NCBI GenBank assembly: GCA_025463265.1
Contig: JAOBWH010000044.1
Span: 1-57,205 of the forward strand
Reading direction: 5' to 3'
DNA: 57,205 nucleotides
DNA from: Ilumatobacteraceae bacterium
GTDB lineage: Bacteria; Actinomycetota; Acidimicrobiia; Acidimicrobiales; Iamiaceae
The notes under the pieces are model-generated. The model ran no database searches, was not told where the DNA came from, and saw only the letters and a list, made by a program, of their open reading frames with translations. Shown piece after piece: positions 1 to 57,205 of this stretch (the stretch's first letter is position 1; every line of letters begins with the position of its first letter). The position numbers and the translations under genes were made by a program.

Positions 1-896
1 TCCGCTACGGCGCCTTCGGCGCCGGGCTCCTGGTTCTGGTCATCCTCGCCCTGATCACCATCACCACCACCCAGGCGGCGTGGCCGGCGTTCAGCGTCGA
101 GTACTTCACCACCGCTGAGTGGGTCCCCAGCGCCGGCCAGTTCGGCATGCTCGGCTTCCTCTGGGCCACCCTGCTGATCTCCTTCATCGGGATCCTCCTG
201 GCCGTGCCGATCGCGCTCGGCATCGCCCTGTTCGCCACGGAGGTGGCGCCCCGACGGCTGCGCCGGACCATCACCACGGTGATGGACCTGCTCGCCTCCA
301 TCCCCTCGGTCGTGTTCGGGCTGGTCGGCTTCTACGTCCTGCGGGTCCCCGCCCAGAAGGTGTTCCAGTGGCTCGGCGACGTGTGCTCGGACATCCCGGT
401 CCTGAACCGCATCTTCGGCGAGGGATCGTCCGGCCTCAGCATCTTGATGGCCGGCATCGTCTTGTCGATCATGGTCCTGCCGATCATCACCTCGATCTCC
501 CGGGAGGTGTTCGACACCGTCCCCCGCAACGACAAGGAGGGGGCGCTCGCCCTGGGCGCCACCCGCTCCGAGATGATCAACGGTGTCGTCATCCCGCACT
601 CGCTCGGCGGGCTCACGGGCGCCGTGATGCTGGGACTGGGCCGGGCCATGGGCGAGACCATCGCCGTGACGCTGCTGATCGGCGGCGTGTCCAACCCGCA
701 GATCACCGTCGACGTGCTCGGTGCCAGCGACGCCATGCCGTCGGCCATCGCCCGCTACCTGTCCGAGAGCGCCGGCAACTACCGCGCCGCCCTCATCGGC
801 CTCGGGGTCACCCTCTTCGTGATCACGATGGTGATCAACGTCCTGTCCCGCAAGGTGGTCAGCGTGTTCGACCGGCGCATCAAGGGGGCCGCGTGA
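1..896 (+). CDS. pstC: Phosphate ABC transporter permease PstC, 5' end outside window
   Basis: Inner-membrane permease half of the high-affinity phosphate importer PstSCAB. The frame is open from the first bases of the window (first complete codon at position 3), so the start codon and the N-terminus are missing; about 297 residues remain. Several hydrophobic segments are visible, and the cytoplasmic coupling (EAA) loop that contacts PstB reads EGALALGATRSEM followed by GVVIPHSLGG, typical of the BPD_transp_1 fold. The next gene, pstA, starts within its stop codon (GTGA overlap at 893-896), so the two permeases are translationally coupled. The pstS binding protein, if present, would lie upstream of the window. 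Confidence 0.95.
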   Translation, partial: RYGAFGAGLLVLVILALITITTTQAAWPAFSVEYFTTAEWVPSAGQFGMLGFLWATLLISFIGILLAVPIALGIALFATEVAPRRLRRTITTVMDLLASIPSVVFGLVGFYVLRVPAQKVFQWLGDVCSDIPVLNRIFGEGSSGLSILMAGIVLSIMVLPIITSISREVFDTVPRNDKEGALALGATRSEMINGVVIPHSLGGLTGAVMLGLGRAMGETIAVTLLIGGVSNPQITVDVLGASDAMPSAIARYLSESAGNYRAALIGLGVTLFVITMVINVLSRKVVSVFDRRIKGAA

Positions 897-1897
897 CCGC
901 CACCCAGGACCCTCGTCCCACGGTGGACGAGCGCCTCGTCGTCCCCACCGACGTCCGGATCAGCACCATCAAGGGCGCCCGGTTCCGCCGCAACCGCATC
1001 GCCACCATCGGCATGATCGCCGCGTTCGTGCTCGCCGCCATCCCGCTGCTGTTCGTCATCGGCAACGTGGTCGTGAAGGGCCTGCCGGTGGTCACCACCA
1101 AGTTCCTGGTGAGCGACATCCCCAATGATGCGGCCGCCAACGAGCTGAGCGGCGACTGCGAGACGCTCCGCAAGTACGACCCCACGGCCGAGTGCGACGA
1201 CGACGCGGTGGTGGAGGAGGCCCAGCCCGGCATGGGCCCGGCGGTCGTCGGCACCCTCGTCACCACGGGGCTGGCGGCGCTGCTCGCCATCCCCCTCGGG
1301 ATCCTGGCCGCCATCTACCTGAACGAGTACGGCAAGCAGACGAGGCTCGCCCGCTTCATCCGGTTCATGACCGACGTGATGACCGGAGTGCCCTCGATCG
1401 TGATGGGCATCTTCATCTACCAGCTGTGGATCGTGAAGTTCGGCAACAGCCGCTCCGCCCTCGCGGCCGCGCTGGCGCTGGCGTGCCTGATGCTGCCGAT
1501 CGTGGTGCGCTCCAGCGAGGAGATGCTGAAGCTGGTGCCGAACACGCTGCGCGAGGCCAGTGCCGGGCTCGGTTCGCGGACCTGGAAGACCACCCTCAAG
1601 GTCGTGCTGCCCGCTGCGCTCCCCGGTCTGGTGTCGGGCTCGATGCTCGCCGTGGCCCGAGCCGCCGGAGAGACCGCCCCCGTGCTGTTCACCATCGGCG
1701 CCGTCTACGCCGTCCGCGACGCCGCCACCCTCAGCGGGCAGAGCACCACGCTCTCGGTGCAGATCTACAACATGATCACCAACGGCGGGAAGCTCTCGCC
1801 CCAGATGGCGTGGGGCGCGGCGTTCACGCTCATCGCCATCGTGCTCATCTTGACGACCATCGCCCGAACCGTGAGCGCACGGTTCGTGGCTCGGTGA
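893..1897 (+). CDS. pstA: Phosphate ABC transporter permease PstA
   Basis: Second permease subunit of the Pst phosphate importer, 334 residues from a GTG start at 893. That start overlaps the pstC stop by 4 nt and gives an N-terminus of normal length; longer open frame upstream is only the shadow of pstC. One membrane segment (about residues 40-65) is followed by an extracytoplasmic stretch of about 45 residues with two cysteines (SGDCETL and TAECDDD) that could form a disulfide. The permease domain with its coupling motif [20 protein letters not shown] follows. It is followed after 11 nt by pstB. Confidence 0.95.
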
Positions 1898-1908
1898 AGA
1901 TGCTTCCC

Positions 1909-2790
1909 ATGACCGACGAGGAGACCCCCGTGCCCCAACCGGCCCCCACCCCGCTCTCGGACCTCGCCACCGAGACGGCCGAGGTGCACCCGGCACCCGC
2001 GACCAGCACCACGGTGTTCGACGTCAAGGAGCTGTCCGTGCTCTACAGCGGCTTCCGGGCCGTGAAGGACGTCGACATCAAGATCGCCAAGCACGAGATC
2101 ACGGCGTTCATCGGCCCGTCCGGCTGCGGCAAGACCACGGTCCTGCGGTGCTTCAACCGCATGAACGACCTGATCGAGGGGGCCGTCGTCGAGGGCACGT
2201 TGGACTACCACGGCGTCAACCTGTACGGGAAGGACGTCAACCCGGTGGAGGTCCGCCGCCGCATCGGCATGGTGTTCCAAAAGCCGAACCCGTTCCCGAA
2301 GTCGATCTTCGAGAACGTGGCCTACGGACCCCGCCTCGCCGGGATCAAGAAGAAGGGCGAGCTCGACGGCATCGTGGAGAAGGCGCTGCGCGGCGCGGCC
2401 ATCTGGGATGAGGTCAAGGACCGCCTCCATAAGTCCGGCCTCGGCCTCTCCGGCGGCCAGCAGCAGCGCCTCTGCATCGCGCGGGCGCTGGCCGTGAACC
2501 CCGAGGTCATCTTGATGGACGAGCCCTGCTCGGCCCTGGACCCGATCGCGACGGGGCGCATCGAGGACCTCATGGAGGAGATCAAGCAGGACTACACGAT
2601 CATCATCGTGACCCACAACATGCAGCAGGCCGCCCGCGTCAGCGACCGCTGCGCCTTCTTCACGACCGAGGTCAACTCGGAGAGCGACCTGCGGACCGGC
2701 ACCCTCGTGGAGTTCGACGCCACCGAGAAGATGTTCTCGAACCCGTCGGACAAGCGGACCGAGAACTACGTCACCGGCCGGTTCGGCTGA
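1909..2790 (+). CDS. pstB: Phosphate ABC transporter ATPase PstB
   Basis: ATP-hydrolysing subunit of the Pst importer. Visible motifs are Walker [10 protein letters not shown], the signature [15 protein letters not shown], Walker B VILMDEP followed by CSALDP, and the H-loop VTHNMQQ, all as in PstB. ATG codons at 1900 and 1909 are both possible; 1909 is preferred because GGTGAAG sits about 9 nt upstream of it. This gives 293 residues, including a roughly 30-residue low-complexity N-terminal extension ([12 protein letters not shown]) before the ABC domain. phoU follows after 8 nt in the same presumed operon. Confidence 0.96.
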
Positions 2791-2798
2791 GCTCGCCC

Positions 2799-3461
2799 AT
2801 GGTCCGCACCGGGTTCAACGCCGAGCTCGAGCAGCTCCGCCTCCAGGTCGAGGTCATGGCGGTGCGCGTCGACCACAACCTCGAGCGGATGAAGGACTTC
2901 CTCGCCACCGGCGACCTCGACGTCGCGGCCACGGCCGTCGCGGCCGACGACGACATCGACGCCATGAACCTGTCGCTCACCGAGCGCTGCTACGACCTGC
3001 TCGCCCGAGAGTCCCCGGTCGCCTCCGACCTCCGGTTCGTGATGTCGGTGCTTCGCGTGCTCGGCGAGCTCGAGCGGGTCGGGGACCTCGCGCTGCGCGT
3101 CGTGAAGATCGGCGCCGACTGGTCGCTCGTGCGGGCATCGGCGTCCACCTACGACATCCTGGTGTCGATGGCGGAGACCTCCGTCGAGCAGTTCCGCGAG
3201 GCGCTCCGGGCCTGGTCCAGCCAGGATCTGCACCTCGCCGACCAGCTGGCCAACTCCGGGCCGGTGCTCGACGTCGCCAACGCCCAGCTCGTGAAGGAGC
3301 TGCTGGTCCTGGAGGGTCCCGCAGCGGTCGCCACCGCGCTCCATAGCCTGGTGATCGGGAAGTCGCTCGATCGCATCGCCGATCACTCCGCCATCATCGG
3401 CAGCCGCCTGCGCTACTTGTTGACCGGCGACCCCGACCACCTCGCCGCCGAGATCCGCTGA
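2799..3461 (+). CDS. phoU: PhoU-family phosphate signalling protein, copy 1
   Basis: PhoU proteins are all-helical adaptors that link Pst transporter state to the PhoR/SenX3-type kinase and restrain phosphate uptake. This 220-residue protein has the two tandem three-helix repeats of the family. The metal-binding E/D-x-x-x-D signatures are seen as ELERVGDLAL in the first repeat and KSLDRIADHS in the second. It lies 8 nt after pstB and 15 nt before a second phoU-type gene. A pst operon with two adjacent divergent PhoU paralogues is less common than one with a single copy; the two are similar in length but differ clearly in sequence. Confidence 0.93.
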   Translation: MVRTGFNAELEQLRLQVEVMAVRVDHNLERMKDFLATGDLDVAATAVAADDDIDAMNLSLTERCYDLLARESPVASDLRFVMSVLRVLGELERVGDLALRVVKIGADWSLVRASASTYDILVSMAETSVEQFREALRAWSSQDLHLADQLANSGPVLDVANAQLVKELLVLEGPAAVATALHSLVIGKSLDRIADHSAIIGSRLRYLLTGDPDHLAAEIR

Positions 3462-3476
3462 CCCGGGACAGGACCA

Positions 3477-4190
3477 ATGGACAACGTTCGCAAGAGCTTC
3501 CAGCAGACGCTGGAGGAGATCCGCCAAGAGATGGTGCAGATGGCTGCGCTCGTGACCGAGGGCATCCCCCGCGCCACCGAGGCGCTGCTCGCCGGCGACC
3601 TGACCGACGCCCAGCAGATCATCGAGGGCGACGATCCGCTCGACGCTGCGGCCGTGGAGCTCGAGGAGGTCTGCTACCAGCAGCTCGCCCTCCAGCAGCC
3701 GATGGCCGGCGACCTGCGCGGCATCGTCACCGCCATCCGCATGATCTCGGAGATCGAGCGCTCCGGCGACCTCGTGGTCAACATCGCCAAGGGCTCCCGC
3801 CGCATCTTCGGCACCGAGCTGTCGGCCCGCCTGCGCGGCCTCATCAGCCAGATGGGCGAAGAGGCCACGCGGCTGTTCCGCCTCGCCATCGACGCCTACA
3901 TCGACGAGGACGCAGCCATGGCCGCCGCCCTCGACGACCTCGACGACCGCCTCGACGCCATCCACCGCGACTACATCCAGGAGATCTTCCTGGTGCACAA
4001 CTCGGGCGACCTCCCGGTGCAGGCCGCCGTCCAGCTCGCCCTCATCGGCCGCTACTACGAGCGCATCGGGGACCACGCCGTGAACATCGGCGAGCGGGTC
4101 CGCTACATGGTCACCGGCTGGCTGCCCGAGCACACCGGGGCCGCCCGCAACGCCGCCGCCAAGACCAAGCCGCCGCCCGAGGACGCGTGA
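3477..4190 (+). CDS. phoU: PhoU-family phosphate signalling protein, copy 2
   Basis: Second PhoU-type protein, 237 residues. The conserved signatures are SEIERSGDLVVNIAKG in the first repeat and YYERIGDHAVNIGERV in the second, closer to the family consensus than those of the upstream copy. It ends in a short charged tail (AAAKTKPPPEDA). A purine-rich ACAGGA precedes the ATG. Only 4 nt separate it from the histidine kinase gene, so pst, phoU, phoU, kinase and regulator look like a single transcription unit. Which of the two PhoU proteins contacts PstB and which the kinase cannot be told from the sequence. Confidence 0.94.
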   Translation: MDNVRKSFQQTLEEIRQEMVQMAALVTEGIPRATEALLAGDLTDAQQIIEGDDPLDAAAVELEEVCYQQLALQQPMAGDLRGIVTAIRMISEIERSGDLVVNIAKGSRRIFGTELSARLRGLISQMGEEATRLFRLAIDAYIDEDAAMAAALDDLDDRLDAIHRDYIQEIFLVHNSGDLPVQAAVQLALIGRYYERIGDHAVNIGERVRYMVTGWLPEHTGAARNAAAKTKPPPEDA

Positions 4191-4194
4191 CCCG

Positions 4195-5376
4195 GTGATC
4201 TGGCGCTCGGGAGCGCTGCGCGAGCAGCTCGACGCGCTGCGCGCCCGCTTCGAGCGTTCGCCCGGCGGGCCCTCTGCGTCGGCCGACGAGGCGACCGAGC
4301 GGTTGGAAGCGGCCATCGACCGGCACTTCGCGAAGCAGGCGGCGACCCGGGTCACCGCGGACCGCCTCGTCGGCGCGCTCGACGTGATCCCGCAGGGGAT
4401 CGTGCTGGCCGATGCGGCCGGAGCGATCGTGTTCCGCAACCAGACGGCGGCCTCGTACCTGACCGCCCGCCACGGCGATGCCCTCGTCGGATCGCTCATC
4501 ACCGAGCTGATCGTGGCCGCGGTACGCGGGGAGTCGACCACCCGCACCATCGAGATCTTCGGCCCGCCGCGCCGCTCGCTCCAGCTCCGGTCGGTCCCGC
4601 TCGACGACCCCGACGCCGCCGGCGCCTTCCTCGTGATCGAGGACATCTCCGAGCGCCAGCGGCTCGAAGCCGTGCGCCGCGACTTCGTGGCCAACATCAG
4701 CCACGAGCTCAAGACGCCCGTCGGCGCCCTCGGCCTCCTCGCCGAGACCCTGCTGGACGAGGACGACCCGGCGGTCGCCCACCGCCTCACCGAGCGCATG
4801 CGCCGCGAGGCGTTCCGCGTGGCCCGCACCATCGATGACCTCCTCCAGCTGAGCCAGATCGAGACGAGCGACGCGCCCGAGCACGAGCTCGTCGGCGTCG
4901 ATCAGCTCATCGGCGAGGCCGTCGATCGCACCCGCCCCGCTGCCGAGCTGCGCCAGGTGGACCTCGTCGTGCCGCCGGCGCCCGATGGGCTCGCCGTCGT
5001 CGGCGACCGGCGCCAGCTCGTGTCCGCCCTCGCCAACCTGTGCGACAACGCGGTCAAGTACTCCGACCCGCACTCGAAGGTCGAGCTCCGAGCCCGGTCC
5101 TCGGGCCCCTGGGCCGAGATCGAGGTGATCGACCAGGGGATCGGCATCCCCGCCCGGGACCAGGAACGGGTCTTCGAGCGCTTCTACCGGGTCGACCGGG
5201 CCCGCAGCCGAGACACCGGCGGCACCGGGCTCGGCCTGGCCATCGTCCGCCACGTCGTCCAGAACCACGACGGCGAGATCGCCGTCTCGTCGCGCGAAGG
5301 CGACGGCTCCACCTTCACCCTCCGCCTCCCGATCGGCCCCGCCGACCCTTCCCACCCCGAGGAACCCGATGCCTGA
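4195..5376 (+). CDS. senX3: SenX3/PhoR-like sensor histidine kinase lacking membrane segments
   Basis: Sensor kinase of a phosphate-responsive two-component system, 393 residues from GTG. Order: a charged N-terminal helix (residues 1-50), a PAS domain (about 55-150), HisKA dimerisation domain with phospho-acceptor His170 in ISHELKTP, and an ATPase domain with N-box (NLCDNAVKYSD), G1 (DQGIGIP) and G2 (GTGLGLAI). SenX3 of mycobacteria starts with two membrane segments; none is present here, and the region upstream is phoU coding sequence, so the protein is predicted to be soluble. It may therefore sense through PhoU or PstB contact. The response regulator gene overlaps its end by 8 nt. Confidence 0.93.
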   Translation: MIWRSGALREQLDALRARFERSPGGPSASADEATERLEAAIDRHFAKQAATRVTADRLVGALDVIPQGIVLADAAGAIVFRNQTAASYLTARHGDALVGSLITELIVAAVRGESTTRTIEIFGPPRRSLQLRSVPLDDPDAAGAFLVIEDISERQRLEAVRRDFVANISHELKTPVGALGLLAETLLDEDDPAVAHRLTERMRREAFRVARTIDDLLQLSQIETSDAPEHELVGVDQLIGEAVDRTRPAAELRQVDLVVPPAPDGLAVVGDRRQLVSALANLCDNAVKYSDPHSKVELRARSSGPWAEIEVIDQGIGIPARDQERVFERFYRVDRARSRDTGGTGLGLAIVRHVVQNHDGEIAVSSREGDGSTFTLRLPIGPADPSHPEEPDA

Positions 5377-6088
5377 GTCCACCACCGTCCTGGTCGTCGA
5401 AGACGAGGACAGCTTCATCGATGCCCTGACCGTCGGCTTGGCCCGCGAGGGCTTCCGCGTCCAGGTCGCCCGCGACGGGGCCCAGGCGCTGGACCTGTTC
5501 GACGCCGTGCGCCCCGACATCGTCCTGCTCGACGTGATGCTCCCCAAGGTCTCCGGCATCGACGTCTGCCGGGCCATCCGGGCCAAGTCCAAGGTGCCGA
5601 TCATCATGGTCACCGCCAAGGCGTCGGAGATCGACACCGTGGTGGGCCTCGAGGTCGGCGCCGATGACTACGTGTCCAAGCCGTACCGCCTCCGGGAGCT
5701 GGTGGCCCGCATGCGCGCCGTGCTGCGCCGGGCCCCCGGCCTGGCCGCGGTCGACGACGACGCCCACCGCGAGGTGCTCGAGGTGGGCGATGTCACCCTC
5801 GACCCCTCCCGGCACGAGGTCGTGATCCGAGGCGACGACGTGTCGCTGCCGCTCAAGGAGTTCGAGCTCCTCCACCTCCTGCTGGAGAACGCCGGCCGGG
5901 TGCTCAGCCGCGACCTGCTGATCGATCGGATCTGGGGCCATGACTACGTGGGCGACACCAAGACCCTCGACGTCCACGTGAAGCGGCTCCGGGCGAAGGT
6001 CGAGGCCGATCCCACCAACCCGTCGCGCATCGTGACCATCCGCGGCCTCGGCTACAAGTACGAGACGCCCAAGCTCTCCCGGGTCTGA
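5369..6088 (+). CDS. regX3: RegX3/PhoB-like response regulator
   Basis: OmpR-family DNA-binding response regulator, 239 residues. The receiver domain (1-120) has the acidic pocket (VVEDED), phospho-acceptor Asp55 in DIVLLDVMLP, and the conserved Lys in the SKPYRLRELVARM region. A winged-helix effector domain (about 135-235) follows, ending with the typical RGLGYKYE. The start ATG lies inside the kinase gene with GAGGA upstream. By position and type it should be the partner of the adjacent kinase and activate phosphate-starvation genes including pst. Confidence 0.95.
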   Translation: MPESTTVLVVEDEDSFIDALTVGLAREGFRVQVARDGAQALDLFDAVRPDIVLLDVMLPKVSGIDVCRAIRAKSKVPIIMVTAKASEIDTVVGLEVGADDYVSKPYRLRELVARMRAVLRRAPGLAAVDDDAHREVLEVGDVTLDPSRHEVVIRGDDVSLPLKEFELLHLLLENAGRVLSRDLLIDRIWGHDYVGDTKTLDVHVKRLRAKVEADPTNPSRIVTIRGLGYKYETPKLSRV

Positions 6089-6169
6089 CGCGGGTCCGAT
6101 CGGCCGGATCCGGGTAGCGGGTCGCGTGCCCCGACCTCGCTGTCCGACCCGTTCCCTACCATGGCACCC

Positions 6170-7984
6170 GTGACGGACCCCCTGGTGAGCCGAGCCGGCT
6201 CGCGCCCCCACACCGCCGAGGGCAGCCGTGCCTTCGTCGTGCGCCCGTTCCAGCGCCTGGCCCGGACCCACGTCGCCAACAACATGGCCGATGCCATGTT
6301 GGCGGCGGCGCTGGCGGACTCCATCTTCTTCTCGCTCCCCGCCGACAACGCCCGCGGGCCGGTCCTGCGGTACCTCATCATCACGATGGCGCCGTTCATC
6401 TTCATCGCGCCGCTCATCGGGCCGCTGATCGACCGGTTGAAGGGCGGGCACCGCTTCGTGCTGCTGGGCACGCTGGTCGCCCGTGCGGTCATCGCCTGGC
6501 TCCTGATCGACCAGATCGCCGACGACACCCCCGGCCCGCTCTTCTTCCTCCTCGCCCTGCTGGTGCTGGTGGGCCAGCGCGCCTACAGCGTGGCCAGATC
6601 GGCGCTGGTGCCCACCGTGGTGACCAGCGACGACGAGCTCATCGAGGCCAACTCGAAGCTGACGATCCTCGGTGGGTTCGCCGGCTTCGTCGGCATCTTG
6701 CCCGCGGCACTCCTCCTCAAGATCTGGGGTCCGGGCTGGGCCCTCGGCCTGGCCGTGGTCACCTACGGGGTCGGCGCCGTGATCGGCCTGCGGATCCCCG
6801 GGGCGCGCGTGGCCACGGAGAAGCGCGACGCCGTCGAGCGCAAAGAGATCCGCGGCGCCGGCATCCAGCTCGCCGGCGGCGCCATGTCGCTGCTGCGCGG
6901 CTGCGTCGGCTTCCTGACGATGCTGATCGCGTTCGACTTCCGTGGCGGGGACAAGGCGGCCTGGCAGTTCGGCCTGGTGGCCGGCGTCAGCGTGATCGCC
7001 GGGCTCGTGGGCGCCGCCGTGGCGTCGCGCCTCAAGGGGCTGACCTCCGAGGAGACGATCCTCACCGCATCGCTCGGGCTCGTGGTCAGCGGTGCGTTCG
7101 CGGCCCTCTTCATCAACGAGGTGTCGGGAGCGTGCATCGTCGGTGCGTGCGTGGGCTTCGCCGCCTCGCTCGGCAAGCTGGCGTTCGACTCCATCCTCCA
7201 GCGCGACGCGCCCGACGCCAACCGCGGCCGTTCCTTCGCCCGGTTCGAGACCCGCTTCCAGATCTTCTACGTGCTGGGCTCGCTCATCCCCGTCGCGTTC
7301 CACGTGGGTGCCCGGCCCGGGTTCGCCGTCCTGCTGGTCGCCTCTGCGATCGCCATCATCTCCTACGCCATCGGCCGCATGGCCTGGGCCCACCGCTCCG
7401 GCCAGCGCCAGACGGCGGCCACCGCAGCGGCGGTGGGCATCGAGGAGCGCTTCGGCGTGGTGACCGGCGAGGTCAAGGACCGTCTGGCCGCAGCGCCGCG
7501 CAGCGTCATGCACCGCCTCCGAGGCGGCGAGGGCGCAGCAGAACCCGATCTGGGTCCGGATCCGGATCGCACCGTCATCATCGACGCCGCTGTCGGCGCC
7601 GACGCCGACGAGTGGACCGTTCCGGCGGTGCCCACCGTGCCCACGCCCACCGTGCCCACGCCGACGCCGCCCGCTCCGCTCGCCTTGGCCGTCGATCAGG
7701 GAGACGAGATCGACGCCGTCCCCTCGTGGGGCGGCGACCCGACGACGCCGCCCCGGGATCCCGAGGCGGTGCTGTTCGACCAGGACGTCGGCCCCGATGG
7801 CGACGGGGGCGGCGAGGTGCCGCCCGCCGGGCCGGTGGACCCGCACCTCGCTCCCACGTCACCCGTGGCGTGGAACCCGCCCGCCGACGAGGCGCCCACC
7901 ATCGACGCCGCTCGGACCCAGACGCGGCGCGTCGGGGATCAGTCCGAGCTGCCCTGGGACGGACCGCCCGAAGGCCGGAACTAG
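6170..7984 (+). CDS. MFS transporter with long disordered C-terminal tail
   Basis: Major facilitator superfamily permease, 604 residues from GTG at 6170. An ATG at 6161 is also in frame, but a TACCAT box at 6157-6162 lies 7 nt before the GTG; the same box stands 6 nt before moaE and the DivIVA gene, so a leaderless start at 6170 is preferred. About residues 25-420 hold around 12 hydrophobic segments. The remaining 180 residues are hydrophilic, with a proline/threonine repeat (PTVPTPTVPTPTP) and many acidic residues. Substrate is unknown. Its stop codon shares the four bases CTAG with the convergent zincin gene. Confidence 0.85.
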   Translation: MTDPLVSRAGSRPHTAEGSRAFVVRPFQRLARTHVANNMADAMLAAALADSIFFSLPADNARGPVLRYLIITMAPFIFIAPLIGPLIDRLKGGHRFVLLGTLVARAVIAWLLIDQIADDTPGPLFFLLALLVLVGQRAYSVARSALVPTVVTSDDELIEANSKLTILGGFAGFVGILPAALLLKIWGPGWALGLAVVTYGVGAVIGLRIPGARVATEKRDAVERKEIRGAGIQLAGGAMSLLRGCVGFLTMLIAFDFRGGDKAAWQFGLVAGVSVIAGLVGAAVASRLKGLTSEETILTASLGLVVSGAFAALFINEVSGACIVGACVGFAASLGKLAFDSILQRDAPDANRGRSFARFETRFQIFYVLGSLIPVAFHVGARPGFAVLLVASAIAIISYAIGRMAWAHRSGQRQTAATAAAVGIEERFGVVTGEVKDRLAAAPRSVMHRLRGGEGAAEPDLGPDPDRTVIIDAAVGADADEWTVPAVPTVPTPTVPTPTPPAPLALAVDQGDEIDAVPSWGGDPTTPPRDPEAVLFDQDVGPDGDGGGEVPPAGPVDPHLAPTSPVAWNPPADEAPTIDAARTQTRRVGDQSELPWDGPPEGRN

Positions 7985-9294
7985 CGCCCCGGGGCGTCGG
8001 GGTCGTCGAACCCGCCCAGGTCGCCGAGGTCGGTGATGTCGTCGAGCCCCAGGTCGCCCAGATCGACGTCGTCGCCCTCGCCGAGGGGCACGTCCAGGCG
8101 GGCCAGCCACAGACCGGGAGCATCGACCTCGTTGGGGGTGGGAAGGGACTCGGCCGACGACCACAGGCGGTCGAGGCCGGTCCGGCCCGAGCGCGCGATG
8201 ACGCCCGAGATGAACGCCGCGCCCCGGTCGAAGTGGGCCTGGGTGAGCTCCAGCCCGAGCAGCCGCTCCACGAAGCGGTCCTCCGAGGAGGCCTCGACCC
8301 GGCGGCGGCGCAGGGCCTCGGTGATCTGCGGGTACGAGCCCACGAGCCCGTGGCCGATCTCATCCATGATGTGGTCGACGTAGCCGGCGATGACGCTGAC
8401 CAGGCCGTCGAGCCAGGGGAGGATCTCCTGCTGGCGGCTGGAGCGGACCGCGCCGAGGACGACCTCGGGATCGCCCATCAGCTCCTGGAAGCGGGCCATG
8501 GGGTCACCGCCTGTGGGGTCGACCTCCAGCTCGCCGAGCTTCGTGCCCAGCGCATCGGGGTCGGACTCGAACGACGAGGCGTAGTCGCCCAGCAGCTCGT
8601 CGAGCCGGACCCGCACGTGGGGGAGGCCCAGCACGGCGTGGTGCGTGAGCTGGTGCAGGCAGACCCACAGGCGCAGGTCGTCGCCGTCCATCGACCAGTC
8701 GGTGGCGAACGCCTCGACGTTGGCGGCGATGACCAGCACGTCGTCCGACGGCGGGCGGGGGACGGGCAGGTCGAAGAGGCCGAAGTTCCGGTTGGCGAGG
8801 TGGCCGACCATCGAGCCGGTGGTCATCCCGAGCAACATGGGGCTGAGCAGCCCCATGATCTGGGCGAGCCACGCCTCGGTGGGGTCCGAGCCATCGGTCG
8901 GATCGAGGGGCTGGATGGCGCCGAGCAGCCCGGTGGCGGGATCCGCGGTGGGCGGGTGGAGGGCGGCGGCCATCTGCTCGATCAGCGGGCGGTAGGCGTC
9001 GAGCGTGGCGAGGGTCCACTGGGTGCGGGTGACGGGGGTGACGGTGACCGAGCGGCCGGTGGTCGACGTCGACAGCCCGGTGGCCTGGGCCACCTGCAGG
9101 TCGGCGACCCGCGCCAGCTGCTCGTAGCGGACCCGCTCCAAGGGGTCGACGTTGGGCTCGCTCTCGCCGCCGGTGGCGATGGAGAGCGCCAGCTGGCGCG
9201 CCCCGTCCCACTGGACCGGCCCCTGGGAGCCGAGCATCTTCAGCAGATCGCCGAAGAACGGCATCCCTTCGAAGGGGTTGGATCCTGAGCTCAT
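7981..9294 (-). CDS. DUF2342 zincin-like protein with altered HExxH motif
   Basis: Member of the actinobacterial zinc-dependent metalloprotease-like family (DUF2342/TIGR03624 type), 437 residues. Family features are the N-terminal NPFEGMPFFGDLLKML segment and the helical body with WVCLHQLTHHAVLGLP. The motif in the position of the metalloprotease HExxH reads H214-Q-L-T-H218, so the catalytic Glu is replaced by Gln; family members often have degenerate motifs, and peptidase activity is doubtful. The ATG at 9294 is 6 nt downstream of TACCAT (minus strand, 9306-9301), suggesting a leaderless transcript. Biological role unknown. Confidence 0.85.
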   Translation of the reverse strand: MSSGSNPFEGMPFFGDLLKMLGSQGPVQWDGARQLALSIATGGESEPNVDPLERVRYEQLARVADLQVAQATGLSTSTTGRSVTVTPVTRTQWTLATLDAYRPLIEQMAAALHPPTADPATGLLGAIQPLDPTDGSDPTEAWLAQIMGLLSPMLLGMTTGSMVGHLANRNFGLFDLPVPRPPSDDVLVIAANVEAFATDWSMDGDDLRLWVCLHQLTHHAVLGLPHVRVRLDELLGDYASSFESDPDALGTKLGELEVDPTGGDPMARFQELMGDPEVVLGAVRSSRQQEILPWLDGLVSVIAGYVDHIMDEIGHGLVGSYPQITEALRRRRVEASSEDRFVERLLGLELTQAHFDRGAAFISGVIARSGRTGLDRLWSSAESLPTPNEVDAPGLWLARLDVPLGEGDDVDLGDLGLDDITDLGDLGGFDDPDAPGR

Positions 9295-9351
9295 GGGGCC
9301 ATGGTACGGGTCGATGTGGCGTTGCGTCCGTGCGGGCGGCAAGCTCACGTG

Positions 9352-10380
9352 ATGGTTCGTGTGGTGGTCACCGGGGCGGCGGGTCCGCTCGGCCGACAGG
9401 TGGTCCAGCAGCTGGCGGCACGAGACGACGTCCACGAGGTGGTGGCGCTCGACCTGCGCTCCGGCGCCGGCATCGACGCCATCGATCTGGTGACGGGCGA
9501 CCTCGTGGGTGCGTTCGAGGGCGCCGACGCCGTGATCCACCTCGCCTCGGCGTTCGGTCCGGCGATCGCCGGTCCCGAGATCGAGGACGCGGTCGACGTG
9601 GCCATGGCCCGCCGGGTGCTGGCCGCCGCAGAGGAGAACGGCATCGAGCACATCGTGCTGCTGTCGAGCGCCACCGTTTACGGGCCCTGGGCCAACAACC
9701 CCGTGCCGCTCACCGAGGACGCCCCGCTGCGGCCCCACCCCGACCTGGCCTACGCGGTGCAGCTCGCCGAGGTGGAGCGGATCGCGGCGGACTGGTCGGC
9801 GGACCACCCGTCGGCCGCGGTCGCCCGCCTCCGTCCGGCCACCGTCGTCGCCGACGGCTGGCTGAGCTGGCTGGCCCGGGCGTTCGACGCCGCAGCCGAT
9901 GTCCCCACCGCTGACGACACGCCGGCGCAGTACCTCCACCTCGACGATCTGGCGTCCGCCGTCGTCGCTGCGTGGAAGGCGGGGCTCGACGGCCCCGTCA
10001 ACGTGGCTCCGTCCGGCTGGCTCACGCCGACCCAACGGCGGGCGCTCGACCCGGTGCCGCGCCTGCGGCTGCCGGAGCCGGTGGCGTTGAAGATCGCCTC
10101 GTGGCGCTGGCGCCTGGGCATCGCGCCGACGCCGCCCGGGGTCCTCCCGTACGTGCGCCACCCCTGGGTGGTCGCGAACGATCGCCTGGTGGCCACCGGC
10201 TGGGAGGAGACCTCGAGCAACGAGGAGGCCTACGTGATGGGTCACGAGGCCAGCGCCATCGAGTCGATCTCGCCCCAGCGCCGCCAGGAGCTGGCCCTCG
10301 GCGTCGCCGGCGCCGTGGCTGCCGCCGCCACCGTGGCCGCGGTGGCGTTCCTCCGCCGACGACGCCGCCGCCGCGCCTGA
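9352..10380 (+). CDS. NAD-dependent epimerase/dehydratase-like protein with C-terminal membrane anchor
   Basis: Extended SDR-fold protein of 342 residues. The Rossmann motif VTGAAGPLGRQV at the N-terminus, the SSATVYGPW active-site strand and the central sheet match NAD-dependent epimerase/dehydratases. The catalytic YxxxK is not intact: the tyrosine is in DLAYAVQLAE, but leucine stands where lysine is expected. The last 30 residues are an Ala/Val-rich hydrophobic helix followed by a run of arginines, which looks like a tail anchor with a cytoplasmic basic end. The start at 9352 is chosen because the Rossmann motif begins there; an in-frame ATG at 9301 would add 17 unrelated residues. Confidence 0.8.
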   Translation: MVRVVVTGAAGPLGRQVVQQLAARDDVHEVVALDLRSGAGIDAIDLVTGDLVGAFEGADAVIHLASAFGPAIAGPEIEDAVDVAMARRVLAAAEENGIEHIVLLSSATVYGPWANNPVPLTEDAPLRPHPDLAYAVQLAEVERIAADWSADHPSAAVARLRPATVVADGWLSWLARAFDAAADVPTADDTPAQYLHLDDLASAVVAAWKAGLDGPVNVAPSGWLTPTQRRALDPVPRLRLPEPVALKIASWRWRLGIAPTPPGVLPYVRHPWVVANDRLVATGWEETSSNEEAYVMGHEASAIESISPQRRQELALGVAGAVAAAATVAAVAFLRRRRRRRA

Positions 10381-10426
10381 CCCCGTTCGGGGGGTTCGAG
10401 CGCAGCGGAGTGGACGGTGACGACGG

Positions 10427-11584
10427 CTACCCGCCGAGGGTGACCTCGGTCTGGCCGGTCTCGAGGCCGCGGTGCCAGTGGACCACGATGTGCTCGCCGG
10501 GGTGCCAGTGGCGGAGCTGCACCACGAGGTCGCTGGCGTCGCTGATGGGGCGGTCCTCGACGGCGGTGACGACGTCGCCCTTGCGGAGCCCGGCCGCGGA
10601 AGCGGGGGACCCGGCCTGGACCATGGTCAGCTGGGCGCCGCCGTCGACATCCATGAGCACGGCCGCATCGGGGCTGAGGTCGATGGCGCGCACCCCGAGC
10701 CAGGCCCGACGGATCTCGCCGTCGTCGCGCAGCTTGCGGGCGGCGGCGATGGCGTCGGCGGCCGGGACGACCACCGCCAGGTCCTGGGGGCCGGAGCCGG
10801 CGAGGACGATGCCGACCAGGGCGCCGTCGGCGTCGACCACGATCCCGCCTGCGACGTCGGCCGGGACGGCGCGGTCCAGCTGCACCGCGTCGTGCAGGAC
10901 GATGGGGTCCACGCTGGTCCGCACGTCCACCGCTCGGACCGATGCCGAGGAGACCGATGCGGCGCCGATGACGGCGACGGCCTTGCCGGCGGTGGCGTCG
11001 ACCGTCTCGGTCGCCACGGCCGAGCCGCCGCTGCTGGCGATGGTGAGCACGGTGATGCCCGTGGCGGGGTCGGCGCCGCCGAGGTTGGCCTTCAGCCGTT
11101 CCCCGTCGTGGCCGGTCACCATCACGGCGGTGGTGCCGTCGACGACCGGGGTGGCCACGGCGATGGTCCCCCGGTCGTCGATGCGGATGCCGGTGGCGGA
11201 GCGCCAGCCGCCGTCGACCGAGGCCTCGACGCGGACGAGGGACGGCGCCAGCTCCTTCGCGAGGGACTCGGAGGGGACCGCCGGCGTGAAGACGGCGGCG
11301 GTGGTCTTGGCGGCGGAGGGACGGGCCTCTTCGACGACGACGCGGGTGGGACGGGTGAACCACATCGCCCCGGTGGCCACCAGCGCTCCGGCCAGTCCGG
11401 CCGCCGCCAGCGCACCGACCGCGCGGGAGCCCCGGGCCCCGGTGGGGGCGGTGGGGGCGGGCCAGGCGGCGGGGGACGCCATCGGGCCGCCGAGCTCCGA
11501 CGGGTGCCGCCAGAGGCGGTCGTCGGGGGGCAGGGGCGGGTCCACCCGAGGGCGCTCCTCGTCTCCTGCGTCGTCGAACCCCAT
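10427..11584 (-). CDS. HtrA-like trypsin-fold/PDZ protein lacking the catalytic triad
   Basis: Membrane-anchored protein of HtrA/DegP architecture, 385 residues: a cytoplasmic proline-rich N-terminus (about 1-55), one membrane helix (about 55-80), a trypsin-like domain (about 95-280) and a C-terminal PDZ domain (KGDVVTAVEDRPISDASDLV). The protease signatures are eroded. Where active HtrA has TNxHVV the sequence is VATPVVDG (no His), and where it has GNSGGPLV it is DVAGGIVVDADG (no Ser). It is probably a non-proteolytic PDZ scaffold or sensor. A TAGCGT box lies 9 nt before the ATG. Divergent from moaE. Confidence 0.85.
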   Translation of the reverse strand: MGFDDAGDEERPRVDPPLPPDDRLWRHPSELGGPMASPAAWPAPTAPTGARGSRAVGALAAAGLAGALVATGAMWFTRPTRVVVEEARPSAAKTTAAVFTPAVPSESLAKELAPSLVRVEASVDGGWRSATGIRIDDRGTIAVATPVVDGTTAVMVTGHDGERLKANLGGADPATGITVLTIASSGGSAVATETVDATAGKAVAVIGAASVSSASVRAVDVRTSVDPIVLHDAVQLDRAVPADVAGGIVVDADGALVGIVLAGSGPQDLAVVVPAADAIAAARKLRDDGEIRRAWLGVRAIDLSPDAAVLMDVDGGAQLTMVQAGSPASAAGLRKGDVVTAVEDRPISDASDLVVQLRHWHPGEHIVVHWHRGLETGQTEVTLGG

Positions 11585-11650
11585 AGGGGCGACACGCTAC
11601 CGATCGGGGCTTGCGGGTGGGCCGCGGCCCGCTCTGCCTACCATGAGTCC

Positions 11651-12169
11651 ATGACAGCGGACGCCGATGCCACCTGGTTGCCGCCTGCCGGCGACGATTG
11701 GCTGGCGTGCGCGACGCAGCCGCTGCCCTCTGACCAGGCGTCGACCTGGGTGGTCACACCGGGCTCGGGTGCCTCGGTCACGTTCGTCGGCACGGCCCGC
11801 GACCACGCCGGAGACCGCACCGGCGTGCACCTCCTCGAGTACGAGGCCTACGACGAGCAGGTCGTCCCGGTCCTCGCCGTGGTCGCCGCTGCGACCCGGG
11901 CCCGCTTCCCGGAGGTGGCCCGCATCGTGCTGTGGCACCGGACCGGTTCGCTGCAGGTCACCGAGGCTGCGGTGGTGGTGGCCGTGTCGTCGCCGCACCG
12001 CGACGCCGCGTTCGAAGCGGCCCGCTGGGCCATCGACGAGGTGAAGGCCACGGCGCCGATCTGGAAGCGCGAGCACTGGGCGGACGGTCACGACGACTGG
12101 GGCCGGTGCGACCACCGTGCCGGCCACGACGTCGCCGGCCTCCACCGGCCGGAGGTGGTGGCGTCGTGA
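11651..12169 (+). CDS. moaE: Molybdopterin synthase catalytic subunit MoaE
   Basis: Large subunit of molybdopterin synthase, which transfers sulfur from the MoaD thiocarboxylate to precursor Z (cPMP) to make molybdopterin. The protein is 172 residues with the family motifs VTFVGTARDH, LEYEAYDE, HRTGSLQVTEAAVVV, SSPHRDAAFEA and the active-site loop KATAPIWKREHW. An N-terminal extension of about 40 residues precedes the conserved core. A TACCAT box at 11639-11644 lies 6 nt before the ATG, predicting a leaderless mRNA. No moaD is adjacent. The window also encodes a molybdopterin oxidoreductase at 30476. Confidence 0.93.
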   Translation: MTADADATWLPPAGDDWLACATQPLPSDQASTWVVTPGSGASVTFVGTARDHAGDRTGVHLLEYEAYDEQVVPVLAVVAAATRARFPEVARIVLWHRTGSLQVTEAAVVVAVSSPHRDAAFEAARWAIDEVKATAPIWKREHWADGHDDWGRCDHRAGHDVAGLHRPEVVAS

Positions 12170-12444
12170 AGGTCCTGCTGTTCGTGCTCATCCCGATCCT
12201 CGCGGTCAGCGCCTACGCCGCCTGGGTGTGGGCCCGCAACCGGGAGCCGTCATCGGTCGAGTCCGGTGTCGATGCGTTCCGACGGGAGATGACCGCGCTC
12301 TCGCCCGATGCGGCACCCGTCCAGCGCCGGCCCGAGCGCGCGCCCGAAGGCGGAGGCGGCGCTCCCCGTCAGGCTCCCCGACGCCCCTCGTCGGGCGACG
12401 GACCGGGCGGCCCAGCGGGCGGCCCACCGGCGGATCGTCGCTGA
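12166..12444 (+). CDS. Small single-pass membrane protein between moaE and mreB
   Basis: A 92-residue protein from GTG, overlapping the moaE stop by 4 nt (GTGA) and ending one base into the mreB start codon (TGATG). Residues 2-22 form one hydrophobic segment (VKVLLFVLIPILAVSAYAAW); the rest is a basic, proline/glycine-rich cytoplasmic tail with SSVESGVDAFRREMTAL, followed by low-complexity sequence. The SVxxFRREMxAL stretch resembles short conserved patches in small actinobacterial membrane proteins. I do not recognise a function; coupling to mreB suggests a cell-envelope role. Confidence 0.7.
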   Translation: MKVLLFVLIPILAVSAYAAWVWARNREPSSVESGVDAFRREMTALSPDAAPVQRRPERAPEGGGGAPRQAPRRPSSGDGPGGPAGGPPADRR

Positions 12445-13445
12445 TGGCCCGCGACCTCGCGATCGATCTCGGCACCGCCAACACGCTGGTCTACGCCAAG
12501 GGCCAGGGCATCGTGCTCAACGAGCCGTCCGTCATCGCCCTCAACCAGCAGACCGGCGACGTGTTGGCCATGGGTCAGGAGGCGTGGCAGATGATCGGCC
12601 GCACCCCCGGCTACATCGTCGCCGTGCGCCCCCTGCGGCAGGGCGCCATCACCGACTTCGACGTCACCCAGCGCATGATCCGCCTGCTGCTCCAGCGGGC
12701 CGGGGTGTCCAAGTTCAACCGGCCCCGCGTCGTGATCTGCGTGCCGTCCGCCATCACCGAGGTCGAGCGCCGCGCCGTGACCGAGGCCGCCCGCCGCGCC
12801 GGTGCCGCCGACGCCCAGCTCATCGAGCAGCCCATGGCGGCCGCGCTCGGCGCCTACCTGCCGGTCAACGAGCCCGCGGCCAACATGGTGGTCGACGTCG
12901 GCGGCGGCACGTCGGAGACGGCGCTCATCAGCCTCGGCGGCGTCGTCGCCCTCCAAGCCGTGCGCGTCGGCTCGTTCGACATCGACGCCGCCATCCAGAC
13001 GTTCATCCGCCGCGAGTACGGCATCGCCATCGGCGAGCGCACAGCGGAGGAGATCAAGGTGGCCATCGGATCGGCGTGGCCGGTCCAAGACGACGTGAAG
13101 GCCGAGGTGCGCGGCCGCGACCTCATGAGCGGACTGCCCAAGACGGTCATCTTGTCGCCCCAAGAGGTGCGCGAAGCCATCTCGGAGCCGGTGTCGTCGA
13201 TCGTCGACTCGGTCATCGCCTGCCTCGGCGAGGCCCCGCCGGAACTGGCCCACGACCTCATCGTGCGGGGCATGCACCTCGTCGGCGGCGGCGGGATGCT
13301 GAAGGGCCTGGCCCACCGGCTGGCCGAAGAGACCGAGATCCCCGTCACCCTCGTCGACCAGCCGCTGGAGGCCGTGGTGCTCGGCGCCGGACGGTGCATC
13401 GAGGCCTACGACCAGCTCCGCGTCATGTTCATGGGGAATCGGTAG
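12444..13445 (+). CDS. mreB: Rod shape-determining protein MreB (orphan copy)
   Basis: Bacterial actin homologue that forms membrane-associated filaments guiding peptidoglycan synthesis. The 333-residue protein has the actin-fold ATP-binding motifs: phosphate-1 DLGTANTLVY, phosphate-2 VVDVGGGTSE and the adenosine motif LVGGGGMLKGL. It has RPLRQGAITDFDVTQ as in canonical MreB. Length matches the family. No mreC, mreD, pbp2 or rodA follows; the next 320 nt are non-coding and then an unrelated transporter operon begins. It is cotranscribed with moaE and the small membrane protein by overlap. Confidence 0.95.
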   Translation: MARDLAIDLGTANTLVYAKGQGIVLNEPSVIALNQQTGDVLAMGQEAWQMIGRTPGYIVAVRPLRQGAITDFDVTQRMIRLLLQRAGVSKFNRPRVVICVPSAITEVERRAVTEAARRAGAADAQLIEQPMAAALGAYLPVNEPAANMVVDVGGGTSETALISLGGVVALQAVRVGSFDIDAAIQTFIRREYGIAIGERTAEEIKVAIGSAWPVQDDVKAEVRGRDLMSGLPKTVILSPQEVREAISEPVSSIVDSVIACLGEAPPELAHDLIVRGMHLVGGGGMLKGLAHRLAEETEIPVTLVDQPLEAVVLGAGRCIEAYDQLRVMFMGNR

Positions 13446-13520
13446 CGGGTCTCGGTCACTCGTTCGCTGGCGCTCACTCCGTTCCTCGAACTGGTTGACG
13501 GGCTGACGCCCGGCCGCCTT

Positions 13521-13555
13521 CTCAGGGACGACCGGCAAGCCGGATCGTCCCTGAG
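13521..13555 (+). terminator. Strong hairpin downstream of mreB, likely terminator
   Basis: Inverted repeat with perfect 11-bp outer arms (CTCAGGGACGA and TCGTCCCTGAG) and an inner CCGG/CCGG extension around CAAG, 76 nt after the mreB stop. There is no U-tract, as is common for actinobacterial terminators. The rest of the 320-nt gap between mreB and livG contains low-complexity sequence, a palindromic operator-like site and a -10 box, and no convincing gene. Confidence 0.6.
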
Positions 13556-13653
13556 TGGGGGGCTCCGCAATCACTGCCCCCCACACCCCCCGGGCTCGCT
13601 TCGCTCGAACACCGCCCCGCTGGGTGGTCCTCGAGGCGGATGGGGGGGGTGGG

Positions 13654-13667
13654 TAGAACGTGTTCTG
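13654..13667. promoter_or_regulatory. KstR-like palindromic operator upstream of the liv operon
   Basis: The 14-bp sequence TAGAACGTGTTCTG contains the near-perfect palindrome AGAAC-GT-GTTCT. It matches the TetR-family KstR consensus known from actinobacteria (TNNAACNNGTTNNA) at every defined base except the last. It ends one base before the expected -35 position of the promoter in front of livG, so a bound repressor would block RNA polymerase. The cognate regulator is not identified in the window. Confidence 0.55.
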
Positions 13668-13668
13668 G

Positions 13669-13697
13669 TTCGGGGTGGTTGTTTGGCTGGCTAGTGT
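13669..13697 (+). promoter_or_regulatory. Predicted promoter of the liv operon
   Basis: A TAGTGT box at 13692-13697 fits the actinobacterial -10 pattern TANNNT. The hexamer 17 nt upstream (TTCGGG, 13669-13674) is a weak -35. The start site would be near 13704, leaving a leader of about 60 nt before the TTG start of livG. Confidence 0.4.
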
Positions 13698-13765
13698 GAC
13701 CTGCACCACAACGGAGCGGTCCGCCGGCGTGGGGGTCCAGGGGACGAACAAGGGGTTGCCGGGTC

Positions 13766-14526
13766 TTGGCCCTGCTCGACGTACGTGACATCGAGGTGCG
13801 CTTCGGCGGAGTGGTGGCTCTCGACGGCCTCAGCTTCGACGTGGGCGCCGGAGAGATCTGCGCCCTCATCGGGCCCAACGGGGCTGGCAAGACCACCATG
13901 TTCAACGTGGTCAGCCGCCTCTACGAGGCCCAGGCCGGCCACGTCACCTTCGACGGGCAGGACCTGCTGGCGCTGCCGCCGCACCAGATCTCCCGGATCG
14001 GCGTGGCCCGCACGTTCCAGAACCTGGCGCTGTTCCCGGCGCTGAGCGTGCTGGAGAACGTCATGGTCGGCGCCCACACCGAGGGCAAGATCGGGTTCCT
14101 GGGGTCGATGCTGCGCATCGGCTCGGCCAAGGAGGAGAGGCGGCTCCGGACCGAGTGCCGCGAGATCCTCGAGCGCATGTCGCTCGGGCACCTCGCCGAC
14201 CGCCCGGCGTTCGGCCTGCCGTTCGGCACGCTCAAGCGCCTCGAGTTCGCCCGGGCGCTCGCCTCGCGGCCGAAGCTGCTGCTGCTCGACGAACCGGCCA
14301 ACGGCCTCACCCACGGCGAGGTCGATGAGCTGGGGAAGACCATCAAGCACATCCGCGACGAGTTCGACCTCACGATCCTGCTGGTCGAGCACCACATGTC
14401 GATGGTGATGTCGATCTCCCACCAGATCGTGGTCATGGACTTCGGCCGCAAGATCGCCGAGGGAACCCCCGACCAGGTGCGCGACGACCCGGTCGTCATC
14501 GAGGCCTACCTGGGGACACCCGCCTG

Positions 14527-14527
<1 letters not shown>
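13766..14527 (+). CDS. livG: Branched-chain amino acid type ABC transporter ATPase LivG
   Basis: First ATPase of a HAAT/Liv-type importer, 253 residues from a TTG start. Walker A is GPNGAGKTT and Walker B LLLLDEPANGLTHGE; the signature region reads PFGTLKRLEFARAL, a LivG-subfamily variant of LSGGQ. The long insert after NVMVG (HTEGKIGFLGSMLRIGSAKEERR) is characteristic of LivG rather than LivF. AGGGG lies about 11 nt upstream of the TTG, and no better in-frame start exists. livF follows with a 1-nt overlap. Confidence 0.92.
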
Positions 14528-15233
<706 letters not shown>

Positions 15234-15234
<1 letters not shown>

Positions 15235-16130
15235 TGCAGCTCTTCTTCGACCAGCTCATGAACGGGATCGGTACCGGTGCGGTCTACGCGTCGGTCGCCC
15301 TCGCCCTCGTCATCATCTACCGCACGACCGGGCTCTTGAACTTCGCCCAGGGCGAGATGGCCCTCTTCTCGACCTTCGTAACGTGGTGGCTCACCGACCA
15401 CGGCTGGTCGATCTGGCCGGCGCTGCTCGGGTCCATCGTGTTCTCGTTCTTCGCCGGCGCCGCCATCGAGCGGGTCATCATCCGGCCCGTCGAGAAGTCG
15501 AAGAACCAGCTCAACCTGGTGATCGTCACGTTGGGCCTGTTCCTCGCCATCAACGCCATCTGCCAGCTGCTCTTCATCAAGCCGGGTCAGGACCAGGTCC
15601 GGATGCCCCTGATGTTCCCGAAGGGGGACTTCGAGCTGTTCGGCCTCGAGATCCAGAAGGCCATCCTCGGCCGGGCCGCCGTGCTGGCCATCGAGTGCGC
15701 CCTGCTGTTCCTGCTCCTCCAGAAGACCAAGATCGGCCTGGCGCTGCGAGCCGTGGCGTCGAACCCTGAGTCGTCCCGGCTGGTCGGCATCAACCCGGGC
15801 AACATGTTGATGCTCGGCTGGGGCATCGCCGCCATGCTCGGCGCCATCGCCGGCACCATGGCGGCGAGCCGGGGCACGGGCGGCTTCGACACCTCGCTCA
15901 TGCAGCAGGTGCTCGTCTACGCCTTCGCCGCCGCCGCCCTCGGCGGGTTCGACAGCCCGCTCGGCGCCGTGGTCGGCGGCCTGATCGTCGGCATCGCCCG
16001 ATCGCTGACCATCCAGTACGTCGACTTCCTCCAGGGCATCGAGCTGGTGGTCCCGCTCGGGCTCATCTTCATCGTGCTCCTGGTGCGGCCGAACGGCCTC
16101 TTCGGCCGCAACATCGTGGAGCGCGTCTGA
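15234..16130 (+). CDS. livH: Branched-chain amino acid type ABC transporter permease LivH
   Basis: Membrane permease of the Liv-type importer, 298 residues with about eight hydrophobic segments. Family landmarks are GIGTGAVYASVALALVIIYR and LLNFAQGEMALFSTF near the N-terminus, and the coupling region LALRAVASNPESSRLVGIN. The C-terminal ALGGFDSPLGAVVGGLIVG is highly typical. It lies between livF and livM with 1-nt overlaps on both sides. Confidence 0.94.
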
Positions 16131-17230
16131 TGAGCGACCAGTCCACCAACCTCCCGGACACCCCGCCGGCGTTCGCCGCACCCACGGGGCCCGCAGCGGG
16201 CCCTCGTGGCGTGCCGTGGCTCCGGATCGTCTTCGGTGTCGTCGTCGCGGCGGTCGCGGTGGCCCTGCCGTACTTCAACGATCCCGCCACCAACCAGATC
16301 TTCTGCCAGGTCATGTACCTGGCGCTGGCGGCCATGGGCCTCAACCTGCTCACCGGGTACAACGGCCAGATCTCGCTCGGCCACGGCGCCTTCTTCGGCA
16401 TCGGGGCGTTCACGGCCGCCATCTTGACCGTCGACCACGGCTGGGTGATCGAGGCCACGTTCCCCATCGCCGCCATCCTCGCCGCCGTCGTCGGCGTGGC
16501 CGTCGGCTTCCCCGCGCTGCGGCTCAAGGGCCTGTACCTCGCGCTCATCACCCTCGGCCTGGCCGTGCTGTTCCCGCTCGTCGTCAAGAAGTTCGTCGAG
16601 GGCCCCGGCGGCGTGCCGCTGCTCAAGCCGAAGCGCTCCCAGGTGGGATCGATGGTCGACTTCTGGGCCGACGACATCTACCGGTACTACGTCTGCCTCG
16701 GGATCCTCGCCGTGATGTTCCTGCTGGCGTGGAACCTCGTCCGGGGCCGCATGGGCCGGGCGATGATCGCGGTGCGCGACCAGGAGGTGGCGGCGTCCAC
16801 CGTCGGCATCGGCGTGGCCAACGTCAAGGTCTGGTCCTTCGCCCTCTCCGCCGCCTACGCCGGACTGGCCGGCGCGCTGTCGGTGTACGTCGACCGCACC
16901 GCCGACGCCTCCAACCCGATCATCTACTTCCAGCGCTCCATCGAGTTCCTGATCGCCGTGGTCATCGGCGGCGCCGCCACCATCGGCGGCCCGCTGCTCG
17001 GGGCCATGTTGCTGGTGGCGATCCGCCGCCGCACCGAGGGCACCGAGGCCATGGCGCCGGCGCTGCTCGGCGGCGCGCTGATCATCGTCGTCTACGTCCT
17101 GCCCGACGGCATCGTCGGCGGCCTGCGCCGCGCCGCCGCCTGGTTCCGCGGCCGGACGGCGGGTAGCGCCTCGCCACCTGACCCGTCACCCGCGAGCCCG
17201 TCCGCGACGCCCGCCCCTTCCCCCAACTGA
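16130..17230 (+). CDS. livM: Branched-chain amino acid type ABC transporter permease LivM
   Basis: Second permease of the Liv-type importer, 366 residues. After a hydrophilic proline-rich N-terminus of about 25 residues it has some eight to ten hydrophobic segments with the LivM signatures AAMGLNLLTGYNGQISLGHG, GLYLALITLGLAVLFP, MIAVRDQEVAASTVGI and VVIGGAATIGGPLLGA. The C-terminal tail is Ser/Pro-rich (PDPSPASPSATPAPSPN). The binding-protein gene follows after 24 nt. Confidence 0.94.
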   Translation: MSDQSTNLPDTPPAFAAPTGPAAGPRGVPWLRIVFGVVVAAVAVALPYFNDPATNQIFCQVMYLALAAMGLNLLTGYNGQISLGHGAFFGIGAFTAAILTVDHGWVIEATFPIAAILAAVVGVAVGFPALRLKGLYLALITLGLAVLFPLVVKKFVEGPGGVPLLKPKRSQVGSMVDFWADDIYRYYVCLGILAVMFLLAWNLVRGRMGRAMIAVRDQEVAASTVGIGVANVKVWSFALSAAYAGLAGALSVYVDRTADASNPIIYFQRSIEFLIAVVIGGAATIGGPLLGAMLLVAIRRRTEGTEAMAPALLGGALIIVVYVLPDGIVGGLRRAAAWFRGRTAGSASPPDPSPASPSATPAPSPN

Positions 17231-17254
17231 TATCCCAACCAGGAGAAACTCCCC

Positions 17255-18637
17255 ATGGACACCAAGCGAACCCCGAGGCTCCGCCGGACCCTCGTCCTGC
17301 TCCTCGCCCTGCTGGCACTGGTGGCTGCATCGTGCAGCGGCCGCAGTGAGTCCACCGGAGGCGGCGGCGGCTCGGACGGCGGCGGTGGCGGTGGCGGTGG
17401 CGACGGTGAGTCCGGGGCGGTCGTCGACACCGCGGACTGTCCCGACACGGGCACCGCTGGCATCTCCGACGGCACCATCAAGCTGGCGTCGTCGTTCCCC
17501 CAGTCGGGTCTCACCTCGGCCTTCGCCCAGATCTCCAAGGGCTACCTCGCCTACTTCGCCAAGGTGAACGCCGACGGCGGCGTCGAGGTCGCGGGCAAGA
17601 AGTACAAGATCGAGGTCGTCTCCAAGGACGACGAGTACAAGCCGGCCAGCACGGCCCAGAACATCGAGCAAGAGGTCGGCACCGAGGGGACCGACGCCTT
17701 CGCCGTGTTCAACGTGGTGGGCACCGCCAACAACGTCGCGATCCGCGACGACCTCAACGAGCTGTGCGTGCCGAACATCTTCGCCGCCACCGGCTCGCCG
17801 GTCTGGGGCAACGAGAGCTACCCGTGGACCATCGGCTCCACGCTGGCCCCCTACACCGTCGAGGCCAAGGCCTTCGCCGACTACCTCAAGGAGGAGAAGC
17901 CCAAGGCCAAGGTCGCCATGCTGGTGCAGAACGACGACTTCGGGAAGGCCTACGAAGAGGGCTTCAAGCAGCAGATCGAGGGCTCGGACATCACCGTGAC
18001 CGAGGTCAAGACCTACGAGGCCGGCACCGACGAGGTCACCTCCGAGGTCACCAGCCTCAAGGCGTCCGGCGCCGACACCTTCTTCAACGGGGCCACGCTC
18101 CTCGCCTGCCCGAACGCGCTGAACGCGGCTCAGGAGCAGAGCTGGGACGCCGTGACCTTCGTGTCGGGCACCTGCATCTCCAAGACCCTCATGGGCATCG
18201 CCGGTGAGGCCGCCGACGGCGTGTTCGCCACCACCAACATCAAGGACCCGCTCAACCCGGCGTTCAAGGACGATGCGGCGATGAAGGAGTACAACGAGAC
18301 CCTGGCCGAGTTCGGCGCCGACGACGTCGACCCCGAGAACGGCATCGTGGCCTACGGCTACACGCAGGGCGCCCTGCTCGTCGAGATCCTCGAGAGCCTC
18401 GACAAGCTCGATCGGTCCACCCTGATGAACAAGATGTTCGAGCTGAAGGACCTCACGGGCGGCCTGCTGCTCGACGGCGTCGAGGTGAACACCTCGCCCG
18501 AGGATCGCTTCCTCGCCGAGGACGTCCAGATGATCCAGTACAACGCCGCCAACAAGTACTTCGAGAACGTGGGCGAGGTCCTCGACTTCGAGGGCACCAC
18601 CCCCGACATCACGCCGAAGGACCTGATCAACAGCTGA
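17255..18637 (+). CDS. livK: Liv-type ABC transporter substrate-binding lipoprotein
   Basis: Extracytoplasmic substrate-binding protein of the HAAT/Peripla_BP_6 family, 460 residues. It has a lipoprotein signal: basic RLRR, a leucine-rich core and lipobox LVAASC with Cys27. A glycine/serine spacer (residues about 32-50) links the anchor to the two-lobed binding domain. AGGAGAA precedes the ATG by about 7 nt. Ligand cannot be told from sequence; proteins of this family bind branched-chain amino acids, amides, or other small acids. Its last 11 nt overlap the end of the convergent bioD gene. Confidence 0.9.
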   Translation: MDTKRTPRLRRTLVLLLALLALVAASCSGRSESTGGGGGSDGGGGGGGGDGESGAVVDTADCPDTGTAGISDGTIKLASSFPQSGLTSAFAQISKGYLAYFAKVNADGGVEVAGKKYKIEVVSKDDEYKPASTAQNIEQEVGTEGTDAFAVFNVVGTANNVAIRDDLNELCVPNIFAATGSPVWGNESYPWTIGSTLAPYTVEAKAFADYLKEEKPKAKVAMLVQNDDFGKAYEEGFKQQIEGSDITVTEVKTYEAGTDEVTSEVTSLKASGADTFFNGATLLACPNALNAAQEQSWDAVTFVSGTCISKTLMGIAGEAADGVFATTNIKDPLNPAFKDDAAMKEYNETLAEFGADDVDPENGIVAYGYTQGALLVEILESLDKLDRSTLMNKMFELKDLTGGLLLDGVEVNTSPEDRFLAEDVQMIQYNAANKYFENVGEVLDFEGTTPDITPKDLINS

Positions 18638-19301
18638 TCGGGTTCTCCAGCTCGGCGGGTCCGCCCGCCACGCGGTTCGAGAGCGCCTCGAGGTCGACGA
18701 TGACCTCGAGGCGCTCTCGCGTCCGGAGCCAGTCGAGGTTGCGCCGGTGCAGGTCGTCGTCGGGGTCGAAGCGGTTGAGGAACACCACCACGGGCCACCG
18801 GGCGAACACGTCGGTGCCGAGGCGCACGGAGTTCACGGTGCCCAGGCCGGCATCGGCGACGAGGAGCACCAGGTCCGGGTCCAGCTGGTCGGCGAGGTCC
18901 ACGGCGTCGCCGTCGGCCCCGATGGGGGAGCGGGGCCCGCCCACGGTCTCGACCCACCCGATGTCCACGGCGGGGCCATCGGGCCACACCAGCTCGGCGA
19001 CGAGCTCGTCGAGGGTGGGCACCGGCAGGCCGAGAGCGTCGGCGGCCATGGGCGGGGCCATGGCCACGGCGTAGTGGCGGTGCGCCGGGCACACCTCGGT
19101 GACCCGCTCGCCGGTGGCGGCGGCGAGGACCGCCGCATCCGACGGGCCCGGGTCGTCGGCGTCCGCGGACTGTGCCGGCTTGCGTGCGGCCACGGTCGAT
19201 CCCGCGGCCCCCAGGCGGGCGAGGACCTGCCCGCCCGTCCACGTCTTGCCGATGTCGGTCGCGGTCCCGGCCACGAGGACCAGGCGGGCGGGTCGGGTCA
19301 C
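18627..19301 (-). CDS. bioD: ATP-dependent dethiobiotin synthetase BioD
   Basis: Closes the ureido ring of 7,8-diaminopelargonate with CO2 and ATP to form dethiobiotin, the penultimate step of biotin synthesis. The 224-residue protein has the P-loop GTATDIGKTWTG at the N-terminus, the substrate-contacting ARKPAQSAD, and the switch region VETVGGPRSPIG. GTG start overlaps the bioF stop by 4 nt (19298-19301). Its 3' end overlaps livK convergently. Codons for RERLEVIVDLEALSNR near its C-terminus are part of a perfect 18-bp inverted repeat. Confidence 0.92.
   Translation of the reverse strand: MTRPARLVLVAGTATDIGKTWTGGQVLARLGAAGSTVAARKPAQSADADDPGPSDAAVLAAATGERVTEVCPAHRHYAVAMAPPMAADALGLPVPTLDELVAELVWPDGPAVDIGWVETVGGPRSPIGADGDAVDLADQLDPDLVLLVADAGLGTVNSVRLGTDVFARWPVVVFLNRFDPDDDLHRRNLDWLRTRERLEVIVDLEALSNRVAGGPAELENPISC
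18678..18719. terminator. Perfect 18-bp inverted repeat inside the 3' end of bioD
   Basis: Arms CGAGAGCGCCTCGAGGTC (18678-18695) and GACCTCGAGGCGCTCTCG (18702-18719) are exact reverse complements around a 6-nt loop. The structure lies 40 nt after the livK stop on the plus strand and inside the coding sequence of bioD on the minus strand. No U-run follows. Its position fits a terminator for the liv operon that has been accommodated within the bioD reading frame. Confidence 0.6.
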
Positions 19302-20458
19302 GGGAGGGCTCCGATCTGGGCGAGGGCGTCGAGCAGCAAAGCCACGTCGTCGTCGGTGTGCGCCGCCGAGAACGTGATGCGCAGCCGGCTGGTGCCGGGT
19401 GCCACGGTCGGTGGGCGGATGGCCGGGACCAGCAGACCCCGTTCGAGCAGGGCGCCCGCGGCGGCGACGGCGTCGTCCTCGCTGCCGATGATGAGCGGCA
19501 CGATCGGCGACGGGTGGCCCGGACGCAGCCGGTCGACGTGGCGGCGCAGGGTCGCCTGGAGCTCGGCGCCCTCCGCGCTGCGGAGGACCTGCACCGCGGC
19601 GAGGGCGGCCCCGGCATCGGCCGGGCTGAGCCCGGTGGTGAAGATGGCGGAGCGGGCGGCGTTGACCAGCAGGTCGGCGACCATGTCGGAGCAGGCCGCG
19701 AACCCGCCGAGCGCACCGAGCGTCTTCGACAACGTGCCCACCCGGACCACCTCGACCCCGTCGAAGCACCCGGGAGCGGGGTCGGGGCCGAGCACCGCGT
19801 GGGCCTCGTCGATCACGAGCAGGGCGCGGTGGCGCCGGCACGATGCCGCCACGGCGGCGAGGTCCGCGGCATCGCCGTCCATCGAGAAGACGGCGTCGAT
19901 GACGACCATCGTGGGCTGGTCCGCGGTTTTGGCGAGGAGCTCGTCGAGGGCGGCCGGATCGTCGTGCGGGGCGATGTGGACGTCGGCCTTGGCCAGGCGG
20001 GACCCATCGATGAGCGAGGCGTGGTTGAGCTCGTCGGAGATGATGGCGGTCCCGGCGGTGCCGAGCGTGGTGAGCACGCCCAGGTTCGCGGTGAAGCCGG
20101 TGGGGAACAGCACGGCCCGGTCGGTGCCCTTCCACGCGGCCAGCTCGCACTCGAGGTCCTCGTGGACCGGTCGGTCACCGGTGACGAGGCGCGACGCACC
20201 GGCCCCGGTGCCCCAACGGTTGATGGCGGCGTGGGCAGCGGCGATCACCGCCGGATGGATGCTGAGGCCGAGGTAGTCGTTGGAGGCGAACGAGAGGACG
20301 GGGCGCGCCACGGTGGCGCTGTCCGCACCGACGGTCTGCAGGGTCCCCCGGGGCCCCCAGGCGTCGAACTCGCGGTGCGCCCGCCAGCGGCCCTGGTCGC
20401 GGATGGAGCCGAGCCGGTGTGCGAGCCAGCGGTCCCAGTCGCCCCCGGACCGGTTCAC
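19298..20458 (-). CDS. bioF: 8-amino-7-oxononanoate synthase BioF
   Basis: PLP enzyme of the alpha-oxoamine synthase family that condenses pimeloyl-thioester with L-alanine. 386 residues from GTG, overlapping the bioA stop by 4 nt. Visible family motifs are SFASNDYLGLS, GTGAGASRLVTGDRPVHEDLE, LFPTGFTANLG, SDELNHASLIDG, the aspartate loop VIDEAHAVLG and the PLP-binding lysine in GTLSKTLGALGGF. Middle gene of the bioA-bioF-bioD unit. Confidence 0.94.
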   Translation of the reverse strand: MNRSGGDWDRWLAHRLGSIRDQGRWRAHREFDAWGPRGTLQTVGADSATVARPVLSFASNDYLGLSIHPAVIAAAHAAINRWGTGAGASRLVTGDRPVHEDLECELAAWKGTDRAVLFPTGFTANLGVLTTLGTAGTAIISDELNHASLIDGSRLAKADVHIAPHDDPAALDELLAKTADQPTMVVIDAVFSMDGDAADLAAVAASCRRHRALLVIDEAHAVLGPDPAPGCFDGVEVVRVGTLSKTLGALGGFAACSDMVADLLVNAARSAIFTTGLSPADAGAALAAVQVLRSAEGAELQATLRRHVDRLRPGHPSPIVPLIIGSEDDAVAAAGALLERGLLVPAIRPPTVAPGTSRLRITFSAAHTDDDVALLLDALAQIGALP

Positions 20459-21750
20459 CCGGCGACCACCTCGCGGATGGCCGCCTCCAGCGCGTCGATG
20501 ATCCGCTCGATCTCCTCCGCGGTGGTGGTGAGCGGCGGCATGAGCACGATCACATCGCCGAGGGGGCGGATGAGGACGCCCCGGTCGACGCACCCGGCGG
20601 ACACGCGGCGGCCCCAGCGGAGCCCGTCGGCGGGCGGTGCCAGCTCCACGCCCGTCATCAGGCCGCACCGGCGGACGGCGGCCACCGCGGCGAGCGGCTC
20701 GATCCGTTCGGTCAGCAGGGTGCCGAGCTGATCAGCCCGGGCGTTGACGTTGGCGAGCACGTCCCACTCGTCGAGCAGCTCGAGGTGGCGGAGGGCGACG
20801 GCGCAGCCGAGGGCGTTCCCGCTGTAGGAGTGCCCGTGGTAGAAGGTCCGCTCCGACAGGTCCGGGCCGAGGAACGCCGCCCAGACCCGCTCGCTGGCGA
20901 CGGTGGCGGCCAGCGGCAGGTACCCGCCGGTGATGCCCTTGCCGATGACCATCAGGTCGGGACGCACGCCGCACTGCTCCGACGCGAAGAGGGTGCCGGT
21001 GCGCCCGAAGCCGGTGGCGACCTCGTCGTGGACCACCAGCACGTCGTGGGCGCGAGCGGCCTCGGCCACCGCGGCGACGGCCTCCGGCGGGACCAGGGCC
21101 ATGCCGGCGGCACCCTGCACGAGCGGCTCGAGGACCACGGCCGCCAGCTCGTCGGCGTGCTCGGCGATCATGGCGACGGCCTGCTCGACGGCACCGGGCT
21201 CGCCCAGCGTCGGGCAGCGCAGGACCGGGAAGCGCAGCGGGTCGAACACGTCGGTGCCGAAGCCGCCGTCGCCCAGCGACAGCGAGCCGGTGGTGTCGCC
21301 GTGGTACGCCCCACCGAACGCCAGGTACGTGGTCTTCGAGGTGATGCCCTGGTTGGTCCAGAACTGGAAGGCGATCTTGAGGGCCTGCTCGACGGCCGCG
21401 GCGCCGTCGGAGGCGAACAAGAAGCGGGGCCGGTCGACCGGGACCTTGGCGGCCAGCGCCTCCGCCAGCTCGATCACGATCCGGTTGCCGTTGCCGAGCA
21501 GCGTGGAGTGGGCGACGCGGCCCAGCTGGTCGCGCACGGCGTCGTCCAGCTCCGGCACGGCGTGGCCGAGCGTCGTGACCCACAGCGACGAGATGGCGTC
21601 CAGGTAGCGGTTGCCCTCGACATCGATGAGCTCGCGGCCCTCGCCCCGCTCGACGATGACCGGTCGGTTGCCGGCGTAGGACTCCATCTGGGTGAAGCCG
21701 TGCCACACCGTGGCGACGTCGCGCTCGATCCATCCGTTCAGGTCTGCCAC
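20455..21750 (-). CDS. bioA: Adenosylmethionine-8-amino-7-oxononanoate transaminase BioA
   Basis: Class III PLP aminotransferase that makes 7,8-diaminopelargonate from KAPA using S-adenosylmethionine. 431 residues. N-terminal WHGFTQMESYAGNRPVIVERGEG and SSLWVTTLGH are BioA-like, as are GAYHGDTTGSLSLG and VVHDEVATGFGRTG. The catalytic lysine is in VIGKGITGGYLPLAAT. The GTG start at 21750 lies 7 nt after a TAGCGT box (minus strand, 21763-21758), suggesting that the bio operon mRNA is leaderless. bioB is not in the window. Confidence 0.94.
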   Translation of the reverse strand: MADLNGWIERDVATVWHGFTQMESYAGNRPVIVERGEGRELIDVEGNRYLDAISSLWVTTLGHAVPELDDAVRDQLGRVAHSTLLGNGNRIVIELAEALAAKVPVDRPRFLFASDGAAAVEQALKIAFQFWTNQGITSKTTYLAFGGAYHGDTTGSLSLGDGGFGTDVFDPLRFPVLRCPTLGEPGAVEQAVAMIAEHADELAAVVLEPLVQGAAGMALVPPEAVAAVAEAARAHDVLVVHDEVATGFGRTGTLFASEQCGVRPDLMVIGKGITGGYLPLAATVASERVWAAFLGPDLSERTFYHGHSYSGNALGCAVALRHLELLDEWDVLANVNARADQLGTLLTERIEPLAAVAAVRRCGLMTGVELAPPADGLRWGRRVSAGCVDRGVLIRPLGDVIVLMPPLTTTAEEIERIIDALEAAIREVVAG

Positions 21751-21785
21751 CCGGACGACGCTAGTGCTGCTCCCCGGGCGGCTCC

Positions 21786-22487
21786 CTAGTGCTCGGCGCC
21801 CTCATCCCCGGACGGCTCGGTCAGGCTGATCGGGTCGGTCGGGTCGGTCGGGCTGATCGGGTCGGTCGGGTCGGTCAGGTCCTCGGCGGACTGGCGGACC
21901 TGCCAGTCCCGGTCGGTGAGGGCGGCCTGGAGCGCGGCGTCCACCTCCGGACCGTCGAAGGGGGCGAGGGCGATCACGGCTCGGCGGCGGACCGTGGCCT
22001 TGTCGCGGGTGCCGGCGAGGATGGCGGGGAGCCCGGCGGGATCGCCGAGCGAGCCGAGCGCAGCCACCGCCGATTCCCGGACGAGCGCGTCGGTCGCCTC
22101 CAGCGCCAGGGCCGCGAGCCGGGTGACGGCGCCCGCTTCGGGCGGTTCCCGCTCGCCCGACGCCCACGCCGCGACCTCGACGACGGTGTCGTCGGGATCG
22201 TCGAGCAGGGAGACGATGGCCACGGTCTCCGCCGGCCCCTGACCACGGAGCGTGGCCACCAGCTCGAGGCCGCGACGCCGGACCCCGGGGTCGGGATCGC
22301 CGAGCGCACCGACCAGATCGTCGGGCTCGAGGGCGCCGAGGCGTTGCAGCGCCCCGAGCGCGGCGCTGCGTACGGCGGCGTCGGCGTCGTGGAGCAGCGA
22401 TCGGGGGAGATCGGGGTCACCCAGGTGGCCGGCGATCGCGACGTCCCGCCGACGACGCTGTGCGTCGAGTAGCCTCCGCTCCGTCAC
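21786..22487 (-). CDS. HEAT-repeat protein with duplicated C-terminal tail
   Basis: A 233-residue soluble protein built of about five HEAT-type helical pairs (for example HDADAAVRSAALGALQRLG and DATDALVRESAVAALGSLGDP-like units), similar to PBS-lyase HEAT proteins that mediate protein-protein contacts. The last 35 residues are low-complexity with the 9-residue unit TDPTDPIS[PL] present twice. It starts with GTG only 14 nt from the divergent TetR gene and ends 35 nt before bioA. Function unknown. Confidence 0.75.
   Translation of the reverse strand: MTERRLLDAQRRRRDVAIAGHLGDPDLPRSLLHDADAAVRSAALGALQRLGALEPDDLVGALGDPDPGVRRRGLELVATLRGQGPAETVAIVSLLDDPDDTVVEVAAWASGEREPPEAGAVTRLAALALEATDALVRESAVAALGSLGDPAGLPAILAGTRDKATVRRRAVIALAPFDGPEVDAALQAALTDRDWQVRQSAEDLTDPTDPISPTDPTDPISLTEPSGDEGAEH
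21824..21877. repeat. 27-bp tandem duplication in HEAT-protein tail
   Basis: Two adjacent copies of a 27-bp unit beginning GGCTGATCGGGTCGGTCGGG, themselves made of shorter GGTCG-type repeats, encode the duplicated TDPTDPIS tail of the HEAT-repeat protein on the minus strand. Looks like recent slippage or duplication in frame. Confidence 0.7.
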
Positions 22488-22501
22488 GAGAGGGGTGCCG
22501 G

Positions 22502-23140
22502 ATGGCGGGTGTGAAACGACAGGAGCGGGCTGCTGCCACGCAGAACCAGCTGCTCGAGGCGGCGCGCCAGGTGTTCGCCGAACGCGGGTACCAGGCCACG
22601 TCCGTCGCTGCCATCACCGACGCTGCCTCGACCGCTCACGGCACCTTCTACCTGTACTTCCGGAACAAGGAGGACGTGTTCGCCCAGCTGATGGCCACCA
22701 CCATGGACGAACTCTATGCCCACACCCTCACCGAGCTGGATCCCGAGACGCACCGGTACGACCCCGACGTGGCGCGGGACCGGGTCGCCGGCTTCCTGCA
22801 GGTGGCGGTGAGCCAGGGCAAGATCTGGCGGGCGCTGCTGGAGGCCATCTTGGTCAGCCCCACCATCGCCGAGAACTGGCTGGAGCTGCGCCGCGTCTTC
22901 CACCAGGGCTTGGCCGATCGGCTGGCGATCTACCAGTCCCGCGGCGAGTTCCGGGACCTCGATCCGAGCCTGGTGGCGCAGCTCCTGGCCGGGATGCTCG
23001 AGTGGCACGTGTTCACCTCGGCCTCCTTCGGCGTCCCCGGTCCCCTCGAAGCCAACGACAAGGCCATCGACACCATCGCCGACCTCTGGGCGTCGGCGGT
23101 GAGCGTGCGCGGCTCTCGCGGCCAGACCGCCGCAGACTGA
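22502..23140 (+). CDS. TetR-family transcriptional regulator
   Basis: DNA-binding repressor of 212 residues. The N-terminal helix-turn-helix is typical: LLEAARQVFAERGYQATSVAAITDAAST followed by HGTFYLYFRNKEDVFAQL. The C-terminal ligand-binding domain is helical and not assignable to a ligand. GAGAGGGGT precedes the ATG. It is divergent from the HEAT-repeat gene with almost no intergenic space and lies 59 nt before a PDZ-Lon protease gene. Whether it controls either neighbour is unknown. Confidence 0.88.
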   Translation: MAGVKRQERAAATQNQLLEAARQVFAERGYQATSVAAITDAASTAHGTFYLYFRNKEDVFAQLMATTMDELYAHTLTELDPETHRYDPDVARDRVAGFLQVAVSQGKIWRALLEAILVSPTIAENWLELRRVFHQGLADRLAIYQSRGEFRDLDPSLVAQLLAGMLEWHVFTSASFGVPGPLEANDKAIDTIADLWASAVSVRGSRGQTAAD

Positions 23141-23199
23141 CCGCACCCCCTGCTCCGCCGACCCACCCCCGCGCTGCGGGTCTGGCAGGCTGACCCGCC

Positions 23200-24267
23200 G
23201 TGAACCCCCCGCCCCGCCTCTCGCGCCTCTGGTGGGTGACCGGACCGGCCCTCGCCCTGATCGTGGTGGCCGTGCTGGTCGCCGGCTCGATGCGCGTGCC
23301 GTACGTGATCCTCTCCCCGGGCAGCGCCCGGTCGGTGGTCCCGCTGGTCACGGTGAGCGAGAAGCCCGGCGGCCCGCCGGTCACCGAGGACGAGGCCAGC
23401 GACGACCTGCTGTACGTCACGGTGTCGTCCACCGTGGAGCCCAGCGGGTTCTGGACCCTGTGGGGCTGGATGGACGACCGGTCCCAGGTCGAGCCGTCGA
23501 AGCCGTTCCTCGGGCAGAACACCGACGAGGAGAACCGCAAGCTCAACCTCGCCCTCATGACCGACTCGCAGGAGAAGGCCAGGGTCGTGGCGCTCGAGCG
23601 CCTCGGCTACGAGGTCACCAAGACACCCGTCGGCGCGTTCCTCGAAGACGTCGACCCCTCGTATCCGGCGGCCGACGTGCTCAAGCCGGGGATGACGGTG
23701 GTGGGCGCGGACGGCGAGCCGGTCACCACGGTCGACGAGCTGGTGGACGCCATCCGCGCCCACGAGCCCGGCGACGAGATGGACCTCTCGATCATCCCGC
23801 TGGAGGGTGGCCGGCCCCAGACCGTCACCGCCGAGGTCGGGACCCGCGAGGGCGATCCCGGGGTCCCCGCGCTCGGCGTCACCCCGGTGGACCGCAACAG
23901 CTACGGGTTCCCGATGGACATCCGGATCGACACGGGCAAGGTGGGCGGGCCGTCGGCGGGCCTGGCGTTCACCCTGGCGATCCTGGACCGCCTGACACCA
24001 GGGAGCCTCACCGGCGGCGACCGCATGGCCGTGACCGGCACCATCGAGCTGGACGGGACCGTGGGCCCCGTCGGCGGCGTCGACCACAAGACCGAGGCCG
24101 CCATCGACGAGGGCGCCAAGGTCTTCCTGGTGCCGCCCGAGGAGTTCGAGCAGGCCAAGGAGGCCGCCCGCGGCCGCATCGAGATCGAGCAGGTCCGCAG
24201 CCTCGATGAGGCGATCGCCGCGCTCGTCGCCCACGGGGGAGACCCGCTCCCGACCGAAACGAAGTGA
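23200..24267 (+). CDS. Membrane-anchored PDZ-Lon (S16) serine protease, YlbL-like
   Basis: Single-pass extracytoplasmic protease, 355 residues: a membrane helix near residues 12-30, a PDZ domain (about 130-220) and a Lon-type catalytic domain (about 225-340). The Ser-Lys dyad is visible as Ser252 in GGPSAGLAF and Lys297 in VDHKTEAAID, with GTIELDGTVGPVGG between them. This architecture matches the actinobacterial/firmicute YlbL family. GTG start; no clear Shine-Dalgarno. Confidence 0.9.
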   Translation: MNPPPRLSRLWWVTGPALALIVVAVLVAGSMRVPYVILSPGSARSVVPLVTVSEKPGGPPVTEDEASDDLLYVTVSSTVEPSGFWTLWGWMDDRSQVEPSKPFLGQNTDEENRKLNLALMTDSQEKARVVALERLGYEVTKTPVGAFLEDVDPSYPAADVLKPGMTVVGADGEPVTTVDELVDAIRAHEPGDEMDLSIIPLEGGRPQTVTAEVGTREGDPGVPALGVTPVDRNSYGFPMDIRIDTGKVGGPSAGLAFTLAILDRLTPGSLTGGDRMAVTGTIELDGTVGPVGGVDHKTEAAIDEGAKVFLVPPEEFEQAKEAARGRIEIEQVRSLDEAIAALVAHGGDPLPTETK

Positions 24268-24336
24268 CGGCCGAGCCACCCGGAAACGACAGGGAGGCTC
24301 CCCGAATCAGCTGAGCCGCGGTCGTACCATCGGTCC

Positions 24337-26481
<2,145 letters not shown>

Positions 26482-26570
26482 GCGCCGCATCCTGACCGGC
26501 GCGTCGCGCCAGCTCCGGACCCTCGGAGCCGAGGCCGGTTCGGACATGGGTACCGGTAGGATCGCCGCCC

Positions 26571-29500
26571 ATGCCCCCCGAGGAGGATCTGCCCGAACCG
26601 CCGCCGCGGGGTGACCGGTCGGCATCGAGCCGGGCGGGCCGTCCCCGTTCGGGTGGTCGGGGCCGCATCGTGCTCGGCGCAGCTCTGGCGATCGTGTTCC
26701 TCGTGCTGGTGTCGCTGCGCGGGATCGCCGGCTTCTACACGGACTACCTGTGGTTCGATTCGCTGCACCTCGGTGCGGTGTGGGGGCGGGTGCTCTCCAC
26801 CAAGGCCACGCTGTCGGCCATCGGCGGGCTGGTGTTCTTCGCCCTCTGCTGGGGGAACCTGCTGATCGCCGAGCGCCTGGCCCCGGTCTTCCGCCCGTCG
26901 TCGGGCGACGACGACGTGATCGAGCGCTACCACGAGCTGATCGGCCGGCGGGCGTGGCTCGTCCGGTTCGGCGTGGCGCTTTTCATGGCCCTCGTGGTCG
27001 GCGTCAGCCTTGGCGCCTCGTGGAACGACTGGATCCTCTACACGAACGCAGTGACCTGGGGGGAGACCGACGCCACGTTCGGCAAGGACATCGGCTTCTA
27101 CGTGTTCCAGCTGCCGTTCCTGATCTCGGCCGCCGGCTGGCTGTTCTCCTCGCTGATCGTGGTGTTCATCGTCACCGTGCTGGCCCACGTCGTGAACGGC
27201 GGCATCCGGTTCCACACCCAGCTCGACCGGGTCACGCCTCAGGTCAAGGCCCACCTGTCGGTGCTGATGGGGGTGCTGGCGCTGGTCCAGGTGGGTCGGT
27301 ACTGGCTGAGCCGCTACCAGCTCACGTTCTCCACCCGAGGCGTGGTCGACGGCGCCACGTACACCGACGTCAACGTCGAGATGCAGGCGATCAAGCTGCT
27401 GATGCTCATCGCGCTGTTCGCGTTCGGCCTGTTCATCGCCAACATCTGGCGGCGCGGCTGGGTCCTGCCCGGCATGGCGGTCGGGCTGTGGGTGCTGGTG
27501 GCCGTGCTGGCCGGCGGGGTGGTCCCGGCCTTCGTGCAGCGGTTCCGGGTCGAGCCCACCGAGTCATCGATGGAGCGGACCTACATCAAGCAGAACATCG
27601 AGGCCACCCAGGACGCCTACGGGCTGAGCAGCGTCCGCAGCCAGGAGTACAACCGGACCTCGAAGGACATCTCGGCCTCCACCATGGAGGCCAGCGCCGG
27701 CACCCTCGACAACGTGCGCCTGTGGGACCCGAACAGCATGCGGGACCAGTACCAGGAGAACCAGGAGATCCGGCCCTTCTACGCGATCAACGACGTCGAC
27801 GTCGACCGCTACGAGATCGACGGCAAGACCACCCAGGTGATGATCGCCTCCCGCGACCTGGCGCCGAAGGGCATCAAGCAAGCGTCCTGGGAGGCCACCC
27901 ACCTCACCTACACGCACGGGTACGGGGTCGTGGCGGCGCCGGCGAACGACCAGACCACCAACGGTGGCCCGGTGATGCTGGCCGAGGACGTGCCCATGAA
28001 GTCCGAGGGCCTGTTGAAGGTGACCCAGCCAGCCATCTACTTCGGCGAGAACAAGTCGGGCTACGTGATCGTCAACACCGATCGCAAGGAGATCGACTAC
28101 CAGGACGAGGAGGGCAAGACGAACTACGAGGCGTACAAGGGCGCCGACGGCGTCGAGATCGGTTCCGGTGCCACCGGGCTGCTCCGCAAATCCGCCTTCG
28201 CCCTGCGCTTCGGCGACGTCAACCCCCTCGTGTCCGCAAACATCCAGGCCGACTCCAAGGTGCTCCTCGAGCGCGACGTCACCTCTCGCCTCAAGGCCGT
28301 CGCCCCGTTCCTCGCCTACGACCACGACCCCTACGTGGTGGTGCTCGACGGCAAGGTCCAGTACGTCGTCGACGCCTACACCACCACCCGGAACTACCCG
28401 AACGCCCAGCGCGCCGACACCGGCGGCCTGGACCCGACATCGGGCCTCTACGCCCGATCGTTCAACTACGCCCGCAACTCGGTGAAGGCCGTGGTCGACG
28501 CCTACGACGGCACCGTCACCCTGTACGTCGTCGATGCCACGGACCCGCTGATCAAGGCCTACCGCAAGGCGTTCCCGGAGCTGTTCAAGCCGGCCGCCGA
28601 CATCGATCCCCAGCTGCGCGAGCACTTCCGGTACCCGGAGGACCTGTTCACGGTGCAGACCCAGATGTGGGCGAAGTACCACGTCGAGGACCCCGACGAC
28701 TTCTACAACAGCAACGACGAGTGGAGCGTCCCGCAGGACTCGGGCGCCACCGAGAAGTCGGGCGACACCAACACCCAGGTGGGCCCCGACGGCCAGAAGC
28801 TCACGAGCAGCGACCGGTACCCGTCGCAGTACATGCTCATGCAGCTGCCAGGGGAGGAGGAGGCGTCGTTCGTGCTCCAGCGGCCGTACGTCACCTCCAC
28901 CGACGACGGCGAGGACGGCGGGGGCGAAGGGCAGCTGCGCGCCCTGATCGTGGCCGACAGCGATGGTCCCGACTACGGGACCATCCGGACCTACACGCTG
29001 CCGTCGGCCGATCCCCCCGCCGGCCCGAACCTCGCCGCAGCAGACATCCTCGCCAACGGCGATGTGGCGGCCAAGGTCAAGGACCTCTGCACCGGCAAGC
29101 GGGTGTGCACCTTCGCGGCGCCGTCGATCCTGCCGGTGGGCGACTCGCTGATGTACGTGCAGACGTTCCTGTCGGCGGCAGACAAGAAGAACGCCGGCAA
29201 GATCGAGTACGTCATCGTCAACTACCGGCGGGCCGGCGACGAGTCCGAGGTCAAGCTCGACACCACGCTCTACGGCGCCCTCGAGCAGCTCTTCGGCGAC
29301 AAGGTGCCCACCAGCGTCCAAGGTGGCGACGACGCCCCGGAGCCGTCGGGCAACACGACCCCGGACCCCGGCGCCGAGGAGCCCACCGGCACCTTGAGCG
29401 AGCGCGAGTCCGAGCTGATCGACCGGCTGGTGAAGGCGTTCGACGCCGCCGACAAGGCCGCCCGAGACGGCGACCAGGTCACCTACGCCGAGCGCATCAC

Positions 29501-29660
29501 GGAGGCCGGCCGCCTGGCCGACCAGCTCCAGTCGATCCGCGAGGAGCGCCAGGCCGAGGACCCTGAAGGCGACGCCGGGACCACCACCACGACCGCCCCG
29601 CCGAAGGCCACCAGCACTACCGGCTCCGCCACCACGACCACCACCTCAGCCGGCACCTAG
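26571..29660 (+). CDS. UPF0182-family large membrane protein
   Basis: 1029-residue protein of the actinobacterial UPF0182 family (COG1615). After a basic cytoplasmic N-terminus there are about seven membrane segments up to residue 320, including the family signatures FYTDYLWFDSL, DIGFYVFQLPF and RYWLSRYQLTFSTRGVVDGATYTDVN. A long extracytoplasmic domain follows (EYNRTSKDISAST, YGVVAAPAN, LRFGDVNPLVSANI), ending in a helical segment and a Thr/Ser-rich tail. TAGGAT at 26557-26562 lies 8 nt before the ATG. Function of the family is unknown. Confidence 0.94.
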   Translation: MPPEEDLPEPPPRGDRSASSRAGRPRSGGRGRIVLGAALAIVFLVLVSLRGIAGFYTDYLWFDSLHLGAVWGRVLSTKATLSAIGGLVFFALCWGNLLIAERLAPVFRPSSGDDDVIERYHELIGRRAWLVRFGVALFMALVVGVSLGASWNDWILYTNAVTWGETDATFGKDIGFYVFQLPFLISAAGWLFSSLIVVFIVTVLAHVVNGGIRFHTQLDRVTPQVKAHLSVLMGVLALVQVGRYWLSRYQLTFSTRGVVDGATYTDVNVEMQAIKLLMLIALFAFGLFIANIWRRGWVLPGMAVGLWVLVAVLAGGVVPAFVQRFRVEPTESSMERTYIKQNIEATQDAYGLSSVRSQEYNRTSKDISASTMEASAGTLDNVRLWDPNSMRDQYQENQEIRPFYAINDVDVDRYEIDGKTTQVMIASRDLAPKGIKQASWEATHLTYTHGYGVVAAPANDQTTNGGPVMLAEDVPMKSEGLLKVTQPAIYFGENKSGYVIVNTDRKEIDYQDEEGKTNYEAYKGADGVEIGSGATGLLRKSAFALRFGDVNPLVSANIQADSKVLLERDVTSRLKAVAPFLAYDHDPYVVVLDGKVQYVVDAYTTTRNYPNAQRADTGGLDPTSGLYARSFNYARNSVKAVVDAYDGTVTLYVVDATDPLIKAYRKAFPELFKPAADIDPQLREHFRYPEDLFTVQTQMWAKYHVEDPDDFYNSNDEWSVPQDSGATEKSGDTNTQVGPDGQKLTSSDRYPSQYMLMQLPGEEEASFVLQRPYVTSTDDGEDGGGEGQLRALIVADSDGPDYGTIRTYTLPSADPPAGPNLAAADILANGDVAAKVKDLCTGKRVCTFAAPSILPVGDSLMYVQTFLSAADKKNAGKIEYVIVNYRRAGDESEVKLDTTLYGALEQLFGDKVPTSVQGGDDAPEPSGNTTPDPGAEEPTGTLSERESELIDRLVKAFDAADKAARDGDQVTYAERITEAGRLADQLQSIREERQAEDPEGDAGTTTTTAPPKATSTTGSATTTTTSAGT

Positions 29661-29671
29661 GCCGATCCAGG

Positions 29672-29701
29672 TTGCAGTCCGAAGGGGCCGCTCGGTAGGG
29701 T
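29672..29701 (+). promoter_or_regulatory. Promoter of the initiator tRNA gene
   Basis: TTGCAG (29672-29677) and TAGGGT (29696-29701) are separated by 18 nt, a good actinobacterial -35/-10 pair; transcription would start a few bases before the tRNA 5' end. Confidence 0.6.
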
Positions 29702-29712
29702 CAACAGCACGC

Positions 29713-29789
<77 letters not shown>

Positions 29790-29804
29790 TCGAAGTTCCA
29801 GGTC

Positions 29805-29838
29805 AGAGGCCTTTCCGGAGCAATCCGGGAGGGCCTCT
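29805..29838 (+). terminator. Hairpin terminator after tRNA-fMet
   Basis: 14-bp stem (AGAGGCCTTTCCGG with CCGGGAGGGCCTCT, two G-U pairs) around loop AGCAAT, starting 15 nt after the tRNA CCA end. No U-tract. Downstream to 29956 there is no supported gene. Confidence 0.7.
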
Positions 29839-29956
29839 CTGGCGTCTGGGCGTCGGCCTCTCGCCGGCCCGGCTGTTCGATGCAGCGGAGCGGCTGGCCA
29901 GAGCGAGATCGTGAGCCCCATGCTCGTCACCGACGCCAGGCGCTGCTCGTCGGCGT

Positions 29957-30373
29957 TCACGGCGCCGGCGGCAGGTCCGACCACAGGGACTCGAAGCGGG
30001 GTCGCAGGCGGGAGAGCTCCTCGAGGTGGGCGGCGGCGAGCAGTTCGATGCGGCGGGTGCCCTCGGGGGTCAGCTGCAGCCGAATGACACGCTGATCGGC
30101 ATCGTCGTCGATCCGCTCGACCAGTCCGCCGTCGACGGCCCGGTCCACCAGCTCGACGACGCTGTGGTGGCGGAGCAGGAGGTGGTCAGCAGCGTCGCGG
30201 ATGGATGGCGCCCCGCCGTGCCCTCTGACGGCGAGCAGCAACTGGTGCTGCGCGGGCGTGAGACCGGCCGCCTTGGCCCGGTCCTCGCTCCATCGCTGGA
30301 AGCGGCGCAGACCGTCGCGGAAGTCGAGGAGGCGGCGGTAGTCGTCGTCGGTCAATGAGGACGTGACAGGCAT
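29957..30373 (-). CDS. MarR-family transcriptional regulator
   Basis: Winged-helix regulator of 138 residues. Core HTH is LTPAQHQLLLAVRGHGGAPSIRDAADHLLLRHHSVVELVDRAVDGGLVER, with the wing DDADQRVIRLQLTPEG, typical of MarR. The ATG at 30373 is preceded by TATCGT 8 nt upstream, predicting a leaderless mRNA, and a perfect palindrome covers the whole -10-to-start interval, implying autorepression. Divergent from the molybdopterin oxidoreductase at 30476, which may share its control. Confidence 0.9.
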   Translation of the reverse strand: MPVTSSLTDDDYRRLLDFRDGLRRFQRWSEDRAKAAGLTPAQHQLLLAVRGHGGAPSIRDAADHLLLRHHSVVELVDRAVDGGLVERIDDDADQRVIRLQLTPEGTRRIELLAAAHLEELSRLRPRFESLWSDLPPAP

Positions 30374-30387
30374 ATCGTGACACGATA
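30373..30387. promoter_or_regulatory. Palindromic operator overlapping the marR start
   Basis: TATCGTG-A-CACGATA, perfect 7-bp arms around one base. Read on the minus strand it includes the predicted -10 hexamer TATCGT and touches the marR start codon; it lies 89 nt upstream of the divergent oxidoreductase. Best explained as the MarR protein's own operator. Confidence 0.6.
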
Positions 30388-30475
30388 GTCTGTCGGTCGA
30401 GGTGATGACCGTGACGAACGTCGAAGACCAGCCGATCGCCCAGCGCGGAAGATCCGATGGGCGGCCGACACCGCC

Positions 30476-32947
30476 GTGAGCTCCACCGTCGACCGCATCG
30501 CCGAGCCGTGGGGCCCGCGCACGCCGTACGGGCCACCTGCGCGGCCGGCTGAGCCCAGCACGTGGCCGGTGCGGGTCGACTGCTTCCTCGCCGACGGCCT
30601 CGCCGAGAGCGACGTAGACCGGTGGGCGCAGAGCGCGGCCGTCTTGCACTCGAACGGCGATGGACTCGACATCGCCGTGAAAGACGATCGAATCGTGGGC
30701 GTCCGAGGGCGAGCGGTCGACCGGGTGAACCACGGGCGGGTCGACCCGAAGGACCTCTACGGATGGCAGGCCAACCACTCGGCGGACCGGCTCACCACCC
30801 CGCTGATCCGAGATGGCGGCCGACTCGTGGAGACGGACTGGGACACGGCCATGGGACGGATCGTGGATCGATCCAAGCGGCTCCTCGAGCATCCGGGTGG
30901 ATGGGGGCGCTTCGGGTTCCACACCAGCGGCCAGCTGTTCCTCGAGGAGTACTACGCGCTGGGCGTCATCGGGAAGGCCGGGCTCGGGACGCCGCACATG
31001 GACGGCAACACCCGGTTGTGCACGGCGACCGCAGCGGCAGCGCTCAAGGCGAGCTTCGGAACCGACGGCCAGCCCGGCTCGTACACCGACGTCGACCACT
31101 GCGACGCCATCGCCTTGTGGGGCCACAACGTCGCCGAGACCCAGACCGTGCTGTGGATGCGGATGCTCGACCGCCGCAGCGGCCCGCGGCCTCCTGCGAT
31201 GATCGCGGTCGATCCGCGCACCACGGCCGTGGCTCAAGAGGCCGACGTCCACCTCGCCATCCGCAACGGCACCAACCTCGCCCTCGTCAACGGCATCGCC
31301 CACCTCCTCATCACCTCGGGACGCATCGACGAGAGCTACGTGCACGCCCACACGCTCGGGTTCGACGCGCTCGAGCAGGTGGCGGCCGACCATCCGCCGG
31401 CGCGGGTCGCGGAGATCTGCGGCATCGCCACCCGCGACCTCGAGGCAGCCGCGGAGATCATCGGCAGCTGCGACCGACTTCTGTCCACGGTGCTCCAGGG
31501 CTTCTACCAATCGAACCAGGCGACCGCCGCGTCGTGCGGTGTGAACAACCTCCACCTGCTGCGCGGGATGATCGGCCGACCCGGCGCCGGCATCTACCAG
31601 ATGAACGGGCAGCCGACCGCCCAGAACACCCGAGAGGCCGGTGCCGATGGCGACCTCCCCGGGATGCGCAACTGGGACAACCGCGAACACATCGAGCAGC
31701 TCGCCCGCCTGTGGAACGTCGATCCGATCCAGATCCCGCACTGGGCGCCGCCCACCCATGCCATGCAGGTCTTCCGCTACGCCGAGCAGGGCTCGATCGA
31801 GCTGCTGTGGATCTCGGGCACCAACCCAGCCGTGTCCATGCCGGAGCTCTCGCGGATCCGGCGCATCCTCGCCAAGGCCGACCTCATGGTCGTCGTGCAG
31901 GACCTGTTCCTCAGCGAGACAGCGGCACTGGCCGACGTCGTCCTCCCCGCAGCAGGCTGGGGCGAGAAGCTCGGCACCTTCACGAGCGTCGACCGCACCG
32001 TCCACCTCTCCGAGCAGGCGGTGGACCCGCCGGGCGATGCCCGCTCCGACCTCGACATCTTCTTGGACTACGCCCGGCGCATGGACTTCCGCGACAGAGA
32101 CGGGGGTCCGCTCATCACCTGGACCGGCCCCGAGGACGTGTTCGAAGCGTGGAAGGCCTGCTCCGCAGGACGGCCCTGCGACTACACCGGCATCACCTAC
32201 GACCGGCTTCGTGAGGGGAGCGGCATCCAGTGGCCGTGCACCCCCCAGCACCCCGACGGCACCGAACGGCTCTACACCGACGGGGTCTTCAACACCGACC
32301 CAGACTTCTGCGAGACCTACGGGCACGACCTCCCCACCGGTGCGGCCCACACCGAGGAGCAGTACCGGGCGAAGGAGCCGGGCGGGCGGGCGTTCCTGCA
32401 CGCCGTCTCCTATGAGCGGCCGCCGGAGACCCCCGATGACGATTTCCCGCTCCTGTTGACCACGGGCCGCACGCTCTACCAGTTCCACACCCGCACCAAG
32501 ACCGGCCGGGCAGCCCAGCTGCACGACGCCGCGCCGGACGTGTGGGTCGAGATCTCCCCGGACGATGCGGCCGCTGCCGGAGTGGCCGAAGGTGATCTGG
32601 TACGAGTGGAATCAGCACGTGGCGCGCTCGAAGCCCCAGCGCGGATCTCCCGGATCCGACCCGGACTGGTGTTCGTGCCGTTCCACTACGGCAGCTGGGA
32701 CGTCGATGACGCTGACCGGCCGGCGCGCGCTGCGAACGAGCTCACCCTGACCGCGTGGGACCCTGTCTCCAAGCAGCCCATGTTCAAGGTGGCCGCCGTT
32801 CAGATCACGAAGGTCGCCGACGGCACCGGTCCGGCACCCGCGCCCACACTCGGCGCGTCCGCACCCGTCGCCGCCGATGCGGTCCCGGCGACCGTCGGCG
32901 GGCCCGGTGCCCGAGCGACCTCGACCCAGGGGGGACTCACCACATGA
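30476..32947 (+). CDS. Molybdopterin oxidoreductase lacking the N-terminal Fe-S cysteines
   Basis: 823-residue member of the DMSO-reductase superfamily, nearest in appearance to actinobacterial assimilatory nitrate reductase/formate dehydrogenase-like proteins. The molybdopterin domains are intact: the Mo-ligand position is Cys182 in DGNTRLCTA, with FGTDGQPGSYTDVDHCD, GQPTAQNTREAG and the C-terminal MopB_CT dinucleotide domain (LLTTGRTLYQFHTRTKTGR). The N-terminal [4Fe-4S] motif C-x2-C-x3-C is replaced by Ala55-x2-His58-x3-Asp62, and the later Cys before PKxLYGW is Asp. The enzyme probably lacks that cluster. GTG start; the next gene overlaps by 4 nt. Confidence 0.88.
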   Translation: MSSTVDRIAEPWGPRTPYGPPARPAEPSTWPVRVDCFLADGLAESDVDRWAQSAAVLHSNGDGLDIAVKDDRIVGVRGRAVDRVNHGRVDPKDLYGWQANHSADRLTTPLIRDGGRLVETDWDTAMGRIVDRSKRLLEHPGGWGRFGFHTSGQLFLEEYYALGVIGKAGLGTPHMDGNTRLCTATAAAALKASFGTDGQPGSYTDVDHCDAIALWGHNVAETQTVLWMRMLDRRSGPRPPAMIAVDPRTTAVAQEADVHLAIRNGTNLALVNGIAHLLITSGRIDESYVHAHTLGFDALEQVAADHPPARVAEICGIATRDLEAAAEIIGSCDRLLSTVLQGFYQSNQATAASCGVNNLHLLRGMIGRPGAGIYQMNGQPTAQNTREAGADGDLPGMRNWDNREHIEQLARLWNVDPIQIPHWAPPTHAMQVFRYAEQGSIELLWISGTNPAVSMPELSRIRRILAKADLMVVVQDLFLSETAALADVVLPAAGWGEKLGTFTSVDRTVHLSEQAVDPPGDARSDLDIFLDYARRMDFRDRDGGPLITWTGPEDVFEAWKACSAGRPCDYTGITYDRLREGSGIQWPCTPQHPDGTERLYTDGVFNTDPDFCETYGHDLPTGAAHTEEQYRAKEPGGRAFLHAVSYERPPETPDDDFPLLLTTGRTLYQFHTRTKTGRAAQLHDAAPDVWVEISPDDAAAAGVAEGDLVRVESARGALEAPARISRIRPGLVFVPFHYGSWDVDDADRPARAANELTLTAWDPVSKQPMFKVAAVQITKVADGTGPAPAPTLGASAPVAADAVPATVGGPGARATSTQGGLTT

Positions 32948-33399
32948 ACCTCGCCCACTACCTCGGCCTCCTCCACCACGCCGAGTCCAACCTGGCCGAG
33001 GCCTTCGCCCAGGTCGCCGACGCCCACGAGGACGAGCCCGACGTGGCGCTCGACTGCCGGCGGATGGCCCAGCAGTGCCAGGCGCACATGGAAGAGCTGA
33101 GCCCGTTCGTCGACCGCTACGGCGAAGATGCCGACGACGAGCCTGACCGCCTCCACTCCGACCTGTTCCAGGGCACCCGCACGGGCGCGCTGGCCCTGCT
33201 GCGGGACCTGCACGACCTCTACCTCATGACCTCGGAATCCGACCTCACCTGGACCCTCATCGGCCAAGCCGCCCAAGGTGCCCGTGACCGGGACCTGCTC
33301 GCGGTCGTCCAGCGATGCGAGACCGACACCGCGACCCAGCTGGCGTGGCTCAAGACCCGCTCGAAGCAAGCCGCGCCCCAAGCCCTCGTCGTCGCCTGA
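32944..33399 (+). CDS. Helical protein coupled to the molybdopterin oxidoreductase
   Basis: 151-residue, predicted all-helical acidic protein starting in the stop of the oxidoreductase gene (ATGA). It is rich in His, Glu and Asp in the first helix (NLAHYLGLLHHAESNLAEAFAQVADAHEDEPD), with the later helices HMEELSPFVDRYGED and LLAVVQRCETDTATQLAWLKTR. The spacing of His/Glu residues would suit a four-helix ferritin-like or hemerythrin-like bundle, but I cannot name a family. Tight coupling suggests a partner or maturation factor of the oxidoreductase. Confidence 0.7.
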   Translation: MNLAHYLGLLHHAESNLAEAFAQVADAHEDEPDVALDCRRMAQQCQAHMEELSPFVDRYGEDADDEPDRLHSDLFQGTRTGALALLRDLHDLYLMTSESDLTWTLIGQAAQGARDRDLLAVVQRCETDTATQLAWLKTRSKQAAPQALVVA

Positions 33400-33482
33400 C
33401 CGGCGCCGCGGCGTCACCACGAAGCCGGAACGAGTTGCCGCAGGCCGGCGTGCACCTGCCTCGACCCTGGAGGAGTTTGCTC

Positions 33483-33689
33483 ATGATTAGGTCTGACCCC
33501 GAACCGTCACCGGACCGATGTGTCGTAGCCGGCTGTGACGCAGCGGTCCGTCGGCCGAGACTGGCCATCGGCGGCGAAGCCCCGCCCGGTCGAGCCAAGT
33601 GCGACCACGGGCATCGCCTGATCTGGACAGTCGAGACCGGGTGGCAGCCCGTGCGCACCCGGTCGAGCACACCGGAACCGCCCCCTTGA
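33483..33689 (+). CDS. Small Cys/His-rich protein, possible zinc-binding
   Basis: 68 residues from ATG with a good GGAGGAG 8-14 nt upstream. It contains RCVVAGCDAAV and, 23 residues later, AKCDHGH, a four-ligand pattern (C-x4-C ... C-x2-H or C-x3-H) that could hold one zinc ion. The C-terminus is proline-rich. No homologue recognised; weak support apart from the ribosome-binding site and the Cys pattern. Confidence 0.45.
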   Translation: MIRSDPEPSPDRCVVAGCDAAVRRPRLAIGGEAPPGRAKCDHGHRLIWTVETGWQPVRTRSSTPEPPP

Positions 33690-33693
33690 GCCG

Positions 33694-33861
33694 CCCCGTG
33701 GACGGACCTGCGGTCCCGAGCTCGACCGCCCGGATCGGCCGGCCTCGGACCGATCGGCCGATGTCGCGGACGGCGGCCCCCGACCGGCTGGCCACCGCCT
33801 CGAACCACTGGTCGAGCTGCGATTCGCTGTGGTAACCGGGTGGCGTGGCCATCGGTCCCAT
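33694..33861 (-). pseudogene. N-terminal fragment of an M14 zinc carboxypeptidase
   Basis: From ATG at 33861 (or 33852) the minus strand encodes PGYHSESQLDQWFEAVA, then AVRDIGRSVRGRPIRAVELGT, the recognisable propeptide-to-catalytic start of peptidase family M14 (IGxSxxGRPIxAVxLG). After about 56 residues similarity ends: the frame continues to 33487 in unrelated sequence without the HxxE zinc motif. It appears to be a decayed or truncated remnant. Confidence 0.5.
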
Positions 33862-33927
33862 CCTGCCTCGCTCGCCGTGGTGGGGCGCTTCGCTCAGCCA
33901 TCCTGTCGGCCAGGCCAGGCCTGACCG

Positions 33928-34137
33928 TCAGGGGAAGGAGGGGGACCCCTTGTCGGAGCTGGGTCGCAGGTCGGATTCGGAGGTGTAGCCGGGGAGGAGC
34001 GACGCGTCGGACCGCCGGCGGACCCGGTAGCCCTCAGGGACGATGGCCGCAACGGTGAAGCCCCCGACCCAGGCGTCGGAGAACCTGGTGTGGACGTCGA
34101 CGGGGTCTCCGGGGGCGAGGCCGTGCTGGTTGGACAT
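33928..34137 (-). CDS. Small SH3-like hypothetical protein
   Basis: 69 residues: GLAPGDPVDVHTRFSDAWVGGFTVAAIV and GYRVRRRSDASLLPGYTSESDLRPS. The alternating pattern and the GDxVxVxxRFxxxWxxGF opening suggest a small SH3/Tudor-like beta barrel of a type seen as stand-alone hypothetical proteins in actinobacteria. ATG at 34137; a longer in-frame start at 34152 is possible. Lies between the M14 remnant and a VOC gene, all on the minus strand. Confidence 0.6.
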   Translation of the reverse strand: MSNQHGLAPGDPVDVHTRFSDAWVGGFTVAAIVPEGYRVRRRSDASLLPGYTSESDLRPSSDKGSPSFP

Positions 34138-34208
34138 GGGCCATCCTGGCACTCGGTGTCCACTCCACCACGTCGGTCGTCGTCATCGTCGCCAGGAGGT
34201 GCGGACGG

Positions 34209-34655
34209 CTACGGCGCTCCGCCGAGTTCTTGAGCGAGCCCGATGAGGATGCCCTCGGGGCCCCGGATGTAGCAGAGCCGGTACGCCGCCTCGTACTGGA
34301 CCACCTCAGGGCCGACGAGCTGGGCGCCGTGCTCGGCGAGCCGGGCGAGCGTGTCATCGAGGTCGTCCACCGAGAACATCACCCGGAGGTAGCCCAGGGC
34401 GTTGACCGGGGCGTTGCGGTGATCGGCGACCACCTGTGGCTGGAGGAAGCGCGAGAGCTCGAGCTGGCCGTGGCCGTCGGGTGTGCGCATCATGGCGATC
34501 TCGACGCGCTGATCGCCCAGTCCGGTGACGCGACCTGCCCACTCGCCTTCGACCAACCCTCGGCCGACCAGTGCGAGGCCGAGTTCACCGAAGAACCCGA
34601 TCGCCGCGTCCAGGTCTTCGACCACGATGCCGACGTTGTCCATCTGGAGTGCCAC
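34209..34655 (-). CDS. VOC-superfamily (glyoxalase-like) protein
   Basis: 148 residues with the two beta-alpha-beta-beta-beta modules of the vicinal oxygen chelate fold: MDNVGIVVEDLDAAIGFFGELGL at the N-terminus and YLRVMFSVDDLDDTLARLAEHG in the second half, ending with YIRGPEGILIGLAQEL (metal-ligand Glu position). The GTG start is 6 nt after a TAGCCT box (34667-34662), suggesting a leaderless transcript. Substrate unknown. Confidence 0.88.
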   Translation of the reverse strand: MALQMDNVGIVVEDLDAAIGFFGELGLALVGRGLVEGEWAGRVTGLGDQRVEIAMMRTPDGHGQLELSRFLQPQVVADHRNAPVNALGYLRVMFSVDDLDDTLARLAEHGAQLVGPEVVQYEAAYRLCYIRGPEGILIGLAQELGGAP

Positions 34656-34810
34656 GGCCGCAGGCTAAGGATCCGAGACCCGATCTCCTCGGCGGACTCC
34701 GACCCGAGTCCGTGTGCCCTCCCTGCGCTGCCCGAGACGCCGCCGGCGGAGCAGCTGGCGGTACGGTGCCGAAGCGGTCGCCGAGGCCGTGGAACCGCGA
34801 GGAGCGAACG

Positions 34811-35572
34811 ATGGCTGATGGCGCGCGCAGGAGGGTCCTGATCACCGGGGCCGGGTCCGGGTTCGGCAAGGGGGCGGCCATCGAGCTGGCCCGCCGCGGC
34901 CACGATCCGATCGCCGGCTGCGAGACCGACGAACAGGTGCGGGCGCTCGCTGCGGAGCATACGGAGCTGACGGTGGTGAAGCTCGACGTCACCGACCCCG
35001 CCGACGTCGCCAGCGCCGCCGGTCTCGGCGTGGATGTCCTGATCAACAACGCCGGGGTCGGCATCGTCGGGCCCATGGCCCAGGTCCCGCTCGCCGACGT
35101 CCGCCGCTCCTTCGAGGTCAACGTCTTCGCCATGGTGGCGCTGACGCAGGCGGTGATCCCCGGCATGCGCGAGCGCGGCTGGGGCCGCATCATCAACGTG
35201 TCGTCGGTCGCCGGCATCCTCGCCTCGCCGCTCGGATCGCCCTACAGCATGACCAAGCACGCCGTGGAGGCGTTCACCAAGTCCCTGCGCGCCGAGCTCG
35301 CCCCGCACGGCATCGACGTCACCAAGGTCAACCCCGGGCCCTACGGCACCGGCTTCAACGACCAGATGGTGAACGGTGCAGCGGACTTCATCGAAGCGGG
35401 GGACTCGACCACGACCGAGATGCACGAGCTGGTGAGCCAGATCATCCTCACCGACCAGCTCGATCCCGCCGAGGTGTCGAGCGCGCTCGCCGACCTCGTC
35501 GAAGCCGACGAGACACCCGTCGAGACGTACCTCCCGGAGGGCATCCGAGAGGCCCTCGCCGCCTTCCTCTGA
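34811..35572 (+). CDS. Short-chain dehydrogenase/reductase
   Basis: Classical SDR oxidoreductase of 253 residues. Cofactor motif ITGAGSGFGKG, NNAGVG, the catalytic serine region INVSSVAGILASPLG and the Tyr/Lys pair in PYSMTKHAVEAF are all intact. An acidic residue after the second strand (CETDEQ) suggests NAD preference, tentatively. GCGAGGAGCG precedes the ATG. Substrate not predictable. The following 490 nt carry two small acidic reading frames on the other strand and the hsp20 promoter. Confidence 0.93.
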   Translation: MADGARRRVLITGAGSGFGKGAAIELARRGHDPIAGCETDEQVRALAAEHTELTVVKLDVTDPADVASAAGLGVDVLINNAGVGIVGPMAQVPLADVRRSFEVNVFAMVALTQAVIPGMRERGWGRIINVSSVAGILASPLGSPYSMTKHAVEAFTKSLRAELAPHGIDVTKVNPGPYGTGFNDQMVNGAADFIEAGDSTTTEMHELVSQIILTDQLDPAEVSSALADLVEADETPVETYLPEGIREALAAFL

Positions 35573-35631
35573 CGGCCGAAACGGCGCCGTGGGGAGGTGG
35601 CTCTGAGCTGATCCTGGCCCAGGGCCGTCGA

Positions 35632-35781
35632 TCAGGAAGGTGACTCCCGCTCGCGGTTCTCTGCGGCCTCCTCCTCTCCGGTGGTCTCGGAGCCGTCGTG
35701 CTCCGGTACCGACGTCGGCTCGCCGTCGCCGGAGCCGTCCGGGTCGTCGAAGTCGTCGATGGAGGTCTTGGGACCGTTCAC
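35632..35781 (-). CDS. Small acidic reading frame, downstream of a twin
   Basis: 49 residues from GTG at 35781: VNGPKTSIDDFDDPDGSG then GDGEPTSVPEHDG and a Glu-rich end. Very acidic and without hydrophobic core, similar in composition to the frame at 35786-35923 but in another reading phase. The two may be one gene broken by a frameshift near the C-rich stretch around 35790, or two short proteins. No function recognised. Confidence 0.35.
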   Translation of the reverse strand: MNGPKTSIDDFDDPDGSGDGEPTSVPEHDGSETTGEEEAAENRERESPS

Positions 35782-35785
35782 GCCG

Positions 35786-35923
35786 TCACGCCGGGGTGGC
35801 GAGGTTGCGGCCCTCGTCCGGCGGTTCGAACCCCTCGTTCGCACCGGGGTCGGAATCGCCGCCGGTGTCGGAGGTCTCTTCGTCGTCGCCGGGGTTCTGT
35901 GGTGGGTTGCTCGGGTCGCTCAT
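35786..35923 (-). CDS. Small acidic Pro/Asp-rich protein
   Basis: 45 residues from ATG at 35923: MSDPSNPPQNPGDDEETSD, then GGDSDPGANEGFEPPDEG and a short end. Disordered and acidic. The box TAGCGG lies 6 nt before the ATG (35935-35930), one base off the local leaderless promoter pattern. Possibly the first half of a frameshifted acidic protein continuing into 35632-35781. Confidence 0.4.
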   Translation of the reverse strand: MSDPSNPPQNPGDDEETSDTGGDSDPGANEGFEPPDEGRNLATPA

Positions 35924-35994
35924 GGCGCTCCGCTACCCCGCCTCGCCGCCGGCAAGCCCGACGCGCCCTCGGAAGCGGAAAGTTGCAACTCCTC

Positions 35995-36023
35995 TTGACA
36001 GTTCTGAGGAGGTGGAGTTATAG
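35995..36023 (+). promoter_or_regulatory. Strong promoter of the hsp20-merR unit
   Basis: Consensus -35 TTGACA (35995-36000), 17-nt spacer, -10 TTATAG (36018-36023; TATAGG one base later also fits). This is the best sigma-70-type match in the window. The -35 is flanked by an imperfect inverted repeat, AACTCCTC and GAGGAGGT, a plausible binding site for the MerR/HspR-like protein encoded downstream. Confidence 0.7.
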
Positions 36024-36064
36024 GTTTTGCGTCCTGGTTGACGAGGCGAGAAAGGAGCCTCCCC

Positions 36065-36547
36065 ATGTTGATGCGCACCGATCCGTTCCGCGAGCTCGAC
36101 CGCCTGGCCCAGCAGGCCTTCGGCACCCCAGCGCGACCTGCTGCGATGCCCATCGACGCCTACCGGCGCGGCGACGAGTTCGTCGTCGAGCTCGACCTGC
36201 CCGGCGTGGACCCCGACTCGATCGACCTCACCGTCGAGCGCAACGTGCTCGCCGTGCACGCCGAACGGCGTCGCACCAGCGGTGACTCGGTCGAGCTCCT
36301 GGTGGGGGAGCGGCCCCACGGCACCTTCAGCCGGCAGCTGTTCCTGGGCGACTCCCTCGACGTGACAAAGATCGACGCCGACTACACCGACGGCGTCTTG
36401 ACGCTGAAGCTGCCCGTGGCCGAGCGGGCCAAGCCCCGACGCGTGCGGGTCAACCACACCCGCACCGACTCGCCGGCCATCGACACCACCGCCGAGGACG
36501 GCGCCAGCAGCGACGATCGCCAGCTGGCCACCGCCGGGGCCGGCTGA
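36065..36547 (+). CDS. Small heat-shock protein Hsp20
   Basis: ATP-independent chaperone of the alpha-crystallin family, 160 residues. The N-terminus [17 protein letters not shown] is Hsp20-like; the alpha-crystallin domain (about 35-130) includes [31 protein letters not shown] and the [19 protein letters not shown] end, followed by a disordered tail. AAAGGAG lies 8-14 nt before the ATG. Behind a consensus promoter and 5 nt ahead of an HspR-like regulator, with which it probably forms an autoregulated heat-shock operon. Confidence 0.94.
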
Positions 36548-36552
36548 CCCGC

Positions 36553-36873
36553 ATGGGCATCGCGTTCGACGACGAGCACGCGCCGATGTTCAGCGTCGGC
36601 CAGGTCGCCGACCTCCTCGGGGTCCAGCCCGCCTTCGTGCGCCGGCTCGACACCGAGCGCGTCGTCGAGCCGGCCCGCTCACCGGGCGGACAGCGGCGCT
36701 ACAGCCAGCGCCAGGTCCGCCGGGTGGCGCAGGTCTCCGAGATGGCCGACGAAGGGCTGAACCTCGCTGGCATCCGACGCATCCTGGTCCTCGAGGCCGA
36801 GCTCGATGCCCTCCGCCAACAGGTCGAGCACCTGAAGACCACCCAACATCGGCCGTCGGGCCGGAGCGGGTGA
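36553..36873 (+). CDS. MerR-family regulator, HspR-like
   Basis: 106-residue MerR-type protein: FSVGQVADLLGVQPAFVRRLDTERVVEPARSPGGQRRYSQRQVRRV is the HTH and wing, followed by a coiled-coil helix (LVLEAELDALRQQVEHLK). Like HspR it lacks a cysteine-rich metal-binding loop. Located 5 nt after hsp20 in the same operon, it most likely represses this unit until heat stress titrates it; that role is inferred from HspR biology. Confidence 0.88.
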   Translation: MGIAFDDEHAPMFSVGQVADLLGVQPAFVRRLDTERVVEPARSPGGQRRYSQRQVRRVAQVSEMADEGLNLAGIRRILVLEAELDALRQQVEHLKTTQHRPSGRSG

Positions 36874-36901
36874 ACCCCGCCCCCGTACCCAGGAGGTGAC
36901 C

Positions 36902-36979
36902 ATGAGCCAAGCAGCGAACCCTGACCTCGGTCAGCTCCCGCTCCGGCCCGCGGCGCCGATGCACGGACCGGTCGTCTGA
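36902..36979 (+). CDS. Putative 25-residue peptide with a perfect ribosome-binding site
   Basis: AGGAGGTGAC at 36891-36900, an ideal anti-Shine-Dalgarno complement, precedes ATG by 1-5 nt. The frame encodes MSQAANPDLGQLPLRPAAPM and five more residues, then stops. It follows the HspR-like gene by 28 nt. It may be a real short peptide or a leader element for the heat-shock operon; spacing is tight for the core AGGAGG, which helps neither reading strongly. Confidence 0.35.
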   Translation: MSQAANPDLGQLPLRPAAPMHGPVV

Positions 36980-37066
36980 CCGACGGGTCGCCGGTCTGGC
37001 CGCCGAGTGCTGAGCCGGCCTCGATGTGGGCAGGTACCCGGTCGTGACCACGCGCTCGGACCCTTC

Positions 37067-38179
37067 ATGACGGTCGCGCTGGCGCTGACCCTCCTCGGGC
37101 TGATCGCCGGCTCCGTCCTGCTCGCGGACCTGCGCACGCCGCACGGTTCGGCTGGCGACGACCCGCCGTCGGTAGCCGTGATCATCCCCGCCCGCAACGA
37201 GGCGCACTCGCTCCCGAACCTCCTGGCCTCGCTGCGCACCCAGAGCCTGGTGCCCGGACAGGTCCTGGTGGTCGACGACGGGTCCACGGACGCCACCGCC
37301 CCGATCGCCGCAGCAGCTGGGGCCGAGGTGCTCCACGCTCCGCCCCTCCCCGCCGGATGGGTCGGCAAGTCGTGGGCCTGCCAGGCCGGGTCGCGCCACG
37401 CCCGGGGCGACATGCTCGTCTTCCTCGACGCGGACACGGTGCTCGCGCCCGACGGCCTGGAGCGCATCGTCGCATCGTGGCAGCGGGAATCGCCCGACGG
37501 GCTCTTGTCGGTCCAGCCGTTCCACACCACCTCGGCCGGCTACGAACAGCTCTCCGCGTACCCGAACCTGCTGACGATGATGGCGCCCGGCGCCTTCGCT
37601 GCTGGCCGCACCTCCTGGTCGCCCGTCGCCTACGGGCCCTGCCTCGTGACGTCGGTCGAGGCCTACCGCAGCGTCGGCGGGCACGAGGTGGTGGCAGGCG
37701 AGGTCATCGAGGACATCCACCTCGCCCGGGCCTACGGGGCCGCCGGCCGGGAGGTGCGGGCCTTGGCCGGGGGGTCGGCCATCTCGTTCCGCATGTACCC
37801 CGAAGGTTTCGGTCGGCTGGTCGAGGGGTGGACGAAGAACCTGGCGGGCGGGCCCAGGCTGGTCAGCTCGGTGCCGATGGTCGCGTCGGTGGCCTGGGTG
37901 GTGGCGTCGATCGTCGTCGCATCCGACCTCGCTCGAGCCGTCGTGGCCGCTGCGTGGACCGGCGACGTGCCGGGCCTGCCCGTCGCGCTCTGGGTGCTGG
38001 CGTCGGCCCAGACGACCGTGCTCCTGCGCCGCATCGGCCGGTTCGCCTGGTGGGCCGGACCGGCGTTCCCCGTGCTGCTCGCCGGGTTCGTGGTCCTGTT
38101 CGCCAGGTCGGCCCTCCACCGGACGCTGGGCCGGACGGTGCGGTGGCACGACCGGTCGGTCGCGGTGCGGGTCCGGTGA
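37067..38179 (+). CDS. CrtQ-like family 2 glycosyltransferase
   Basis: 370-residue membrane glycosyltransferase. The GT-A domain shows VAVIIPARNEAHSLPNLL, QVLVVDDGSTDAT, the metal-binding FLDADTVL and the acidic EVIEDIHLARAYG, with membrane helices at residues 1-22 and about 270-355. Sequence and layout resemble 4,4'-diaponeurosporenoate glycosyltransferase CrtQ and chlorobactene glucosyltransferase CruC. The acyltransferase-like gene that overlaps its stop (GTGA) is CrtO-like, supporting a carotenoid or related isoprenoid glycoside pathway. ATG at 37067 is chosen as just before the first membrane helix. Confidence 0.8.
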   Translation: MTVALALTLLGLIAGSVLLADLRTPHGSAGDDPPSVAVIIPARNEAHSLPNLLASLRTQSLVPGQVLVVDDGSTDATAPIAAAAGAEVLHAPPLPAGWVGKSWACQAGSRHARGDMLVFLDADTVLAPDGLERIVASWQRESPDGLLSVQPFHTTSAGYEQLSAYPNLLTMMAPGAFAAGRTSWSPVAYGPCLVTSVEAYRSVGGHEVVAGEVIEDIHLARAYGAAGREVRALAGGSAISFRMYPEGFGRLVEGWTKNLAGGPRLVSSVPMVASVAWVVASIVVASDLARAVVAAAWTGDVPGLPVALWVLASAQTTVLLRRIGRFAWWAGPAFPVLLAGFVVLFARSALHRTLGRTVRWHDRSVAVRVR

Positions 38180-38736
38180 GCTCCCTGCCGATCGTCTCGA
38201 TCGCACCCCCGGTCGCGATCGCGCTGAACGTCGCGTTGTGGGCGAGCGCCCAGGTCCTCTCCGGCTACGTCGCCCACCGGCTCCCGCTCGCCCGGCTGCA
38301 GCGCGACGGCCGGCTGCTCCGCCTCCGACACTTCGAGGACGGCGGCCGCTGGTACGAGCGGCGGTTGCGCATCGGCCGGTGGAAGGACCGGCTTCCCGAA
38401 GCCGGAGCCTTCTTCGAGGGCGGCATGGCCAAGCGGACCATCCCCGCCCGGTCGGCCGGCGGGCTCGAGCGGTTCGCGGCGGAGACCCGCCGGGCGGAGA
38501 TCGCCCACTGGGCCAGCTTCGCCTGCCTGCCCTTCTGCGTGATCTGGAACGACCCCCTCGGCGTGGCCCTCATGGGCACCTACGGCCTGGTGGTCAACCT
38601 TCCCCTCATCGCCATCCAGCGCTTCAACCGGGGGCGGATCGATCGGATCCTTGCGGCCCGAGCGGCGCGGGTGCGGTGCCGGACCGGTCAGGACGGCGCG
38701 GGGGCGACCTCGTCGGCGACGGTGGCGCCCCGCTGA
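38176..38736 (+). CDS. crtO: CrtO-like glycosyl-carotenoid acyltransferase
   Basis: 186-residue membrane protein resembling staphyloxanthin acyltransferase CrtO, which esterifies the sugar of a glycosylated carotenoid with a fatty acid. Diagnostic stretch: FEDGGRWYERRLRIGRWKD, then RLPEAGAFFEGG and LERFAAETRRAEIAHW, with membrane helices on both sides. GTG start overlaps the crtQ-like stop. Core carotenoid synthesis genes (phytoene synthase, desaturase) are not in the window. The last 49 nt overlap the convergent yihY-like gene. Confidence 0.75.
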   Translation: MSSLPIVSIAPPVAIALNVALWASAQVLSGYVAHRLPLARLQRDGRLLRLRHFEDGGRWYERRLRIGRWKDRLPEAGAFFEGGMAKRTIPARSAGGLERFAAETRRAEIAHWASFACLPFCVIWNDPLGVALMGTYGLVVNLPLIAIQRFNRGRIDRILAARAARVRCRTGQDGAGATSSATVAPR

Positions 38737-39722
38737 CCGAGGCGCCGCTTCGGGCCGACGGTGGTGTCCCGGGCGGTCTGGTGCTCCATCTCGGCGTTGA
38801 TCTCGGCGCCGAGGAGGATGGCGAAGACCGTGGCCATGAGCCAGATCATCAACACGATGATCCCGGCGAACGACCCGTAGGTCTTGTCCATGCTCCCGCT
38901 GACCGACGAGTACACGGCGAGCCCGGCCGACGCCGCGACGGCGATCAGCGTCGCCGCCCCGGAGCCCCAGGTGACCCAGCGCCACCGGGCTGCGTCGCGG
39001 TCGGGCCCGTAGCGGTAGAGGACCGCGAGGCCGGCGGTGATCAGGGCGGCGAGCAGCGGCCACCGCAGGACGCTGATGACGATCTCGCCGGTCCGGCCCA
39101 GCCCCAGCCAGTCGGCGAGGCCGCTCGACGCGGTGAGCAGGACGAGGTTGACGACGAAGGCGGTGGTGGCTGCGATCGTCAGCAGCAGCGCCGTCCCGCG
39201 CAGCCGGAGGAACTTGCGGTCCTCGGTCTCGTCGTAGGCCAGGCTGAGCGCCGAGAGCAGCCACCGCATCCCCGACGACGCGCTCCACAGGGCGAGGGCG
39301 ATGCCGATGGCTGCGGTGGTCCCGAGCGACGACGGCGCCTGGTCGGCGACCTCGCGCACCTGATCGACGATCAGGGTCCTCGCCTCCGGCGGCAGCGCGG
39401 CGGTCACATCCCGCACCTGTCCAGTCACCTCGGCCGGGTCGGCGACGAGGCCGTAGATGGAGACCACGGCGACCACCGCGGGGAACAGGGCGAGCAGGGC
39501 GAAGAACGCCACCCCCGCTGAGAGCAGCGGGACGTTGTCCGCGCGGATCTCCTTCACCACCCGCTTGCCGATGTCCCGCCAGCCTGCTGCTGGCAGCTGC
39601 CCGGGACGGTCCGCGTGGCGGCCGCGGTCGGGCTGGTCGGCGAGGCGCTCCGCTTCGGCGGGGTCCTGCGGCTCGTCGCCGGTCCTGACGCCGGCACGCT
39701 GATCTGTCACGGAATCGACCAC
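38688..39722 (-). CDS. YihY/BrkB-family membrane protein
   Basis: 344-residue inner-membrane protein of the YihY (formerly RNase BN-like) family. Hydrophilic N-terminus (about 60 residues), then the family opening DNVPLLSAGVAFFALLALFPAVVAVVS, LWSASSGMRWLLSALSLAYDE and the conserved YGSFAGIIVLMIWL, with about six membrane helices. GTG at 39722 is preceded by CAGGAGGGACC, a strong ribosome-binding site that fixes the start although the frame is open much further upstream. Function of the family is unsettled. Confidence 0.92.
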   Translation of the reverse strand: MVDSVTDQRAGVRTGDEPQDPAEAERLADQPDRGRHADRPGQLPAAGWRDIGKRVVKEIRADNVPLLSAGVAFFALLALFPAVVAVVSIYGLVADPAEVTGQVRDVTAALPPEARTLIVDQVREVADQAPSSLGTTAAIGIALALWSASSGMRWLLSALSLAYDETEDRKFLRLRGTALLLTIAATTAFVVNLVLLTASSGLADWLGLGRTGEIVISVLRWPLLAALITAGLAVLYRYGPDRDAARWRWVTWGSGAATLIAVAASAGLAVYSSVSGSMDKTYGSFAGIIVLMIWLMATVFAILLGAEINAEMEHQTARDTTVGPKRRLGQRGATVADEVAPAPS

Positions 39723-39827
39723 GGTCCCTCCTGGGCCTGTTGGTTGGGCGCCGCTACCCGCCGGACGGGCGCTCAATCCATCGCCACGGCTGCGCCCGAT
39801 CGTCCCGGCCGGCCGTAGCTTGACCGG

Positions 39828-41321
39828 GTGGCAGACACGGTCTGGGTGCTGGGTGACCAGTTGAACCGTCGGATCGGAGCGCTCGGCGGCATCGAGCCGG
39901 GCGACGCCACGGTGCTGCTGGTCGAGAGCGGGGCGAAGCTCGCCGGGGCTCGCCACCGGCAGCGCACCCACCTCGTGGTCACGGCGATGCGCCGCTTCGC
40001 CGCCGAGCTCGCCGAGGCCGGCTTCGACGTCGATCTGCGTTCGGCGCCGACCCTCGCCGACGGCCTCCGCGACCACCGCCGGGCCCACGAGCCGTCGCAG
40101 GTCCGTGCGACCGAACCGAACTCGCACGCCGCTCGCACCCTCATGGCGCGCGAGGGCGTGGCCACGGTGCGCTCCGACCAGTTCCTCTGCCACCCCTCCG
40201 AGTTCGCCGGGTGGGCGGACGGCCGGGCGGGGCGGCGCCTGCGCATGGAGGACTTCTACCGGTGGCAGCGCACTCGCCTGGGTTACCTGATGGACGGCGA
40301 CGAGCCGGCCGGGGGACGGTGGAACTTCGACACCGAGAACCGCCGGCCGCCGCCGAAGCATGCGAACCCGTGGCCCGACCCCGTGCGCTCCCGCCTCGAC
40401 GAGGTGGATCGGTCCGTGCTGGCGGAGATCGGCCCGGCGGGTTTCGGTGCCGATCCGGTGGGCTGGTGGCCGACCAGCCGGCGCCAGGCCCTCGCCCGGC
40501 TCCGCCACGCCATCGAGGTGGTCCTGCCGATGTTCGGGCCCCACGAGGACGTGATCGTCGAGCGGAGCTGGCACGTCGCCCACACGCTGCTCAGCCCCGC
40601 GCTCAACATCGGGCTGCTGCTGCCCGACGAGGTGGCCGAGGCGGCGGAGGTCGCCTACCGCGAGGGCCGGGTGCCCATCGCATCGGCGGAGGGGTTCATC
40701 CGCCAGATCATCGGGTGGCGCGAGTACGTGTGGGGCACCTACTGGCGCGAGATGCCCGGCTACGGCGAGCGGAACGCCCTGGGTGCCCACGCACCGCTGC
40801 CCGCCGCCTTCACCGACCCGTCCGCCACCGAGATGCGGTGCGTCTCCCACGCCGCCGAGGGCCTCCACGACCGAGGGTGGCTCCACCACATCCAGCGGCT
40901 GATGGTCTTCGCCAACCTGAGCACCCTCGCCGGCGTCGAGCCGAAGGCGGTCGTCCGCTGGATGACGGACTCGTTCGTCGACGGCGACGAGTGGGTGATG
41001 CTCCCGAACCTCATCGGGATGGGCCTCCACGCCGACGGCGGGCAGATGGCCACCAAGCCCTATGTGTCCGGCGGCCGCTACCTCGACCGCATGACCGACC
41101 ACTGCGGGTCGTGCCGGTACGACCCGACCAAGCGCGCGGGCGACGACGCCTGCCCCTACACCAGCCTGTACTGGGACTTCCTCGACCGCCACCGTGCCCG
41201 CTTCGCGAAGAACGCCCGGATGGCCCAGGCGGTCCGGGGCATCGACCGCATCTCGGACCTCCCTGCGGTGAAGGCGAGAGCCCGGGACGTCCGCCGTGGC
41301 CTGGCCGACGGCACCATCTGA
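39828..41321 (+). CDS. PhrB/CryB-type iron-sulfur photolyase
   Basis: 497-residue cryptochrome/photolyase of the FeS-BCP class, known to repair (6-4) photoproducts. The N-terminal antenna-binding domain (VWVLGDQLNRRIGAL) and the C-terminal FAD domain (FIRQIIGWREYVWGTYW, MVFANLSTLAGVEP) are present. The four [4Fe-4S] ligands are Cys338, Cys426, Cys429 and Cys442; their spacing is identical to the ligands recalled for Agrobacterium PhrB. TAGCTT (39816-39821) lies 6 nt before the GTG start, suggesting a leaderless message. Confidence 0.94.
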   Translation: MADTVWVLGDQLNRRIGALGGIEPGDATVLLVESGAKLAGARHRQRTHLVVTAMRRFAAELAEAGFDVDLRSAPTLADGLRDHRRAHEPSQVRATEPNSHAARTLMAREGVATVRSDQFLCHPSEFAGWADGRAGRRLRMEDFYRWQRTRLGYLMDGDEPAGGRWNFDTENRRPPPKHANPWPDPVRSRLDEVDRSVLAEIGPAGFGADPVGWWPTSRRQALARLRHAIEVVLPMFGPHEDVIVERSWHVAHTLLSPALNIGLLLPDEVAEAAEVAYREGRVPIASAEGFIRQIIGWREYVWGTYWREMPGYGERNALGAHAPLPAAFTDPSATEMRCVSHAAEGLHDRGWLHHIQRLMVFANLSTLAGVEPKAVVRWMTDSFVDGDEWVMLPNLIGMGLHADGGQMATKPYVSGGRYLDRMTDHCGSCRYDPTKRAGDDACPYTSLYWDFLDRHRARFAKNARMAQAVRGIDRISDLPAVKARARDVRRGLADGTI

Positions 41322-41386
41322 GTGACGGGCGTCGCTGGCGGGGTGTCGGCCGTTTGCCAGATCGGCCACCGGGGAAGTGCAGGGGT

Positions 41387-41989
41387 ATGGCCACCGCACG
41401 CATCCCGTTCGACTTCGATACCCGCTACCGCCTCGCCGGCCGGCTGTTCGGGGTCACGCCCTCGACCGCGTACGTGGAGCTCGACGATGAGCGCTTCGTC
41501 GCCCAGTTCGGACCGTGGAGGGTGGAGACCGAACGGTCGAACATCCGCGGTGCCGGGCTCTCGGGCCCGTACTCGGTCCTCAAGACGATCGGCTCCGCCC
41601 ACGTGTCGGCGTCGGACCGAGGGCTGACGTTCGCCACCAACAACCAGGCGGGTGTCTGCATCACGTTCCGCGAGCCGGTGACGGGCATCGACCCCCTCGG
41701 TCTGATCAAGCACCCGGGTCTGACCCTCACCGTGGCCGAACCGGGGGCGCTCGTGGAGGACCTGACCTCGGGACCCGTGCTGCGCACGGACCTGGAGGAG
41801 CGGGAGGCGGAGCAGGAGGCGATCGACGACCTCCACACCAAGACCGCCAGGGAGCTGCGGGCGCTCGCCGACCAGCTCGGCGTGGACCACACCTCCTCGA
41901 TGAGCAAGCGCGAGCTGGTCGACCTGATCGAGCGGGTGAAGGGCGACGACCTGGTCAGCCTGCTGGGCACGGACGACGGGAAGGGCTGA
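41387..41989 (+). CDS. Hypothetical protein with C-terminal SAP-like helix-extension-helix
   Basis: 200 residues. The N-terminal 130 residues are beta-rich (IPFDFDTRYRLAGRLFG, VELDDERFVAQFGPWRVETERSN, ITFREPVTGIDPLGLIKHPGLTLTV) and belong to no family I can name. The last 45 residues, TKTARELRALADQLGVDHTS followed by SKRELVDLIERVKG, have the LxxLAxxLGv...KxELvxxI pattern of SAP or Rho-N nucleic-acid-binding motifs. Stands alone between the photolyase and the convergent oxidoreductase. Confidence 0.75.
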   Translation: MATARIPFDFDTRYRLAGRLFGVTPSTAYVELDDERFVAQFGPWRVETERSNIRGAGLSGPYSVLKTIGSAHVSASDRGLTFATNNQAGVCITFREPVTGIDPLGLIKHPGLTLTVAEPGALVEDLTSGPVLRTDLEEREAEQEAIDDLHTKTARELRALADQLGVDHTSSMSKRELVDLIERVKGDDLVSLLGTDDGKG

Positions 41990-42006
41990 CCCGACCCGAG
42001 CCCGGT

Positions 42007-42882
42007 TCAGGGCACGAGCAGCCAGCGTCCCCGCGAGCCGGACTCGGAGCTGCCCCGCTCGTAGGCGGTGACCGCATCTGCGAGCGGCACCCGACCGGCG
42101 ATCCGGACCGGCACGGTCCCATCTGCGGCGAGCGGCAGCAGCGACGCGAGCGCGGCCCCGTCGGAGACCACCTGCACCGTCTCGACGTCGATGCCGCGCT
42201 CGGCGGTCTGCGCCTGGTTGGGCTTGAAGCCCACGAAGCGGCCGCCGTCGCGCACGAGGGGGAGGGCCTGCTCGTGCAGCGCCGCAGCGTCGAGCACCGC
42301 GTCGAACGACCCGGCCAGATCCGAGATCACCCGATCGGCACCGATTGCGTGATCGGTGCCGGGCCGGACGAGCGCGGTCACCTCCCAGCCGTCGCGACGG
42401 GCCAGCTCGACGAGCCAGCCGCCCACGGCGCCGGCTGCGCCGGTCACCAGCACGCTGCCGCGGGCCGGTCCCAGCAGATCGAGGGCCTGCCGGGCCGTCA
42501 GCGCGCTCAACGGCACCGCGGCGGCGACGGCGAGGTCGAGGTCATCGGGGACGAGGGCGAGCAGATCTGCGTCGACCACCAGCTCCTCGCTGTGCGCTCG
42601 CACCGGTGCGCTGATGTCCGCGTGCAGGCCGGCCACACGGTCGCCGACGACCACGTCGCCGACGTCGGCGCCGATCTCGGTGACCGTGCCGCTGAAGTCG
42701 AACCCGAGGCCGACCTGTTCCGGAAGCCCGAGGGCTGCTCGGCCGACCGGGACGAAGGCATCGAAGTAGGTGAACGCAGCGGCGGCGACGGCGACTCGGA
42801 CCTGATCGGGTCCGACGACCTGGGGGTCGAGGTCGGCGACGATCGGCTGATCGGATCCTCGGCGGGCGATGACAGACTTCAT
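42007..42882 (-). CDS. Zinc-independent MDR alcohol dehydrogenase/quinone reductase
   Basis: 291-residue medium-chain reductase. GroES-like N-terminal domain (MKSVIARRGSDQPIVADL, GFDFSGTVTEIGADVGDVVVGDRVAG), then a Rossmann domain with SVLVTGAAGAVGGWLVELA. Zinc ligands of classical ADH are absent, so an NADPH:quinone reductase-like activity is likely. Divergent from an HxlR regulator with two palindromes in the shared 114-nt spacer, the usual arrangement for a redox- or aldehyde-responsive pair. Confidence 0.9.
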   Translation of the reverse strand: MKSVIARRGSDQPIVADLDPQVVGPDQVRVAVAAAAFTYFDAFVPVGRAALGLPEQVGLGFDFSGTVTEIGADVGDVVVGDRVAGLHADISAPVRAHSEELVVDADLLALVPDDLDLAVAAAVPLSALTARQALDLLGPARGSVLVTGAAGAVGGWLVELARRDGWEVTALVRPGTDHAIGADRVISDLAGSFDAVLDAAALHEQALPLVRDGGRFVGFKPNQAQTAERGIDVETVQVVSDGAALASLLPLAADGTVPVRIAGRVPLADAVTAYERGSSESGSRGRWLLVP

Positions 42883-42923
42883 GGGACGCTCCTGATGATG
42901 GTGGTGCGGACGGTGGTAGGCAC

Positions 42924-42947
42924 CCCACTATGGGAGAGCTACTCTCC
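42924..42947. promoter_or_regulatory. Two overlapping palindromes between oxidoreductase and hxlR
   Basis: CCCA-CTA-TGGG (42924-42934) and GGAGAG-CTA-CTCTCC (42933-42947) are both perfect inverted repeats centred on CTA and overlap by two bases. They lie in the divergent promoter region, 50 nt before the hxlR start and 41 nt before the oxidoreductase start. Probably HxlR operators. Confidence 0.55.
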
Positions 42948-42996
42948 TTTGGGAAGACGGCACGTCGAAGTCGGTAGCGCACCCGGAGGTAACCCC

Positions 42997-43386
42997 ATGA
43001 CCAGCACTCCACTGCTGGAGCACCCCTTCGATGCCTTCAACGCGCACTGTCCGAGCCGCCGGCTCCTCGACGCGATCGGCGACAAGTGGACGAGCCTCGT
43101 CGTCGTCGCCCTCGGGGTGCACGGGTCGCTGCGCTACACCGAGCTGTTCAAGCGGATCGACGGGGTCAGCCAGAAGATGCTCACCCAGACCCTCCGCAAC
43201 CTCGAGCGCGACGGGCTGGTCACGCGCACCGTCACCCCGACCGTCCCCGTCGGGACCGACTACGCGCTCACGCCCCTCGGCGACTCGCTGCTCGGTCTCC
43301 TGCGCCTCTTGAAGGAGTGGGCCGAGGAGCACATGGGCGAGGTCGACGACGCCCGAGCAGCCCACGACGCGCGCACCGGAGGGTGA
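42997..43386 (+). CDS. HxlR-family transcriptional regulator
   Basis: 129-residue winged-helix regulator: CPSRRLLDAIGDKWTSLVVVALGVHGSLRYTELFKRIDGVSQKMLTQTLRNLERDGLVTRTVTPTVPVGTDYALTPLG in order is the complete HxlR/MarR-like domain, with Cys18 at the position used for aldehyde or oxidant sensing in HypR/YodB relatives. CGGAGGTAAC precedes the ATG. Divergent from the oxidoreductase it presumably controls. Confidence 0.92.
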   Translation: MTSTPLLEHPFDAFNAHCPSRRLLDAIGDKWTSLVVVALGVHGSLRYTELFKRIDGVSQKMLTQTLRNLERDGLVTRTVTPTVPVGTDYALTPLGDSLLGLLRLLKEWAEEHMGEVDDARAAHDARTGG

Positions 43387-43394
43387 GAGCGCCA

Positions 43395-43416
43395 TCCCCC
43401 GGGCACGACCGGGGGA
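43395..43416 (+). terminator. GC-rich hairpin after hxlR
   Basis: Perfect 8-bp arms TCCCCCGG and CCGGGGGA around a 6-nt loop, 8 nt after the hxlR stop and before the -10 box of the next small gene. No U-tract. Confidence 0.5.
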
Positions 43417-43436
43417 GCGGCGATACAGTGCGCGCC

Positions 43437-43562
43437 ATGGGATGGCTCCGTGGGAGGGCGTCCACCCTGCTCGGTGTGGCGGCACTGGCGGTGGTGGGCT
43501 TCGTGTGCTGGATGGTGCGGGACGTGAACTCGTCCGTGGCGCGCGGCCGGGGACCGACGTGA
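43437..43562 (+). CDS. 41-residue single-span membrane peptide
   Basis: MGWLRGRASTLLGVAALAVV leads into GFVCWMVRDVNSSVARGRG: a short basic N-terminus, one hydrophobic helix (about residues 9-27) and a hydrophilic C-terminus. TACAGT (43424-43429) stands 7 nt before the ATG, as in other leaderless genes of the window. No family recognised. Confidence 0.5.
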   Translation: MGWLRGRASTLLGVAALAVVGFVCWMVRDVNSSVARGRGPT

Positions 43563-43603
43563 CCTGACCGAGCCCCGCCGTGGCCCTCGCCGCCTCGGAC
43601 CAG

Positions 43604-44248
43604 CTAGCGCCGCCAGTAGATGAGGTGGGTGACGCCGCTGGGGCTCTGGACCTCTTCGCGGTGGAAGCGGTCGAGCAGGTCGTCGGGGGAGTCCCACAGG
43701 CGCTCGCCCCGACCCAGCTCGACGGGGGCGAGGGCGATGTGCAGGGTGTCGACCAGGTCGGCGTCGAGGAACTCTCGGATGACGGTGGTGCCGCCGCCGA
43801 GGCGGACGTCTCGGCCGTCGGCGGCCGCCTTGGCCTGCTCCAGCGCCTCGGCCGGGGTGGCGTCGAGGAAGTGGAACGTGGTGTCCGACAGCGTGAAGCT
43901 CGGGCGGAGGTGGTGGGTGAGCACGAACACGGGCGTGTGGAACGGCGGTTCGTCGCCCCACCAGCCCTGCCACTCGTGGTCCTCCCACGGGCCTCGCTGG
44001 TAGCCGAACTTGTTGCGGCCCATGATCTCGGCGCCGATGTTCCGCTCGTAGTCCCGGGTGAAGTAGTCGTCGATGCCGCGTGACCCGCCGGGGTCGGTGC
44101 GGTTGGGCCAGCTCGCCGTGGCGCCGGCCCACCAGAAGAAGTCCATGGGGTTGGCGTGGCCGAAGGGGTGCTCGAAGCTCTGGCCCTCGCCGGTGCCGAA
44201 GCCGTCGCGGGAGACGCCGAAGTTCTGGACGCGCAGGAGCTGGGTCAC
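43604..44248 (-). CDS. RibD C-terminal/dihydrofolate-reductase-like protein
   Basis: 214-residue protein of the DHFR/RibD_C-like superfamily common in actinobacteria: LRVQNFGVSRDGFGTGEGQ at the N-terminus, IGAEIMGRNKFGYQRGPW, TPVFVLTHHLRPSFTL and DVRLGGGTTVIREFLDADLVDTLHIALAPVELGRGERLW. GTG start overlaps the SRPBCC stop by 4 nt. Such proteins are predicted reductases of unknown substrate and often sit with ArsR and SRPBCC genes as here. Confidence 0.88.
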   Translation of the reverse strand: MTQLLRVQNFGVSRDGFGTGEGQSFEHPFGHANPMDFFWWAGATASWPNRTDPGGSRGIDDYFTRDYERNIGAEIMGRNKFGYQRGPWEDHEWQGWWGDEPPFHTPVFVLTHHLRPSFTLSDTTFHFLDATPAEALEQAKAAADGRDVRLGGGTTVIREFLDADLVDTLHIALAPVELGRGERLWDSPDDLLDRFHREEVQSPSGVTHLIYWRR

Positions 44249-44781
44249 GATGCCTCCACCTCCGGGGCGAAGCCGAGCTCGGCGTACGCGGCCTGGGTGG
44301 TGGGGAACTCGTCCCAGTCCCACGGGACCGGAGCCCCGGCGAGGGCCGGCTCGAGCCGGGCGAGCGAGGTGTGGAGCCCGACGACGTAGCACCTCTCGAT
44401 CGCGGCGTCGGCGTCGGTCACGAAGTGGCGGAGCCGCAGGGTGCAGCCGGTGTCGGTGGCCTCGAGCTCCCACCGCACCCGGGATCCCGGGTCGATGTGG
44501 GTGTGCTCGAGCAGCATCGGTGCCTCGACGCGCAGGATGGTGCAGACGATCTCGACCTCCTCCTCGCCTCGGCCGACGAAGCGGAGCTCCCCGCCCTCTC
44601 GGAGGTCGACGGTGATGTCCGCGTCGAACGGCAGCCACCAGTCGGCGAGCCGGTCGGGATCGGTGATCGCATCCCAGACGTCGCGGACGGGGTGGGAGAG
44701 CCGGCGCTCGAAGCGGATGACGCCGCCATCGGCGGTGCGCTCGACGATGCCGTCGTACGCCAGGTCGGTCGGGTCGTTCAC
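44245..44781 (-). CDS. SRPBCC/AHSA1-domain protein
   Basis: 178 residues of the START-like fold: IRFERRLSHPVRDVWDAITDPDRLADWWLPFDADITVDLREGGELRFVGRGEEEVEI and, later, WELEATDTGCTLRLRHFV, which is the AHSA1 (activator of Hsp90 ATPase-like) pattern with the WW motif. GTG start overlaps the arsR stop. Middle gene of an ArsR-SRPBCC-RibD operon. Binds an unknown hydrophobic ligand by analogy. Confidence 0.9.
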   Translation of the reverse strand: MNDPTDLAYDGIVERTADGGVIRFERRLSHPVRDVWDAITDPDRLADWWLPFDADITVDLREGGELRFVGRGEEEVEIVCTILRVEAPMLLEHTHIDPGSRVRWELEATDTGCTLRLRHFVTDADAAIERCYVVGLHTSLARLEPALAGAPVPWDWDEFPTTQAAYAELGFAPEVEAS

Positions 44782-45131
44782 GTGCGTTCCTTCTTCGTTG
44801 GTGTGGGATCGATGCGGGCGGAGGTCCGGTCGAGGTGCTGCTCGAGGCGGTCGAGCCGGGTCGCCCACTCGGCCCGGAAGGGCTCGAGCCACGCGTCGAG
44901 GGCCATGAGGGGCTCCGGGCGCAGCCGGTACAGGCGGCGCTGAGCGTCTCGGCGGACTTCGACGAGCCCGGCGTCGCGCAGGATCTTGAGGTGGCGGGAC
45001 ACGCCGGGCTGGTGCATGCCCACCTCTTCGACCAGCTCGCCGACCGAGCGCTCACCGGTGCGGACCACGTCGAGGATCCGCCGGCGCGTGGGCTCGGCGA
45101 TCGCGTCGAGCACGGCGAGGTCGGAGGGCAT
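44778..45131 (-). CDS. ArsR-family regulator heading the SRPBCC operon
   Basis: 117 residues from ATG at 45131: LDAIAEPTRRRILDVVRTGERSVGELVEEVGMHQPGVSRHLKILRDAGLVEVRRDAQRRLYRL is a complete ArsR winged helix, with no metal-binding cysteines. In-frame ATGs exist at 45137, 45143 and 45167, but the promoter -10 (TATGTT) covers 45144-45139 and predicts transcription from about 45131, so the innermost ATG is preferred as a leaderless start. A CACATATATGTG palindrome overlies the promoter. Confidence 0.88.
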   Translation of the reverse strand: MPSDLAVLDAIAEPTRRRILDVVRTGERSVGELVEEVGMHQPGVSRHLKILRDAGLVEVRRDAQRRLYRLRPEPLMALDAWLEPFRAEWATRLDRLEQHLDRTSARIDPTPTKKERT

Positions 45132-45138
45132 GGGCATT

Positions 45139-45167
45139 AACATACGGGACTCCACATATATGTGCAA
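45139..45167 (-). promoter_or_regulatory. arsR promoter with embedded palindromic operator
   Basis: On the minus strand TTGCAC (45167-45162), 17-nt spacer and TATGTT (45144-45139) form a good promoter, with the start site predicted 8 nt later at the ATG. The perfect 12-bp palindrome CACATATATGTG (45153-45164) overlaps the -35 and spacer, an ideal place for ArsR autorepression. Confidence 0.65.
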
Positions 45168-45231
45168 GTGGATGGACCGAGCGAGCCGGACGAAGCTCGA
45201 GCCACCCGGTGCGACCAGGGATTTGCGGCGT

Positions 45232-45237
45232 TAGGGT
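45232..45237 (+). promoter_or_regulatory. -10 box of the repeat-peptide/cupin operon
   Basis: TAGGGT followed by 6 nt and the ATG of the repeat peptide, the same arrangement as at other predicted leaderless starts in this window. No clear -35 is visible. No Shine-Dalgarno sequence precedes the ATG. Confidence 0.5.
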
Positions 45238-45243
45238 CCGACC

Positions 45244-45450
45244 ATGGGCATCTCGAACGACGACATCACCACCTCCGACGCCGAAGAGGAGATCCTCCCC
45301 GGAGGCGACACCGATGGCACCGATGGCGGTGACACGGACGGCACCGATGGCGGTGACACCGATGGCACCGATGGCGGTGACACCGATGGCACCGATGGTG
45401 GCGACACCGATGGCACCGATGGTGGCGACACCGACGGCACTGACAGCTGA
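45244..45450 (+). CDS. Repeat peptide, candidate RiPP precursor
   Basis: 68-residue peptide. Residues 1-19 (MGISNDDITTSDAEEEILP) form an acidic leader-like segment; residues 20-67 are six exact copies of GGDTDGTD, and Ser68 ends it. The leader/repeat junction ILPGG resembles a double-glycine cleavage site. The gene directly overlaps a JmjC-type cupin oxygenase gene, which is followed by a sucrase/ferredoxin-like gene. This precursor-plus-modifying-enzyme layout suggests that Asp or Thr side chains of the repeats are hydroxylated or otherwise modified. DxDGxD also resembles calcium-binding loops, an alternative or additional role. No named family recognised. Confidence 0.7.
   Translation: MGISNDDITTSDAEEEILPGGDTDGTDGGDTDGTDGGDTDGTDGGDTDGTDGGDTDGTDGGDTDGTDS
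45301..45444 (+). repeat. Six 24-bp tandem repeats
   Basis: Six contiguous 24-bp units encode GGDTDGTD in the peptide frame. Units differ only at synonymous positions (GGC/GGT, GAT/GAC, ACC/ACG), which shows the repeated peptide is under selection or recently expanded. In the +1 frame each unit carries ATG codons, the frame used by the downstream cupin. Confidence 0.9.
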
Positions 45451-46741
45451 TCTGGGCCAGCCCGAGTGGCTGGTCCGCCGCCAACCGCACCCCGACGCAC
45501 CGGGGCTCGCTGATCTGGTCGACGACGTCGGTCGCTTCCGCGCCGACGACGTCTACCGCCGACCCCGGGTGACCGACCCGGCGACCCGGCGCGACCGGGC
45601 CCGCCTCGGCGACCCTGCCGTCCTGTGGGCGGACCTCCTGGGCCGGTCCGCCCGGCGCCCCGCCTTCCGGCTGGTGCGGGAGGGTGCCACGGCCGATGCT
45701 GCGGGCCTCACCCGCCCGGCGCGCATCGGCGACCGGGACCTCACCGACCTGGCCGCGCCCAACCGGATCATCAACGGATACCGCGGCGGCGCCACCGTCG
45801 TGCTCCAGGGCCTCCACCTCACCGACCCGGCGCTGGCCCGGTTCGCCAACAACCTGGCGCTCGAGCTGGACCAGCCGGTGCAGGTCAACGCCTACCTGTC
45901 GCCGGCCTCGGCCCGGGGCCTCGACGTGCACTTCGACTACCACGACGTGTTCGTCGCCCAGCTCGAGGGCACGAAGCGGTGGCGGGTGTGGGCGCCGACC
46001 GAGCGCAGCCGCGAGCCCATCGGCGGGAGGCACGCCGTGCCCCGTCCCCGGCTCGATGAGCTGGGCGACCCCCTGCTCGACCTCGTGCTCGAGGCTGGCG
46101 ATGTGCTCTACCTGCCTCGAGGCCACCCGCACGTGGCCGAGACCACCGACCGCGCCTCGGCGCACCTCACCGTGGGACTGCTCGCCATCACCTGGCACCG
46201 CATCGTGCGCCGGGCGGTGGACGACGAGATCGGGGCCGGCCGCCTCCGCTCGTCCATCCCCCTGTCCTCGCTCGACGACGACCGCGACGACCGCACCGAC
46301 GGGAACGATCGCGGTGAGGGCGGCGGCGATCCGGTCGGCCCGGATGCCCCGTCGGTCGCCGGACTGGACCTCGATCTCGGCTCGGTCGCGGTCCGGCGGT
46401 GGGTGGCGCAGGAGATCTGGAGCAAGCAGGCGGCCACGCGGCTCCGTCCGATCGAGCCGCCCGATGCCGGCGCGGCCGACGGACCCCTGGCCTTCGCCCC
46501 CGGTCCGCTCCTCACCCTCAGCACGGAGTCCGGCCGCTCGATCCTGTTCGCCGGCGACCGCACCGTCGACCTGCCCGACGAGGCCCATCCGTTCCTCGTC
46601 GCCCTGTTCCGGGCGGATGACGGGGTGTGCCGGCGGGACCTGCCCGGCCTCGACGACGAGTCCTCGCGCGTCGTGGTCTCCCGACTGCTCGACGAAGGGG
46701 TGCTCATCTCCCACGCGCCCACCGGCGGTCGCGCGCGGTGA
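45419..46741 (+). CDS. JmjC/ROX-type cupin oxygenase
   Basis: 440 residues if started at ATG 45419, inside the last repeat of the preceding peptide gene; further ATGs in the same frame occur in each repeat, so the exact start is uncertain. The JmjC-like double-stranded beta-helix (residues about 90-250) has the Fe(II) facial triad His171-x-Asp173 in DVHFDYHD and His238 in YLPRGHPHVAET, with QLEGTKRWRVW typical of the ROXA/NO66/MINA53 family of 2-oxoglutarate hydroxylases. A C-terminal winged-helix-like region (FLVALFRADDGVCRRDLPG, VVVSRLLDEGVLI) matches that family. Likely hydroxylates a protein or peptide side chain, here perhaps the repeat peptide. Confidence 0.85.
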   Translation: MVATPTALTADLGQPEWLVRRQPHPDAPGLADLVDDVGRFRADDVYRRPRVTDPATRRDRARLGDPAVLWADLLGRSARRPAFRLVREGATADAAGLTRPARIGDRDLTDLAAPNRIINGYRGGATVVLQGLHLTDPALARFANNLALELDQPVQVNAYLSPASARGLDVHFDYHDVFVAQLEGTKRWRVWAPTERSREPIGGRHAVPRPRLDELGDPLLDLVLEAGDVLYLPRGHPHVAETTDRASAHLTVGLLAITWHRIVRRAVDDEIGAGRLRSSIPLSSLDDDRDDRTDGNDRGEGGGDPVGPDAPSVAGLDLDLGSVAVRRWVAQEIWSKQAATRLRPIEPPDAGAADGPLAFAPGPLLTLSTESGRSILFAGDRTVDLPDEAHPFLVALFRADDGVCRRDLPGLDDESSRVVVSRLLDEGVLISHAPTGGRAR

Positions 46742-47691
46742 CCGACCGGTTCGTGTGCTCCGATGCCTCGGTGGGACGCGGCGAGGTGGTCGTGGCCACC
46801 GCGTCGCAGGTCCGGGCCTGGCTGCTCATCGAGGTCCACGGGGCCTGGGGCATCGATGCCATCAGCGACAGCCACCTCGGCGTCCACCTGCCCGCCGGGT
46901 GGAAGGCCGGGCTCCAACGCCGCGGCATCCGGCCCATCTGCATCCGCCCTGCGCAGCGGCCTGCCGTGGAACCCGAGACCGCTCGCATCTTCTTCGTGGT
47001 GGCCGCTCGGCCCGGCCGGACCGAAGGCGCCGTCTGGAGCCGGACGCTGCCCACCCTGTCGGCCGTCCGCCACGTCACCGACGAGCTACAGATCGGTGAG
47101 GAGCCCCCCGGTTGGGAGCGTGATCCGGGCCGGCTCGCGCTGGTGTGCACCAACGGCAAGCACGACCAGTGCTGCGCCAACGAGGGCCGTCCGGTCGTGC
47201 GCCACCTGCGCGGGACGCGGTGGGCCGACGAGGTCTGGGAGTGCTCGCACATCGGTGGCGACCGCTTCGCCGCCAACCTGCTGGTGCTGCCCGACAGCCT
47301 GTACTTCGGGCGCATGGAGCCTTCGGAGGCCGAGCAGCTGCTCGACGCCCACGCCGACGGCCAGATCGCGCTCGAGTGGTACCGCGGGCGCTCGACGCTC
47401 ACGTTCCCCGAGCAGGCGGCGGAGCACGCCCTCCGGTCCGCCTTCGAGGTCCGCGGCCTCGACGATGTCGTGGTGGAGCCCACCGAGGAGCGCAACCGGT
47501 ACCGGGCGCAGGTCGTCGGCGTCGGCACGGTCGACGTGGGCATCGAGCGCACGGTCGGGCGCACCGTCGAGCCGCTCACCTGTCGGGGGACGCCGGACCA
47601 AGAGGTGCCGCACTACACCGCGACCGTGGTGACCGAGGTCGACCAGAGCGGTGCGGGCGATGCAGCGGATGCCCCGGTGGACGGTGCCTAG
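46738..47691 (+). CDS. Sucrase/ferredoxin-like family protein
   Basis: 317-residue protein of the Suc_Fer-like family (thioredoxin-fold [2Fe-2S] ferredoxin relatives). The signature is LVCTNGKHDQCCANEGRPV (Cys137, Cys145, Cys146), followed by VWECSHIGGDRFAANLLVLP. GTG start overlaps the cupin stop (GTGA), so it belongs to the same operon. Could supply electrons to the cupin enzyme or act as a redox carrier; that is inference. Its stop shares CTAG with the convergent kinase gene. Confidence 0.88.
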   Translation: MTDRFVCSDASVGRGEVVVATASQVRAWLLIEVHGAWGIDAISDSHLGVHLPAGWKAGLQRRGIRPICIRPAQRPAVEPETARIFFVVAARPGRTEGAVWSRTLPTLSAVRHVTDELQIGEEPPGWERDPGRLALVCTNGKHDQCCANEGRPVVRHLRGTRWADEVWECSHIGGDRFAANLLVLPDSLYFGRMEPSEAEQLLDAHADGQIALEWYRGRSTLTFPEQAAEHALRSAFEVRGLDDVVVEPTEERNRYRAQVVGVGTVDVGIERTVGRTVEPLTCRGTPDQEVPHYTATVVTEVDQSGAGDAADAPVDGA

Positions 47692-48779
47692 GCGGGCAGC
47701 CGGACGCTGACGGTGAGGCCGCCCCCGGGTCGGGGTGCCACCGACAGGGTGCCGTCGTGGGCGGTGGCGATGCTCCTGGCGATCGCCAGGCCGAGGCCGA
47801 CCCCCTCGTGCTCGGTGCGGATGCGCTCGGCGCCGCGCTGGAAGGGCTCGGTGAGCGTCGTCGCCACCTCGCTGCTGACCACGGCGCCGGTGTTGGCCAC
47901 CTCGAGCAGGACGGCCGTCTCGTCGGCGCCGGTCGTGATCCACACGGTCCCGTGCTCGGGCTGGTTGTGGACGATGGCGTTGTGGGCCAGGTTCGTCGTC
48001 AGCTGCAGCAGCAGGGCGTGGGACCCGGTGGTGGGGGCGGGGCCGCCGTCGATCTCGATCTCGACGCCGTGCTGGTCGCCGACGGGGAGCAGGGCCTCGA
48101 GGGCCTCCTCGACGATGAGGGAGAGGTCGACGGCCTCGTGGGCGAACGAGCGCTGATCCGCCTGGCTGAGCACGAGCAGGGCCTGGGTCAGGCCGATCGC
48201 CCGGTCGTTGACGGTCTGGAGGCGATCGATGAGGGCGTCCACATCCGGGTCGTCCTGCCTGCTGGCGACCTCGAGCAGCGTCTTGGTGATGGCGAGGGGG
48301 GTGCGCAGCTCGTGCGATGCGTTGGCGGAGAAGCGCCGTTGCTGGTCGACGTGGGCCTCGAGCCGGGCGAGCATCGTGTCGAACGCGTCGGCCAGCTCCC
48401 GGAACTCGTCCTGGCGGCCTTCCATCTCGATGCGGTGGGCGAGCGATCCGGTGCCTGCGAGGCGGGTTGCGGCCGTGATGCGCTCCAGCGGCCTCAGCAT
48501 CCGGCCGGCGAGGAGCCATCCGCCGACGAGCCCGATCACGAGCAGCACCCCCATCGCGACGGCGGCCCGGGGAGCGAAGACGCGCAGGAGGGTGGACCGG
48601 ATCGGGAAGACCCCCGTGCCCAGGTCGGGATCGTCGGTGCTCAGCATCGCCCGGTCGGGCACGTAGCGGAGCAGGTACAACCACACTGCGGCGAGCAGCA
48701 CGGCGCCCGCGAGCACGAGGAACCCGGTGTAGCTGAGGGTCAGCTTCAGGCGGACGCTCATCCCGGGCCGCCTAGCCAT
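47688..48779 (-). CDS. VanS-like sensor histidine kinase
   Basis: 363 residues. Two membrane helices (about 10-35 and 70-92) flank a short extracytoplasmic loop, then a HAMP domain (GRMLRPLERITAATRLAGTGS), HisKA with SANASHELRTPLAITKTLLE, and an ATPase domain with NLAHNAIVHNQ and GVGLGLAIARSIA. Its start overlaps the response regulator end by 8 nt (48772-48779). The pair is divergent from a VanY-like carboxypeptidase, suggesting a cell-wall stress response. Confidence 0.92.
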   Translation of the reverse strand: MARRPGMSVRLKLTLSYTGFLVLAGAVLLAAVWLYLLRYVPDRAMLSTDDPDLGTGVFPIRSTLLRVFAPRAAVAMGVLLVIGLVGGWLLAGRMLRPLERITAATRLAGTGSLAHRIEMEGRQDEFRELADAFDTMLARLEAHVDQQRRFSANASHELRTPLAITKTLLEVASRQDDPDVDALIDRLQTVNDRAIGLTQALLVLSQADQRSFAHEAVDLSLIVEEALEALLPVGDQHGVEIEIDGGPAPTTGSHALLLQLTTNLAHNAIVHNQPEHGTVWITTGADETAVLLEVANTGAVVSSEVATTLTEPFQRGAERIRTEHEGVGLGLAIARSIATAHDGTLSVAPRPGGGLTVSVRLPA

Positions 48780-49476
48780 CTCGGTTCGCCCGGTGCTGGC
48801 CGCCGGTCTGGTCCGGTTCGGTCTCGATGCGGTACCCGACGCCGGTGACGGTGCCGATGATCGGTGGGGCGCCGAGCCGCTTGCGCAGCGCCGAGATGGT
48901 GATGCGCACCGCGTTGGTGAACGGGTCGGCGTGGGCGTCCCACGCTCGTTCCAGGAGGTCCTCAGCGCTGACGACGCCGCCCTCGGCCCCGACGAGCACC
49001 TCCAGCACCGCGAACTGCTTCCTCGTGAGCGCGACGTAGCGCCCGTCGCGGAACACCTCCCGTCGGAACGGGTCCAGCCGCAGGCCGGCCAGCTCGCGCA
49101 CCGGCGGCCGGGCGTGGGCCCGGCGGCGATCGAGCGCCCGCAGGCGCAGGACCAGTTCCTGGAGCTCGAACGGCTTGGTCAGGTAGTCGTCCGCCCCGAG
49201 CTCGAACCCGGTGGCCTTGTCGTCGAGCCGGTCGGCCGCGGTGAGCATGAGGATGCCCGTGCCGCGCCCGGAGGCGACGATGCGCGCCGCGATCTCATCG
49301 CCGTCGGGACCGGGGATGTCCCGGTCGAGGATGGCGATGTCGTAGTCGTTGACCTCCAGCAGATCGAGCGCGGTGTCGCCGTCGCCCGCGGTGTCGGCGG
49401 CGATGGCTTCGAGGCGCAGGCCGTCACGGATCGCGTCGGCCAGCAGCGGCTCGTCCTCCACGATCAGCACACGCAT
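48772..49476 (-). CDS. OmpR/VanR-like response regulator
   Basis: 234 residues. Receiver with MRVLIVEDEP, phospho-acceptor Asp51 in DIAILDRDIPGPDGDEI, ADDYLTKPFELQEL; winged-helix output domain with ELAGLRLDPFRREVFRDGRYVALTRKQFAVLEVL and GTVTGVGYRIE. The sequence around the phospho-Asp (LDRDIPGPDGDE) is characteristic of VanR/CutR-like regulators of actinobacteria. Partner of the overlapping kinase. Confidence 0.94.
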   Translation of the reverse strand: MRVLIVEDEPLLADAIRDGLRLEAIAADTAGDGDTALDLLEVNDYDIAILDRDIPGPDGDEIAARIVASGRGTGILMLTAADRLDDKATGFELGADDYLTKPFELQELVLRLRALDRRRAHARPPVRELAGLRLDPFRREVFRDGRYVALTRKQFAVLEVLVGAEGGVVSAEDLLERAWDAHADPFTNAVRITISALRKRLGAPPIIGTVTGVGYRIETEPDQTGGQHRANRDG

Positions 49477-49563
49477 CAGCGTGAGCGTCCCAGATCGGGT
49501 GTGTCGTCGGCGTATCGAGAACCGCGTACGGGCCGGGAACACCGGATCGCGTTCCCTGGGCGC

Positions 49564-50271
49564 ATGACCCCCAGCAAACCAGCCCGCACCGCGACGCGCC
49601 GATCGCGGGTGGCGACGACTGTGGTCGTCGTGGCTGCGGTCGTGGGGCTGATCGCCCTCGTCAGCTCCCGACGGTCCGGTCCGGCTCCCGACCTCGCCGC
49701 CCGATCGATGCGGACGACGAGCGCCTTCGCATCCGATCCGGCCGCACCGGCGCATCTGGCCGACCCGTCCGGTCCGGTCCACCCGTCGCCGCCTCCGCAG
49801 GCGGCGGAGGACGGGGCCATCGGCGAGGACGACGGGGTCCTGCCTGACGGGGTGACGGTCTTCCGAGACGACGTCGCCGGCGTGGCCGACCTGGACCCCG
49901 CCCTGCTGGCCGCCCTCCGAGCTGCAGCCACCGACGCGGCGGGTGACGGGGTCGAGTTCACGGTCCACAGCGGTTGGCGGTCTCGTGCGTACCAGGAGGA
50001 CCTGCTGCGGGAGGCGGTCGTGAAGTACGCATCGGAAGAGGAGGCCGCACGATGGGTGGCACCGCCCGACCGGTCGGCCCACGTGTCGGGGGACGCCATC
50101 GACCTCGAGTCCGGTGCGGCCCGCTGGCTTGCCCGGCACGGCGCCGCCTACGGGCTCTGCCAGGTCTACGACAACGAGGACTGGCACTACGAGCTGCGCC
50201 CCGATGCCGCCCGCGACGGCTGTCCCGACCGGTACGCCGACGCCGCGCACGACCCGCGGATGCAGCCCTGA
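49564..50271 (+). CDS. VanY-like M15 D-Ala-D-Ala carboxypeptidase
   Basis: 235-residue membrane-anchored peptidase (single helix about residues 17-34, then a disordered linker). The M15B motifs are complete: SGWRSRAYQ, zinc ligands in SAHVSGDAIDL (SxHxxGxAxD) and DWHYEL (WHxE). It would trim the terminal D-Ala of peptidoglycan stem peptides outside the cell. Divergent from the VanRS-like two-component genes 87 nt away, the classical layout of a regulated vanY. Confidence 0.92.
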   Translation: MTPSKPARTATRRSRVATTVVVVAAVVGLIALVSSRRSGPAPDLAARSMRTTSAFASDPAAPAHLADPSGPVHPSPPPQAAEDGAIGEDDGVLPDGVTVFRDDVAGVADLDPALLAALRAAATDAAGDGVEFTVHSGWRSRAYQEDLLREAVVKYASEEEAARWVAPPDRSAHVSGDAIDLESGAARWLARHGAAYGLCQVYDNEDWHYELRPDAARDGCPDRYADAAHDPRMQP

Positions 50272-50304
50272 CGCACGGCCCGGGTTCGCGTACGGTGACC
50301 GGCC

Positions 50305-50826
50305 GTGCCCGACCTGATCTTCCGCCCCGCCGTCCCCGACGACGTCGATGCCATCGTGGGACTGGTCACCGCCGCCTACCGGGGCGAGGCCAGCACGGCA
50401 GGCTGGACCACCGAGGACCACCTGCTGAAGGGCCAGCGCACCGACGCCGCCATGGTCGCGGCCTCGGTGGTCGACCCTTCCGGGGAGGTGGTGCTCGCCG
50501 AGGCCGGCGGGTCGCTCGTGGGCTGCATCCACGTGCAGCGGGCCGGCGGGCGCGCCCACTTCGGCATGTTCGCCGTGGACCCCACCCGCCAGGCGGCGGG
50601 CACGGGATCGGCGCTGCTGGCGCGAGCCGAGGACCAGGCGCGGACGTGGGGGTGCTCCACGATGGACCTCGAGGTGGTGGGCCAGCGGGCCGAGCTCATC
50701 GCCTGGTACGAGCGCCGGGGGTACGCCGCCACCGGCGAGACCAAGCCCTTCCCCTACGGCGACGAGCGCTTCGGCGTCCCCCAGCGCGACGACCTCCACT
50801 TCGTGGTCCTCCGCCGGGACCTCTGA
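50305..50826 (+). CDS. GNAT-family N-acetyltransferase
   Basis: 173 residues with the acetyl-CoA binding fold: HFGMFAVDPTRQAAGTGSALLARAEDQA is motif A (the RxxGxG/A loop appears as RQAAGTG) and LEVVGQRAELIAWYERRGY is motif B. TACGGT (50291-50296) precedes the GTG by 8 nt. Substrate unknown; 33 nt downstream of the carboxypeptidase. Confidence 0.9.
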   Translation: MPDLIFRPAVPDDVDAIVGLVTAAYRGEASTAGWTTEDHLLKGQRTDAAMVAASVVDPSGEVVLAEAGGSLVGCIHVQRAGGRAHFGMFAVDPTRQAAGTGSALLARAEDQARTWGCSTMDLEVVGQRAELIAWYERRGYAATGETKPFPYGDERFGVPQRDDLHFVVLRRDL

Positions 50827-50932
50827 GGGGACCGCTGCGTTTCGAGGCGGCGGGGCGCGGTCGGTAGCGTCGACCCTCGATCGTCCACGTTCGTCGGCGT
50901 TCGAGACGAACCTTCCACCGAGTGAGACGCAC

Positions 50933-51967
50933 GTGACCAAGACCAACCCGGGCAACTTCTTCGAGGACTTCGAGCTGGGCCAGGTGATCGAGCACGCCAC
51001 GCCCCGCACCATCACCGAGGGCGACCGCGCCCTCTACGGATCGCTCTACCCGACCCGCTTCGCCATCCCGTCGTCGGCGCCGTTCGCGGCGGCGTGCGGC
51101 CTGGCCCCGCACCCGGTCGAGGAGCTCATCGGGTTCCACATCGCGTTCGGCAAGACCGTCCCCGACGTGTCGCTCAACGCCGTCGCCAACCTGGGCTACG
51201 CCGAGTGCCGCTTCCACCGGCCGCTGGTCCCGGGCGACACCCTCCGGACCCGGTCCGAGGTCATCGGCCTCAAGGAGAACTCGAACGGGAGGTCGGGTGT
51301 GGTCTACGTGCGCTCGACGGCCACCGACCAGGACGGCGCCACCGCCATCGACTGGGCCCGCTGGGTGATGGTCCACAAGCGCGACCACGCCGCGCCTGCC
51401 CCCGCGACCACCATCCCCGAGCTGGCCGAGGCCGTCGCCGCCGAGGACCTGGTCGTGCCCGCCGGTCTCGACCTCACCGGCTACGACTTCGCCGCCGCAG
51501 GCGAGCCCCACCGGTGGGATGACTACGAGGTCGGCGAGACGATCGACCACGTCGACGGCGTCACCCTCACCGACCCCGAGCACATGGTGGCCACCCGCCT
51601 GTGGCAGAACACGGCCAAGGTCCACTTCAACACCGAGGCCCGACCCGACGGCGCCCGCCTGATCTACGGCGGCCACATCATCTCGATGGCCCGGGCGCTG
51701 TCGTTCAACGGCCTCGCCAACGCCCAGCTCATCGCCGCCATCAACGCCGGCGCCCACACGTCGCCGGCCTTCGCCGGCGACACCGTCTACGCCTGGTCCG
51801 AGGTGCTCGACAAGGCCGAGACCGCCGCGCCCGGCGTGGGTGCGCTGCGGCTGCGGCTCGTCGCCACGAAGGGCCGCGACGAGTCGATGACCCTGCGGGG
51901 CGAGGACGGCAAGTACGCGCCGGGCGTCTTGTTGGACCTGGACCTCTGGGCGCTCTGCCCCCGCTGA
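50933..51967 (+). CDS. Double-hotdog MaoC-family dehydratase, mesaconyl-CoA hydratase-like
   Basis: 344-residue protein with two MaoC/hotdog domains (N-terminal NFFEDFELGQVIEHATPRTITEGD and second GEPHRWDDYEVGETIDHVDGVTLTDPEH). Length and the paired domains match mesaconyl-CoA (2-methylfumaryl-CoA) hydratase of the ethylmalonyl-CoA and methylaspartate cycles, though no other gene of these pathways is adjacent. GTG start; a TAGCGT box at 50865-50870 suggests a leader of about 55 nt. Confidence 0.8.
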   Translation: MTKTNPGNFFEDFELGQVIEHATPRTITEGDRALYGSLYPTRFAIPSSAPFAAACGLAPHPVEELIGFHIAFGKTVPDVSLNAVANLGYAECRFHRPLVPGDTLRTRSEVIGLKENSNGRSGVVYVRSTATDQDGATAIDWARWVMVHKRDHAAPAPATTIPELAEAVAAEDLVVPAGLDLTGYDFAAAGEPHRWDDYEVGETIDHVDGVTLTDPEHMVATRLWQNTAKVHFNTEARPDGARLIYGGHIISMARALSFNGLANAQLIAAINAGAHTSPAFAGDTVYAWSEVLDKAETAAPGVGALRLRLVATKGRDESMTLRGEDGKYAPGVLLDLDLWALCPR

Positions 51968-51988
51968 TCTGCCGGTACCGTTGCGCCG

Positions 51989-52294
51989 GTGGGAGCAACA
52001 GCCGGCCAGCACGAGTGGGCGTTCATCACGAGCCACTTCCTCGTGCTGCTGTGCCTGGCCGAGGACCCCGAGGCGCGGGTCGCCGAGGTGGCGGAGCGGC
52101 TCCAGCTCACCGAGCGGCGGGTCCAGACCATCACGGCCGAGCTGCTCGAGGCCGGCTACCTGCAGAAGGTCCGGGTCGGCCGGCGAAACCGGTACGCGAT
52201 CGACCGGGAGATGCCGCTGCGCCACCTCCAGACGCAGCACCGCCAGCTGGGTGACCTGCTGGACCTGATCTCCGAGCGCGGCGACGGCGACTGA
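51989..52294 (+). CDS. Small winged-helix DNA-binding protein
   Basis: 101 residues, essentially one winged helix: SHFLVLLCLAEDPEARVAEVAERLQLTERRVQTITAELLEAGYLQKVRVGRRNRYAID, then a short helix. Similar stand-alone MarR-like proteins are widespread in actinobacteria. TACCGT (51976-51981) stands 7 nt before the GTG, predicting a leaderless mRNA. Lies upstream of the rifampicin phosphotransferase, but the regulatory palindrome there fits another system. Confidence 0.85.
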   Translation: MGATAGQHEWAFITSHFLVLLCLAEDPEARVAEVAERLQLTERRVQTITAELLEAGYLQKVRVGRRNRYAIDREMPLRHLQTQHRQLGDLLDLISERGDGD

Positions 52295-52346
52295 GCCATC
52301 GGCGAGCTGCATCCGCCCTACTGAACTCCACGCTAACGGAGGGTGG

Positions 52347-52365
52347 GGGGCTTGTGGCAAGCGGC
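52347..52365. promoter_or_regulatory. Rifamycin-associated-element-like palindrome
   Basis: GGGGCTTGTGGCAAGCGGC, a 19-bp inverted repeat (GGGGCTTG / CAAGCGGC around TGG) 58 nt before the rph start. It closely matches the rifamycin associated element (RAE), a 19-bp palindrome of the form GGGGCTTG-N3-CAAGCCCC found before rifamycin resistance genes in actinomycetes. Confidence 0.75.
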
Positions 52366-52423
52366 GAAACGTGCTTCCACTGCACCCCTCGTCGCGGGCG
52401 GCGAGCCAGGACGAAGGGGATCC

Positions 52424-54949
52424 ATGAGCAGCGACGTGCGGAGCTTCGAGGACATCGACCGGACCCAGGTCCCGGCGGTCGGCGGCAAGGGGGCGAACCT
52501 CGGCGAGCTGGCCCGGATGGCCGGCATGGACGGGGTCGTGGTGCCGTCCGGCTTCTGCATCACCACCGACGTGTTCGAGCAGGTGCTGGCGGCCGCTGGT
52601 GTCGAGCGGCTGCTCGGCGAGCTGGCGGCGGTCTCGGTCGATGACCGTCCGGCGATCGCGGCCCGCAGTGCCGAGGTGCGGACCGCCATCGGGGCCGTGC
52701 CCGTCCCCGACGACGTCGCCGCCGAGGTGGCGGTGGCGCTGGACCGCCTCGGCTCCGAACAGCCGGTCGCCGTCCGGTCGAGCGCCACGGCCGAGGACCT
52801 GCCGACCGCGTCGTTCGCCGGCCAGCACGACAGCTTCCTCGGGGTGGCGGGCCTCGACGCAGTGCTGGCCCACGTGCGGCGGTGCTGGGCCTCGCTGTTC
52901 ACCGACCGAGCCGTCGCCTATCGGATGCGCAACGGGATCGACCACCGCCAGGTCCGCATGGGGGTGGTGGTGCAGACCATGGCCGATCCCATCGCTTCGG
53001 GCGTGATGTTCACCGCCCACCCGGTGAACGGGGATCGGACGGTGGTGTCGATCGACGCCGTGCTCGGGCTCGGCGAGGCGCTGGTGTCGGGTCAGGTGGA
53101 CCCGGAGGCTGTGGCGGTGCGCGACGGGCGGGTGGTGAGCCGGAGCCCGGGGTCCGAGGCCCTGACCGAGCGCCAGGCCGTCGATCTTGCCGCGCTCGGC
53201 CGCCGCATCGAGGCTCACTTCGGGTCACCGCAGGACATCGAGTGGTGCCGGGAGGCCGACGGGTTCGTGATGGTGCAGAGCCGCCCGATCACGACCCTGT
53301 TCCCGATCCCGACCAACGCCGGCGACGGGGTCAACCACGTCTACGTCTCCGTCGGCCACCAGCAGATGATGACCGACCCGCTCCGCCCGTTCGGCCTCTC
53401 GTTCCACCAGCGCATCGCCGGACGGCCGATGTTCGAGGCGGGCGGGCGGCTCTTCGTCGACGTGACCATGGCGCTGGCGTCGCCGACCACTCAGGCCGGC
53501 ATCCTCGACGCGCTGGGCACGTCGGATCCGCTGATCGGCGGCGCCCTCCAGGCCATCGTCGACCGCGAGGGCTTCCTCCCGCCGCCCCCCGCCGACACCT
53601 CTGGCGGCGCGCCCGTCGTCCGCGACGTCCCGCTGCTGCCCGCCGACCCGGCGGCTGTCGCCGCGCTCATCGCACGCAGCGAGGCGTCGGTCGCCCGGCT
53701 GACCCACGACATCGCCGGCAAGGAGGGCTCCGAGCTGCTCGACTTCATCGAGGGCGACATCGTCGAGCTCAAGGCGATCCTCACCCACCCCGACAGCCGA
53801 CCGGTGCTCTTCTCCGGCTTCGGTGCGGCGCTCTGGCTGAACGACCACATGCTCGAGTGGTTCGGGGAGCGCAACGTCATCGATGTCCTGTCCCGCTCGG
53901 CGCCGGGCAACGTCACCGCCGAGATGGGCCTCGCCCTCCTCGACGTGGCCGACGTGATCCGACCGCTCCCCGAGGTCGTGGCGTTCCTGCGAACGGTCGA
54001 CAGCGACGGCTTCCTCGACGACCTGGCTGCCCTGCCGGGCGGCGAGGAGGCGCGTGAGGCGATCGAGGGGTTCCTCGATCGGTACGGCATGCGGTGCATC
54101 GGCGAGATCGACATCACCCAGCCCCGCTGGAGCGAGCAGCCGACCGCGCTGGTCCCGGTGATCCTGGCCGACGTGGACGGGTTCGACGCCGGCGAGGCCG
54201 AGCGCCGCTTCGAGCGCGGCCGGCTGACGGCCGAGACCAAGGCCGCCGAGATCCTCGATCGGGTGCGGGCGCTGCCCGATGGCGAGGCGAAGGCGATCGA
54301 GGCGGAGGCGATGATCGCCCGGGTCCGCGCGTTCGCCGGGTACCGGGAGTACCCCAAGTACGGCTACATCTCCCGGTTCGGGATCTACAAGCAGGCGCTC
54401 GTGGCCGAAGCCGACCGCCTCGTCGCCGCCGGGGTGCTGCGCGAGCGCGACGACGCCTGGTTCCTGCGCTTCGAGGAGCTGCAGGAGGTGGTGCGCGCCG
54501 GCGCCGCCGACCTGATGCTCATCGACGAGCGGAAGGCGGCCCACGAGGCGAACCGGTCGCTGACGCCGCCCCGGGTGCTCACCTCCGACGGCGAGGTCGT
54601 GGCCGCGTCCTACGGCCGGGACGCTCCGGAGGGCGCGCTGATCGGGCTGCCCGTGTCGGCCGGCGTCGTCGAGGGACGAGCCCGCGTGATCCACACCATG
54701 GCCGAGGCCGACATCGGGCCCGGCGACATCCTCGTCACCACTGGCACCGATCCGAGCTGGTCGCCCGTGTTCGTGGCGATCGCCGGCCTGGTCACCGAGG
54801 TCGGTGGCCTCATGACCCACGGCGCCGTCATCGCCCGCGAGTACGGCCTCCCCGCCGTCGTCGGCGTCGAGCGGGCCACCGAGCTGATCCGCGACGGCCA
54901 GCACATCCGCGTCGACGCCACCGACGGCACCATCGAGCTCCTCGACTGA
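52424..54949 (+). CDS. rph: Rifampicin phosphotransferase (rifamycin-inactivating)
   Basis: 841-residue dikinase-type enzyme that phosphorylates rifamycins using ATP (to AMP and Pi). Three parts: N-terminal ATP-grasp-like PPDK domain (VGGKGANLGELARM, VAVRSSATAEDLPTASFAGQHDSFLGV, MGVVVQTM), a central rifamycin-binding domain (about 325-750) and the swivelling phospho-His domain with His799 in GGLMTHGAVIAREYGLPAVVG. Length and domain order fit RPH rather than PEP synthase. The ATG follows GAAGGGGATCC. Expression is probably rifamycin-inducible through the RAE-like element. Confidence 0.88.
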   Translation: MSSDVRSFEDIDRTQVPAVGGKGANLGELARMAGMDGVVVPSGFCITTDVFEQVLAAAGVERLLGELAAVSVDDRPAIAARSAEVRTAIGAVPVPDDVAAEVAVALDRLGSEQPVAVRSSATAEDLPTASFAGQHDSFLGVAGLDAVLAHVRRCWASLFTDRAVAYRMRNGIDHRQVRMGVVVQTMADPIASGVMFTAHPVNGDRTVVSIDAVLGLGEALVSGQVDPEAVAVRDGRVVSRSPGSEALTERQAVDLAALGRRIEAHFGSPQDIEWCREADGFVMVQSRPITTLFPIPTNAGDGVNHVYVSVGHQQMMTDPLRPFGLSFHQRIAGRPMFEAGGRLFVDVTMALASPTTQAGILDALGTSDPLIGGALQAIVDREGFLPPPPADTSGGAPVVRDVPLLPADPAAVAALIARSEASVARLTHDIAGKEGSELLDFIEGDIVELKAILTHPDSRPVLFSGFGAALWLNDHMLEWFGERNVIDVLSRSAPGNVTAEMGLALLDVADVIRPLPEVVAFLRTVDSDGFLDDLAALPGGEEAREAIEGFLDRYGMRCIGEIDITQPRWSEQPTALVPVILADVDGFDAGEAERRFERGRLTAETKAAEILDRVRALPDGEAKAIEAEAMIARVRAFAGYREYPKYGYISRFGIYKQALVAEADRLVAAGVLRERDDAWFLRFEELQEVVRAGAADLMLIDERKAAHEANRSLTPPRVLTSDGEVVAASYGRDAPEGALIGLPVSAGVVEGRARVIHTMAEADIGPGDILVTTGTDPSWSPVFVAIAGLVTEVGGLMTHGAVIAREYGLPAVVGVERATELIRDGQHIRVDATDGTIELLD

Positions 54950-55053
54950 TCCCGGAGCCTCCGCGCCAGGGTGGTGGGGCTGCGGTCTGACAGGTTCGTG
55001 ACCTGCGGCGAACCAGGTGCGTTCAGGCGCGGAAGCGGCCGACCGGCACCGCC

Positions 55054-55059
55054 TAGGGT
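55054..55059 (+). promoter_or_regulatory. -10 box upstream of DUF808 gene
   Basis: TAGGGT, 57 nt before the DUF808 start codon; unlike most others here this unit has a leader with a Shine-Dalgarno-like GGAAGGA near the ATG. Confidence 0.35.
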
Positions 55060-55116
55060 CGACCGATCCGGCGCACGGACGCCGGGCCGACGACGACGAA
55101 CTCGGAAGGACGTGGC

Positions 55117-56076
55117 ATGGCTGGGGGTCTGGTCGGGTTGCTCGACGATGTGGCGGCGCTGGCCAAGCTGGCGGCCGCCTCGGTCGACGACGTCGGCGCG
55201 GCCGCGGGCAAGGCGAGCGTCAAGGCCGCCGGTGTCGTGGTGGACGACGCCGCCGTCACGCCGGCCTACGTGCGGGGCCTGGCGGCCGATCGCGAGCTGC
55301 CCATCATCAAGAAGATCGCCGTCGGATCGCTGCGCAACAAGCTGCTCTTCATCCTCCCGGTGGCGCTGCTGCTGAGCGAGGTCGCCCCGACCCTGGTCGA
55401 GGTCATCTTGATGTTCGGTGGGTGCTTCCTCGCCTACGAGGGGGCCCACAAAGTCATCCACGCCCTCAAGCACGACGATCACGATCACGACGAGCCGGCG
55501 GTGGAGACCGGACCCGACGCCGAGGCCACCACCATCTCGGGTGCCATCCGCACCGACTTCATCTTGTCCGCCGAGATCATGGTGATCTCGCTCAAGGAGG
55601 TCATCGAGGAGCCCGTCGTGTCCCGGGCGGTGATCCTGGCGCTCGTCGGCGTGCTCATCACCGTGGTCGTCTACGGCGTGGTGGCGCTCATCGTGAAGAT
55701 GGACGACATCGGCCTGAAGCTGGCCGAGCGGGACTCGGCGAGCGCCCAGCGGACCGGCCACCTGCTGGTCGCGGGCATGCCGAAGCTGCTGGCGTGGCTG
55801 TCGGTCATCGGCACTGCGGCGATGCTCTGGGTCGGCGGCCACATCATCCTCGTGGGCTTCGACGAGCTCGGCTGGTCGTGGCCGTACCACCTCGTCCACG
55901 ACCTCGAGCACCAGGTCCACGAGTGGCCCCTGCACGGCGTCTTCAGCTGGATCATCAACACGCTGTGCTCGGCCGTGGTCGGCTTCGCCATCGGCGCGGT
56001 CATCGCCACCATCGTCGACCGCCTCCCGAAACGGGGATCCGAGACCCAGGCCGCCGAGGCCGCCCCCGCCGGCTGA
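55117..56076 (+). CDS. DUF808-family membrane protein (YedI-like)
   Basis: 319 residues with the conserved DUF808 opening GGLVGLLDDVAALAKLAAAS and VVDDAAVTPAYVRG, followed by about six membrane helices, LMFGGCFLAYEGAHKV, a His/Asp-rich cytoplasmic stretch (HDDHDHDEP), and IRTDFILSAEIMVISL. GGAAGGA precedes the ATG. Family members are inner-membrane proteins of unknown function. Confidence 0.93.
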   Translation: MAGGLVGLLDDVAALAKLAAASVDDVGAAAGKASVKAAGVVVDDAAVTPAYVRGLAADRELPIIKKIAVGSLRNKLLFILPVALLLSEVAPTLVEVILMFGGCFLAYEGAHKVIHALKHDDHDHDEPAVETGPDAEATTISGAIRTDFILSAEIMVISLKEVIEEPVVSRAVILALVGVLITVVVYGVVALIVKMDDIGLKLAERDSASAQRTGHLLVAGMPKLLAWLSVIGTAAMLWVGGHIILVGFDELGWSWPYHLVHDLEHQVHEWPLHGVFSWIINTLCSAVVGFAIGAVIATIVDRLPKRGSETQAAEAAPAG

Positions 56077-56096
56077 ACGGTTCGTAGACTCGCCGC

Positions 56097-56540
56097 GTGG
56101 CGTCCGAACCCGGGTCCGAGCAGCGGTTGGCCGACCTGGCGTGGCTGCGCCGCGTCAAGGACCGCATCGACCGGGACTTCGCCCAGCCCCTCGACGTGGA
56201 GGCCCTCGCCGCCGGCGCCCACATGTCGGCGGGGCACCTCAGCCGCGAGTTCAAGAAGGCGTACGGCGAGCCGCCCTACGCCTACCTGATGACCCGACGC
56301 ATCGAGCGGGCGATGACCATGTTGCGGCGCGGCGACATGACCATCACCGACGTGTGCTTCGCGGTCGGGTTCTCGTCGCTGGGCACCTTCAGCACCCGCT
56401 TCACCGAGCTGGTCGGCGTGTCGCCCAGCACCTACAGGTCCGAGGCCGCCGATGCCACGGTGGGCATCCCGTCGTGCGTGGCCAAGCAGTTCACGCGACC
56501 GATCAGGAATCGAGAAGCGACGGTCCCGGCGCGTCCGTAG
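56097..56540 (+). CDS. AraC-family transcriptional regulator (DNA-binding domain only)
   Basis: 147 residues consisting of the AraC/XylS double HTH domain: LAWLRRVKDRIDRDFAQPLDVEALAAGAHMSAGHLSREFKKAYGEPPYAYLMTRRIERA and MTITDVCFAVGFSSLGTFSTRFTELVGVSPSTYR. No sensory domain. TAGACT (56085-56090) is 6 nt before the GTG. It is followed after 10 nt by a VOC gene and then a UvrA-like gene, an arrangement seen in other actinobacteria. Confidence 0.92.
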   Translation: MASEPGSEQRLADLAWLRRVKDRIDRDFAQPLDVEALAAGAHMSAGHLSREFKKAYGEPPYAYLMTRRIERAMTMLRRGDMTITDVCFAVGFSSLGTFSTRFTELVGVSPSTYRSEAADATVGIPSCVAKQFTRPIRNREATVPARP

Positions 56541-56550
56541 GTTGACGCCC

Positions 56551-56961
56551 ATGGACATCACCATTCACTCGACCTTCCTCCCGCACAACGATGCGGAGGC
56601 CGCGATCGGCTTCTACCGCGACGTCCTGGGCTTCGAGGTGCGCAACGACGTCGGCTACCAGGACATGCGCTGGATCACCGTGGGCCCGGTCGGCCAGCCG
56701 GCGATCAACATCGTCCTGAGCCCGCCCGCCGTCGACCCTGGCGTCACCGAGGAGGAGCGCGCCACCATCGTGGAGATGATGGCGAAGGGCACCTACGGGA
56801 TGCTCGTGCTGGCGTCCGAGGACCTCGACGGCGACTTCGCCAAGATCGCCGAGCACGGCGTCGAGATCGTGGAGGAGCCCACCGAGCAGCCCTACGGGGC
56901 GCGCGACTGCTCCCTCCGCGATCCGGCCGGGAACATGATCAAGATCCAACAGACCCGCTGA
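56551..56961 (+). CDS. VOC-superfamily protein
   Basis: 136 residues of the glyoxalase/bleomycin-resistance fold: STFLPHNDAEAAIGFYRDVLGFEVRNDVGY and GVEIVEEPTEQPYGARDCSLRDPAGNMIKIQQ with the C-terminal DPAGN signature. TAGGTT (56538-56543) lies 7 nt before the ATG, although the gene starts only 10 nt after araC, so it may have its own promoter inside araC. Commonly paired with AraC-type regulators; substrate unknown. Confidence 0.92.
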   Translation: MDITIHSTFLPHNDAEAAIGFYRDVLGFEVRNDVGYQDMRWITVGPVGQPAINIVLSPPAVDPGVTEEERATIVEMMAKGTYGMLVLASEDLDGDFAKIAEHGVEIVEEPTEQPYGARDCSLRDPAGNMIKIQQTR

Positions 56962-56989
56962 CGCCGCCCTCCCGGGCGACGCCGGCGTC
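56960..56989 (+). terminator. Possible hairpin after VOC gene
   Basis: GACGCCG (56960-56966) and CGGCGTC (56983-56989) are reverse complements, enclosing a GC-rich loop. Begins at the VOC stop codon. Weak terminator candidate, no U-run. Confidence 0.3.
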
Positions 56990-57089
56990 TGACCACCCTC
57001 GGGCGCCCGTCTCCGCCATCGGGTAGACACACCCGTCCACGCCGCCGCCCGACCGCCTCGACCTCGTCCACGAAGCAGGAGCCACCCCC

Positions 57090-57205
57090 ATGGCCACGAA
57101 GAAGGGTGCCCGTGCGGTTCCTGCCGCCGCCGACCGCCACGATGTGATCCGCGTGATCGGGGCACGGGTGAACAACCTGCAGGACATCAACGTCGACATC
57201 CCGAA
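57090..57205 (+). CDS. UvrA-like ABC ATPase, N-terminal part only
   Basis: The gene runs off the window end after 38 residues: MATKKGARAVPAAADRHDVI then RVIGARVNNLQDINVDIP. The stretch IRVxGARxNNLxxIxVxIP is the start of UvrA and of the UvrA-like drug-resistance ABC proteins. AGCAGGAG lies about 10 nt before the ATG. Following an AraC-VOC pair, a UvrA-like (class II) protein rather than the housekeeping UvrA is more likely, but the visible part cannot decide. Confidence 0.75.
   Translation, partial: MATKKGARAVPAAADRHDVIRVIGARVNNLQDINVDIP

Follow-up and report, generated by a model that had tools for sequence, protein, structure and literature searches.

The locus lies on the forward strand of contig JAOBWH010000044.1 from an Ilumatobacteraceae bacterium, analysed over 57,205 nucleotides (the window), and consists of three genes that encode a short repetitive peptide, a cupin and a Suc_Fer-like protein (Table 1). 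The cupin matches the JmjC_2 family (PF08007) with 92.4 bits against a cut-off of 22, and the Suc_Fer-like ORF matches PF06999 with 67.4 bits against a cut-off of 34.9. The first-pass annotation described both gene pairs as overlapping: the Suc_Fer-like ORF (GTG at 46738) does share 4 nt with the last codons of the cupin gene, whereas an overlap of peptide and cupin genes depends on which cupin start is used. The last in-frame ATG (45419) and GTG (45422) both fall within the peptide gene, and CTG codons at 45440, 45452 and 45470 are further candidates. The three genes are preceded by genes for an ArsR-type regulator, an AHSA1 protein and a RibD_C protein, and are followed by a two-component pair and a VanY-like gene; no sigma-70 promoter or terminator was detected in window positions 45050-47900. 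The downstream histidine kinase, response regulator and VanY-like carboxypeptidase lie side by side at 47688-50271, and the kinase resembles VanS-O (419 bits, under the cut-off of 720). Elsewhere, the window carries about 45 copies of a CCGAGC hexamer (25436-25706, 86% match), beside it a 99-base repeat of 2.2 copies (24866-25083), and a tRNA gene (29713-29786; Rfam, 66 bits).

Table 1. Features of the peptide-cupin locus, in window positions.
Feature	Position	Strand	Remarks
Precursor peptide gene	45244..45450	+	68 aa: leader + (GGDTDGTD)6 + S
Leader-like part MGISNDDITTSDAEEEILP	45244..45300	+	NDDI motif, resembles xDDD(I/M) of relatives
Core: six GGDTDGTD units + final Ser	45301..45447	+	inter-unit differences synonymous only
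JmjC_2 / ribosomal-oxygenase-type cupin	45419..46741	+	start uncertain; homology to relatives from ~45503
Cupin C-terminal winged-helix / RRE-like domain	~46505..46714	+	model residues 356-425
Suc_Fer-like protein (sucrase/ferredoxin-like family), putative accessory	46738..47691	+	GTG start; PF06999 match

The window peptide is composed of the 19-residue MGISNDDITTSDAEEEILP, six exact GGDTDGTD octapeptides (48 residues) and a terminal serine, which confirms on the sequence the 68-residue product, with leader-like part and repeats, reported in the first-pass annotation. Neither this peptide nor seven of its relatives matches a Pfam or NCBIfam model at the curated cut-off. The six DNA repeat units vary at six nucleotide positions, every one a third codon position, and pairwise comparison of the units yields 43 synonymous and 0 non-synonymous codon differences, whereas random single changes would be silent in 25% of cases. 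Since all differences are synonymous, selection maintains the amino-acid sequence of the repeat.

To define the distribution of the pair, genomes were scanned with 21 cupins, which returned at least 550 relatives; the best 80 were taken as named loci (L numbers denote loci). These belong mainly to Micromonospora, Salinispora, Mycolicibacterium, Gordonia, Dietzia, Microbacteriaceae, Frankiales and Acidimicrobiia, and one record among them (L060) carries the label Melainabacteria. By eye, a D/G-rich repeat peptide stands beside the cupin in 79 of these 80 relatives, including two whose contig holds only the end of the peptide (L057 and L081, the latter with the last 22 residues); the sole exception (L042) has 220 nt of low-complexity, C-rich sequence upstream. 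A mechanical peptide rule recovers 75/80 named loci and 12/307 control stretches taken from the same loci, and the composition half of the rule alone accepts 0/307. Spurious ORFs are abundant in high-GC DNA, and a chance ORF or GC-rich repeat artefact had to be considered; the contrast between loci and controls, together with the purely synonymous differences among the window units, already refutes this reading, whose probability we regard as negligible. The search of other genomes for repeat ORFs beside cupins, which the first-pass annotation had proposed with absence of conservation as the refuting outcome, has thus returned a conserved arrangement. In the nearest relatives, L034 and L035 (cupin identity 72% and 65%), the repeats are of the window's kind (GGDTDGTD/GGDTDGVD, AGDTDGTD) in other copy numbers.

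Close to the window's organism, a JmjC_2 match was found in 2 of 12 genomes of the genus (the window's own and one distant) and in 30 of 248 genomes of the order, own included. Among the order-level loci L005-L033, an Asp-rich peptide lies directly upstream in 15 (L005-L015 and L017-L020; the leader of L008 reads N). A second peptide type, with two units like PTEDDENLDAPGEHSQDTGDE, occurs in L021-L024, and L025-L027 carry a PTEDDENLDAPGEHSQDTGDE-type peptide in divergent orientation; a contig end truncates L016, L030 and L033. No peptide was seen at the order-level loci L028, L029, L031 and L032, nor at L002-L004. The last three are JmjC_2 stretches within about 5 kb on one contig from a genome of the window's genus, two of them sharing one long open frame with no repeat peptide, and are perhaps another peptide-modifying cluster. 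In L029, the more distant JmjC_2 cupin is preceded by a short ORF (~950-1300) resembling PqqD on visual inspection.

An even sample of 396 genomes (completeness at least 90%) from the phylum of the window, Actinomycetota to judge by the named relatives, contains the cupin at E <= 1e-40 in 62 genomes, own included, or about one in six. All 67 sampled places (L114-L180) were inspected, the window's own (L141) being left out of the counts. Of the 53 places scoring at least 290 bits, two (L149, L180) are contig ends; in the 51 with room upstream, a peptide passes the mechanical rule in 47 and is visible by eye in 50. The four failures of the rule (L139, L140, L142, L148) all show repeats by eye, L148 with an LSDDDI leader and a DADGTD-type core, and L147 passes the leader rule and has the cupin with no convincing peptide by eye. 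Below 290 bits, 1/13 places passes, namely L176, which sits at the threshold and has a genuine peptide. The high pass rate above this score and the low one beneath it indicate that the peptide link belongs to one JmjC_2 subfamily, not to all. Named and sampled loci partly overlap, L047/L132 and L045/L146 carrying identical peptides, so that the two sets of counts are not fully independent. The first-pass annotation's picture of a repetitive precursor beside a modifying enzyme therefore holds across both sets, and an encoded precursor with leader and core adjoins the presumed modifying enzyme, as in ribosomally synthesized and post-translationally modified peptide (RiPP) systems. When the ORFs around the 80 loci were clustered, the cupin was present in 69 and Suc_Fer in 34, and every other cluster was confined to at most 19. 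By these counts the pair seems to lack an accompanying local protease or transporter gene, in contrast to many RiPP clusters; genes for leader removal and export are common in RiPP systems but not required, and may lie elsewhere.

The cupin carries JmjC_2 in 21/21 members, and no NCBIfam family was found at E <= 0.001 among 41 cupins. Its profile aligns with human NO66 (RIOX1) over the full length, winged helix included (E 3.5e-43, positions 11-398), followed by MINA53 (RIOX2; 4e-35) and, more weakly, by the bacterial uL16 arginine hydroxylase YcfD (6e-15). The AlphaFold2 model of the cupin (pLDDT 87.9, pTM 0.85) yields the same order against ribosomal oxygenase (ROX) structures: NO66 with Z 28.6 (387 aligned residues, rmsd 5.1), MINA53 with Z 27.6, and YcfD, which has the same fold and domain order, with Z 19.8. 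The HxD...H triad noted in the first-pass annotation is present as HFD...H, and the iron ligands H164, D166 and H231, together with K179, N150 and Y152, are present in 41/41 cupins. K179 aligns with the 2-oxoglutarate (2OG) ligand lysine of NO66, so that triad and aligned 2OG-binding lysine co-occur in 41/41; JmjC and winged-helix domains lie in one chain, and the dimerisation region is traceable through the NO66 alignment only. When a NO66 fragment is used to rank the relatives, the top 42 of 180 matches in loci include none listed as an unlinked JmjC_2, and the first unlinked locus appears at rank 43, by a hand-made list and a score ranking rather than a tree; L148 was labelled unlinked there though it bears a peptide, which leaves the quoted ranks unaffected. 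The sequence evidence supports a hydroxylase-family enzyme with intact catalytic residues. Both the linkage and the enzyme class are firm.

As to what the cupin acts on, NO66 and MINA53 modify the ribosomal proteins Rpl8 and Rpl27a, according to the part of the source available (PMC6006756), and the window cupin is encoded beside its own repeat peptide. The ribosomal oxygenase fold would fit a peptide that serves as pseudo-substrate or regulator of the enzyme, with another protein, for example a ribosomal one, as the true target; the apparent lack of an export or protease gene travelling with the enzyme, and a peptide gene whose position is better conserved than its core sequence, would fit it too. 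Tandem core copies and their variation between lineages, with a repeat number that differs among relatives, resemble multiple substrate sites instead, and we consider the pseudo-substrate reading rather improbable. Gene context points to the adjacent peptide, over a ribosomal protein, as the target. To our knowledge, YcfD has no such peptide gene beside it.

The peptides were extracted from 125 of 135 targets with a rule that favoured Asp, Glu and Gly and also catches wrong matches; of the ten missed targets, L047, L060, L100, L112, L132 and L143 show a peptide, and L042, L081, L149 and L180 lie near contig ends. The N-terminal acidic motif usually ends in Ile or Met: in the 125 extracted peptides, NDDDI occurs 19 times, NDDDM 12, DDDDI 6, DDDDM 5 and TDEDI 5, with many single variants, and six peptides yielded no motif. 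Leader recognition is probably not uniform, as four sampled relatives (L138, L139, L142, L144) have repeats without a DDDI/M motif and the leader of L140 could not be resolved. The core types differ by lineage: EGPADGGANPGGHDGGADGSA is the majority, and the others are GGDTDGTD, strings of DGTD/DATD, and an LDAPGE...DTGDE type. The peptide of L018 is without Gly.

Asp and Gly occur in 125/125 extracted cores, Thr in 118/125 and His in 87/125. The first-pass annotation had named Asp and Thr as targets; Asp stands as the better candidate, being present in every core whereas Thr is missing from 7, an argument that is partly circular given that extraction favoured Asp, Glu and Gly. In the majority class, repeat counts were anchored on one half of the unit and the positions of the other half left free; Asp fills the free positions in 148/150 units, and the His position holds His in 116/150. 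The enzyme might instead oxidise the peptide elsewhere: at His in GGHDGG lineages, as NO66 does on Rpl8, at Thr, Asn or Gly, or by desaturation or ring closure. In favour of His, the nearest solved relatives, NO66 and MINA53, both hydroxylate this residue in the accessible text (PMC6006756), and His is common in that one core class; the window core, however, is without His, the His position differs in 34/150 units, and Thr is absent from 7/125 cores. We regard oxidation at another residue, or with another outcome, as unlikely, and prefer Asp. The crosslinking of repeats that the first-pass annotation also envisaged finds nothing in the analysis to support it.

The start of the cupin gene raises the question of how it is translated. 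After the peptide stop, 17/72 named loci have no ATG, GTG or TTG within 75 nt of the conserved cupin start, and the same lack is seen in L006, L009, L010, L013, L015, L016, L019, L020 and L023, all of which have CTG at the conserved L(A/G/S)RCV(G/D) start; in L007, L008, L011, L012 and L022, where a GTG or ATG lies upstream, the codon at this place is CTC. A CTG start with translational coupling is possible. The short ORF, which directly precedes the cupin in most loci, might on this account be an upstream leader whose translation serves to couple or attenuate that of the cupin and whose product does not matter; yet motif and repeats are conserved at the protein level, and the peptide gene is divergent from the cupin in L025-L027 and L103 with leader and repeats kept, which makes it a separate unit. 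This reading is very improbable in our estimation. Fusion of peptide and cupin by frameshift or read-through was also considered and rejected: across 72 loci the relative frames are mixed (frame 2 in 32, 0 in 22, 1 in 18) and a start codon that could serve the cupin follows the peptide stop in 55/72, which leaves no shared mechanism of this kind. In Mycolicibacterium pyrenivorans (L100, 5366-6814), the repeat-peptide frame shifts midway and continues into the cupin as one ORF, either a real change or a sequencing error. In loose consensus scans of 54 peptide-upstream stretches, no iron (IdeR/DtxR) or zinc (Zur) boxes were found, and a WhiB/Nur-type pattern gave one weak match.

The C-terminal domain of the cupin, in one model, follows the order strand-strand-strand-helix-(3-residue helix)-helix. 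RiPP recognition elements (RREs) require this strand and helix order, as stated in the accessible part of one source (PMC12710340), and on element order in that model the winged helix is RRE-like. The 21 cupin members have no PqqD-type Pfam match, and structure comparison against the PDB returned no RRE or PqqD entry, the lists being filled by JmjC proteins and hence uninformative. In 22 loci, peptide and cupin share one reading frame and a single stop codon separates them; 18 of these chains were aligned with the stop read as Gly, and the Micromonospora chain (L049) was folded with AlphaFold2. This artificial read-through chain (one job, mean pLDDT 77.1, pTM 0.70) has an ordered leader (residues 1-10, mean pLDDT 85, strand 9-12) ahead of repeats below 50 (residues 14-99). 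As a strand requires a partner, an ordered leader before a disordered linker in this one model suggests that the leader may bind the enzyme.

The Suc_Fer-like protein is less constant. Its gene directly follows the cupin gene in 42 of 80 named loci and lies 6.9 kb away in L112; it was not found in 37/80, of which L038, L044, L045, L089 and L095 have less than 1 kb of room, and it is absent from all Micromonosporaceae loci within the DNA around the cupin. The protein has the Cys/His set C7, C137, H142, C145, C146, H171 and C282, of which C137, H142, C145, C146 and H171 are kept in 35/35 sequences. The Apd1-type [2Fe-2S] ligand motif is His-x3-His plus Cys; here the second His position is Asp in 33/35 (SHIGGD), which differs from that type. 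Sequence comparison with the PDB gave chance matches to designed proteins only. The first-pass annotation cast this protein as the redox partner; adjacency in only 42/80 loci does not agree with a needed one; the trio is really a pair, and Suc_Fer is best seen as an accessory.

Taken together, we consider it fairly probable that the pair forms a minimal RiPP-like system in which the leader is held by the winged helix, the repeat Asp residues are beta-hydroxylated by the JmjC enzyme, and Suc_Fer is accessory. The RRE-like winged helix at the C-terminus of the cupin would bind the acidic xDDDI/M-like motif near the N-terminus of the short gene's product, and the Fe(II)/2OG site would then hydroxylate the Asp that recurs along the tethered, disordered repeats, most likely at its beta carbon. 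Where present, Suc_Fer could act as an accessory redox protein, for example by keeping the iron reduced, with a core reaction that would proceed independently of it. The choice of Asp, the beta position of the hydroxylation, the function of Suc_Fer and that of the peptide are all inferred; for the last, a metal-binding acidic peptide is the leading guess.

Beta-hydroxy-Asp on a ribosomal peptide is known from cinnamycin, where CinX, of another enzyme family, modifies one site within a lanthipeptide, and a 2025 study reportedly concerns 2OG-dependent macrocyclisation in RiPPs, which could bear on the present pair. JmjC/cupin enzymes that act on RiPP precursors are described in the accessible portions of two reports: BpmG, PbsQ and BipG hydroxylate ornithine in biphenomycin-type precursors (PMC12257519, PMC12707348). 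There, the hydroxylase acts as a tailoring enzyme in clusters that also provide an MNIO, an arginase activity and a B12-radical SAM enzyme, and the core, unlike the window peptide, is a short aromatic motif, with no Asp repeats in the text available. RRE-like domains fused to PF08007, with bacterial homologues (about 30% identity) in 'RiPP-like genomic contexts', are described elsewhere (PMC12710340), in the accessible part of that source without the precursor, motif, lineage or chemistry that distinguish the present pair. The literature searched, with subscription papers mostly outside its scope, contained no description of the peptide family, in agreement with the first-pass annotation, to which no described peptide class with this trio was known. 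The peptide-cupin system is real, conserved and, within that literature, undescribed.

These results point to an unstudied bacterial route to a chemically modified peptide that recurs across many actinobacteria, and two genes suffice to test enzyme, target residue and leader motif in named genera such as Micromonospora. A broader proposition, which we hold to be doubtful, is that the peptides form a phylum-wide intracellular class and that a ribosomal-oxygenase-type enzyme dedicated to them converts them to metal ligands of poly(beta-hydroxyaspartate). If true, such peptides would be the ribosomal counterpart of hydroxyaspartate siderophores, buffering iron, calcium or another hard metal, and the enzyme lineage that makes them would rank with the nearest bacterial relatives of the histidyl hydroxylases of eukaryotes. 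The pair also adds to NO66 and MINA53 a bacterial relative with a RiPP link, which bears on the origin of the eukaryotic ribosomal oxygenases and of their winged helix.
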